Below are positions 1 to 39,429 of a DNA stretch of 39,429 bases, in pieces (position 1 is the stretch's first letter; every line of letters begins with the position of its first letter). Source of the DNA: Rhodobacter viridis (GTDB lineage: Bacteria > Pseudomonadota > Alphaproteobacteria > Rhodobacterales > Rhodobacteraceae); the NCBI RefSeq assembly GCF_003217355.1, contig NZ_QJTK01000003.1, positions 1-39,429 on the forward strand, in the 5' to 3' direction. The position numbers were made by a program, and so were the translations under genes. The notes under the pieces were generated by a model, which was not told the origin of the DNA, ran no database searches, and worked only from the letters and a program-made list of their open reading frames with translations.

Positions 1-155
1 AGCCGCTTGCCTTCCCGGCCCCAGAACGCATCCGGGTTCTCGATCGATTCCCGATACATCTCGAGGTATTTCGCACCGTTCGCATGCGCATCCTCAAAAC
101 CAGCGGGAACTTCCCGAAGTTCCGGCAGCGCAACAGCCTGGCTTTGCATCCCCAT
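1..155 (-). CDS. acsA: Acetyl-CoA synthetase, N-terminal fragment
   Basis: Only the first 51 codons lie in the window; the gene runs off the left edge. The start is ATG at 155 (or the in-frame ATG at 149), with GGAGG five bases before the first. The fragment has the AMP-forming acyl-CoA synthetase N-terminal signature, seen as YLEMYRESIENPDAFWGREG, which matches the usual acetyl-CoA synthetase opening where the chain packs against CoA. The full enzyme would activate acetate with ATP and CoA to acetyl-CoA in the cytoplasm. Propionyl- or acetoacetyl-CoA synthetase cannot be fully excluded from so short a piece. The gene is divergent from the rtcB2 operon and has its own AT-rich upstream region. 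Confidence 0.75.
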   Translation of the reverse strand, partial: MGMQSQAVALPELREVPAGFEDAHANGAKYLEMYRESIENPDAFWGREGKR

Positions 156-224
156 TCCATCCTCCCTGTGACGCGGCAAACGCCGCCTGCGCCAGGGCAA
201 GCCCCGGCATCACTCCTCAAAGGT

Positions 225-255
225 ATTGTAAACAGACTGTATGATGACCTGTAAA
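225..255 (-). promoter_or_regulatory. Putative promoter of the acetyl-CoA synthetase gene
   Basis: Read on the minus strand, TTTACA (255-250) and TACAAT (230-225) are separated by 19 bases, a plausible though long-spaced sigma70-type pair about 70-100 bases upstream of the acs start. The region is strikingly AT-rich for this genome. Both hexamers overlap copies of a repeated TGTAAA/TTTACA motif, so some of the match may reflect regulator sites rather than the promoter. Confidence 0.4.
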
Positions 256-317
256 CCCTTTAAATAAAAGGACAAAGCTGTAAAGATATTATCAGGTTTG
301 GCGCGCATACTGTAAAT
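226..317. repeat. Four TGTAAA direct repeats upstream of acs
   Basis: On the plus strand TGTAAA begins at 227, 250, 279 and 311; three of the four copies are preceded by C (CTGTAAA). All four have the same orientation in the 160 bases before acs. Repeated same-orientation hexamers in an AT-rich upstream region suggest binding sites for a transcription factor. No regulator can be named from the sequence. Confidence 0.5.
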
Positions 318-331
318 TAATTATCTGATCA

Positions 332-363
332 CGGGAAGTTCATAGAATATCAACAACTTCCCG
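332..363. repeat. Perfect 9-bp inverted repeat between acs and rtcB2
   Basis: CGGGAAGTT at 332-340 is followed by its exact complement AACTTCCCG at 355-363 with a 14-base AT-rich spacer. It lies in the shared upstream region of two divergent transcription units and could be an operator or an RNA hairpin. The rest of 364-585 holds no recognisable gene: the open frames there are arginine-rich, low-complexity GC artefacts. Confidence 0.5.
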
Positions 364-598
364 GCGAGAGGCTTTGCCCCGTCCGGCTTTGCCCTGCATC
401 CGACGGCAAACCCGCCCAACGCGCGCCCCCGGGCAAGGGCGAGGTCCGAACGGCGCCGAAACGGGCGCCGCCGCGTCGTTTCGAGGCTCCTGTGACCCGC
501 CTGCATCACCTCTGTTGCGCGCTTGCCGCAGATCTGGGCGCAGGGCCGAGAATCGGCTAGAAGCACGCATCCGCAACGCCAGCACAGGAGGGCACGGC

Positions 599-649
599 AT
601 GGTCACAGTCAGCATCGCTTCCCTTCCTCTGGAACCGGCACGGGTCTGA
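599..649 (+). CDS. Putative 16-residue leader peptide upstream of rtcB2
   Basis: A very short ORF, MVTVSIASLPLEPARV then TGA, sits behind an excellent Shine-Dalgarno sequence (AGGAGGG at 586-592, six bases before the ATG), better than that of rtcB2 itself. It ends 31 bases before an intrinsic terminator (681-700), which in turn lies just before rtcB2 at 722. Short ORF, terminator, then operon is the layout of attenuation leaders. The peptide has no run of one amino acid, so classical amino-acid attenuation is unlikely. A hairpin (631-638 with 669-675, one bulge) overlaps its stop codon. That it is translated is inference from the ribosome-binding site only; the alternative is a small RNA that happens to carry an ORF. 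Confidence 0.4.
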   Translation: MVTVSIASLPLEPARV

Positions 650-680
650 TCGCCTCTGGCGCGCCCCACCGGTCCGTTTC

Positions 681-700
681 GGCAGCCCTGGCTGCCTTTT
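681..700 (+). terminator. Intrinsic terminator in front of rtcB2 (candidate attenuator)
   Basis: GGCAGC (681-686) pairs with GCTGCC (691-696) across the loop CCTG, followed directly by TTTT (697-700). It stands 21 bases upstream of the rtcB2 start, so transcripts begun upstream must read through it to express the operon. No convincing alternative antiterminator helix was found by eye. Confidence 0.6.
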
Positions 701-721
701 CGTTACGGAAAGATCACGACG

Positions 722-1834
722 ATGGGCACTTCCCCGTCGCAGAGCGGCATCGCCCGGCTCTGCACCTTCTACCGCCGCGAGACCTGGATCGAGGGTCGCG
801 CGGAGGATCAACTGACTGACGTTTCCCGCTTCCCCGGCATGCAGGCCGTGGCCGGTTTTCCCGATCTGCATCCGGGCCGGTTCGGGCCGGTCGGTGCGGC
901 ATTTCTGGCGGATCGGATCTGGCCGCAGCTCGTCGGCCCCGACATCGGCTGCGGCATGGCGCTGTTTCGTCTCGACCTGCCGCGGCATCGGCTGAAGCTC
1001 GACAAGGCGGTGCGCCGTCTTGCCGTGCTTGATGCCGGGGCCGCGCCCGAGCGCGCGGTGCAGGCGCTGGCCGCGGCCGGGCTTGCGGGCCGGATCGGCG
1101 CCGCCGGGCTGGGCACGATCGGTGGCGGCAACCACTTCTGCGAGTTGCAGGTCGTGGCGCAAGCCGAACCGGGCAGCCCGCTGGCGGTGGGCACGCTCTG
1201 TCTGCTTGTCCATTCCGGCTCGCGCAGCCTTGGCGCGCGGGTGCTGGAGGGCATCGGGCAGGATTGGCGGCAGGGCTTTGCCCCGGGCAGCGCGGCGGCG
1301 CGGGACTATCTTGCGCTGCACGATCTGGCCGAGGCCTGGGCGCGGCTCAACCGCCGTCTGATCGCCGAGACCGCGGCCGAAGCACTCGGCGCGGATCTCG
1401 ATCTCGTCTGTGATGCCGTGCACAACCATCTGATCCGGCAGGGCGATCTCTGGCTGCATCGGAAAGGGGCGGCCAGTGTGGCGGGCGGGCTCGTGCCGCT
1501 GGCCGGCTCGCGCGAGGCGGAAAGCTATCTGCTGGCCACCCCGGATGCGGTGCCCGAGGCGCTGGCCTCGGTCTCGCACGGGGCCGGGCGGCGCTATGAC
1601 CGCTCGGCCATGCACGGCCGGATTGCGAAGACGCGCTCCGACCTTGCGGCGCTGAGCCGGACCCGGTTCGGCGGCCGGGTGGTCTGTGCCGATCGCGACC
1701 TGCTGATCGAAGAGGCGGGGGCGGCCTACAAGTCTCCGGCGATGGTGGTGGCCGATCTGGACCACTTCGGTCTGGCGCGGCGTCTTGCGGTGCTCGAGCC
1801 GCTGATCACCTGGAAAACCGGGGGGTTGGCATGA
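722..1834 (+). CDS. rtcB2: RNA 3'-phosphate ligase RtcB2 (PrfH-linked)
   Basis: A 370-residue RtcB-family ligase, which joins RNA 2',3'-cyclic or 3'-phosphate ends to 5'-OH ends using GTP and Mn2+. Family motifs are present in order: DIGCG with metal ligands Asp74 and Cys77, GGGNHF (His138), HSGSR (His164), the HN motif (His234), HRKGA at 246-250, and SHGAGR with the guanylylated His286. The chain is shorter than E. coli RtcB (about 408). The gene overlaps prfH by ATGA (1831-1834), so the two are translationally coupled. That pairing identifies the PrfH-associated RtcB2 group, reported to reseal 16S rRNA cut in the decoding centre, rather than a tRNA-splicing ligase with archease; no archease, rtcA or rtcR is adjacent. 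The ribosome-binding site is weak (GGAAAG). Confidence 0.93.
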   Translation: MGTSPSQSGIARLCTFYRRETWIEGRAEDQLTDVSRFPGMQAVAGFPDLHPGRFGPVGAAFLADRIWPQLVGPDIGCGMALFRLDLPRHRLKLDKAVRRLAVLDAGAAPERAVQALAAAGLAGRIGAAGLGTIGGGNHFCELQVVAQAEPGSPLAVGTLCLLVHSGSRSLGARVLEGIGQDWRQGFAPGSAAARDYLALHDLAEAWARLNRRLIAETAAEALGADLDLVCDAVHNHLIRQGDLWLHRKGAASVAGGLVPLAGSREAESYLLATPDAVPEALASVSHGAGRRYDRSAMHGRIAKTRSDLAALSRTRFGGRVVCADRDLLIEEAGAAYKSPAMVVADLDHFGLARRLAVLEPLITWKTGGLA

Positions 1835-2472
1835 GCGCGGATCAGGCGGTGATGCTGGTGTCGAGCGGCAACGGCCCGGGCGAATGCCGGATCGCGGTGG
1901 CGCATCTGCTGGCGCGGTTGGCGGAGGCGGTCGAGGCGGCAGGACTGGCGGTCGATGTGGCCGAACGCCCGGCCGAGCATGGCCCGGCCTCGGCCGTGGT
2001 GGTGCTGACGGGGCCGGGCGCCGAGCGGCTGGCGCGGGAGTGGGAGGGGGTCGTGCTCTGGCGCTGCCCCAGCCCGCTGCGCCCGCGCCATCCGCGCAAG
2101 ACCTGGTTCGTGCAGCTCTTTGGGCTGCCCGCGCCCGGGGAGGCCGCGCAGATCGATCCGGCGCAGGTGACGATGGAGGCGATCCGGGCCGGTGGTCCGG
2201 GCGGGCAGCATCAGAACAAGACCGCGAGCGCGGTGCGGGCGCGCTGGACCGATCCGGCGGGGCGGCTCTGGTCGGTGGTGGTGCGCGACGACCGCTCGCA
2301 GCATCTCAACCGGCGGATTGCGCTGGCGCGGCTGTCGGCGATGGTGGCGGCCGAGCGCGCCGAAGCCGAGGCGGCGCGGCGCGACGCGGCCCATGCGCTG
2401 CATGCCCAGCTGATCCGCGGCGCCCCGAAGCGGATCTTCGAGGGGCCGCGGTTCCGTCCGGCCCGGGCGTGA
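1831..2472 (+). CDS. prfH: Peptide chain release factor homolog PrfH
   Basis: A 213-residue class I release-factor-like protein. The catalytic GGQ loop is clear at residues 124-126 within GGPGGQHQNK, the tripeptide that triggers peptidyl-tRNA hydrolysis. The codon-recognition domain of true RF1/RF2 is missing, as expected for PrfH at about 200 residues. PrfH is reported to free peptides from ribosomes whose 16S rRNA has been cleaved in the decoding centre; the released, damaged 30S subunit is then sealed by RtcB. The start ATG overlaps the rtcB2 stop and a terminator follows, so the two genes form a complete operon. The basic C-terminal region (RGAPKRIFEGPRFRPARA) could contact rRNA, by analogy with other rescue factors. 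Confidence 0.92.
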   Translation: MSADQAVMLVSSGNGPGECRIAVAHLLARLAEAVEAAGLAVDVAERPAEHGPASAVVVLTGPGAERLAREWEGVVLWRCPSPLRPRHPRKTWFVQLFGLPAPGEAAQIDPAQVTMEAIRAGGPGGQHQNKTASAVRARWTDPAGRLWSVVVRDDRSQHLNRRIALARLSAMVAAERAEAEAARRDAAHALHAQLIRGAPKRIFEGPRFRPARA

Positions 2473-2477
2473 CGGGG

Positions 2478-2508
2478 CGGGAGGGGGCACCCTCCCGTCC
2501 GACTTTTT
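2478..2508 (+). terminator. Terminator of rtcB2-prfH
   Basis: CGGGAGGG (2478-2485), loop GGCA, CCCTCCCG (2490-2497), then a T5 run at 2504-2508. The eight-base GC stem begins six bases after the prfH stop. Confidence 0.8.
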
Positions 2509-2651
2509 CGACGTTGCCTTCGGGATGGGCGCACTGCCCGCTTCGTCGTCACGCGGCCCGGCCGCGGCCTCGCGTGCCAAGCTTCAGGGTTGCCGAAAGT
2601 GAAAAACCGGAGGAAGCTGAGGGAGGAGAGCTTGAGAGGTTTGCATTATAC

Positions 2652-2999
2652 ATGTTTGAGGGGCACGCTTGGCTCATTCCAATCCTCGACGATCTGATCG
2701 AGCATTGTGAGCGGCATTCCATGCAGTCGACCGCGACCGGTTTGCGGCAGGCGCGGTTGGCGCTGGTGGCGCAATTCGGGGCGCTGGAACGGCTTCTGGG
2801 CGATGATCCGCAGGAGCGCTGGCTGGGCGAGGTGATCGATGAGCTGGCCCGCTATTGTCATCAGCAGGGTCTCGACGAGGTCGAGATGAAGCTTCTGCAG
2901 GCGCAGGAGGCCTGGCATGACGAATGCGAACCGCCGCAGCGCGGCAATGTGCTGACCTTCCCCGCGGGTTTCGGCCGTCGCGAGGATGAAGCTGGCTGA
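2652..2999 (+). CDS. Hypothetical protein, 115 residues
   Basis: Not recognised as a named family. The frame stays open far upstream, but residues before ATG 2652 read as GC noise, whereas the segment from this ATG has varied, coding-like composition (FEGHAWLIPILDDLIEHCER). It is predicted soluble and mostly helical: two or three long amphipathic helices at about residues 5-85, then a polar tail. Cysteines fall near residues 18 and 75-95, with no CxxC pair. The ribosome-binding site is weak (GAGAGG about 12 bases upstream). It stands alone between the rtcB2-prfH terminator and the PAS-protein gene on the same strand. The 363 bases after it (3000-3362) hold only a weak hairpin at 3188-3206. 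Confidence 0.6.
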   Translation: MFEGHAWLIPILDDLIEHCERHSMQSTATGLRQARLALVAQFGALERLLGDDPQERWLGEVIDELARYCHQQGLDEVEMKLLQAQEAWHDECEPPQRGNVLTFPAGFGRREDEAG

Positions 3000-3187
3000 C
3001 GCGGGCGCGGGGGCACCGGCGCCGCCTGCGATCCGCGACGCGAATCAGATATTCCGGGGGCCTGTTTCGGCGCGCTGATCCGGGCATCGCCGAGGCAGGC
3101 CCACCACCGCCTCGCGCGCTGCGAATGCGGATTTTTCAAGCACACGCAGGCGTTGCAGAGCGTCCGAAGGGCGCCCTGCGACACTTT

Positions 3188-3206
3188 GGCAGGCTGCTGC
3201 CGTTTT
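3188..3206 (+). terminator. Possible weak terminator
   Basis: GGCAG (3188-3192), loop GCTG, CTGCC (3197-3201), G, then TTTT (3203-3206). It lies almost 190 bases after the preceding gene and the stem is only five bases. The remainder of 3000-3362 shows no gene; AT-rich bases around 3250-3305 probably carry the promoter of the next gene. Confidence 0.3.
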
Positions 3207-3362
3207 CCCGCAATTTTCGTCGAATCCCTGCCTCTGGGGCATCGGAGATCCGTAAAACTCGAATGATCACGGATGCTTATCAATTTTTGCACAAGGTTCT
3301 CGGGATTAGCCTTGTCGCACCACATCGGATCGCGCCCCCCTCGCGCCACCCCAGAGAGCCAG

Positions 3363-4601
3363 ATGAACGCAGTGATATCGCCTACCCTTGCCCGCGAGGG
3401 GGAAGCCGATTTCGGTTTCCATGAACTCTTCTTTTCCCGCACCGACACGCGCGGGGTGATCCTGTCCGGCAACGAGGTGTTCCGCCGCGTGTCCGGCTAC
3501 GGCTGGAACGATCTGCTGGGGGCGCCCCACAAGGTCGTGCGCCACCCCGACACGCCGCGCGGCATGTTCCGCATTCTCTGGAACGCGCTTGGCAATGGCA
3601 ATCCGATGGGCGGATACGTCAAGAACCGGGCCCGCAATGGCGAATACTACTGGGTTTTCGCCGTGCTGCTGCCCGCGCCGGGCGGGTTCCTGTCGGTGCG
3701 GATGAAACCCTCGACGCCGCTTTTTGCCCGCGTCCGCGAGGTCTATGCCGAGCTGTCGCAACGCGAGCGGACCGAGCGTCTTGATCCCGACCAGGGGGCG
3801 AAAGCGCTGCGCGACTTCGCCGCGAGCGAGGGATTTTCCAGCTACACCAGCTTCATGGCCTCGGCGATGGGGCAGGAGCTTGCCGCCCGCGATGCCAAGC
3901 TCGGTCGGTTGACCGATGTCCGCACGACGCAGTTGATCGCGCTGAACACCTCGCTCGAAGAGGTCTCGCGCGAGCAGCGCAATCTCCTGCGCAGCTTCGA
4001 GGCGCTGCAATCCGTGCCCAACAACATGCGCATCATCGCCTCGCGGCTGGAGCCCTCGGGCGGGCCGGTTTCGGCGATTTCGGAAAACTATCGCAGCTCG
4101 TCGCAGGTCATTTCCGAGCGGCTGCGCAGCTTCGTGGCCGGGCAGGACAACCTGTGCGACCGCGTCTCGCGGCAGGCGTCGAAGGCGCTGTTCCTGATCG
4201 GGGCCTATCGGGTCCTGTCGGAGATGCGCCGGAATTTCGACGACGCGATGCCGGTGCCGGGGATCGACTGGGCGCATGAGCGGCAGATGCTGACCGAGAT
4301 CGAGGCTCAGGCGCAGCGCGATACCGGCACGGCGATGGAGCAGGCGATTGCCCATGCCGAGGTGCTGGGCCGCGCCAGCGCCGAGATCCGCCGTCAGATG
4401 CTCGGCCTCGATACGATCCGGGTGCTGGGCCGGGTGGAGACCGGGCGGATGCGCGGCACCAACAGCCATCTGTCGGCGACGATCGACCAGCTTGATGTCT
4501 CGCATTCCGACATTCGGCTGCGGCTTGAAACGATCATGCGGCTCTCGGAAGGCATCGGCACGACGATGCGGATGTTCCAGCGCACGCAACGGGGGGCCTG
4601 A
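3363..4601 (+). CDS. Aer-like PAS sensor protein without an output domain
   Basis: Residues about 20-125 form an Aer/PAS-type sensor domain: the stretch TDTRGVILSGNEVFRRVSGY, then a VVRHPDTPRGMF block and NGEYYWVFA, which in Aer surround the FAD pocket. The rest (about 130-412) is helical with likely coiled coils (residues 195-235 and 330-410). No transmembrane segment, HAMP, kinase, GGDEF or methyl-accepting domain is seen. It may sense oxygen or redox state and act through protein contacts. I chose ATG 3363 because upstream codons (from 3273) lack family similarity and a ribosome-binding site; that gives 412 residues. The gene ends 15 bases before the convergent thiX. Partners are unknown. 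Confidence 0.75.
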   Translation: MNAVISPTLAREGEADFGFHELFFSRTDTRGVILSGNEVFRRVSGYGWNDLLGAPHKVVRHPDTPRGMFRILWNALGNGNPMGGYVKNRARNGEYYWVFAVLLPAPGGFLSVRMKPSTPLFARVREVYAELSQRERTERLDPDQGAKALRDFAASEGFSSYTSFMASAMGQELAARDAKLGRLTDVRTTQLIALNTSLEEVSREQRNLLRSFEALQSVPNNMRIIASRLEPSGGPVSAISENYRSSSQVISERLRSFVAGQDNLCDRVSRQASKALFLIGAYRVLSEMRRNFDDAMPVPGIDWAHERQMLTEIEAQAQRDTGTAMEQAIAHAEVLGRASAEIRRQMLGLDTIRVLGRVETGRMRGTNSHLSATIDQLDVSHSDIRLRLETIMRLSEGIGTTMRMFQRTQRGA

Positions 4602-4632
4602 GCGCGGGCGGGGCCGTCACAGCCCCGCGCGC
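4602..4632. terminator. Hairpin between convergent PAS gene and thiX
   Basis: GGGGC (4610-4614) pairs with GCCCC (4622-4626), extended imperfectly outward by GCGC repeats. The hairpin overlaps the end of thiX. There is no T-run, so termination efficiency is uncertain. Confidence 0.35.
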
Positions 4633-5336
4633 GCCAGCGTCCGGTCGGTCAGCCGGTTGAGCGCCAGCGTCAGAGCCAGAATGACCAGCAGCGCCGCAAA
4701 CATCAGATCGGTGCGCATCCGGGCATTGGCCATCAGCATCAGATAGCCAAGGCCTTGCGACGCACCGACCCATTCGCCGATCACCGCGCCGGTCGGCGCA
4801 TAGGTGACGGCGATGCGCAGCCCCGCGGCGCCTTGTGGCAGCGCATGCGGCAGGCGCAGCCAGATCAGCGTCCGCAGCTTTGAGGCGCGGGCGATCCGGG
4901 CCAGATCGAGCACGGGCTCGGGCGTGGTGGCAAGCCCGTCGCGCAGGCCGGAGGCGACGGGAAAGACGACAAGCAGCGCCACCATCGCCACCTTTGGCCC
5001 CAGCCCGTAGCCCAACCACAGCGTCAACACCGGCGCCAGCACGAAGACCGGCAGCGCCTGTGCCCCTGCCAGCAGCGGGCCGATCAGCCGCTCCAGTCTG
5101 GGCGCAAGGCTTGTGGCCAGCGCCAGCGTCACGCCAAGGGCAGTTCCGATCAGAAGCCCCGCGCCGGTTTCGGCCAATGTCGTCAGGGCGTGCTGCCCGA
5201 TCAGGCCGCGCTCGTGCCAGAGCGTTTCGAAGACCTGCAAGGGCGGGGGCAGCACGAAGGGTGGCAGCAGCGCCGCCGCCGTCGCCGCCTGCCACAGCGC
5301 CAGCACCGCCAGAACCGGCCAGAGACGCGCGCTCAT
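4617..5336 (-). CDS. thiX: Thiamine-precursor ABC transporter permease ThiX
   Basis: A 239-residue inner-membrane permease of the binding-protein-dependent family, with about six hydrophobic segments and the cytoplasmic EAA-like loop that docks the ATPase (around residues 150-190, ending EWVGASQGLGYLM). The genes before it encode an NMT1/THI5-like binding protein and an ATPase, and all follow thiamine salvage genes under one TPP riboswitch. It is therefore assigned to uptake of a hydroxymethylpyrimidine (HMP) precursor, probably a formylaminopyrimidine, rather than to the nitrate, sulfonate or taurine systems it resembles. Its start overlaps the thiZ stop by four bases. It is the last gene of the operon. 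Confidence 0.85.
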   Translation of the reverse strand: MSARLWPVLAVLALWQAATAAALLPPFVLPPPLQVFETLWHERGLIGQHALTTLAETGAGLLIGTALGVTLALATSLAPRLERLIGPLLAGAQALPVFVLAPVLTLWLGYGLGPKVAMVALLVVFPVASGLRDGLATTPEPVLDLARIARASKLRTLIWLRLPHALPQGAAGLRIAVTYAPTGAVIGEWVGASQGLGYLMLMANARMRTDLMFAALLVILALTLALNRLTDRTLARAGL

Positions 5337-6022
5337 GCCGCCCGCATCCGCGCCAGAAGCCCCGCCGCCGCCTGCGCCAGCTGCGGATCGTCGAGCGGCA
5401 CCGGACGCGGTCCCGGCAGGGGCGGGATCTCGTGCAGGGCCGCGCCGTCCAGCAGCAGAACCCTGTGGCCCAGCCGCAGCGCCTCGGTGGGCTCGTGGGT
5501 CACCATCAGCATGGTCTTGCCCACAAGACAGGCCGCCGCCAGATCCTGCATCGCCGCGCGGGTGGGGGCATCGAGCGCCGAAAAGGGCTCGTCCAGCGCC
5601 ACCAGCGCGGTGTCATCGGCCAAGACCCGGGCCAGCGCCAGCCGCTGCCGCTCGCCGCCCGACAGCGTCTCGGGCCGGTCGGTGCCGCGGCCCGCAAGCC
5701 CGACGGCGGCCAGAAGTTCTTCGGCCCGGGCGCGGGGCAGGGTCTCGCCGCGCAGCCGGGCCATCAGGCGCAGATTGGCCAGAACCGAGAGCCGCGGTTG
5801 CAACAGATCGCCCTGCGCCATCCAGCCGATCCGCTCGGGCGCTTGCCGTGTGCCGTCAAGCCGCGCCGCCACCGGCAGCCCGGCGATGAGCCGCAGCAGC
5901 GTCGATTTCCCCGCGCCGGAAGCGCCCAGAAGGCAGGTCCAGCCGGGTTGCAGATGCAGGTCCAGCGCGCGCAGCAGCGGGCGCTCGCCCAGCCAGACCT
6001 GCCCCGAGATCGCCGCGGTCAT
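5333..6022 (-). CDS. thiZ: Thiamine-precursor ABC transporter ATPase ThiZ
   Basis: A 229-residue ABC ATPase. Visible motifs: Walker A GASGAGKST near residue 35, signature LSGGERQRLALARVL near residue 120, Walker B LVALDEPFSALD, and the switch histidine in MVTHEPTEALRLGHRV. It powers the ThiXYZ importer from the cytoplasmic side. It overlaps thiY upstream and thiX downstream by four bases each, so the three subunits are translationally coupled. Specificity for a pyrimidine precursor of thiamine is inferred from operon context. Confidence 0.87.
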   Translation of the reverse strand: MTAAISGQVWLGERPLLRALDLHLQPGWTCLLGASGAGKSTLLRLIAGLPVAARLDGTRQAPERIGWMAQGDLLQPRLSVLANLRLMARLRGETLPRARAEELLAAVGLAGRGTDRPETLSGGERQRLALARVLADDTALVALDEPFSALDAPTRAAMQDLAAACLVGKTMLMVTHEPTEALRLGHRVLLLDGAALHEIPPLPGPRPVPLDDPQLAQAAAGLLARMRAA

Positions 6023-6942
6023 TTGCCCACCGCGATCGCGTCCACCGCCGGGGCGGTGGCGATCAGCCCGGTCTCGACCATGAAGGCGCCGAAATCGCGG
6101 TAGCGCGCGGCATCAAGCGCGGCCGGATCGCGGGCGAAATGCGGCCAGGTGTCGGCCCAGGCCTGTTCGTTCAGCGGATCGTCAAGCTCCGCCGCATGGG
6201 CGCGGAAGCTGTCCCAGCCCGCCTGCGGATCGGCAGCGATCTCGGCGGCGGCGCGGCCGGTGGCGGTCAGAAACCGGGCGATGCGATCGTCGCCCGCCAG
6301 ATCGGCACGGGCGAGATAGATCAACTCGTCATAGGCGGGCACGCCATTTTCCTCGGGCAGAAAGCAGCGGCCCTGATGTCCGACGGCCGCCATCTGATGC
6401 AGCTCGAAATTGCGAAACGCGCCCGAGACCGCATCGACCTGCCCCGTCGCCACCGCGGGCGTCAGCGCGAAATTGACGTTGATCGTCTCGACCTCGGCGG
6501 GATCGACGCCATTGTGGCGCAGCATCCGCTGCATCAGCGCCGCCTCGATCCCGGCGAGCGAGTAACCGACCTTGCGGCCGCGCAGATCGGCCATCGTCTG
6601 CACCGGCCCCGCGGCATCGGCCATGACGCAATATAGCGGCGCGTCGATCAGCGTGCCCACGCGTTTCAGGCCCAGCCCGGCAGCCTGTTGCAGGTAAAGC
6701 TGCGGTTGGTAGCTGAGGGCCAGATCGACCTGCCCGGCGGCGGCCATCTTCGGCGGATCGGACGGGTCGGCGGGCGGGATGAGCGTCACATCAAGCCCCG
6801 CCGCGGTGAAATAGCCGCGCTCGGCCGCGACGATGATCGGGCCGTGATCGGGGTTCACGAACCAGTCGAGCATGACCGAGAGGTGATCGGCGGCTTCGGC
6901 ACGGGGGGCAAGCAGCAGCAGGGCAAGCAACAGGCGTTTCAT
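6019..6942 (-). CDS. thiY: Thiamine-precursor periplasmic binding protein ThiY (NMT1/THI5-like)
   Basis: A 307-residue solute-binding protein with an N-terminal Sec signal (MKRLLLALLLLAPRAEA, cleavage after the AEA at about 17). The mature start, DHLSVMLDWFVNPDHGPI, is the NMT1/THI5-like pattern of ThiY proteins, which bind N-formyl-4-amino-5-aminomethyl-2-methylpyrimidine, a thiamine breakdown product. The yeast pyrimidine synthase shares the fold, but the signal peptide and adjacent permease and ATPase favour a transport role. The gene abuts the thiD stop with no gap. Together with thiM, thiE and thiD it indicates salvage of pyrimidine and thiazole moieties. Confidence 0.87.
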   Translation of the reverse strand: MKRLLLALLLLAPRAEAADHLSVMLDWFVNPDHGPIIVAAERGYFTAAGLDVTLIPPADPSDPPKMAAAGQVDLALSYQPQLYLQQAAGLGLKRVGTLIDAPLYCVMADAAGPVQTMADLRGRKVGYSLAGIEAALMQRMLRHNGVDPAEVETINVNFALTPAVATGQVDAVSGAFRNFELHQMAAVGHQGRCFLPEENGVPAYDELIYLARADLAGDDRIARFLTATGRAAAEIAADPQAGWDSFRAHAAELDDPLNEQAWADTWPHFARDPAALDAARYRDFGAFMVETGLIATAPAVDAIAVGK

Positions 6943-7740
6943 TTACGACCTCATCGAAAAGAAATGATCGAGCGGGCCATGACCTTGCCCGACCGAAAGC
7001 CGGTCGGCCCCGGCGATGGCGCGCAGGGTATAGGCGCGGGCGGCGGCGGCGGCCTGACGCAGATCGGGGATGCGGGCAAGCTGCGTCGCCAGCGCCGAGG
7101 ACAGCGTGCAGCCGGTGCCGTGGGTGTTCTTCGTCGCGACCCTTGGCGCCTCGAACCAGGTCTCACCCGCGGCATCGAGCAGCAGATCGGGGCTGACCGG
7201 CCCCGGCAGATGCCCGCCCTTGAGATAGACCGCCCGCGCGCCCAAGACCCGCAGCCCGCGCGCCTGCGCGACCATCTCGGCCCGGCTTTGCGCGACCTCG
7301 CAGCCCAGAAGATCGGCCGCCTCGGGCAGGTTCGGGGTGACCACCGCGGCGCGGGGCAGCAGGATCTGGCGCAGCGCCGCCACGGCCTCGGCGGCAAGCA
7401 AGCGGTCGCCGCCCTTCGCCACCATCACCGGGTCCAGAACGACGGGGGCGGACAGCCCCTCGAGTGCTGCGACAACGGCGGCGATGATCGTGCTGTCGCC
7501 GAGCATCCCGATCTTCACCGCATCGATGCGGATATCGGCGCGGATCGTCGCAATCTGCGCCGTCACCATCTCGGGGCGGATCGGATCGACCGCCGTCACG
7601 CCGCGGGTGTTTTGCGCCGTCAGCGCGGTCAGCGCCGCCATCGCATAGCCGCCATTGGCGGAGATTGCCTTCAGATCCGCCTGAATCCCGGCCCCGCCCG
7701 AAGGGTCGGAGCCTGCAATCGAAAGAATGTTCGGGATCAT
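6943..7740 (-). CDS. thiD: Hydroxymethylpyrimidine/phosphomethylpyrimidine kinase ThiD
   Basis: A 265-residue ribokinase-fold kinase that phosphorylates HMP and then HMP-P to HMP-PP. The N-terminus has the family pattern SIAGSDPSGGAGIQADLKA, followed by TALTAQNTRGV; near the C-terminus NTHGTGCTLSSALA holds the anion hole and catalytic aspartate region (here the GTGC motif). Length is normal. The start overlaps the thiE stop by four bases. It supplies the pyrimidine half for ThiE. Confidence 0.95.
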   Translation of the reverse strand: MIPNILSIAGSDPSGGAGIQADLKAISANGGYAMAALTALTAQNTRGVTAVDPIRPEMVTAQIATIRADIRIDAVKIGMLGDSTIIAAVVAALEGLSAPVVLDPVMVAKGGDRLLAAEAVAALRQILLPRAAVVTPNLPEAADLLGCEVAQSRAEMVAQARGLRVLGARAVYLKGGHLPGPVSPDLLLDAAGETWFEAPRVATKNTHGTGCTLSSALATQLARIPDLRQAAAAARAYTLRAIAGADRLSVGQGHGPLDHFFSMRS

Positions 7741-8348
7741 CTGTGCCTCCAGTCCTGCACCAGCGCGCGGCAGGCGGCCTCGGGGTCGGGGGCGCGGGTG
7801 ACCGCCGAGACGACGGCCAGCCCGGCGACGCCCGCGGCTTTCAGCGCGGGAATGTCGGCCTGTGTCAGCCCGCCGATGGCAATCGTGGGCACCGGGACCA
7901 GACGGGCGATGCGGGCGAGACCGTCAAAGCCGATCGGGGCCGCGGCATCGGGTTTCGTCGCCGTCGCCCGCACCGGCCCGGCGCCGATGTAATCGATGCC
8001 GGGGGGCAGGGCGCTTGCCTGCGCCTCGGTCTCGATCGAAAGGCCGAGCAGCATCCCCGCCCCGATCCGGGCGCGGATCGCGACGGGATCGCCGTCGCCC
8101 TGACCGACATGCAGCCCATCCACCCCGGCGGCGAGTGCGACTTCGATCCGGTCATTGAGGAACAGCTTCACCCCATGCGCCCGCATCTCGGGCAGAAGCT
8201 GCCGGGCAAGGGCCAGCAGATCGGCATCCGAGGCCGTCTTGTCGCGCAGTTGCACCGCGCGGGCGCCACCGCGGGCCGCCGCCCGGGCCTGATCGGGCAC
8301 GGAGAGGGGCGCGCCCGGGTCGGTGATGACATAGACCGGCCCGATCAT
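7737..8348 (-). CDS. thiE: Thiamine-phosphate synthase ThiE
   Basis: A 203-residue TIM-barrel enzyme that joins HMP-PP to thiazole phosphate to give thiamine phosphate. Family motifs are in order: VQLRDK (around 40), LNDR (around 65), DGLHVGQGD (around 75), GAGPVRATATK in the phosphate loop, AIGGL, and GLAVVSAV near the C-terminus. It overlaps thiM upstream and thiD downstream by four bases each. With ThiM and ThiD it completes a salvage route that needs neither ThiC nor ThiG; neither is in the window. Confidence 0.94.
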   Translation of the reverse strand: MIGPVYVITDPGAPLSVPDQARAAARGGARAVQLRDKTASDADLLALARQLLPEMRAHGVKLFLNDRIEVALAAGVDGLHVGQGDGDPVAIRARIGAGMLLGLSIETEAQASALPPGIDYIGAGPVRATATKPDAAAPIGFDGLARIARLVPVPTIAIGGLTQADIPALKAAGVAGLAVVSAVTRAPDPEAACRALVQDWRHR

Positions 8349-9133
8349 GCCGCACGCACCTTCGCCCCGGCGCTGAGCGCCTCGGGCGTCAAAGCAGCCA
8401 GCGCATCAAGGAAGGCCACGGCGAAACTGCCCGGGCCCTGCGCCTCTTTCGCGGCGATCTCGCCCGCCAGACCGTAATAGGCGAGCGCCGCCACCGTGGC
8501 ATCGAGCGGCGGCTGGCCGACCAGAAAGGCGCCGATCACGCCATTGAGCGAACAGCCAAGCGCCGTCACCTTCGGCATCAGCGCATGGCCATTGCCGATG
8601 CGGAAGGCCTGACGGCCATCGGTGACGTAATCGACCGGCCCCGAGACCGCGACCACCCCGCCGGTCTGGGCGGCCAGCACCCGAGCGGCAGCCTCGGCCG
8701 CTTCGACGGGATCGCCCGCATCGACGCCATGCGCCTGCCCGCCCAGCCCGGAGAGCGCAAGGATCTCGGAGGCATTGGCGCGGATCACCGTTGGGCGCAG
8801 ATCGAGCAGCCGGGCGCACAGATCCTGCCGGAACCGCGTCGCACCGACGCCGACCGGGTCCAGCACCCAGGGCCTGCTGATCCGGGTCATCACCGCGGCG
8901 GCTTGCACCATGCCCTCGGCCCAGTCGGTATCGGCCGTACCGATGTTCACCGTCAGCGCCCCGGCCAGAAGGGCAAATTCCGCCACCTCGGGCAAAGCAT
9001 GCACCATCGCGGGCGAGGCGCCCACGGCCAGCTGCACATTCGCCATCACGTTCATCGCGACGAAATTGGTGATGTTGTGCACAAGCGGCGCCGTCGCGCG
9101 CATTTTGGCAAGGTAGTGTCCGGTCTCGGTCAT
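8345..9133 (-). CDS. thiM: Hydroxyethylthiazole kinase ThiM
   Basis: A 262-residue kinase that phosphorylates 4-methyl-5-(2-hydroxyethyl)thiazole for salvage. The start region has the family pattern PLVHNITNFVAMNVMANVQLAVGASPAM; WVLDPVGVGATRFR and the GCSLNGVIGAF block near residue 210 are the nucleotide and anion-hole motifs. In that block the family's usual GTGC appears as ALGCS, with the usual catalytic cysteine context kept. It is the first gene of the operon, with GGAGGG six bases before ATG 9133 and the TPP riboswitch about 60 bases upstream. Confidence 0.93.
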   Translation of the reverse strand: MTETGHYLAKMRATAPLVHNITNFVAMNVMANVQLAVGASPAMVHALPEVAEFALLAGALTVNIGTADTDWAEGMVQAAAVMTRISRPWVLDPVGVGATRFRQDLCARLLDLRPTVIRANASEILALSGLGGQAHGVDAGDPVEAAEAAARVLAAQTGGVVAVSGPVDYVTDGRQAFRIGNGHALMPKVTALGCSLNGVIGAFLVGQPPLDATVAALAYYGLAGEIAAKEAQGPGSFAVAFLDALAALTPEALSAGAKVRAA

Positions 9134-9193
9134 CGGTCCCTCCGTGACGCGGAAGACCGAAGCCGGGATGGGGCGGGAGCCACAGCACCGGTT

Positions 9194-9272
9194 GCGGACT
9201 CCCTACGCCAGCATGATCTGGTTCAGGTTCAAAGGGTGCTTCTCAGCCCGGATGCCCGGACGCCCCTGTCGC
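9194..9272 (-). promoter_or_regulatory. TPP riboswitch (THI element) of the thiMEDYZX operon
   Basis: On the minus strand the conserved THI-box segments occur in order: GGGGCGTCC, GGCTGAGA, ACCCTTTGAACCTGA, ATCATGCTGGCGTAGGGA. P1 can form between GCGAC (9272-9268) and GTCCGC (9199-9194) with one bulge. The aptamer is about 79 nt, normal size. Between it and thiM a CTCCC stretch could pair with the GGAGG of the ribosome-binding site, so control is probably at translation initiation; no T-run terminator is seen. Thiamine pyrophosphate would repress the operon. Confidence 0.93.
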
Positions 9273-9376
9273 AGGGTCAAGGAACCACGGATGGCCGGGC
9301 TTGTCCAGTGCGCGGGCAAGGATGTGTCTCGCAGGACCGCGCGGATTGCCGCTCATGTCGCGGCGCGGGCGGTCCC

Positions 9377-9394
9377 CCTTGATCCCGATCAAGG
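9377..9394. promoter_or_regulatory. FNR/FnrL-type binding site upstream of dorS
   Basis: An 18-base palindrome, CCTTGATCCCGATCAAGG, contains a perfect FNR consensus TTGAT-N4-ATCAA at 9379-9392. It lies 138 bases before dorS on one side and about 105 bases upstream of the TPP riboswitch on the other. Proximity to the DMSO respiration regulator favours FnrL activation of dorS under low oxygen. The rest of 9273-9529 has no gene. Confidence 0.8.
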
Positions 9395-9529
9395 CCTTGG
9401 CATGCGGGCTGCGGTAGCGGGGGGCAGTTTCGTGACGAGGAGACGGGCTTTCGGGCCGGGTCTTGGGGTGAGGGCCGGATTCCCGGCAAGACGCGCGCCG
9501 GTCGGGGCGCCAATATCTGGACGTTACGA

Positions 9530-11980
9530 ATGATTTCCGAACATCAAGGGCAGTTTTCGCACCCGGTTCCGGGCGGCGATGCATGCGCTTCCGCGGTTGA
9601 TCTGGCGGTGCTGGCGCGGTTTCTGCAGGCAAACGAGAACCGGCTGATCGAGATGCACATCGCCTATTCGATCACCCGCAGCTACAATGCCCATGTCTCG
9701 ACGCTGCCCGAAGCCTGGCGCGCCTCGGTGCAGGGGTTGAATGGCGCCATCGCGCTGATGCTGGAAACCCGTGGCGATATCGAGGTCGATTACGACAGCG
9801 ACATCGGCGACGATCCCTCGACCGTCTATGGCATCGACGTGGCGCGGCGGCACGGGCTGCGCGGCGTGCCGTTGGCGATGTTTCTGAGCAATTTCAAGGG
9901 CTACCGCGAAAGCTATCTGCGGCTCGTGCAGGCGTCGGGCTTTCCCGCCGAGGCCGAGGCGCTGTATCTGCGGCTGCTGCGCGGCTTCTTTGATCGCGCC
10001 GAGATCGGGATCTGCACGCAATGGGGCCGCGGTGTCGTCGATGCCGATCAGGAACGGCTGCTGGCGGAAAACCAGCGCGTCGTGAATGAAAAGAACAAGT
10101 ACCTGACGATCTTCGAAAGCATCCAGACCCCGGTGTTCCTGATCGATGCCGAGGGCGGGATCGAGAACATGAACCACGCCGCGGCGCTGCTTCTGTCGAA
10201 GGAGGCGGTGCCCGGCTCGGTCTATTACGGCTCAGCGGCGCGGCGCAGTTTCCGCGAGCTGTTCGGCCTTGATCCGCGGGCGGTCGGCCCGCTGTTGCCC
10301 GAGCACGAGATCCAGACCGTCGACGGGCGGCGCTGGGTGTCGGTCTCGACGCAGGAAATGCTCGATGTCTCGCGGAAGTTTCTGGGCACGGTGATCAGCT
10401 TCACCGATGTCACCGACGAGCGCCATGCCCGCGAGGAGGCGGTGGCGCTGGCAAAGGCGAAGACCGATTTTCTGGCGACGATGAGCCACGAGATCCGCAC
10501 CCCCATTCACTCCATCGGCGGCATCGTCGAGCTGCTGCGGCAAGACGATCTGAGCCCGCGCGCGGCGGGCTATGTCGAGGCGATCGACCGCTCGGCGCGG
10601 GTGCTGACCTCGATCGTCTCCGAGATCCTCGATTATTCGCGCATCGAGGCGGGCGGGCTGATGCTGGAGCGCGTCGATTTCCCGTTGGCGGAGTTGCTCA
10701 GCGATGTCGGCCGGGTGATCGAGCCGCTCGTCGCGCGCAAGCCCGGGCTGATGCTGCATCTCGACAGCCCGAAAGAGCGGCCCTGTGTCACCGGCGATCC
10801 GGCGAAGCTGCGGCAGATCCTGCTCAATCTGGCGGGCAATGCGGTGAAGTTCACCGAGGCGGGCGCGGTGGTGATCGGGCTCGATCTGCTGACGCGCGAG
10901 CCGGGCCGAATTTTGGCGCGGTTTTCGGTGCGCGACACCGGGCCGGGCATCGCCGCGGAACGGCTCGAGGAGATCTTCTGCCCCTTCACGCAATCCGACA
11001 GCTCGATCGAGCGCAAGCACGGCGGCACCGGGCTGGGTCTGGCGATCTCGCGCCGGCTGGCCGAGCTGATGGGGGCCGAGCTGACCGTCGAAAGCCATCT
11101 GGGCGAGGGCAGCTGTTTCCGGCTTGTCGTGCCGCTCGATCTGGCGCCGCGGCAGGGCGCGGACTGTGCCCGGGCGCGGGCCGAGGCGAAGCTGCCAGCC
11201 AAGGCGCTGCGGCTGCTGATCGTCGAGGACGATGCGGTGAACCGGCTGGTGACCGAGACGCTGTTGCGGCAGGCCGGGCATCAGGTGCGGCTGGCCGAGA
11301 CCGGCGAGGCGGCGCTGCAGGCGCTGGCCGGACAGGGCTTCGATCTGGTGCTGACCGATCTCAACCTGCCCGATCTGAGCGGCTTCGAGCTGGGCCACGC
11401 GATCCGCGCCCATGCCGATCCGGCGATTGCCGGGCTGCCGATCGCGGCGCTTTCGGCGCATGGTCCCGGGGTCGATGCGGTCGCGCTGAAGGCCGCGGGG
11501 ATCGGCGGGTTTCTGGCCAAGCCCTTCCCGTTCGCGCGGCTCGAGGAGCTGTTGCGGCGGGTCACCGGCTTTGCCTCGCCGCGGCCGGTCGGGTCGGGAG
11601 CGGCGCGGCCCGAGGGAGCGGGGCAGGGGCTTGTCGATCTGTCCGTCCTGCGCGGCCATGCCGAGGCTTTGGGCGTCGAGCCGACCGGCCGGATCGTCGC
11701 GACCTTCAAGGCGAGCCTTGGCCATACCGCGGCGGCGCTGGAAACCGCGGCCGAGGCGGACCGCTGGAACGAGGTGGCGATGATCGCGCATCGGCTGAAA
11801 AGCTCGGCGCGGCATGTGGGATTGCTGGCGCTGGCCGAGGAAGCCGAGCGTGCCGAGATGCTGGCCTCTGCTTCGGGGCGGCGAAGCGCCGAGGTTGCGG
11901 GTCCGGTGGACGATCTGATCCTGTCGTGCCGCGCGGCCGTGGGTCTGGTCGAGGCGATCTGGGCCGACATCGCGGGGTAA
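9530..11980 (+). CDS. dorS: Hybrid sensor histidine kinase DorS
   Basis: An 816-residue cytoplasmic hybrid kinase; no transmembrane segment is visible. Order: a helical N-terminal sensory region of unknown fold (1-175), a short coiled coil, a PAS domain (about 190-300), HisKA with MSHEIRTP and phospho-acceptor His320, HATPase with DTGPG and GTGLGL (about 420-535), receiver domain with Asp610 in LTDLNLPD, and an HPt domain with His754 in AHRLKSSARHVG. This His-Asp-His relay is like TorS, which would pass phosphate to DorR. The gene lies next to dorR and dorCDA, and FnrL probably controls it. ATG 9530 has almost no Shine-Dalgarno match, so the exact start is uncertain. Without a periplasmic domain it cannot sense DMSO/TMAO in the periplasm as TorS-TorT does. 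Confidence 0.88.
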   Translation: MISEHQGQFSHPVPGGDACASAVDLAVLARFLQANENRLIEMHIAYSITRSYNAHVSTLPEAWRASVQGLNGAIALMLETRGDIEVDYDSDIGDDPSTVYGIDVARRHGLRGVPLAMFLSNFKGYRESYLRLVQASGFPAEAEALYLRLLRGFFDRAEIGICTQWGRGVVDADQERLLAENQRVVNEKNKYLTIFESIQTPVFLIDAEGGIENMNHAAALLLSKEAVPGSVYYGSAARRSFRELFGLDPRAVGPLLPEHEIQTVDGRRWVSVSTQEMLDVSRKFLGTVISFTDVTDERHAREEAVALAKAKTDFLATMSHEIRTPIHSIGGIVELLRQDDLSPRAAGYVEAIDRSARVLTSIVSEILDYSRIEAGGLMLERVDFPLAELLSDVGRVIEPLVARKPGLMLHLDSPKERPCVTGDPAKLRQILLNLAGNAVKFTEAGAVVIGLDLLTREPGRILARFSVRDTGPGIAAERLEEIFCPFTQSDSSIERKHGGTGLGLAISRRLAELMGAELTVESHLGEGSCFRLVVPLDLAPRQGADCARARAEAKLPAKALRLLIVEDDAVNRLVTETLLRQAGHQVRLAETGEAALQALAGQGFDLVLTDLNLPDLSGFELGHAIRAHADPAIAGLPIAALSAHGPGVDAVALKAAGIGGFLAKPFPFARLEELLRRVTGFASPRPVGSGAARPEGAGQGLVDLSVLRGHAEALGVEPTGRIVATFKASLGHTAAALETAAEADRWNEVAMIAHRLKSSARHVGLLALAEEAERAEMLASASGRRSAEVAGPVDDLILSCRAAVGLVEAIWADIAG

Positions 11981-11992
11981 GCCCGTCTGTCT

Positions 11993-12029
11993 CGGGCGGA
12001 TCAGGAAAGGCATCGCCTTTCCCCGCCCG
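11993..12029. terminator. Long hairpin after dorS
   Basis: CGGGCGG (11993-11999) pairs with CCGCCCG (12023-12029), and inside, after a four-base bulge, GGAAAGGC (12004-12011) pairs with GCCTTTCC (12015-12022) around loop ATC. A 15-pair stem 12 bases after the dorS stop is likely to end transcription or protect the 3' end, possibly in both directions, although no T-run follows. Confidence 0.5.
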
Positions 12030-12074
12030 TCCGGGCAACGCCTGTCGCAGGACCGCATCCCCAAGCGTGACAGA

Positions 12075-12154
12075 GGCCTGCGCTCCGCCCCGGCGGCGCG
12101 AATGCGCCCGCCATGGGCGGGGCGGGCGCAGGCCGAGTGCCTGAAGCACTCGGC
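12075..12154. repeat. Palindromic block between convergent dorS and dorR
   Basis: GGCCTGCGC (12075-12083) pairs with GCGCAGGCC (12126-12134); inside it CCGCCCC (12085-12091) pairs with GGGGCGG (12119-12125), and GGCGGCGC (12092-12099) pairs imperfectly with GCGCCCGCC (12104-12112). A second hairpin follows, GCCGAGTGC (12132-12140) with GCACTCGGC (12146-12154), loop CTGAA. It looks like a REP-type extragenic palindrome or a strong bidirectional termination region. Confidence 0.5.
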
Positions 12155-12214
12155 GGTCACGGGGCCGATGTGTCGCGTGACCTCGGCGATGGCCTCGGTC
12201 ATGGCAGACAGAGC

Positions 12215-12913
12215 TTACGCCGAAAACACGTAACCCAGCCCGTGCACGGTGACGATCAGCCGAGGCTTCGCCGGATCGGGCTCGATCTTGCGCCGCACCC
12301 GGCGCACCAGCACGTCGATGGTGCGATCGAAGCTTTCGTGCCCGCGCCGGCTGACATGCGTCATCAGCTGATCGCGGCTCAGAACCTGCCCCGGATGGGT
12401 GACGAAGGTCGCCAGCAATTCGAACTCGGCCCGGGTCATCTTCACCGCTTCGCCCGAAGGATCGGTCAGGGTCCAATGCGCGATATCGAGCGTCCAGCCC
12501 TCGAAGCTTTTCGTCGACTCATCCGCCTTCACCACCCGCGCCGCCGTCACCCGACGCGCCAGATTGCGGGTCCGCGGCAGGATTTCGCGCATGTTGTAGG
12601 GCTTGGTCACGTAATCATCGGCGCCCAGTTCCAGCGCCACGATCCGGTCCACATCCTCGCGCCGCGAGGTGACCATGATCACCCCCACCTCGGATTGCCG
12701 CCGCAATTCGCGCAGCAGCGACAGCCCGTCCTCGCCCGGCAGGTTGATGTCGAGCAGGATGACGTCGACATCGCCCTTGGCAAAGATCGCCCGCATCTGC
12801 TCGCCGTCGCCGGCCTCGCTGACGCGGTGATTGTCCTTCACCAGATAGGCGGCCAAGGTCTGCCGGCCCACCGGATCATCTTCGACGACAAGGATATGAT
12901 AGGAAGTCTTCAT
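12215..12913 (-). CDS. dorR: Response regulator DorR
   Basis: A 232-residue OmpR/PhoB-family response regulator. The receiver domain carries the acidic pocket EDD (11-13), phospho-acceptor Asp55 in LLDINLPGEDG, and the conserved Lys in VTKPY. The C-terminal winged helix spans about 130-232 (TRAEFELLATFV, SFDRTIDVLVRRVRRKIE, VHGLGYVFSA). The frame is open further upstream to 13045, but ATG 12913 (MKTSYHILVVEDD) begins at the domain and has AAAGGGG before it. DorR should be phosphorylated by DorS and activate dorCDA, which is divergent from it; three TorR-type boxes lie in the 247-base intergenic region. Confidence 0.93.
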   Translation of the reverse strand: MKTSYHILVVEDDPVGRQTLAAYLVKDNHRVSEAGDGEQMRAIFAKGDVDVILLDINLPGEDGLSLLRELRRQSEVGVIMVTSRREDVDRIVALELGADDYVTKPYNMREILPRTRNLARRVTAARVVKADESTKSFEGWTLDIAHWTLTDPSGEAVKMTRAEFELLATFVTHPGQVLSRDQLMTHVSRRGHESFDRTIDVLVRRVRRKIEPDPAKPRLIVTVHGLGYVFSA

Positions 12914-13004
12914 CACCGGCCCCTTTCTTCCGTCATCGCGCCAAAACCCCGGTCCGGCAACGATTTTTGCGTGATTTCCGCTGATTTTTCCGGGTTTTAA
13001 CATC

Positions 13005-13057
13005 CTGTTCACAACATTTTTCATCGCGTTCACAACCGGACGCAACGCGGTTCATAT
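13005..13057. promoter_or_regulatory. Three DorR/TorR-type boxes upstream of dorC
   Basis: CTGTTCACAA (13005-13014), GCGTTCACAA (13026-13035) and CGGTTCATAT (13048-13057) are same-strand direct repeats whose starts are 21 and 22 bases apart, about two helical turns. They closely resemble the E. coli TorR box CTGTTCATAT. Position, spacing and the adjacent dorR support DorR binding on one DNA face to activate dorCDA. The block lies about 105-155 bases before the dorC start, and a stem (13068-13076 with 13085-13092) follows in the probable leader. Confidence 0.8.
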
Positions 13058-13160
13058 CGCGGGTCTAGTCCGATCCTCGAGCGGGGTCGGACCGTGACAA
13101 GACCGGACGCGCGGCGTCGGTGATGGAACGGCCCCCGGATCGGCAAGACCGGAGGCGAAA

Positions 13161-14333
13161 GTGATCAGGAAAATCTGGGGCGTGATGCGCAGGCCCAGCA
13201 CGCGCTGGGGGCTTGGCACGCTGGTGCTGGGAGGGGCCGTCGTCGGTGCGCTGGGCTGGAATGGCTTCCACTATGCCGTCGAACAGACCACCACGACGAA
13301 ATTCTGCCTGTCGTGCCACACGATGCAGGGCAATTTCGAGGAGTACAAAACCACCGTCCACTATTCGAACCCGATGGGCGTACGCGCCGAATGTGCCGAT
13401 TGCCACGTGCCGAAGTCGGGCTGGCGGCTCTATCGGGCCAAGGTGCTGGCGGCCAAGGATCTGTGGGGCGAAATCACCGGCAAGGTCGACACGCCCGAAA
13501 AATTCGAGGCGCACCGGCTCGAGATGGCGGAGACGGTCTGGGCCGACATGAAGGCGAACGACTCGGTCGGGTGCCGGTCGTGCCACAGTTTCGAGGCGAT
13601 GGATTTCGCGCATCAGACCAAGCCCGATGCGGCCAAGCAGATGCAGCAGGCGATGAAGGACGGCGGCACCTGCATCGATTGCCACAAGGGCATCGCGCAC
13701 AAGCTTCCCGACATGTCCTCTGGCTACAAGAAGCTGTTCGAGGATCTGGAGGCGCAGGCGGCCGAGCTGGCGCCGAAAGCGGGCGACACGGTCTATCCGC
13801 TGAAGACGATCGAGCTTTATCTGGAAGAACCGAAGGATGGCGTGAAGGCCGCGGGCAAGGTGATCGCGGCGACGCCGATGGTCGTGCAGGCGGTCTCGGG
13901 CGCGGCGCTGCAGGTCAAGCTGGAGGGCTGGCAGCAAGAGGGCGCCGAGCGGATGCTCTATGCCGCACAGGGGCAGCGCATCTTCAACGTGGCCCTGGCG
14001 CCGACGGCGGTTTCTGCGGTTGCGGCGGGCAAGAGCCTCACCGATCCCGACACCGAACAGGTCTGGACCGAGGGTACGCTGACGGTCTGGGTGAAGAACG
14101 CCGATCTGACCGACAGTCTCGACAAGGTCTGGTCCTATGCCGGGGCGATGTTCAGCGCGGCTTGCGGCACCTGCCACGTCCTGCCGCACACCGGGCATTT
14201 CCTCGCCAACCAGTGGATCGGCACGCTCAATGCGATGAAGACCAAGGCCCCCTTGAACGAGGAACAGTTCCGGCTGGTGCAGAAATACGTGCAGATGCAC
14301 GCGAAAGACATGGGCGGGGAGGCCGCGGAATGA
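13161..14333 (+). CDS. dorC: Membrane-anchored pentaheme c-type cytochrome DorC
   Basis: A 390-residue NapC/NirT-family cytochrome that takes electrons from the quinol pool and passes them to periplasmic DorA. An N-terminal signal anchor spans about residues 15-38 (WGLGTLVLGGAVVGALGW). Five CxxCH heme sites are present: CLSCH at 49, CADCH at 78, CRSCH at 138, CIDCH at 171 and CGTCH at 335. The first four form the NapC-like domain; the fifth lies in the C-terminal domain typical of TorC/DorC. The start is GTG at 13161 with GGAGG five bases upstream. Its stop overlaps dorD by ATGA. Confidence 0.96.
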   Translation: MIRKIWGVMRRPSTRWGLGTLVLGGAVVGALGWNGFHYAVEQTTTTKFCLSCHTMQGNFEEYKTTVHYSNPMGVRAECADCHVPKSGWRLYRAKVLAAKDLWGEITGKVDTPEKFEAHRLEMAETVWADMKANDSVGCRSCHSFEAMDFAHQTKPDAAKQMQQAMKDGGTCIDCHKGIAHKLPDMSSGYKKLFEDLEAQAAELAPKAGDTVYPLKTIELYLEEPKDGVKAAGKVIAATPMVVQAVSGAALQVKLEGWQQEGAERMLYAAQGQRIFNVALAPTAVSAVAAGKSLTDPDTEQVWTEGTLTVWVKNADLTDSLDKVWSYAGAMFSAACGTCHVLPHTGHFLANQWIGTLNAMKTKAPLNEEQFRLVQKYVQMHAKDMGGEAAE

Positions 14334-14959
14334 CCGCGATCTCGCTCAATCCCGCCGTCGTGGCCGATCGTGCGCTGCTCTGGCACTGGCTGGCCGAGGT
14401 CTTTCTGACCCCGCCCTCGGCCGAGCGGCTGAGCGCCCTGCGCGAGGGGGCCGGGGCGAAATGGCTCGCGGCGCTGGCGGCCGAGCCCGCCTTTGCCGAA
14501 GCGCTGACCGAGATCCGCGCGGCGCTGGCCTCGCCCCTTGATGCGGCACGGCTGCAGACCCGGCTGACCATCGCCTTCAACGGGTTGTTCCTTGGCCTTG
14601 GCGGCAAGCACACGCTGGCGCCGAACGAATCCGCCTGGACGCATGGCGGGCGGCTCTTTCAGGCCCCGGTCACCGAAATGTCCGCGCTGCTGTCCGCCTG
14701 CGATCTGTCGCTGGCGCAAGGCTGCTGCGAGGCGCCCGACCATCTCTCGGTCGAGCTGATGCTGCTTGCCCATCTCGAAGCTCATGCCGATCCGCGCGCC
14801 GAGGCGCTGCAGGCCCGGCTGCGGCTCTGGCTGCCCGGCTTTTGCGCCGCCGTCAGGGCCGAAGATCGCACCGGCTTCTGGGCCGGAGCCGCGGCGCTGC
14901 TGCTGGCGGCTCTCGATCACGCCACTCTCATCCCCCAACCGGAAGAAAGGACAGTCTGA
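14330..14959 (+). CDS. dorD: DorD, TorD-family chaperone for DorA
   Basis: A 209-residue all-helical TorD/DmsD-family chaperone. It should bind the Tat leader and core of apo-DorA in the cytoplasm, helping insertion of bis-MGD before export. The family pattern is seen in ALLWHWLAEVFLTPPS near the N-terminus and in the central hinge region APNESAWTHGGRLFQAP followed by EAPDHLSVELMLLAHL (the E-x-x-D-H motif). The start overlaps the dorC stop (ATGA) and the stop overlaps the dorA start (TGATG), so the three subunits are tightly coupled. Confidence 0.93.
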   Translation: MTAISLNPAVVADRALLWHWLAEVFLTPPSAERLSALREGAGAKWLAALAAEPAFAEALTEIRAALASPLDAARLQTRLTIAFNGLFLGLGGKHTLAPNESAWTHGGRLFQAPVTEMSALLSACDLSLAQGCCEAPDHLSVELMLLAHLEAHADPRAEALQARLRLWLPGFCAAVRAEDRTGFWAGAAALLLAALDHATLIPQPEERTV

Positions 14960-17430
14960 TGACGAAGATTTCCGGAAACGAACTGCGGGCAGAACTCTCT
15001 CGCCGCGCCTTCCTCAGCTACTCTGTTGCCGCAGGAGCGCTGGGCATGTTCGGACCTTCTTTCCTCGCCCAGGGCGCACGCGCCGAGGCGCTGGCCAACG
15101 GCAAGGTGATGTCGGGCAGCCATTGGGGCATCTTCACCGCGACGGTCGAAAATGGCCGCGCCACCGCCTTCACGCCGTGGGAAAAAGACCCGCATCCGTC
15201 GCCGATGCTGGAAGGCGTGCTGGACTCGATCTATTCGCCGACCCGGATCAAATATCCGATGGTGCGGCGCGAATTCCTCGAAAAAGGCGTCAAGGCGGAT
15301 CGCTCGACCCGCGGCAATGGCGACTTCGTCCGTGTGACCTGGGATCAGGCGCTGGATCTGGTCGCGGCCGAGGTGAAACGCGTCGAGGAAACCTATGGCC
15401 CGCAAGGCATGTTCGGCGGCTCCTACGGCTGGAAGAGCCCGGGCCGGCTGCACAATTGCACCACGCTGCTGCGCCGCATGCTGACGCTGGCGGGTGGCTA
15501 TGTGAACGGCGCGGGCGACTATTCGACTGGCGCGGCGCAGGTGATCATGCCGCATGTGGTCGGCACGCTCGAAGTCTACGAACAGCAGACCGCCTGGCCG
15601 GTGGTGGCGGACAACACCGAAGTGATGGTGTTCTGGGCCGCTGACCCGGTGAAGACGAACCAGATCGGCTGGATGGTGCCCGACCACGGCGCCTATACCG
15701 GGCTCGAGGCGCTCAAGGCCAAGGGCACCAAGGTCGTCGTCATCGATCCGGTGCGCACCAAGACGGTCGAGTTCTTCGGCGCCGATCACGTCACGCCGAA
15801 ACCGCAGACCGATGTCGCGCTGATGCTGGGCATGGCGCATACGCTGGTGAGCGAAGACCTGTATGACAAGGACTTCATCGCCAATTACACCTCGGGCTTC
15901 GACAAGTTCCTGCCCTATCTGATGGGCGAAACCGACAGCACGCCGAAGTCGGCCGACTGGGCATCGGAGATCAGCGGCGTTCCGGCCGAGACGATCAAGG
16001 ACCTCGCACGGCTCTTCAAGTCGAAGCGGACGATGCTTGCAGGCGGCTGGTCGATGCAGCGGATGCATCACGGCGAACAGGCGCATTGGATGCTGGTGAC
16101 GCTTGCTGCGATGCTCGGCCAGATCGGTCTGCCGGGTGGCGGCTTCGGGCTTTCCTATCACTACTCGGGCGGCGGCACGCCGAGCACGAGCGGCCCGGCG
16201 CTCTCGGGCATCACCGATGGCGGCGCGGCGGGGGCAGGCCCGGAATGGCTGGCGGCCAAGGGCGCTTCGGTGATCCCGGTGGCGCGCGTGGTCGAGATGC
16301 TGGAAAACCCCGGCGCCGAATTCGACTTCAACGGCACCCGGTCGAACTATCCGGACGTGAAGATGGCCTATTGGGTCGGCGGCAACCCGTTCGTCCACCA
16401 TCAGGACCGCAACCGCATGGTCAAGGCCTGGGAAAAACTGGAAACCTTCATCGTGCATGACTTCCAGTGGACCCCCACCGCCCGGCATGCCGACATCGTG
16501 CTGCCCGCGACGACGAGCTACGAACGCAACGATATCGAGACCATCGGCGACTATTCGAACCTCGGCATCCTGGCGATGAAGAAGATCGTCGAACCCGTCT
16601 ACGAAGCCCGCAGCGATTACGACATCTTCGCCGCGGTCGCCGAACGGCTTGGCAAGGGCAAGGAGTTCACCGAAGGCAAGGACGAGATGGGCTGGATCAA
16701 GTCCTTCTACGAAGATGCCGCGAAGCAGGGCAAGGCGAGCGGGGTCGAGATGCCCGAGTTCGACGCCTTCTGGGAAGAAGGGATCCTCGAATTCCCGGTC
16801 ACCGACGGCGACACCTTCGTGCGCTATGCGAGCTTCCGCGAAGACCCGCTGCTCAACCCGCTCGGCACGCCGACCGGCCTGATCGAAATCTACTCGAAGA
16901 ACATCGAGAAGATGGGCTACGACGACTGCCCGGCGCATCCGACCTGGATGGAACCGCTGGAACGTCTGGACGGGCCGGGGGCGAAGTATCCGCTCCATGT
17001 CGCCGCCTCGCACCCGTTCAACCGGCTGCACTCGCAGCTGTGCGGCACGGTCCTGCGCGAGGGGTACGCGGTTCAGGGGCACGAGCCCTGCCTGATGCAT
17101 CCCGAAGATGCGGCGGCGCGCGGCATTGCCGATGGCGATGTGGTGCGGGTGTTCAACGATCGCGGTCAGACGCTGACCGGGGTCAAGGTCACCGATGCCG
17201 TGATGAAGGGCGTCGTGCAGATCTATGAAGGCGGCTGGTATGATCCGTCCGACGTGACCGAAGCGAAGACGCTCGACAAATACGGTGATGCGAACGTGCT
17301 GACGGCCGATATCCCGACCTCGAAACTGGGTCAGGGCAACTGCGGTCAGACCGTGCTGGCCGATGTCGAGAAATACACCGGTCCCGCCGTCACCCTGACC
17401 GGCTTCGTGGCGCCGAAGGCCGCCGAATAA
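14959..17430 (+). CDS. dorA: Periplasmic DMSO/TMAO reductase, molybdenum subunit DorA
   Basis: An 823-residue bis-MGD molybdoenzyme that reduces DMSO to dimethyl sulfide (and TMAO) as terminal acceptor. It has a Tat leader (SRRAFLSYSVAAG) cleaved at about 42, before ALANGKVMSGSHWG. Precursor Ser189 in GDYSTGAAQ is the Mo ligand (mature Ser147), and Tyr156 and Trp158 correspond to active-site Tyr114 and Trp116 of the R. capsulatus enzyme. No N-terminal Fe-S cysteines are present, as expected for this single-subunit type. Cys695 in SQLCGT stands where I recall Asn in relatives. It is the last gene of dorCDA, followed by two hairpins before moeA. Confidence 0.97.
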   Translation: MTKISGNELRAELSRRAFLSYSVAAGALGMFGPSFLAQGARAEALANGKVMSGSHWGIFTATVENGRATAFTPWEKDPHPSPMLEGVLDSIYSPTRIKYPMVRREFLEKGVKADRSTRGNGDFVRVTWDQALDLVAAEVKRVEETYGPQGMFGGSYGWKSPGRLHNCTTLLRRMLTLAGGYVNGAGDYSTGAAQVIMPHVVGTLEVYEQQTAWPVVADNTEVMVFWAADPVKTNQIGWMVPDHGAYTGLEALKAKGTKVVVIDPVRTKTVEFFGADHVTPKPQTDVALMLGMAHTLVSEDLYDKDFIANYTSGFDKFLPYLMGETDSTPKSADWASEISGVPAETIKDLARLFKSKRTMLAGGWSMQRMHHGEQAHWMLVTLAAMLGQIGLPGGGFGLSYHYSGGGTPSTSGPALSGITDGGAAGAGPEWLAAKGASVIPVARVVEMLENPGAEFDFNGTRSNYPDVKMAYWVGGNPFVHHQDRNRMVKAWEKLETFIVHDFQWTPTARHADIVLPATTSYERNDIETIGDYSNLGILAMKKIVEPVYEARSDYDIFAAVAERLGKGKEFTEGKDEMGWIKSFYEDAAKQGKASGVEMPEFDAFWEEGILEFPVTDGDTFVRYASFREDPLLNPLGTPTGLIEIYSKNIEKMGYDDCPAHPTWMEPLERLDGPGAKYPLHVAASHPFNRLHSQLCGTVLREGYAVQGHEPCLMHPEDAAARGIADGDVVRVFNDRGQTLTGVKVTDAVMKGVVQIYEGGWYDPSDVTEAKTLDKYGDANVLTADIPTSKLGQGNCGQTVLADVEKYTGPAVTLTGFVAPKAAE

Positions 17431-17445
17431 GCGACCCGATCCTTC

Positions 17446-17494
17446 GGAGGGCCGCCCCGGCCCTCCCCCCTTCACCGCGTCTTCGGGCGCGGTG
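17446..17494 (+). terminator. Tandem hairpins between dorA and moeA
   Basis: GGAGGGCC (17446-17453) pairs with GGCCCTCC (17459-17466), loop GCCCC. A second stem, CACCGCG (17473-17479) with CGCGGTG (17488-17494), follows. No T-run is present. They may protect the dorCDA message or cut down read-through into the molybdopterin genes, giving unequal expression. Confidence 0.45.
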
Positions 17495-17516
17495 CCCTCT
17501 CCCAAGGATTTTTGCG

Positions 17517-18740
17517 ATGACCGCGCAGGATCACTCTTCCCCGATGCTCGACATCGCCGCCGCCCGCGCCCTGGCCACCTCGCTCGTCGATCCGATCACC
17601 GAGACCGAGGATCTGCCGCTTGCTGCCGCGCTGGGCCGGTTCTGTGCCGAAACGCTCCATTCGACGCTGGCGCTGCCGCGCCGCGCCCGCGCGGCGATGG
17701 ACGGCTTCGCGCTGCGTCTTTCCGATCTGCGTGATGGGCAGGGCCTGCCGATCGCGGGCACGATCGCCGCGGGCGCCGAGGCCCCGGATCTGCCCGCGGG
17801 CGCCTGCCTGCGCATCTTCACCGGCGCGCTGGTGCCTGCGGGCGCCGATGCCGTGCTGCCCGTCGAGGACTGCACCGAAGAGGGCGCCACCCTGCGCCTG
17901 TCGCGGCGTCCCGAACCGGGCGAGAACATCCGCGCGCCGGGCTCCGAACAGCCCGCGGGCGGCGTGCTTCTGCGCGCCCATGCGCGGATCGCGCCGCAGC
18001 ATGTCGGGCTTCTGGCCGCCAATGGCATCACCCGCCTGCGCGTGCTGCGCCGTCCGCGCGTCGGCGTGTTTTCGACCGGCGACGAGCTCGATGCGCAAAG
18101 CCCCGACAGCCTGCCCGACAGCAACCGGCCGATGCTTCTGGCGCTGGCCGCTGCGGCGGGGGCCGAGGTCACCGATCTGGGGCTTCTGCCCGATGACCTG
18201 CCCGCGGTCACCGCGCGGCTTGCGGATCTGCGCGGGCAGGACCTCATTCTGACCTCGGGCGCGGTGTCGATGGGCGGGCGCGATCACCTGCGCCCCGCGC
18301 TGATCGCCGCCGGGGGCCGCATCGACGGCTGGCGCGTCGCGATCAAGCCCGGCAAGCCGATCCTCTTCGGCGAGCTTGGCCCCGCCGCCATCACCGGCCT
18401 GCCCGGCAATCCGTTTTCCGCCTTCACCGGCTTTCACCTCTTCGCCGCGGCCCAGCTTGCGACACTCACGGGACAGATACCGCCCCTCCTTTTCCCATTG
18501 GAGGCGCGTGCGGGCTTCGACTGGTCCCGCAAGCCCGGCCGCGGCGAGGTCTTTCCGGTGCGCCTCGCACATGGCGAGATCGACGGCATGCCGGTGCTGC
18601 AACGGCTGGGGGCGGGCGTCTCGGCGACGCTTTTTCCGCTGGCCGAGGCCGAGGGTCTGGCCTTCGTTCCCGCCGAGACGAGCCGGGTGGGTTTCGGCGC
18701 GCGGCTGCGCTGGATGCCTTTCGTGCACAGGGGGGTTTGA
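17517..18740 (+). CDS. moeA: Molybdopterin molybdenumtransferase MoeA
   Basis: A 407-residue enzyme that inserts molybdate into adenylated molybdopterin. Family motifs are visible: RAAMDGFAL (around residue 60), FTGALVPAGADAVLPVED (around 100), GENIRAPGSE, the central MoCF-binding signature VFSTGDEL, LTSGAVSMGGRDH, the IKPGKPILFG segment and GLPGNPFSAFTGF. Length matches E. coli MoeA (411). ATG 17517 has AAGGA nine bases upstream. It begins the downstream Moco cluster and may be partly co-transcribed with dorCDA. Confidence 0.95.
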   Translation: MTAQDHSSPMLDIAAARALATSLVDPITETEDLPLAAALGRFCAETLHSTLALPRRARAAMDGFALRLSDLRDGQGLPIAGTIAAGAEAPDLPAGACLRIFTGALVPAGADAVLPVEDCTEEGATLRLSRRPEPGENIRAPGSEQPAGGVLLRAHARIAPQHVGLLAANGITRLRVLRRPRVGVFSTGDELDAQSPDSLPDSNRPMLLALAAAAGAEVTDLGLLPDDLPAVTARLADLRGQDLILTSGAVSMGGRDHLRPALIAAGGRIDGWRVAIKPGKPILFGELGPAAITGLPGNPFSAFTGFHLFAAAQLATLTGQIPPLLFPLEARAGFDWSRKPGRGEVFPVRLAHGEIDGMPVLQRLGAGVSATLFPLAEAEGLAFVPAETSRVGFGARLRWMPFVHRGV

Positions 18741-18741
18741 G

Positions 18742-19266
18742 ATGCGCTTTCCGCTTGCGACCATCCTTTACGAAACGACGCCCCCCGACGCGCTCTTGCG
18801 CGATTTCGCCCGCGCTCTTGCGGCCCAGGGGCGGCACATCGGCGGCGTCGTGCAGCATCGCCCGGGCCTTGTCACCGACTGCCCCTGTGCCGAGATGGTG
18901 CTGATGTCGCTCGCCTCCGGGCAAAGCTTCCCGGTGGCCCTGCCGCTCGGCTCCGGCTCGACCGGGTGCCGGCTCGACTTCGGGGCGCTGGCGCAGGTGG
19001 CGCAGGGCCTCTTGTCCGAGATCGAGGCCGGGCTTGATCTGCTGATCCTGAACCGTTTCGGCAAAGCCGAGGCCGAGGGGCGCGGCTTTCGCGACGTGAT
19101 CGCCGCCGCGATGGAGCGCGAGACGCCGGTGCTGACCGCGCTGCATCCGCGCAACCTGCCCGACTGGATCCGCTTCACCGAGGGCGCGGCGCTGCTGCTG
19201 ATGCCCGACGCCAGCACCCTGCATCAATGGTTGGCCGACGGCCAGGGAGTTGCCCATGCTGCCTGA
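18742..19266 (+). CDS. DUF2478 protein of the molybdenum cofactor cluster
   Basis: A 174-residue protein of the DUF2478 type, related to small P-loop NTPases (THEP1/MobB-like) and often found beside molybdenum genes. The conserved core ILNRFGKAEAEGRGFRDVIA, then TALHPRNLPDWIRFTEG, is recognisable. The N-terminal segment lacks a full Walker A GxxxxGK, so nucleotide binding is doubtful. It begins one base after the moeA stop and overlaps moaA by 11 bases. Its biochemical role is unknown; a part in molybdate or pterin handling is only inferred from position. Confidence 0.75.
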   Translation: MRFPLATILYETTPPDALLRDFARALAAQGRHIGGVVQHRPGLVTDCPCAEMVLMSLASGQSFPVALPLGSGSTGCRLDFGALAQVAQGLLSEIEAGLDLLILNRFGKAEAEGRGFRDVIAAAMERETPVLTALHPRNLPDWIRFTEGAALLLMPDASTLHQWLADGQGVAHAA

Positions 19267-20263
19267 TCCCCTTTGTGACGGCTTCGGCCGCGATGTGCGT
19301 TACCTGCGGGTCTCGGTCACCGACCGCTGCGATCTGCGCTGCTCCTACTGCATGAAGGAAGACGTGACCTTCCTGCCGCGCAATCAGGTGCTGAGCCTTG
19401 AGGAACTCGACCGGCTCTGCTCGGCCTTCGTCACGCTTGGGGTGCGCAAGCTGCGCGTGACCGGCGGCGAGCCGCTGGTGCGCCGCAACATCCTCAGCTT
19501 CTTCGCCGCGATGGGGGCGCATCTGCGCGCCGGACGGCTCGATGAACTGACGCTGACGACGAACGGCACGCAGCTTGCCCGCCACGCGCAGGCGCTGGCC
19601 GCGTGCGGGGTGAAGCGGGTCAATGTCTCGCTCGATACCTTGCAGGCCGAGAAATACACCCGCCTGACCCGGTTTGGGCGCATCGCGCAGGTGTTCGACG
19701 GCATCGCCGCCGCGCAGGCTTCGGGACTACGGGTGAAGCTGAACGCGATGGCGCTGAAAGGCGTCAATGACGACGAGATTTTCGCGCTGACCGATTGGGC
19801 GGCGGCGCAGGGCTGCGATCTGACCTTCATCGAGTTGATGCCGATGGGGGATATTCCGGCAGGCACGCGGCTTGATCAGTTCTGGCCGCTCGATGATGTC
19901 CGCGCGCATCTCGAAACCCGGTTCCGGTTGATCGACACGGGGCTGAATACCGGCGGCCCCGCGCGCTATGTGACGGTGGCCGAGACCGGGCAGCGCATCG
20001 GCTTCATCTCGCCGCTCAGCCACAATTTCTGCAACAGCTGCAACCGCGTGCGCCTGACCTGCAAGGGCGAGCTTTACACCTGTCTGGGTCAGGAGGGCTC
20101 GACCGACCTGCGCCCCGTCCTGCGTGCGGGCGTCGAGGGCGAGGCGCTTGCCCGCGAGATCCGCGCCGCGATTGCAAGGAAACCCGCGGGCCATGCCTTC
20201 GGCTATGGCCCCTGCGCCGTCGCCGGGCAAATGGCACGCGGCATGAACCACACCGGAGGCTGA
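19256..20263 (+). CDS. moaA: GTP 3',8-cyclase MoaA
   Basis: A 335-residue radical SAM enzyme that, with MoaC, converts GTP to cyclic pyranopterin monophosphate. The N-terminal [4Fe-4S] motif is Cys25, Cys29 and Cys32 (CDLRCSYC); TGGEPLVRR follows; the C-terminal cluster is in FCNSCNRVRLTCKGELYTCLG, and the chain ends in Gly-Gly, needed for activity. I chose ATG 19256, with AGGGAG six bases before it, over TTG 19250. The ATG overlaps the DUF2478 gene. The stop is one base before moaD. Confidence 0.96.
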   Translation: MLPDPLCDGFGRDVRYLRVSVTDRCDLRCSYCMKEDVTFLPRNQVLSLEELDRLCSAFVTLGVRKLRVTGGEPLVRRNILSFFAAMGAHLRAGRLDELTLTTNGTQLARHAQALAACGVKRVNVSLDTLQAEKYTRLTRFGRIAQVFDGIAAAQASGLRVKLNAMALKGVNDDEIFALTDWAAAQGCDLTFIELMPMGDIPAGTRLDQFWPLDDVRAHLETRFRLIDTGLNTGGPARYVTVAETGQRIGFISPLSHNFCNSCNRVRLTCKGELYTCLGQEGSTDLRPVLRAGVEGEALAREIRAAIARKPAGHAFGYGPCAVAGQMARGMNHTGG

Positions 20264-20264
20264 C

Positions 20265-20513
20265 ATGCTCGACATCGTCTATTTCGCCTGGGTCCGCGAG
20301 CGGATCGGGCAACCGCGCGAGCGGCTGGAAACGGGGGCGGCGACCGTGGCCGATCTGGTGGCGGAGCTGCGGGCGAAAGACCCCCGCTACGAGGCCGCCT
20401 TTGCCGACCCTGCGGTGCTGCGGGTGGCGCTGGATCAGGATCTGGCCGATTTCACCGCGTCGCTCGCGGGCGTGCGCGAAGTGGCCTTCTTTCCGCCTAT
20501 GACGGGGGGCTGA
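20265..20513 (+). CDS. moaD: Molybdopterin synthase sulfur carrier subunit MoaD
   Basis: An 82-residue ubiquitin-fold protein (MLDIVYFAWVRERIG at the start) ending in Gly-Gly (PPMTGG). The C-terminal glycine is adenylated by MoeB and then carried as thiocarboxylate to supply sulfur for molybdopterin. Its catalytic partner MoaE is not in the window. It lies between moaA (one-base gap) and moeB (one-base gap). Confidence 0.94.
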   Translation: MLDIVYFAWVRERIGQPRERLETGAATVADLVAELRAKDPRYEAAFADPAVLRVALDQDLADFTASLAGVREVAFFPPMTGG

Positions 20514-20514
20514 G

Positions 20515-21273
20515 ATGCATGGTCCGATGTTCGACCCCGAGGGTCGTTATGCCCGGCATCTGATCCTGCCCGAGATCGGGCCGGTCGGGCAGGCGACGCT
20601 GAACGCGGCCTCGGTTCTGGTGATCGGCGCGGGGGGGCTTGGCTCGCCGGTGCTGCTTTATCTTGCGGCGGCGGGGATCGGGCGGCTGGGGCTGGCCGAT
20701 GACGATGTGGTGTCGCTCTCGAACCTGCAACGGCAAGTGCTGCATGGCACGGCGCGGCTGGGCCAAAGCAAGACCGCCTCGGCGCGCGACCGGCTGTCGG
20801 ACCTGAATCCCGAGGTGCTGCTTGAGACCCATGCGATCCGCATCTCGCCCGAGACGGCGGCGCTGGTCGGTGGTTTCGATCTGGTGATCGACTGCACCGA
20901 CAATCTTGCGGCGCGGCATCTGATCAACCGCGCCTGTGTCGCGGCGGCGGTGCCGTTGCTGTCCGGCGCGATTGCGCAATGGGAAGGCCAGATCGGCCTT
21001 TACGCGCCCGCGCTGGGTGGCCCCTGCTATGCCTGCACCTTCCCCGAGACCGATCCTCCGCCGCCCGCACAATCGAAGGGTGTCGTCGGCGCGCTGCCGG
21101 GCGTGGTGGGAGCACGCATGGCGCTGGAGGCGATCAAGTTTTTCACCGGGGCCGGGCAGAACCTGCTCGGGCGGCTGTGGATGATCGACACGCTTTGGAA
21201 CGAGGAACGGCTGATGCGCATGCATCGGCGCGACGATTGCCCGGTCTGCCGGGCGAGGGGGGCGGGATGCTGA
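20515..21273 (+). CDS. moeB: MoaD adenylyltransferase MoeB (ThiF/HesA family)
   Basis: A 252-residue E1-like enzyme that adenylates the MoaD C-terminus. It shows the nucleotide loop GAGGLGSPV (residues 40-48), [18 protein letters not shown], and two zinc CxxC pairs, CYAC (around 175) and CPVC near the end. The crossover-loop cysteine common in MoeB/MOCS3 (TCxEAGV) is absent; the region reads [15 protein letters not shown]. There is no rhodanese domain. This fits pure adenylyl transfer, since in E. coli MoeB that Cys is not needed. An alternative ATG lies at 20527. Its end overlaps moaC by seven bases. Confidence 0.92.
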
Positions 21274-21734
21274 CGCATTTCGATGCGGCCGGACAGGCGC
21301 ATATGGTCGATGTTTCGGACAAGACCGAGACGAAGCGCACGGCGGTGGCCGAGGGGCGGGTGGTGATGCGTCCCGAGACGCTCGCGCTGGTGATCGCAGG
21401 CACGGCGGGCAAGGGCGATGTGTTGGGCGTGGCCCGCGTTGCCGGGATCATGGCGGCGAAGCGCACGGCGGATCTCATTCCGCTCTGTCATCCGCTGGCG
21501 CTGTCGCGGGTGGCGCTGGAGCTGGTGCCCGAACCGGAAACGAGCTCCGTGCGGATCGAGGCGACCGTGGCCACCACCGGCCCGACCGGGGTCGAGATGG
21601 AGGCGCTGACCGCGGTCTCGGCCGCGGCGCTGACGGTCTATGACATGCTGAAAGTCGCGGAAAAGGCGATGCGGATCGAGGGGATAAGATTGCTGGCCAA
21701 GGATGGCGGCAAGTCGGGCAGCTTCCGCGCCTAA
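21267..21734 (+). CDS. moaC: Cyclic pyranopterin monophosphate synthase MoaC
   Basis: A 155-residue protein that completes cPMP formation from the MoaA product. Family blocks are clear: [20 protein letters not shown] near the start, [18 protein letters not shown] in the active site, and [20 protein letters not shown] with the catalytic lysines in [10 protein letters not shown]. Length is typical. The start overlaps moeB. The stop TAA (21732-21734) overlaps the stop of convergent mobA, so no intergenic space exists. Confidence 0.96.
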
Positions 21735-22309
21735 GGCGCTTTCGAGCGCAACCAGTCTTCGGCCCGCGCGAGGTCTTCGGGCGTGTTGAGATTGGCGAAA
21801 GGATCGGGCGTGGTGTCAAAGGGCACCGCCACCGCCCCCGCCAGATAGGCGCGCATCCGCCGCTCGTCGGCCGCGAAAAGCGTATCGATCCGGGGGCGGT
21901 CGGCGACGCGCCAAAGTGCGGCGGTGTAATGGTCGCGTCCGAAGCTTTGCGCATGGGCAGGCCCGCCCGTGGCGACCAGCCGGGCCACCAGATCGGTGGG
22001 CAGGAACGGCGTGTCGGTGGCGGTGCTGACCAGAGCCTCGGCGCCCATCTCTGCCGCCCAGTCCAGCCCGGCGCGAATGCCCGCCATCGGACCCAGACCC
22101 GATTCCCCGGCGCGATCGGGCAGGACCGGCAGGCCAAGGCCGAACCGCGCCGGATCGCCATTGGCCGAGATCGCGACCGCGTCGACCTGTGGCGCCAGCC
22201 GCGCCAGCACCCGCGCGATCAGGGGTTCGCCCGCGAGCGGCAGCAGCGCCTTTTCGCGCCCCATCCGCCGCCCTTGGCCCCCCGCCAGAATGACCCCCAC
22301 GATCCGCAT
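21731..22309 (-). CDS. mobA: Molybdenum cofactor guanylyltransferase MobA
   Basis: A 192-residue nucleotidyltransferase that adds GMP to Mo-molybdopterin, giving the bis-MGD needed by DorA. The N-terminus carries [18 protein letters not shown], the GTP-binding motif; DTPFLP is the metal-binding motif, and [10 protein letters not shown] closes the chain. ATG 22309 has GGAAAGG seven bases upstream; the frame continues upstream to 22546 but without coding character. It converges on moaC with overlapping stop codons. Confidence 0.93.
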
Positions 22310-22431
22310 GCGTTGCCTTTCCGCTTTGCCCAAGCCCTGACCGCTGATGCGTGGAAGTGCAAGCCCGCCCCGTGCAGTCCCCCTGTGCAGCCCCCACTTT
22401 CTTGCGCGGCCTTGTCGTGCTAGGCAAGGCC

Positions 22432-24687
22432 ATGACCCATTCCCCCATCCCGACGAAGCAGCAGATCCTCGACTGGATCGCCGACAACCCCGATCAGGGG
22501 GCGAAACGCGATATCGCCAAGGCCTTCGGCCTGAAGGGCGCGGCAAAGATCGAATTGAAGCGCCTGCTGAAAGAGCTGACCACGGACGGTCAGATCAGCC
22601 GCAAGAAGCGCAGCTATCACGACAGCGCCAGCCTGCCGCCGGTGACGGTGCTCGAAATCCTGCCCGCCGACGGCATGGGCGATCTTTGGGCGCGGCCGGT
22701 GGAATGGGCCGGTCCGGGCGAGGCGCCGCGGATCGCCTTCCTGACCCGCAAGGACGATCCCGCCGTCGGCCCGGGCGAGCGCGTGCTGGCGCGGATTGCG
22801 CAGGGTTCCGAAGGCCCCGAGGCGCGGCTCATTCGCAAGATCGGGCAGGCGCGGCATCGCATCGTCGGCATCTTCCGCAAGGGCGCCGAGGGCGGGCGGA
22901 TCACGCCGATCGACAAGGGCGAGATGAACGAATGGACCGTGCCGCCCGGCGCCACCAATGACGCCCGCGATGGCGAGCTGGTCGAGGCCGAGCAATCGGG
23001 GCCGAAGGGCCGGATGGGCCTGCCGCGGGCGCGGGTGATCGAGCGTCTGGGCGATCCGACCGCGCCGCGGGCGGTGTCGCTGATCGCCATTCACCAGCAC
23101 GGCATTCCCGACGACTTCCCCGATGACGTGATCGCCGAGGCCGATGCGGAACTGCCTGCCGCCTTGGGCGATCGCGAAGACCTGACCGGCCTGCCCTTCG
23201 TCACCATCGACCCGGCCGATGCCCGCGACCGCGACGACGCCTGTTTCGTGCAACCCGATGACGATCCCGCGAACGAGGGCGGGTTCCTGCTCTGGGTGGC
23301 GATCGCCGACGTGGCGCATTACGTCCGCCCCGGCTCGGCGCTCGATCGCGAGGCGCGCAATCGCGGCAACTCCACCTATTTCCCAGACCGCGTCGTGCCG
23401 ATGCTGCCCGACCGGCTGTCGGGCGATCTGTGTTCCCTGCACGAACATGTGCCGCGCGCGGTGCTGGCGGTGCGGATGAAGGTCTCCTCCGAGGGGCGCA
23501 AGATCTCGCATCGCTTTACCCGCGGCATCATCCGCTCGGTCGCCTCGCTTGAATACGGGCAGGTGCAGGCCGCGCAGGAGGGCCGCCCGGATGAAAAGAC
23601 CGCGCCGCTGGTGGAAGAGATCATCGCTCCGATCTATGGCTGCTACCGGGCGATGACCCGGGCGCGGGCGGCGCGTCAGCCGCTGGACCTTGATCTGCCC
23701 GAGCGTCGGATCGAGATCGACGAGACGGGCAAGGTCGCCTCGGTCAAGTTCAAGGAACGGCTCGACGCGCATCGGCTGATCGAGGAATTCATGGTGCTGG
23801 CCAATGTCGCCGCGGCCGAGGAGCTGGAACGGCTGCGCCGTCCGCTGCTTTACCGCGTGCACGAGGAGCCGAGCCCCGAAAAGATCGATGCGTTGCGGGA
23901 AGTGGCGCAGGCCTCGGGGTTTTCGCTGGCCAAGGGGCAGGTGCTGAAGACCGCGCATCTGAACCGGCTTTTGAGCGAGGCCGAGGGCAGCGAGTTCGAC
24001 GAGCTGATCAACATCTCCACCCTGCGGTCGATGACGCAGGCCTATTATGCGCCGCATAATCTGGGGCATTTCGGGCTGGCCTTGCGGTCTTACGCGCATT
24101 TCACCTCGCCCATCCGGCGCTATTCCGACCTGATCGTGCACCGGGCGCTGATTGCCGGGCATGGCTGGGGGAGCGATGGGCTCAGCCGCGACGACATCGC
24201 CCAGCTGGAAGACACCGCGCAGCATATCTCCGAGACCGAACGCCGCTCGATGGCGGCGGAGCGGGACACGACCGACCGGTATCTGGCGGCTTACCTCAGT
24301 GAACGGGTGGGCAGCGAGTTTACCGGGCGGATTTCCGGCGTGCAGAAATTCGGTGCCTTCGTGAAGCTCGACGAGACGGGCGCGGATGGTCTGGTGCCGA
24401 TCCGCTCGGTCGGTCGCGAGTTCTTCCACTACGACCGCGATGCGCAACAGCTGATCGGGGCAGACAGCGGGATCACCCTTGGCATCGGACAGCGGGTTCT
24501 GGTGCGGCTGGCGGAAGCCGTGCCGGTGACCGGGGGCCTTGAGCTGGAATTGCTGGAGTTGGATGGCGAGGCGATGCCGGGCGCGGGCAAGGGTGGGCGC
24601 AAGCCCTTCCGTCCGGGGCGGAAATCGGTGGCCTTCAAGGCGAAGGAACGGGCGATTTCGCGCAAGGTGAAGCGCACGCGCAAGTAA
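22432..24687 (+). CDS. rnr: Ribonuclease R
   Basis: A 751-residue RNB-family 3'-5' exoribonuclease that degrades structured RNA and takes part in rRNA quality control. N-terminal winged helix (LDWIADNPDQGAKRDIAKAF), cold-shock domains, the RNB core with catalytic DARDRDDACF (around residue 265), an S1 domain near 620-705 (GSEFTGRISGVQKFGAFVKL), and a lysine-rich tail (KRTRK end) typical of RNase R. I prefer ATG 22432 over the open frame from 22351 because similarity begins at the winged helix. It is convergent with pckA, with a terminator between. Confidence 0.94.
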   Translation: MTHSPIPTKQQILDWIADNPDQGAKRDIAKAFGLKGAAKIELKRLLKELTTDGQISRKKRSYHDSASLPPVTVLEILPADGMGDLWARPVEWAGPGEAPRIAFLTRKDDPAVGPGERVLARIAQGSEGPEARLIRKIGQARHRIVGIFRKGAEGGRITPIDKGEMNEWTVPPGATNDARDGELVEAEQSGPKGRMGLPRARVIERLGDPTAPRAVSLIAIHQHGIPDDFPDDVIAEADAELPAALGDREDLTGLPFVTIDPADARDRDDACFVQPDDDPANEGGFLLWVAIADVAHYVRPGSALDREARNRGNSTYFPDRVVPMLPDRLSGDLCSLHEHVPRAVLAVRMKVSSEGRKISHRFTRGIIRSVASLEYGQVQAAQEGRPDEKTAPLVEEIIAPIYGCYRAMTRARAARQPLDLDLPERRIEIDETGKVASVKFKERLDAHRLIEEFMVLANVAAAEELERLRRPLLYRVHEEPSPEKIDALREVAQASGFSLAKGQVLKTAHLNRLLSEAEGSEFDELINISTLRSMTQAYYAPHNLGHFGLALRSYAHFTSPIRRYSDLIVHRALIAGHGWGSDGLSRDDIAQLEDTAQHISETERRSMAAERDTTDRYLAAYLSERVGSEFTGRISGVQKFGAFVKLDETGADGLVPIRSVGREFFHYDRDAQQLIGADSGITLGIGQRVLVRLAEAVPVTGGLELELLELDGEAMPGAGKGGRKPFRPGRKSVAFKAKERAISRKVKRTRK

Positions 24688-24715
24688 GCGTCACATCGCA
24701 CCAGCGCCAAAACGA

Positions 24716-24741
24716 AAGGGCCGGGGAAAACCCCGGCCCTT
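24716..24741. terminator. Bidirectional terminator between rnr and pckA
   Basis: AAGGGCCGGGG (24716-24726), loop AAAA, CCCCGGCCCTT (24731-24741). The 11-pair symmetrical stem with A/T edges serves both convergent genes. Confidence 0.85.
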
Positions 24742-24760
24742 CGTCTGTCTGCCCGTGCGA

Positions 24761-26359
<1,599 letters not shown>

Positions 26360-26432
26360 TTTCAGCTCCCGTTGCCGCCCTTGCGGCGCAGTGGTTCCTC
26401 CCGGTATCCGAAGGCGCCAGAATACCGATCCG

Positions 26433-26478
26433 CGCAATGAAATTGCGGATGAGGCCCTATAACATGTCGCAAATGCGA
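26433..26478. promoter_or_regulatory. Two inverted repeats upstream of pckA
   Basis: CGCAAT (26433-26438), GAA, ATTGCG (26442-26447), and TCGCA (26467-26471), AA, TGCGA (26474-26478). Between them, on the minus strand, TTATAG resembles a -10 box. They may be operators for carbon-source control of pckA, but no regulator can be named. Confidence 0.4.
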
Positions 26479-26584
26479 AGGAACAGAAGGGTTTGTCGCA
26501 GCTAGCGCAAACAGCGCCGATTTAGCGCCACCATCGCGCAGAGGTGAGACAAATTAGTCAAAGCTTCGTTTTTTTGCGCTCAGA

Positions 26585-26648
26585 TGATTCCGGCAGACCG
26601 GCTGATTCGCACATCGCAGTTGATTCCGCGGGCCGGAAAGCAGACAAT
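26585..26648 (+). promoter_or_regulatory. chvI upstream region: 18-bp-period repeats and putative promoter
   Basis: TGATTC begins at 26585, 26603 and 26621, exactly 18 bases apart. The last copy overlaps a possible -35 (TTGATT, 26620-26625), followed after 17 bases by GACAAT (26643-26648). A small inverted repeat ATACT-AAGA-AGTAT lies at 26662-26675, just before the ribosome-binding site. The rest of 26360-26687 holds no gene. Confidence 0.4.
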
Positions 26649-26687
26649 GTGCGTAAACATAATACTAAGAAGTATGAGGTGCAGGAC

Positions 26688-27389
26688 ATGTCGAGGATCG
26701 CGCTGGTCGACGATGATCGCAACATTCTGACGTCGGTCTCGATGACGCTCGAGGCGGAGGGCTACGAGGTCGAGACCTATAACGATGGTCAGGCCGCGCT
26801 CGACGCCTTCAGCAAGCGGCTGCCCGACATGGCGGTGCTCGATATCAAGATGCCGCGGATGGACGGGATGGAACTGCTGCAACGGCTGCGGCAGAAGACG
26901 ACGATGCCGGTGATTTTCCTGACCTCGAAGGACGACGAGATCGACGAGGTTCTGGGCCTGCGCATGGGCGCCGACGATTACGTCAAGAAACCCTTCAGCC
27001 AGCGGCTTCTGGTCGAACGCATCCGCGCGCTGCTGCGTCGTCAGGAAGCGATCTCGACCGGCGAGGCTCCGGTGACCGAAGACACCAAGGTGATCGTGCG
27101 CGGCTCGCTGTCGATGGACCCGCTGCGCCATTCGGTGACCTGGAAGGGCCGCGAAGTGACGCTGACGGTGACCGAATTCCTGCTGCTGCAGGCGTTGGCG
27201 ATCCGGCCGGGTTTCGTGAAGAGCCGCGATCAGCTGATGGACGTGGCCTATGATGATCAGGTCTATGTCGACGACCGCACCATCGACAGCCACATCAAGC
27301 GCCTGCGCAAGAAGATGCGCACGGTCGATGATGATTTCTCGGCGATCGAGACGCTTTACGGCATCGGCTATCGTTACAACGAAGAATGA
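26688..27389 (+). CDS. chvI: Response regulator ChvI
   Basis: A 233-residue OmpR-family regulator. Receiver: DDD at 8-10, phospho-acceptor Asp52 in [16 protein letters not shown] lysine. The winged helix is in the C-terminal third ([39 protein letters not shown]). I chose ATG 26688, which begins at the domain and has AGG nearby, over the open frame from 26544. The ChvG-ChvI pair in rhizobia and Agrobacterium controls acid and envelope responses; in this genus its targets are less clear. Its stop overlaps chvG (ATGA), and pckA is divergent. Confidence 0.94.
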
Positions 27390-29125
27390 CGATTGCCGGA
27401 TTTCTTGCAGCGGGGCGGAGGCGGGTGAACAAGGCCACCAAATCCGAGACGGATGTGGTTCTGGGCGAGGACTGGGTCGGGCCCAAGGGCGCGATCGATG
27501 AGGATCTGCTCAACGGCCGCCGGCGTCGCCGCTTCATCTCGCTCAACAACTCGCCTCTGGCGCGCAAGATCATCACCTTCAACCTGCTCGCCATGCTCGT
27601 CATGGTTGCCGGGGTGCTGTACCTGAACCCGTTCCGCGACTCTCTGGTGTTTCAGCGCGAAAGCGCCATCGTCAGCGAGGCGGAACTGATCGCCGATGTC
27701 TTCGAGGCGCGGATGCCTTCTGCCGCGCCGGTCAATCTGGCGGCGGGCGACGGCATCGATGTCCTTGAAGTGATGCGCGGGATCGAACTGCCCGAGGGCG
27801 CGACGATCTATGTCTTCGACGCGGCTGGGAGCCTGCTGGCGGATTCCGCCGCGGTCGGCACCGCTCCGCGCGAACATGTCGAGGGACTGGGCATCGATAC
27901 CCGCTCGACGATGATTACCGATCTGCTGAACTCGGCCTGGGAATGGTTGACCTCTCTGGCGCATCGCACCCAGGAAGCCGCGCCGGTCGATACCCGCGCG
28001 ATGGCCGAGTCGCTTCTGGGGCAGGTGAATGCCGAACAGACCGTGATGGCGACGCGGCGCAACATTTCGGGGGCGACGATCTTCACCGTCGCGACGGGGC
28101 TTTACCAGAACGGCAAGCGGGTCGGTGCGGTGGCGATGACCTCGGCCGCGGGCGAGATCGACAAGCTCGTGCGGGTCGAGCGCGAGCAGGTCCTGCAGAT
28201 GTTCGTGGTCGCGATCATCGTCTCGATCGGGCTGTCGCTGGTGCTGGCCTCGACCATTGCCAATCCGCTGTCGGATCTGGCCGCCGCCGCAGAGATCGGG
28301 CGTGATCGCCATGCGCGCAAGATGACGCCCGGACGGGTCCGCATCCCCGACCTGACGGCGCGGCCCGACGAGATCGGGCGGCTCTCCGGTGCGCTGCGCG
28401 GCATGGTGGCGGCGCTTTACGACCGTATCGACGCGAACGAACAATTCGCCGCCGATGTCGCGCATGAGATCAAGAACCCGCTGGCCTCGCTGCGTTCGGC
28501 CGTGGCGTCGCTGCACGTGGTGAAGCGCGATGATCAGCGCACCCGGTTGCTGGAAGTGATCGACCACGACGTGAAGCGTCTGGACCGGCTGGTGAGCGAT
28601 ATCGCCAATGCCTCGCGGCTCGACAGCGATCTGGTCAAGGAAGAGGAAGAAACCTTCGACCTGCTGAAGATGGTCGGAAATCTGGGCGAATATCTGGGCA
28701 AGGAAGCGGCCTCGAAGGGGGTCGAGTTCATCACCGATCTGCCGCATGAACCGATCGAGATTACCGGGCTTGAGGAACGTCTGGCGCAGGTCTTCGTCAA
28801 CCTGATCAGCAATGCGATCAGCTTCTGCGAAGAGGGGGACGCGGTGCGGGTCTGGGCACGCAAACGCGAAAACCGCGTGCTGGTCGTGGTCGAGGATACC
28901 GGCCCCGGCATTCCCGAACAGGCGCTGACCAAGGTCTTCAAGCGTTTCTATTCGCAACGCCCCGAGGGGCAGTTCGGCGATCACTCCGGCCTTGGGCTGG
29001 CGATCTCGAAGCAGATCGTCGAGGCGCATGGCGGCGTGATCTGGGCCGAGAACATCCGCCCCACCGATGCCGACATCACCTCGGAACCGCTCGGCGCCCG
29101 GTTCGTCGTCGGCCTGCCGGTCTGA
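27386..29125 (+). CDS. chvG: Sensor histidine kinase ChvG
   Basis: A 579-residue membrane histidine kinase. The cytoplasmic N-terminus is followed by TM1 at about 65-82 ([19 protein letters not shown]), a periplasmic domain (about 85-270), TM2 ([19 protein letters not shown]), HAMP, HisKA with His360 in [13 protein letters not shown], and an HATPase with [17 protein letters not shown] and GLGLAIS. The periplasmic part is of the ChvG type that in rhizobia binds ExoR; no exoR is in the window. It is coupled to chvI by a four-base overlap and followed four bases later by hprK, so sensing and the PTS genes are probably one operon. Confidence 0.93.
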
Positions 29126-29128
29126 GCC

Positions 29129-29548
29129 TTGGACGGGCCGCTGCATGCCACGGCGGTCGCGCTGAGCCCCGAAGCGGGGGTGCTGATCCTCGGTCCCTCC
29201 GGCTCCGGCAAGTCGAGCCTCGCGCTGCGGCTGATGGCTTTCGGTGCGGCCCTGGTGGCCGATGACCGGGTGATCTTGATGGTCGAAGACGGCGCATTGA
29301 TCGCCCGCTGCCCGCCGCCGATCGCCGGTCTGATCGAGGCGCGCGGCGCAGGCATCCTGCGCGCAGCGCCGATGACGCAGGCGCGGATCGTTCTGGCGAT
29401 CGACATGGGGCAGGAGGAGACCGAAAGACTGCCTCAATCACGCGAGATTGCCTTCCGGGGCGTCACCCTGCCTCTTGTGCTGCGCCTGCAACATGGTCAT
29501 CTTGAAGCGGTGATCCTGCAATGGCTGAAAGCCGGGAGAGCGATGTGA
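29129..29548 (+). CDS. hprK: HPr kinase/phosphorylase, short form
   Basis: A 139-residue HprK/P C-terminal catalytic domain. Walker A is GPSGSGKS (22-29), followed by LVADDRVIL and the family signature IEARGAGIL. The N-terminal domain of Gram-positive HprK is absent, as in other alphaproteobacteria. The enzyme phosphorylates HPr on the regulatory serine and can reverse this. No ATG is available at the front of the domain; the start appears to be TTG at 29129 with a poor ribosome-binding site, suggesting translation coupled to chvG, four bases upstream. The end overlaps rapZ by 28 bases. Confidence 0.92.
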
Positions 29549-30459
29549 ACGAGCGCGCGGCAGCGGAGACGACGAACCGTCTGGTTCTTGTCACCGGCCC
29601 CTCCGGGGCGGGGCGCACCACCGCCATCGCCGCGCTCGAAGACATGGGCTACGAGGCGATCAACAACCTGCCGCTGTCTCTGGTGCCACGACTGATCGAC
29701 GGCCCGCTGCCCCGGCCGATGGCACTTGGCATCGACGTGCGCAACCGCGATTTCTCGGTCGCGGCGATGATCGAGCTGATCGACTGGCTGACGCGCGAGC
29801 CGGGGTTGCTGCTCGAGGTTCTTTATCTTGACGCCACGCCCGAGGCGCTGATCCGCCGCTATTCCGAAACCCGGCGCCGCCATCCCCTGGCGCCCGATGC
29901 GCAGCCGGTCTCTGGCATCGATCAGGAGATCGACATGCTCGGTCCGATCAAGGTCCGCGCCGATGTGCTGATCGACAGTTCGAACATGAGCCCGCACGAC
30001 CTGCGCGCCGAGGTGCTGCGCTGGTTCGACATGGGGCAGATTTCCCGGCTGGCGGTGTCCTTGCACAGCTTCAGCTACAAGCGCGGCGTTCCGCGTGGTC
30101 TCGACATGATGTTCGATTGCCGGTTCTTGGCGAATCCCCATTGGGTCGAGGCGCTGCGCCCGCTCACCGGGCTTGATCCGGCGGTCGCGGCGCATGTGCA
30201 GGCAGACGCCCGCTATCAACCCTTCATTCAGAAGGTGTGTGATCTACTGCTGTTTCAACTTCCGGCCCATCTTGACGAGGGCAAGGCCCATCTGGCTGTG
30301 GGCTTTGGATGTACTGGCGGGCAACACAGATCGGTTGCCGTAACGGAAGCGGTGGCCAAGGCCCTTGCGCAGGCGAACTGGCAAGTGTCTAAACGGCACA
30401 GGGAGCTTGAACGGCGGGCACAGGCCATGCCCACAGGGAAAGAGGCAGAGGGCGCGTGA
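29521..30459 (+). CDS. rapZ: RapZ-family nucleotide-binding protein
   Basis: A 312-residue RapZ (YvcJ) family protein with Walker [11 protein letters not shown] (26-35), the block [18 protein letters not shown], and the C-terminal [11 protein letters not shown]...[10 protein letters not shown] and [12 protein letters not shown] segments that in E. coli form the RNA- and signal-binding domain. E. coli RapZ directs decay of GlmZ RNA; in alphaproteobacteria the function is not settled, and no glmZ is recognisable here. ATG 29521 lies inside hprK with little ribosome-binding site; in-frame GTG 29545, behind GGGAG, is an equally good start, giving 304 residues. It overlaps manX by four bases. Confidence 0.92.
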
Positions 30460-30857
30460 TCGGAATCGTGATCGTGGCACATGGGGGTTTGGCGCGGGAA
30501 TATCTCGCGGCGGTCGAACATGTTGTCGGCCCTCAGGAAGGCATTCGCGCCATCACCATCGAAGACGATCATGACAGGGCTGCGAAACAGGCCGAGATCC
30601 GCGCCGCGGCCGATGCGGTCGACAGTGGCGCCGGGGTTGTCGTCGTCACCGACATGTTTGGCGGCTCGCCCTCGAACCTGAGCCTGATGGCCTGCGAGGC
30701 CGGTGGGCGCGAGATCATCTATGGTGCCAATCTTCCCTTGCTGATAAAGCTCGCCAAATCGCGGTCGCTGGGCGTGCATGCGGCGGTGGAAGCCTCGCTT
30801 GATGCCGGTCGCAAATATATCAATTGCTATTCGACGGGCGGAGCCTCGGCCAAGTGA
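30456..30857 (+). CDS. manX: PTS EIIA component, mannose family
   Basis: A 133-residue EIIA-Man domain. The phospho-acceptor is His9 in [23 protein letters not shown] is the family signature around residue 60. Start GTG 30456 overlaps the rapZ stop; the end overlaps ptsH by four bases. No EIIB, EIIC or EIID sugar permease genes are present, so it is likely a regulatory end-point of the phosphorelay rather than part of a transporter, as proposed for alphaproteobacterial EIIA-Man proteins next to HprK. Confidence 0.92.
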
Positions 30858-31126
30858 GTGTCAGCAAGGTCTTGAAGATCGTGAACGAAAAGGGCCTGCA
30901 TGCGCGGGCCTCGGCGCGGTTCGTGGAAGTGGTCGAGGCGCATGACGCGCGGGCCGATGTCGAAAAGGACGGGATGAAGGTCTCGGGCGATTCGATCATG
31001 GGGCTCCTGATGCTCGCCGCCTCGCGCGGGACGACGATCGAAGTCACGACCTTCGGCACCGAAGCCGACAAGCTGGCCAATGCGCTTGAAGCGCTGGTTG
31101 CGGACCGCTTCGGCGAAGAGATGTAA
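30854..31126 (+). CDS. ptsH: Phosphocarrier protein HPr
   Basis: A 90-residue HPr. His16 in NEKGLHARAS is the EI phosphorylation site, and the serine in KVSGDSIMGLLML is the HprK target, so both control sites are kept. The start is GTG 30854, overlapping the manX stop (GTGA). Enzyme I is not in the window. It closes the chvI-chvG-hprK-rapZ-manX-ptsH series, in which every gap is four bases or less. Confidence 0.95.
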   Translation: MSVSKVLKIVNEKGLHARASARFVEVVEAHDARADVEKDGMKVSGDSIMGLLMLAASRGTTIEVTTFGTEADKLANALEALVADRFGEEM

Positions 31127-31150
31127 GCCGCAAGGCAAGGGGAATGCGTC

Positions 31151-32011
31151 GTGAACGACATGCAACGAGGCGGCCCGGTGGCGGCCGAGCCAAAGCCCTA
31201 TGACATCAAGCGGCTCTCCTACGCGGGCACTTTCACCAATCCGTGGAAGGCGAACGCGATCCGCACGATCGAATGGCTGACGGCGAAATGGACGCTGTTG
31301 CAGCTGATCCGCAAGTTCGAACGCCGCGGCGCTCCGGTCGGGCAACCGTTCTGGCCGCAGGCGCTGGAGATCATGGGGATCGATGTGAAGACCCCGCCCG
31401 AGCAGATCGCCCGCATCCCCGCGACCGGGCCGCTCGTCGTCGTCGCGAACCATCCGCACGGGCTCGTCGATGGCATGGTGCTGGCTTGGCTGATCGGGCA
31501 GGTGCGGACCGATTACAAGATCCTGACCCGTTCGCTGCTGACAGGAATTCCCGAAATCGAGGAATTCATGCTGCCTGTGCCCTTCCCGCATGAACCGAAT
31601 GCGCAGGAAGAAAGCCTGAAGATGCGGGCGGAATGCATGGCGCAGCTGAAGCGCGGCGGGGTGATCGTGCTTTTCCCGGCTGGCGCAGTCGCCCATTCCG
31701 AGACCTTCTTCGGCCCGGCGATCGAGGGGGAATGGAACCCCTTCACCGCAAAGATGCTGGCGCGCTCGGGGGCCTCCGTGCTGCCGATCTACTTTCCCGG
31801 CAAGAACTCGCGCGCCTATCAGATCGCCAACAAGCTGGGTGCGACGCTGCGGCAAGGCTTGCTGCTGCATGAAATCAAGCGCGCGCTGTTCAAGCCGCAA
31901 GCGCCGGTGATCGGTCATCCGAAAACCGCCACTGAGATGGCCGAGGCGCTGAAACACCCCCGCCAGTTCCTCGCCGATCTGCGCGCCGAAACCCTTGCGC
32001 TGCGGAACTGA
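31151..32011 (+). CDS. Lysophospholipid-type acyltransferase
   Basis: A 286-residue member of the PlsC-like LPLAT superfamily. The catalytic motif is NHPHGLVDG (around residue 97), a HPHG-containing variant in which His and Asp are separated by five residues rather than the usual four. FPAGAVAHSE is the acceptor-binding block (FPEG in PlsC). It probably transfers acyl chains to a lipid acceptor at the inner membrane; lysophosphatidate, ornithine lipid or another lipid cannot be told from sequence. The start is GTG 31151 with AAGGGG eight bases upstream; ATG 31160 is an alternative. It follows ptsH by 24 bases and ends at a strong terminator. Confidence 0.82.
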   Translation: MNDMQRGGPVAAEPKPYDIKRLSYAGTFTNPWKANAIRTIEWLTAKWTLLQLIRKFERRGAPVGQPFWPQALEIMGIDVKTPPEQIARIPATGPLVVVANHPHGLVDGMVLAWLIGQVRTDYKILTRSLLTGIPEIEEFMLPVPFPHEPNAQEESLKMRAECMAQLKRGGVIVLFPAGAVAHSETFFGPAIEGEWNPFTAKMLARSGASVLPIYFPGKNSRAYQIANKLGATLRQGLLLHEIKRALFKPQAPVIGHPKTATEMAEALKHPRQFLADLRAETLALRN

Positions 32012-32013
32012 AT

Positions 32014-32037
32014 AAGGGGCCTCAAGCGGCCCCTTTT
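32014..32037 (+). terminator. Terminator after the acyltransferase gene
   Basis: AAGGGGCC (32014-32021), loop TCAAGC, GGCCCCTT (32028-32035), then TT (32036-32037), forming a TTTT run. It is probably the end of the chvI-to-acyltransferase transcription unit. Confidence 0.85.
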
Positions 32038-32079
32038 CATCTTGCCGAAAATACCTCGGGGTGCGGGGCAGAGCCCCGC
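32034..32079 (-). repeat. Dispersed 3'-end repeat, copy B (downstream of hbdA)
   Basis: Read on the minus strand it begins with the hairpin GCGGGGC-TCT-GCCCCGC, then ACCCCGAGG, TATTTTCGGCAAG and ATGAAAAG. The same order occurs at 39133-39180 after parC. Both copies lie just after a gene end in the same relative orientation, so the element may act as a terminator or message-stabilising unit. Confidence 0.65.
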
Positions 32080-32092
32080 TCCGCCGCCGCCC

Positions 32093-32968
32093 TCAGCGCG
32101 TCGGCACCGGCGTCTCGCCGCGGTAGTCATAAAACCCCCGCCCGGTCTTGCGCCCCAGCCACCCGGCTTCGACATATTTCGTAAGCAGCGGGCAGGGCCG
32201 GTATTTCGTATCCGCCAGCCCGTCATAAAGCACGTTCATGATCGCCAGACAGGTGTCGAGCCCGATGAAATCGGCCAGCTCCAGCGGCCCCATCGGATGG
32301 TTCGCGCCAAGCTTCATCGCCATGTCGATCGACTGCACGTTGCCCACGCCTTCGTAAAGCGTATAGACCGCCTCGTTGATCATCGGGATCAGGATGCGGT
32401 TGACGATGAAGGCCGGGAAATCCTCGGCCGAGGCCGGGGTCTTGCCCAGACGCTCGATCACGCCCAGAAGCGTGCGGTAGGTTTCCTCGCCCGTCGCGAT
32501 GCCGCGGATCAGCTCGACAAGCTGCATCACTGGCACCGGGTTCATGAAATGCACGCCGATGAATTTCTCGGGTCGGTCGGTGCGCGAGGCCAGCCGGGTG
32601 ATCGAGATCGACGAGGTGTTGCTGGCCAGAATCGTCTCCGGCTTCAGATGCGGCAACAGGCTGTCGAAGATCGCCTGCTTGACCGGCTCGCGTTCCGTCG
32701 CCGCTTCGATGATCAGATCGGTCTGGCCCAGATCGGCAATCGTCAGCGTCGTGCGGATCCGGCCCAGTGCCGCATCGCGCTCCTCGTGCGAGATCTTGCC
32801 CCGATGCACCTGCCGGTCGAGGTTCTTTCCGATCGTCCCCATCGCCCGTTCAAGGCTTTCGGGGGCGACGTCGTTGAGCAACACGTCATAGCCCGACAGG
32901 GCAAAAACATGGGCGATGCCGTTGCCCATCTGTCCGGCGCCCACGACACCCACGGTCAAGATCGTCAT
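32093..32968 (-). CDS. hbdA: 3-hydroxybutyryl-CoA dehydrogenase
   Basis: A 291-residue NAD(P)-dependent enzyme that interconverts acetoacetyl-CoA and 3-hydroxybutyryl-CoA. Rossmann motif GAGQMG at 10-15; the catalytic segment ASNTSSISIT then HFMNPVPVMQLVE with the active His; VNRILIPMINEAVYTLYEG and DFIGLDT in the C-terminal dimer domain. Length is typical of stand-alone Hbd proteins, without a hydratase fusion. AAGG lies seven bases before ATG 32968. Links to butyrate, ethylmalonyl-CoA or PHB metabolism are plausible, and etfBA nearby fits acyl-CoA oxidation. Confidence 0.93.
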   Translation of the reverse strand: MTILTVGVVGAGQMGNGIAHVFALSGYDVLLNDVAPESLERAMGTIGKNLDRQVHRGKISHEERDAALGRIRTTLTIADLGQTDLIIEAATEREPVKQAIFDSLLPHLKPETILASNTSSISITRLASRTDRPEKFIGVHFMNPVPVMQLVELIRGIATGEETYRTLLGVIERLGKTPASAEDFPAFIVNRILIPMINEAVYTLYEGVGNVQSIDMAMKLGANHPMGPLELADFIGLDTCLAIMNVLYDGLADTKYRPCPLLTKYVEAGWLGRKTGRGFYDYRGETPVPTR

Positions 32969-33142
32969 TTCGTTTCCTTCTTTCGGATTTGACCAAGTCT
33001 AAGCCCGGCGCTGCACCGCGGCAAGGGGGCGCCGCCATCGCCGCAAAATAGCCAGATTGTGTCAATTTTCTCTTTAGCTCTTTAGCAAGGCTTTCCAGTC
33101 AAACCTGCCTATGGGTGAGTCGAAATCTACAAGGTGGGATGA

Positions 33143-33964
33143 ATGGCCTTTGAATACACGGGCAGCGGTGCCCTGGACTATTTTCCATGCCGATATGGCA
33201 AGTCGAAGCTTCTGTTTCGGGGACCGCGCCGCGATCTGACGAAGCCTTTTGTGGCGGCGATGGGGGGAAGTGAAACCTACGGCAAGTTTGTGGCTGAGCC
33301 CTGGCCCGTGCTGCTCGAGGATCGTCTGGATTTCCCGGTGGTGAACTTCGGGTATCTGAATGCGGGCATCGATGTCTTTTACAGCGAGCCGCAACTGCCC
33401 GAGGCGACGAAATCGACCTCGCTTTCGATCATCCAGTTGCTTGGCGCGCCGAACATGTCGAACCGCTTCTATGCGGTGCATCCGCGTCGCAACGACCGAT
33501 TCCTGCGTGCCTCGAACCTGATGCGCGCGGTCTTCAATGATGTCGATTTCACCGAGTTCAACTTTACCCGCCACATGCTCAGCACGCTGCAAACCTATGC
33601 GCCGGACCGGTTCGAGACGTTGGTGACCGAGTTGCGGGCGGCCTGGGTGGCGCGGATGCGCGGGCTTCTGGAAAAGGTGACCGGACCGAAGCTGCTGTTG
33701 TGGCTGGGCGACTATCGCGATCCGCTGACCGCCGATCCCTTGGGGGCCGAACCGTTGCTGATCACCCAGGCGATGGTCGACGAGATCTCGCCGCTGGCGC
33801 AGGGGCTGGTCAAGGTGCAGCCCTCGGTGATGGCGCGCTCGACCGGCACGGTGGGGATGCATTTCGGCCCGATGGAAGAGCCTGCGGCGATGACGATGCC
33901 GGGGCCGCTCGTGCATCAGGAAGTGGCCGAAGCGCTGATTCCGGCCGTTCGGAAGTTCCTGTAA
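33143..33964 (+). CDS. DUF6473-like protein with SGNH-hydrolase-like motifs
   Basis: A 273-residue protein of a family I associate with Rhodobacterales (DUF6473); that name is recalled, not searched. The N-terminus GALDYFPCRYGKSKLLFRGP is characteristic. Three segments resemble SGNH hydrolase blocks: AMGGSETYGKF (Ser43, block I), VNFGYLNAGID (block II/III) and LLLWLGDYRDP, plus a late GPLVHQE that could supply His. No signal peptide or membrane segment. AAGGTGG lies before ATG 33143. It is monocistronic, with a terminator at 33986-34010. Alternatives include a sulfotransferase-like or catalytically dead protein. Confidence 0.65.
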   Translation: MAFEYTGSGALDYFPCRYGKSKLLFRGPRRDLTKPFVAAMGGSETYGKFVAEPWPVLLEDRLDFPVVNFGYLNAGIDVFYSEPQLPEATKSTSLSIIQLLGAPNMSNRFYAVHPRRNDRFLRASNLMRAVFNDVDFTEFNFTRHMLSTLQTYAPDRFETLVTELRAAWVARMRGLLEKVTGPKLLLWLGDYRDPLTADPLGAEPLLITQAMVDEISPLAQGLVKVQPSVMARSTGTVGMHFGPMEEPAAMTMPGPLVHQEVAEALIPAVRKFL

Positions 33965-33985
33965 CTTCGGAATACCGGCAAAGGA

Positions 33986-34010
33986 AAAGCCCCGCCAGTG
34001 GCGGGGCTTT
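33986..34010. terminator. Bidirectional terminator between the DUF6473 gene and etfA
   Basis: AAAGCCCCGCC (33986-33996), loop AGT, GGCGGGGCTTT (34000-34010). The 11-pair stem serves both convergent units. Confidence 0.85.
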
Positions 34011-34029
34011 CTGTTTCGCGTCGCCCGGA

Positions 34030-34956
34030 TCAGAGCTTGTCGGCGAGTTCCGGCACCGCCGTGAACAGATCCGCGACGAGGCCGTAATCGGCGACCTGGA
34101 AGATCGGCGCCTCTTCGTCCTTGTTGATCGCGACGATGATCTTGCTGTCCTTCATCCCGGCCAGATGCTGGATCGCGCCCGAGATGCCGACGGCGACGTA
34201 AAGCTCCGGCGCGACGACCTTGCCGGTCTGCCCGACCTGCCAGTCGTTCGGCGCAAAGCCAGAGTCGACGGCGGCGCGCGAGGCACCGACGGCGGCGCCG
34301 AACTTGTCGGCCAGCTTCTCGATCAGCGCGAAGTCGGCTTGCGAGCCCACGCCACGGCCGCCCGAGACGACGATCTTCGCCGAGGTCAGTTCGGGGCGGT
34401 CCGAAGCGGCCACCTTGTCTTCGACCCAGGACGACAGACCCGCAGCGGTTTCGCCCGAGATCGTCTCGACCGCGGCCGCGCCGCTGGCGCCCACCGCGCC
34501 GAAGGTGGCGGTGCGGACGGTGAAGACCTTGACCTTGTCGGCCGACTTCACGGTCTGGATCGCGTTGCCCGCATAGATCGGACGCTCGAAGGTGTCGGCG
34601 TCGATCACGGCGGTGATGTCGGTGATCATCATCACGTCGAGCAGGGCGGCGACGCGCGGCAGCACGTTCTTCGCCGCGGCGGTCGAGGCGGCGGCAACGT
34701 GGCTGTAGCCCGAGGCGAGACCGACGATCAGCGCGGCGGTGGCTTCGGCCATGCCGTGGCAATAGTCATGCGCGCCCGCGAAAAGCACCTTCGAGACGCC
34801 GTCCAGCTTCGCGGCCTCGGCGGCGGCAGCTTCGCCCCCTTGACCGGCGACCAGCACATGCACCTCGCCCAGCGACTTCACGGCCGAAAGGGTTTTCGCA
34901 ACCGCATCGGTGGCCAGTTGGCCGCCATTCACGTCAGCAAGCAGAAGAACAGCCAT
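34030..34956 (-). CDS. etfA: Electron transfer flavoprotein subunit alpha
   Basis: A 308-residue FAD-binding ETF alpha subunit. The C-terminal FAD domain is clear: [36 protein letters not shown], and [25 protein letters not shown]. With EtfB it carries electrons from acyl-CoA and other dehydrogenases to ETF-quinone oxidoreductase. Its ATG overlaps the etfB stop (34956), giving translational coupling. A strong terminator follows. Confidence 0.96.
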
Positions 34957-35714
34957 CAGATCACCCCCGCGTCCTTGAGTTTGCCGATCAGCTCGTCGAC
35001 CGAGCCGACCTTGATGCCGGCGGCGCGGCCAGCCGGTTCGGCGGTCTTCACCACGGTCAGGCGCGGCGTGACGTCGACGCCGTAATCGGCGGCGGTCTTC
35101 TCGGCCAGTTCCTTTTTCTTCGCCTTCATGATGTTCGGCAGCGAGGCATAGCGCGGCTCGTTCAGGCGCAAATCGGCGGTGACCACGGCCGGAAGCTTGA
35201 CCGAAATCGTCTGCAGACCGCCGTCGACTTCGCGCGTCACCTTGGCCGCATCGCCCGCGATCTCGACCGACGAGGCGAAGGCCGCCTGCGACCAGCCGAG
35301 CAGCGCCGCAACCATCTGGCCGGTCGCGTTCATATCATTGTCGATCGCCTGCTTGCCGGTGATGATCAGGCCGGGCTGCTCTTCGGCGGCCACTTTCGCG
35401 ATGATCTTCGCCACGGCGAGCGGCTCGATGTCGGTATGCACGTCATCGGCAGCCACGACGAGGATGGCGCGGTCCGCCCCCATCGCCAGCGCCGTGCGCA
35501 GGGTTTCCTGGGCCTGTTTCACGCCCACGGACACGACGACGATCTCGGTCGCGACGCCCTTTTCCTTCAGCCGGATCGCCTCTTCGACGGCGATCTCGTC
35601 GAAGGGGTTCATCGACATTTTCACGTTCGCAAGATCGACCCCGCTGCCATCCGCCTTCACACGGACTTTCACGTTGTAGTCGATCACGCGCTTCACAGGC
35701 ACGAGGACCTTCAT
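34956..35714 (-). CDS. etfB: Electron transfer flavoprotein subunit beta
   Basis: A 252-residue ETF beta subunit, starting [20 protein letters not shown]. It has the AMP-binding segment [23 protein letters not shown] and the family signature with the dehydrogenase recognition loop [20 protein letters not shown], whose Leu anchors the partner enzyme. ATG 35714 is used because the protein starts there in the family and GGGAG lies about nine bases before; 18 further codons upstream are open but unlikely. A CGCCCCC/GGGGGCG hairpin (35742-35757) sits in the probable leader. Confidence 0.96.
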
Positions 35715-35741
35715 CGGCGGTGTCTCCCTAGGTTTCGAAGG

Positions 35742-35757
35742 CGCCCCCGAGGGGGCG
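35742..35757 (-). promoter_or_regulatory. GC hairpin in the etfB leader
   Basis: CGCCCCC (35742-35748) and GGGGGCG (35751-35757) form a seven-pair stem about 28 bases before the etfB start, downstream of an AT-rich stretch (around 35770-35815) that probably holds the promoter. It could stabilise the message or modulate initiation; no known riboswitch was recognised. Confidence 0.35.
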
Positions 35758-35869
35758 GATTCTTGCATCGGAAATTTTGTTACAATGCGACCGCAGCAAA
35801 AGACAGAAGAAAAACGACGCCGTATGGTGTCGCTACGTCACGTCGCGACGGCTTGCGGGCGAAATCCCC

Positions 35870-36709
35870 TCAGGCTTTGGAAAACATCCAGTCCTGCGCG
35901 GCCAGCGGCAGAATCCGCCGCGCGATCGCGGCCAGCCAGGTCGCCTTGGTGACGAAGTAATGCGACTTCGGTTTCGGATCGGTCAGGGCGCGCAACAGCT
36001 GTTCGGTCACCGCCGAACAGGGCAGCTCGAACGTGTCGGGCTTGCCCGAGGGCGTGTAGAGCCGCTTCAGGAGCGAGGTTTCATAGTGTTCGCGCCGGGC
36101 CGAGGCTTTCCAGTCGATCCATTTCTCGAAATGCGGGATCGAATTGACCCGGATCTTCGTCGGGATCGGCCCGGGGTTCAGCGTGATGATGTGGATGCCT
36201 GTGTCGCGCATCTCGCGGCGCAGCACCTCGGTCAGGCCTTCGAGCGCAAATTTGGTGGCCACATAGGCGCCGCGCCAGCGGATGCCGACCAGCCCCAGCA
36301 CCGAGGAACACTGGATGATCCGGCCCTCGCCATTCTCGCCATAGGCCCGCATCACCTTGATGGCGCGGATGGTCAGGTCATGCAGGCCGAAAAGGTTGGT
36401 CTCGAAGATTTCGCGAAGCGCGCCCGGGGGCAGATCCTCGGCTGCGCCCGGGCAGCCATAGGCGGCATTGTTGTAAAGCGCATCCAGACGGCCGTTCGCC
36501 CGGGCCAAGGCCTCGTTGAAACCCGCCTCGATCGAGGCGGGGTCCGAAAGATCAAGCGGGAAGGAAATCAGCCCCTCGGCGCGCAGCCGGGCACAATCTT
36601 CCTCGCGCCGGCAGGTGGCCAGAACCTTCCAGCCCGCCTTTTGCAGCCCATGCGCCGCGTCATAGCCGATGCCCGAAGAGCAGCCGGTGATCAGGATCGT
36701 CTTCGCCAT
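35870..36709 (-). CDS. Short-chain dehydrogenase/reductase
   Basis: A 279-residue classical SDR. Cofactor motif TGCSSGIG (8-15), NNAAYG near residue 85, catalytic Ser in CSSVLG, and YVATK (Tyr-x-x-x-Lys), followed by LNPGPIPT. The usual acidic residue after beta-2 is replaced by CRREED, suggesting NADPH preference. Substrate unknown. I chose ATG 36709, since GGGGG lies six bases upstream; ATG 36715 is too close to it. It is divergent from parC and upstream of etfBA on the same strand, separated by about 155 bases. Confidence 0.85.
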   Translation of the reverse strand: MAKTILITGCSSGIGYDAAHGLQKAGWKVLATCRREEDCARLRAEGLISFPLDLSDPASIEAGFNEALARANGRLDALYNNAAYGCPGAAEDLPPGALREIFETNLFGLHDLTIRAIKVMRAYGENGEGRIIQCSSVLGLVGIRWRGAYVATKFALEGLTEVLRREMRDTGIHIITLNPGPIPTKIRVNSIPHFEKWIDWKASARREHYETSLLKRLYTPSGKPDTFELPCSAVTEQLLRALTDPKPKSHYFVTKATWLAAIARRILPLAAQDWMFSKA

Positions 36710-36818
36710 CGTCATCCCCCGTGTTTCGTCCCAGATAGGCGAAGCCCTGCCGCGCGACAACGGGTTTGGCCGGTCTTTGTGCTGGACCGGGGGGCGGTCC
36801 CGAATTACACCGCGGGAT

Positions 36819-39065
36819 ATGAGCAGCGACGACGAAACCCCGACTTCCGCAACCCATGCCGAACCGCTTTCGCGGGCGATCGGCGAGCGTTACCTGACCT
36901 ATGCGCTCTCGACGATCATGCACCGGGCGCTGCCCGATGCGCGCGACGGGCTGAAGCCGGTGCACCGGCGCATCCTGTTTGCGATGCGCGAGCTGAAGCT
37001 GACCTCGACCGGCGGGTTCCGGAAATCGGCGAAGATTTCGGGCGACGTGATGGGGAACTATCACCCGCATGGCGACGCTGCGATCTATGATGCGATGGCG
37101 CGTCTGGCGCAGGATTTCGCCATGCGCTACCCGCTGGTGGACGGGCAGGGGAACTACGGCAACATCGATGGCGACGGTCCGGCGGCAAGCCGCTACACCG
37201 AGGCCCGTCTGGCCTCCCCGGCCGAGGCGCTGCTGGAAGGTCTGGCCGAGGATTCGGTCGATTTCCGCCCGAACTATGACGGCACGCTGACCGAGCCGGT
37301 CGTGCTGCCCGCAGCCTTTCCGAACCTCTTGGCGAATGGCGCTTCGGGGATTGCCGTCGGCATGGCGACGAACGTGCCGCCGCACAACCTGGATGAGCTG
37401 GTCGATGGCTGTCTGGCGATGATCGCCGAGCCCGGGATCGACGATGCAAGGCTCGTCGATCTGATTCCCGGGCCGGATTTTCCGACCGGCGGCGTGATTG
37501 TTGAACCCAAGGCGAATATCCTTGAGGCCTATCGCACCGGGCGCGGCGCGTTCCGGCTGCGGGCGCGGTGGGCGCTGGAGGATCTGGGCCGCGGTCAGTG
37601 GCAGATCGTCGTCACCGAGATCCCCTATCAGGTGCAGAAGGCCAAGCTGATCGAGCGACTGGCCGAGCTGATCGAGACGAAAAAAGTCCCCGCGCTCGCC
37701 GATGTGCGCGACGAAAGCGCCGAGGATGTGCGGATCGTGCTGGAGCCCCGCGCGCGGACGGTCGAACCGGCGCAGCTGATGGGAATGCTGTTTCGGAATT
37801 CGGAACTTGAGGTGCGCTTCAGCCTGAACATGAACGTGCTGATCGACGGTCGGGTGCCGAAGGTCTGCTCGTTGAAAGAAGTGCTGCGGGCGTTTCTGGA
37901 CCACCGTCGCGACGTGCTCTGCCGCCGCTCGCGGCACCGGCTGGAGAAGATCGCGAACCGGCTCGAAGTGCTCGAAGGCTATATCATCGCCTTCCTGAAC
38001 CTCGACCGGGTGATCGAGATCATCCGCACCGAGGATGATCCGAAGGCCGCGTTGATGGCCGAGAACTGGGCGACCGAGGCGGGGGCGGCGGTGCATCTGA
38101 CCGAGGTGCAGGCCGAGGCGATCCTGAACATGCGGCTGCGCAGCTTGCGGCGGCTTGAGGAAATGGAGCTGCGCGCCGAGCGCGATGATTTGCTGAAGGA
38201 GCGCGATGGGCTGGAGGCGCTGCTGGCGTCCGAGGTCGCGCAATGGGCGCAGATCTCGACCGAGCTGACGGATCTGCGCAAGACCTGGGGCAAGGCGACG
38301 AAGGTCGGCGCGCGGCGAACCGATTTCGCCGAAGCGGGCGAAGTCGAGGAAGTGCCGATCGAGGCGATGATCGAGCGCGAGCCGATCACGATGATCCTGT
38401 CGAAAATGGGCTGGGTCCGGGCGATGAAGGGGCACCAGCCGCTCGATGCCGAGGTGAAGTTCAAGGACGGCGACGGCATGGCCTTTGCGCTTCATGCCGA
38501 GACGACGGACCGGATCGTGCTGATGGGCTCGAACGGGCGGGCCTGGACGCTTCTGGGCGCGAACCTGCCCGGCGGGCGGGGGATGGGCGAGCCGGTGCGG
38601 CTGATGCTCGAGATGCCGAACGAGGTCGAGGTGACCCATGTTCTGGTGCCGAAACCGGGCGAGAAATATCTGCTGGCTTCGTCCGAAGGGGATGGGTTCA
38701 TCGTTCCGGCCGAAGAGCTGATCGCCTCGACCCGGACCGGCAAGCAGGTGCTGAACATGGGCGACGGCGTGCGCACGCGGGTGTGTCGGCTGGCCACGGG
38801 CGACGCGGTGGCCTGTGTCGGCGAGAACCGCAAGCTCTTGGTCTTCCCGCTCGAGGAACTGCCCGAGATGGCGCGGGGCAAGGGCGTGCGGTTGCAGAAG
38901 TTCAAGGATGGCGGACTGTCCGATGCGATCACCTTCCGCATGGCGGAGGGTCTGAGCTGGAAGGATCCGGCCGGGCGGACGCGGACCGAGGCGGATCTGT
39001 CGGAATGGCTGGGCAAACGGGCGAGTGCCGGGCGGATGGCGCCGCGCGGATTCCCACGCGACAAC

Positions 39066-39077
<12 letters not shown>
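36819..39077 (+). CDS. parC: DNA topoisomerase IV subunit A
   Basis: A 752-residue type IIA topoisomerase A subunit that unlinks daughter chromosomes with ParE. The catalytic tyrosine is Tyr126 in AASRYTEARL; SGDVMGNYHPHGDAAIYDAM and GQGNYGNIDGDGPAA are ParC-type, not GyrA-type. The C-terminal DNA-binding blades are few and lack the GyrA box, and the length is shorter than GyrA, both favouring ParC. ATG 36819 is used because similarity begins soon after; the ribosome-binding site is weak. It is followed by a hairpin and a dispersed repeat before tuf. Confidence 0.95.

Positions 39078-39429
<352 letters not shown>

Follow-up and report, generated by a model that had tools for sequence, protein, structure and literature searches.

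A short leader ORF with proposed alternative RNA pairings upstream of rtcB2-prfH: a candidate ribosome-position attenuator in Rhodobacter viridis and other proteobacteria

The region upstream of rtcB2-prfH in Rhodobacter viridis probably is a leader-ORF attenuator of the kind represented by PA5471.1, the armZ leader, and controls both genes. It is located in the window, i.e. the whole stretch of 39,429 nucleotides that was analyzed. The computed support consists of the recurrence of the ORF, a motif independent of the reading frame, the pairing of two helices termed P2 and P3, and the thermodynamic gating of the rtcB2 start, all in gamma- and betaproteobacterial (gamma/beta) loci. From this we infer that the switch acts in cells and that the same switch is present in the window, where its helices can be drawn and the statistics are weak. 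A preliminary description of the window had proposed that ribosome position on the leader decides read-through at a terminator. The ribosome-position switch as such is backed by the gamma/beta comparison and the published PA5471.1-armZ-prfH system, and the terminator had to be abandoned as its conserved part.

The leader ORF and its recurrence upstream of rtcB2

SD, leader ORF, the hairpin at 631-675, the stem at 681-696, and the rtcB2 start were all located in the sequence where the preliminary description had placed them (Table 1). The leader ORF (ATG 599 to TGA 649, 16 codons, MVTVSIASLPLEPARV) is preceded by the plus-strand SD AGGAGGG at 586-592, with an SD energy of -10.8 kcal/mol, and its stop is separated by 72 nt from the rtcB2 ATG at 722. 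Both helix P1 (586-592 with 622-628) and the hairpin previously described, there spanning 630-676, are present in the minimum-energy fold of 580-722. As a whole, this fold is not more stable than shuffled sequences (z 0.86; 165 of 200 shuffles folded at least as well). No sigma-70-type promoter was matched on the plus strand of window positions 1-2700. The sole Rfam match in window positions 1-3500 (E 3.1) was outside the leader on the other strand, and in eight relatives only tRNAs reached the gathering score, the leaders being without any match at E 1.

Table 1. Coordinates of features in the window
Feature	Position	Strand	Basis
Inserted cassette (leader, rtcB2, prfH), approximate extent	363..2582	.	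absent in three sister genomes
Segment 1, P1 5' strand (CCAG 579-582, SD AGGAGGG 586-592)	579..592	+	sequence; SD part in fold
Leader ORF, 16 codons, stop TGA	599..649	+	sequence, SD energy
Segment 2, P1 3' strand (CCTTCCT 622-628, CTGG 629-632) overlapping P2 5' strand (GGA 631-633, CCGG 635-638)	622..638	+	sequence/fold
Segment 3, P2 3' strand (CCGGTCC 669-675) overlapping P3 5' strand (TCCGT 673-677)	669..677	+	fold, clade alignment
Terminator-like hairpin 681-696 with T-rich tail, nested within P3	681..704	+	sequence; predicted at each modeled ribosome position
Segment 4, rtcB2 SD region ACGGA, P3 3' strand	705..709	+	clade alignment, sequence
rtcB2, RNA ligase	722..1834	+	PF01139 and TIGR03073 above cut-off
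prfH, release factor homologue, overlapping the rtcB2 stop	1831..2472	+	PF00472 above cut-off
Terminator-like hairpin (11 pairs) with T-run 3' of prfH	2475..2510	+	terminator-like site search

PrfH of the window scored 160.1 bits with TIGR03072, just below the cut-off of 166.65. Three sister genomes (G002, G003, G004) matched the window at 1-362, 1-325, and 45-323, respectively, and again from 2583 onward after only 41, 77, and 81 nt. Thus, leader, rtcB2, and prfH are located on an insert of about 2.2 kb. None of the 17 other genomes of the genus searched carries rtcB2, leaving the window's own genome as 1 of 18. In the family, rtcB2 was present in 20 of 394 genomes drawn. Wider searches found rtcB2 in 1 of 15 genomes of the genus of G263 and in 4 of 289 of the class; 3 of 166 relatives of G336 and 3 of 176 relatives of G358 carried rtcB2, all already in the collection. 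The phage search for rtcB2 matched one record, and among the matches listed from viral contigs (80 loci) L195 reached 42% identity and the others at most 33%. Solved structures were found for general RtcB only, and no ArmZ structure was found. On the Shinella plasmids L191 and L275 a second RtcB-family gene directly precedes the leader-rtcB2-prfH unit.

For comparison, 89 rtcB2 loci (87 distinct, with two duplicate pairs) were collected by searches at family, phylum, and order level, a named genome scan, and from E. coli and plasmids. In the named genome scan, among the matches listed (at least 80), 25 with at least 36% identity were taken as RtcB2 and 55 with at most 31% were set aside as other RtcB, in both cases by identity alone. 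Loci L193-L195 and L275-L277 are outside the 89-locus set. An ATG-initiated ORF of 12-16 codons with an SD energy of -7 kcal/mol or lower within 350 nt upstream was detected automatically at 47 of 88 loci compared to 0.9 expected from dinucleotide shuffles, one of the 89 loci having been dropped for too short an upstream sequence. Curated leaders, defined as the strongest-SD ORF (set by hand in L019, L165, and L191), were called at 69 of the 89 loci. These comprise 65 distinct leaders, of which 59 have 12-16 codons; L012 and L062 are one record, and the leader regions of L077/L166, L065/L169, and L182/L192 are identical. The remaining 20 loci were set aside by eye and have no standard leader assigned. 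Among the 20 family genomes with rtcB2 the leader was called in 18, including the window's own, which supports an association of the ORF with the operon; L020 and L021 are the other two. Named carriers include Phaeobacter, Gilliamella, Pseudomonas, Pseudoalteromonas, Morganella, Vibrio, Undibacterium, Massilia, and Burkholderia.

Several loci differ in layout. By eye, the rtcB2 start of L020, L081, and L084 is overlapped by an ORF in another frame that has a strong SD, and the 5' half seems to be lost in L021. In L064, L068, L069, L079, L187, and L194 the RtcB2-like gene lacks the usual MG start and has no recognizable leader; in L187 and L194 it closely follows another open frame. L146 and L193 have short ORFs some 230 nt 5' of rtcB2 whose products end in PGYVGL or KGYVGL; these may be further leaders and were not counted.

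Predicted alternative pairings in gamma/beta loci and in E. coli

Leader peptide sequences vary widely among loci. In contrast to the peptides, a core motif, TGC[AG]G, recurs at +22, +24, +25, +28, or +30 in 28 of 35 non-alpha loci with compact leaders and thereby falls in different reading frames. Hence, in gamma/beta loci the RNA rather than the peptide is kept, and a motif that shifts frame while start, stop, and length are preserved argues for selection on the RNA together with the act of translation.

Three helices recur in these loci. P1 pairs the leader SD with leader codons, P2 pairs distal leader codons with a segment in front of rtcB2, and P3 pairs this same segment with the rtcB2 SD instead. 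In a swap test each strand was compared with its own and with permuted partners (2000 permutations, relatedness being ignored) in hand-chosen representatives, 47 of the 69 loci (25 gamma/beta, 22 alpha). The 25 gamma/beta loci favored their own partners, with z values of -3.9 for P1, -7.3 for P2, and -3.3 for P3, and 0, 0, and 2 of the 2000 permutations were as good, respectively; three control pairings were not favored in these loci. A seven-base Watson-Crick partner for P2 was present in 11 of 24 motif-chosen loci versus 0.1 expected, this set comprising the motif loci plus L074 and L086 and omitting L082 and long leaders. P2 extends to about 15 pairs in L148, and in L150 the search picked a site other than the one drawn by eye. 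When single loci were tested against shuffles, P1 was supported (p at most 0.05) in 39, P2 in 27, and P3 in 9 of the 69 loci.

Covariation of the three helices was analyzed in an alignment of 18 hand-chosen loci; it is clear for P2 and modest for P3 in gamma/beta loci. For P2, 97.2% of the cells hold standard pairs versus 89.6% in shuffles, none of 500 shuffles reaching this value; three of the six pairs have changed on both sides, and slid controls reached 24-49%. P3 has 84.4% standard pairs versus 79.1% (0 of 500) and one double-change pair; the number of such pairs and the pair types did not exceed shuffles, and a slide by -1 scored higher on covariation. P1 showed no excess (83.3% versus 82.7%; 141 of 500 shuffles), perhaps because its 5' strand is held by the ribosome, and is the least supported helix in these loci.

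Gating of the rtcB2 start was modeled for 48 hand-chosen representatives of the 69 loci (E. coli twice) with a ribosome placed on codon 1 or on the stop codon of the leader. In 23 of 26 gamma/beta loci the rtcB2 start was predicted to open more easily with the ribosome at codon 1 than at the stop (p 1e-5), the mean opening costs being 8.55 kcal/mol at codon 1, 11.18 at the stop, and 10.49 for the free RNA. In L071, L085, and L184 the modeled gating goes the wrong way.

In E. coli the leader region is matched in 5343 of 5426 complete genomes, in 1426 of these over at least 80% of the 142-base query, and in ATCC 25922 it is identical to L182 over the 142 bases compared; a direct test in this species is thus possible. 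In E. coli K-12, rtcB2 and prfH are pseudogenes and the leader is retained. The helices of L182 are CTGCAAGGAG:CTCTTTGCAG (P1), GCAGAC:GTCTGC (P2), and CCATT:AATGG at the rtcB2 SD (P3). Modeled probabilities of P2 are 0.17 in the free RNA and 0.89, 0.27, 0.92, and 0 with the ribosome at codons 1, 3, and 5 and the stop, respectively, and the corresponding values of P3 are 0.80, 0.42, 0.75, 0.44, and 0.61. The predicted dip of P2 at codon 3 is contrary to the simple model. In L153 (E. coli GMF065) and L154 (MG1655) a repeat-like element separates the P2 3' strand from the rtcB2 SD, and the partial matches suggest the same element in many E. coli. A structural-entropy screen lists the E. coli stretch 253317-253416 (PMC4448311), which by coordinate count lies just 3' of the leader.

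The window clade, the terminator, and other explanations

As drawn in the window, P1 consists of AGGAGGG:CCTTCCT and CCAG:CTGG, P2 of GGA-CCGG:CCGG-TCC, and P3 of TCCGT:ACGGA; P1 and P2 share positions 631-632, and P2 and P3 share 673-675. The 631-675 hairpin of the preliminary description corresponds to the middle helix P2; across loci the recurrent element is pairing of the rtcB2 SD, not the intrinsic terminator. Among six aligned relatives (L189 and L276 being near-identical) neither the GGA of P2 nor the TCC varies. P3 has one compensating change, from UCCGU:ACGGA in the window to UCCAU:AUGGA in L003 and L189/L276. Shuffle tests on the window alone were not significant for P1 (p 0.335), P2 (0.72), or P3 (0.34). 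In the 22 alpha representatives 32 (P1), 69 (P2), and 325 (P3) of 2000 permutations were as good as the own partners, and gating was not significant, codon 1 being easier than the stop in 15 of 22 loci (p 0.12). In the window model, in which the P2 probability is that of the CCGG part, P3 vanishes with the ribosome at codons 5-6, as the switch predicts, and reaches only 0.23 at the stop; exposure of the rtcB2 SD did not rise at codons 5-6 (0.61 free, 0.51). For L003 and L189, ribosomes on codons 5-6 were predicted to leave the SD more exposed than a ribosome at the stop, but L189 is open even in the free RNA and the maximum for L003 is at codon 10. The same anatomy can thus be drawn in the window, with weak window and alpha statistics, and its operation there is mainly an argument from analogy.

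The preliminary description had assigned the output to the intrinsic terminator, and a classical transcription attenuation, with the position of the leader ribosome setting termination at 681-696 before rtcB2, is an unlikely alternative that has some points in its favor. It was proposed for PA5471.1 (PMC12057347, PMC13041342). A terminator-like stem followed by TTTTCGTT lies between leader and rtcB2 in the window, and three of the four closest relatives by RtcB2 have such a site (L003, L004, and L189, not L005), as do 6 of 25 alpha loci versus 1.2 expected, a count in which the single record L012/L062 appears twice. A single site is weak evidence, since window positions 1-2700 hold five terminator-like sites versus 1.7 expected, and the tail at this one has just four consecutive T. 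Outside the alphaproteobacteria, enrichment disappears (4 of 44 loci versus 2.9 expected). Moreover, when transcripts were modeled up to the T-run in four loci, the probability of the hairpin was 0.57-1.00 wherever the ribosome was placed. Because most loci lack it and its predicted folding is irrespective of ribosome position, the terminator was rejected as the conserved core; in these models it does not look like a switch, and it may lower basal read-through. A putative promoter 5' of the leader, at a match of at least 9 of 12, was found in 0 of 25 alpha loci versus 0.4 expected and in 14 of 44 others versus 8.1.

Plain translational coupling or reinitiation, by which the strong leader SD supplies ribosomes to a poorly exposed rtcB2 start, would agree with the difference in median SD energy over the 69 loci (-8.0 kcal/mol for the leader versus -3.5 for rtcB2) and with the overlap of a strong-SD ORF with the rtcB2 start in some loci (L020 and L084, by eye). 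It does not predict a covarying P2, and the distance from leader stop to rtcB2 start is 64-290 nt (median 94), which is long for reinitiation, so that we regard coupling as improbable. A small functional or arrest peptide could explain the narrowly conserved ORF length, yet given the widely differing sequences and the frame shifts of the core motif in gamma/beta loci, for which a conserved arrest peptide was rejected, this appears highly improbable.

Proposed mechanism and relation to known systems

In the switch that we favor, the leader SD would pair in the OFF state with leader codons 7-12 or so (P1), leaving segment 3 free to sequester the rtcB2 SD (P3). A healthy ribosome traversing the leader would cover segment 2 and thereby make segment 3 again available for P3. 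In the ON state a ribosome would initiate on the strong leader SD and halt within the first few codons, so that segment 1 is masked and segment 2 is free; segments 2 and 3 would then form P2 and release the rtcB2 SD. Since the peptide sequence is not constrained, any failure to elongate would act as trigger, whether it results from antibiotics, a lack of tRNAs, or cleavage of the decoding centre.

The Pseudomonas aeruginosa leader PA5471.1 is reported to encode 13 residues and to lie some 250 bp 5' of the RtcB-like gene PA5471 (armZ); PA5471 and PA5470 (prfH) share a transcript, and ribosome-targeting drugs act as inducers (PMC12057347, PMC3516279, PMC3575510, PMC13041342). Complete translation of PA5471.1 is described to give a 3:4 hairpin and the OFF state and stalling to prevent 3:4 and give the ON state; defects in the tRNAs that read codons 3 and 4 make these two codons important (PMC13041342). 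Its output has been described as a terminator (PMC12057347, PMC13041342) and the device has also been termed translational attenuation (PMC3575510). PA5471 was assigned to cluster PRK09588, and the E. coli homologue ykfJ was reported to be inducible by 4-azaleucine (PMC3516279).

Compared with this published description, the window shares the short leader ORF (16 residues here), the following RtcB-like gene and prfH, and, in the proposed switch, segments 3:4 as the OFF hairpin, with OFF upon complete translation and ON upon stalling; its RtcB2 also matches PRK09588, at 357 bits and thus under the cut-off of 407. It differs in the 72 nt from leader stop to rtcB2 and in SD pairing rather than a terminator as recurrent element, and ArmZ has been studied as MexZ anti-repressor.

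The translational attenuators of ermC and ermB form 1:2 and 3:4 in the OFF state and 2:3 in the ON state, and ribosome arrest within the leader exposes the SD of the gene. The same helix logic would apply here. In contrast, arrest in ermC/ermB is drug-dependent at a set codon, whereas the proposed switch uses the SD of the leader itself as segment 1 and places no constraint on the peptide. Genes for secretion or translation are controlled by failure of the very function they serve in secM-secA and the prfB frameshift, which resemble the present case in this self-sensing but differ in mechanism and genes. RtcR and sigma54 control rtcBA; there, too, an RtcB-type ligase is regulated, by a protein and in a different operon. 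The leader attenuator is an ordinary kind of device, known from one species and here apparently found in a new host and in many others including E. coli.

Ribosomes cleaved by colicin E3 were reported to initiate about 30% less efficiently and to lose elongation gradually over several codons, incorporation being zero after about eight (PMC2615495); older reports cited there conflict on initiation by E3-treated ribosomes. RtcB2-PrfH protects ATCC 25922 against colicin E3 (PMC9223846), and the accessible parts of PMC9223846, PMC1586002, and PMC6514570 mention no leader. No account of a conserved rtcB2-prfH leader outside P. aeruginosa was found in the literature search, which covered few subscription journals. 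What is unusual is that the position of the switch strand at codons 8-13 or so, with the stop after 12-16, would fit failure of E3-cleaved ribosomes within about eight codons, and damage to the decoding centre may be the selected signal. It is possible, though somewhat less likely than not, that across proteobacteria ribosomes with a cut decoding centre themselves induce their repair operon by initiating on the leader, halting within few codons, and exposing the rtcB2 start, PA5471.1 then being the single example studied of a device that is widespread and detects ribosomes able to initiate but not to elongate. If true, this would connect the way in which colicin E3-cleaved ribosomes fail with the drug-inducible leader of armZ and with the repair of rRNA by RtcB2-PrfH.
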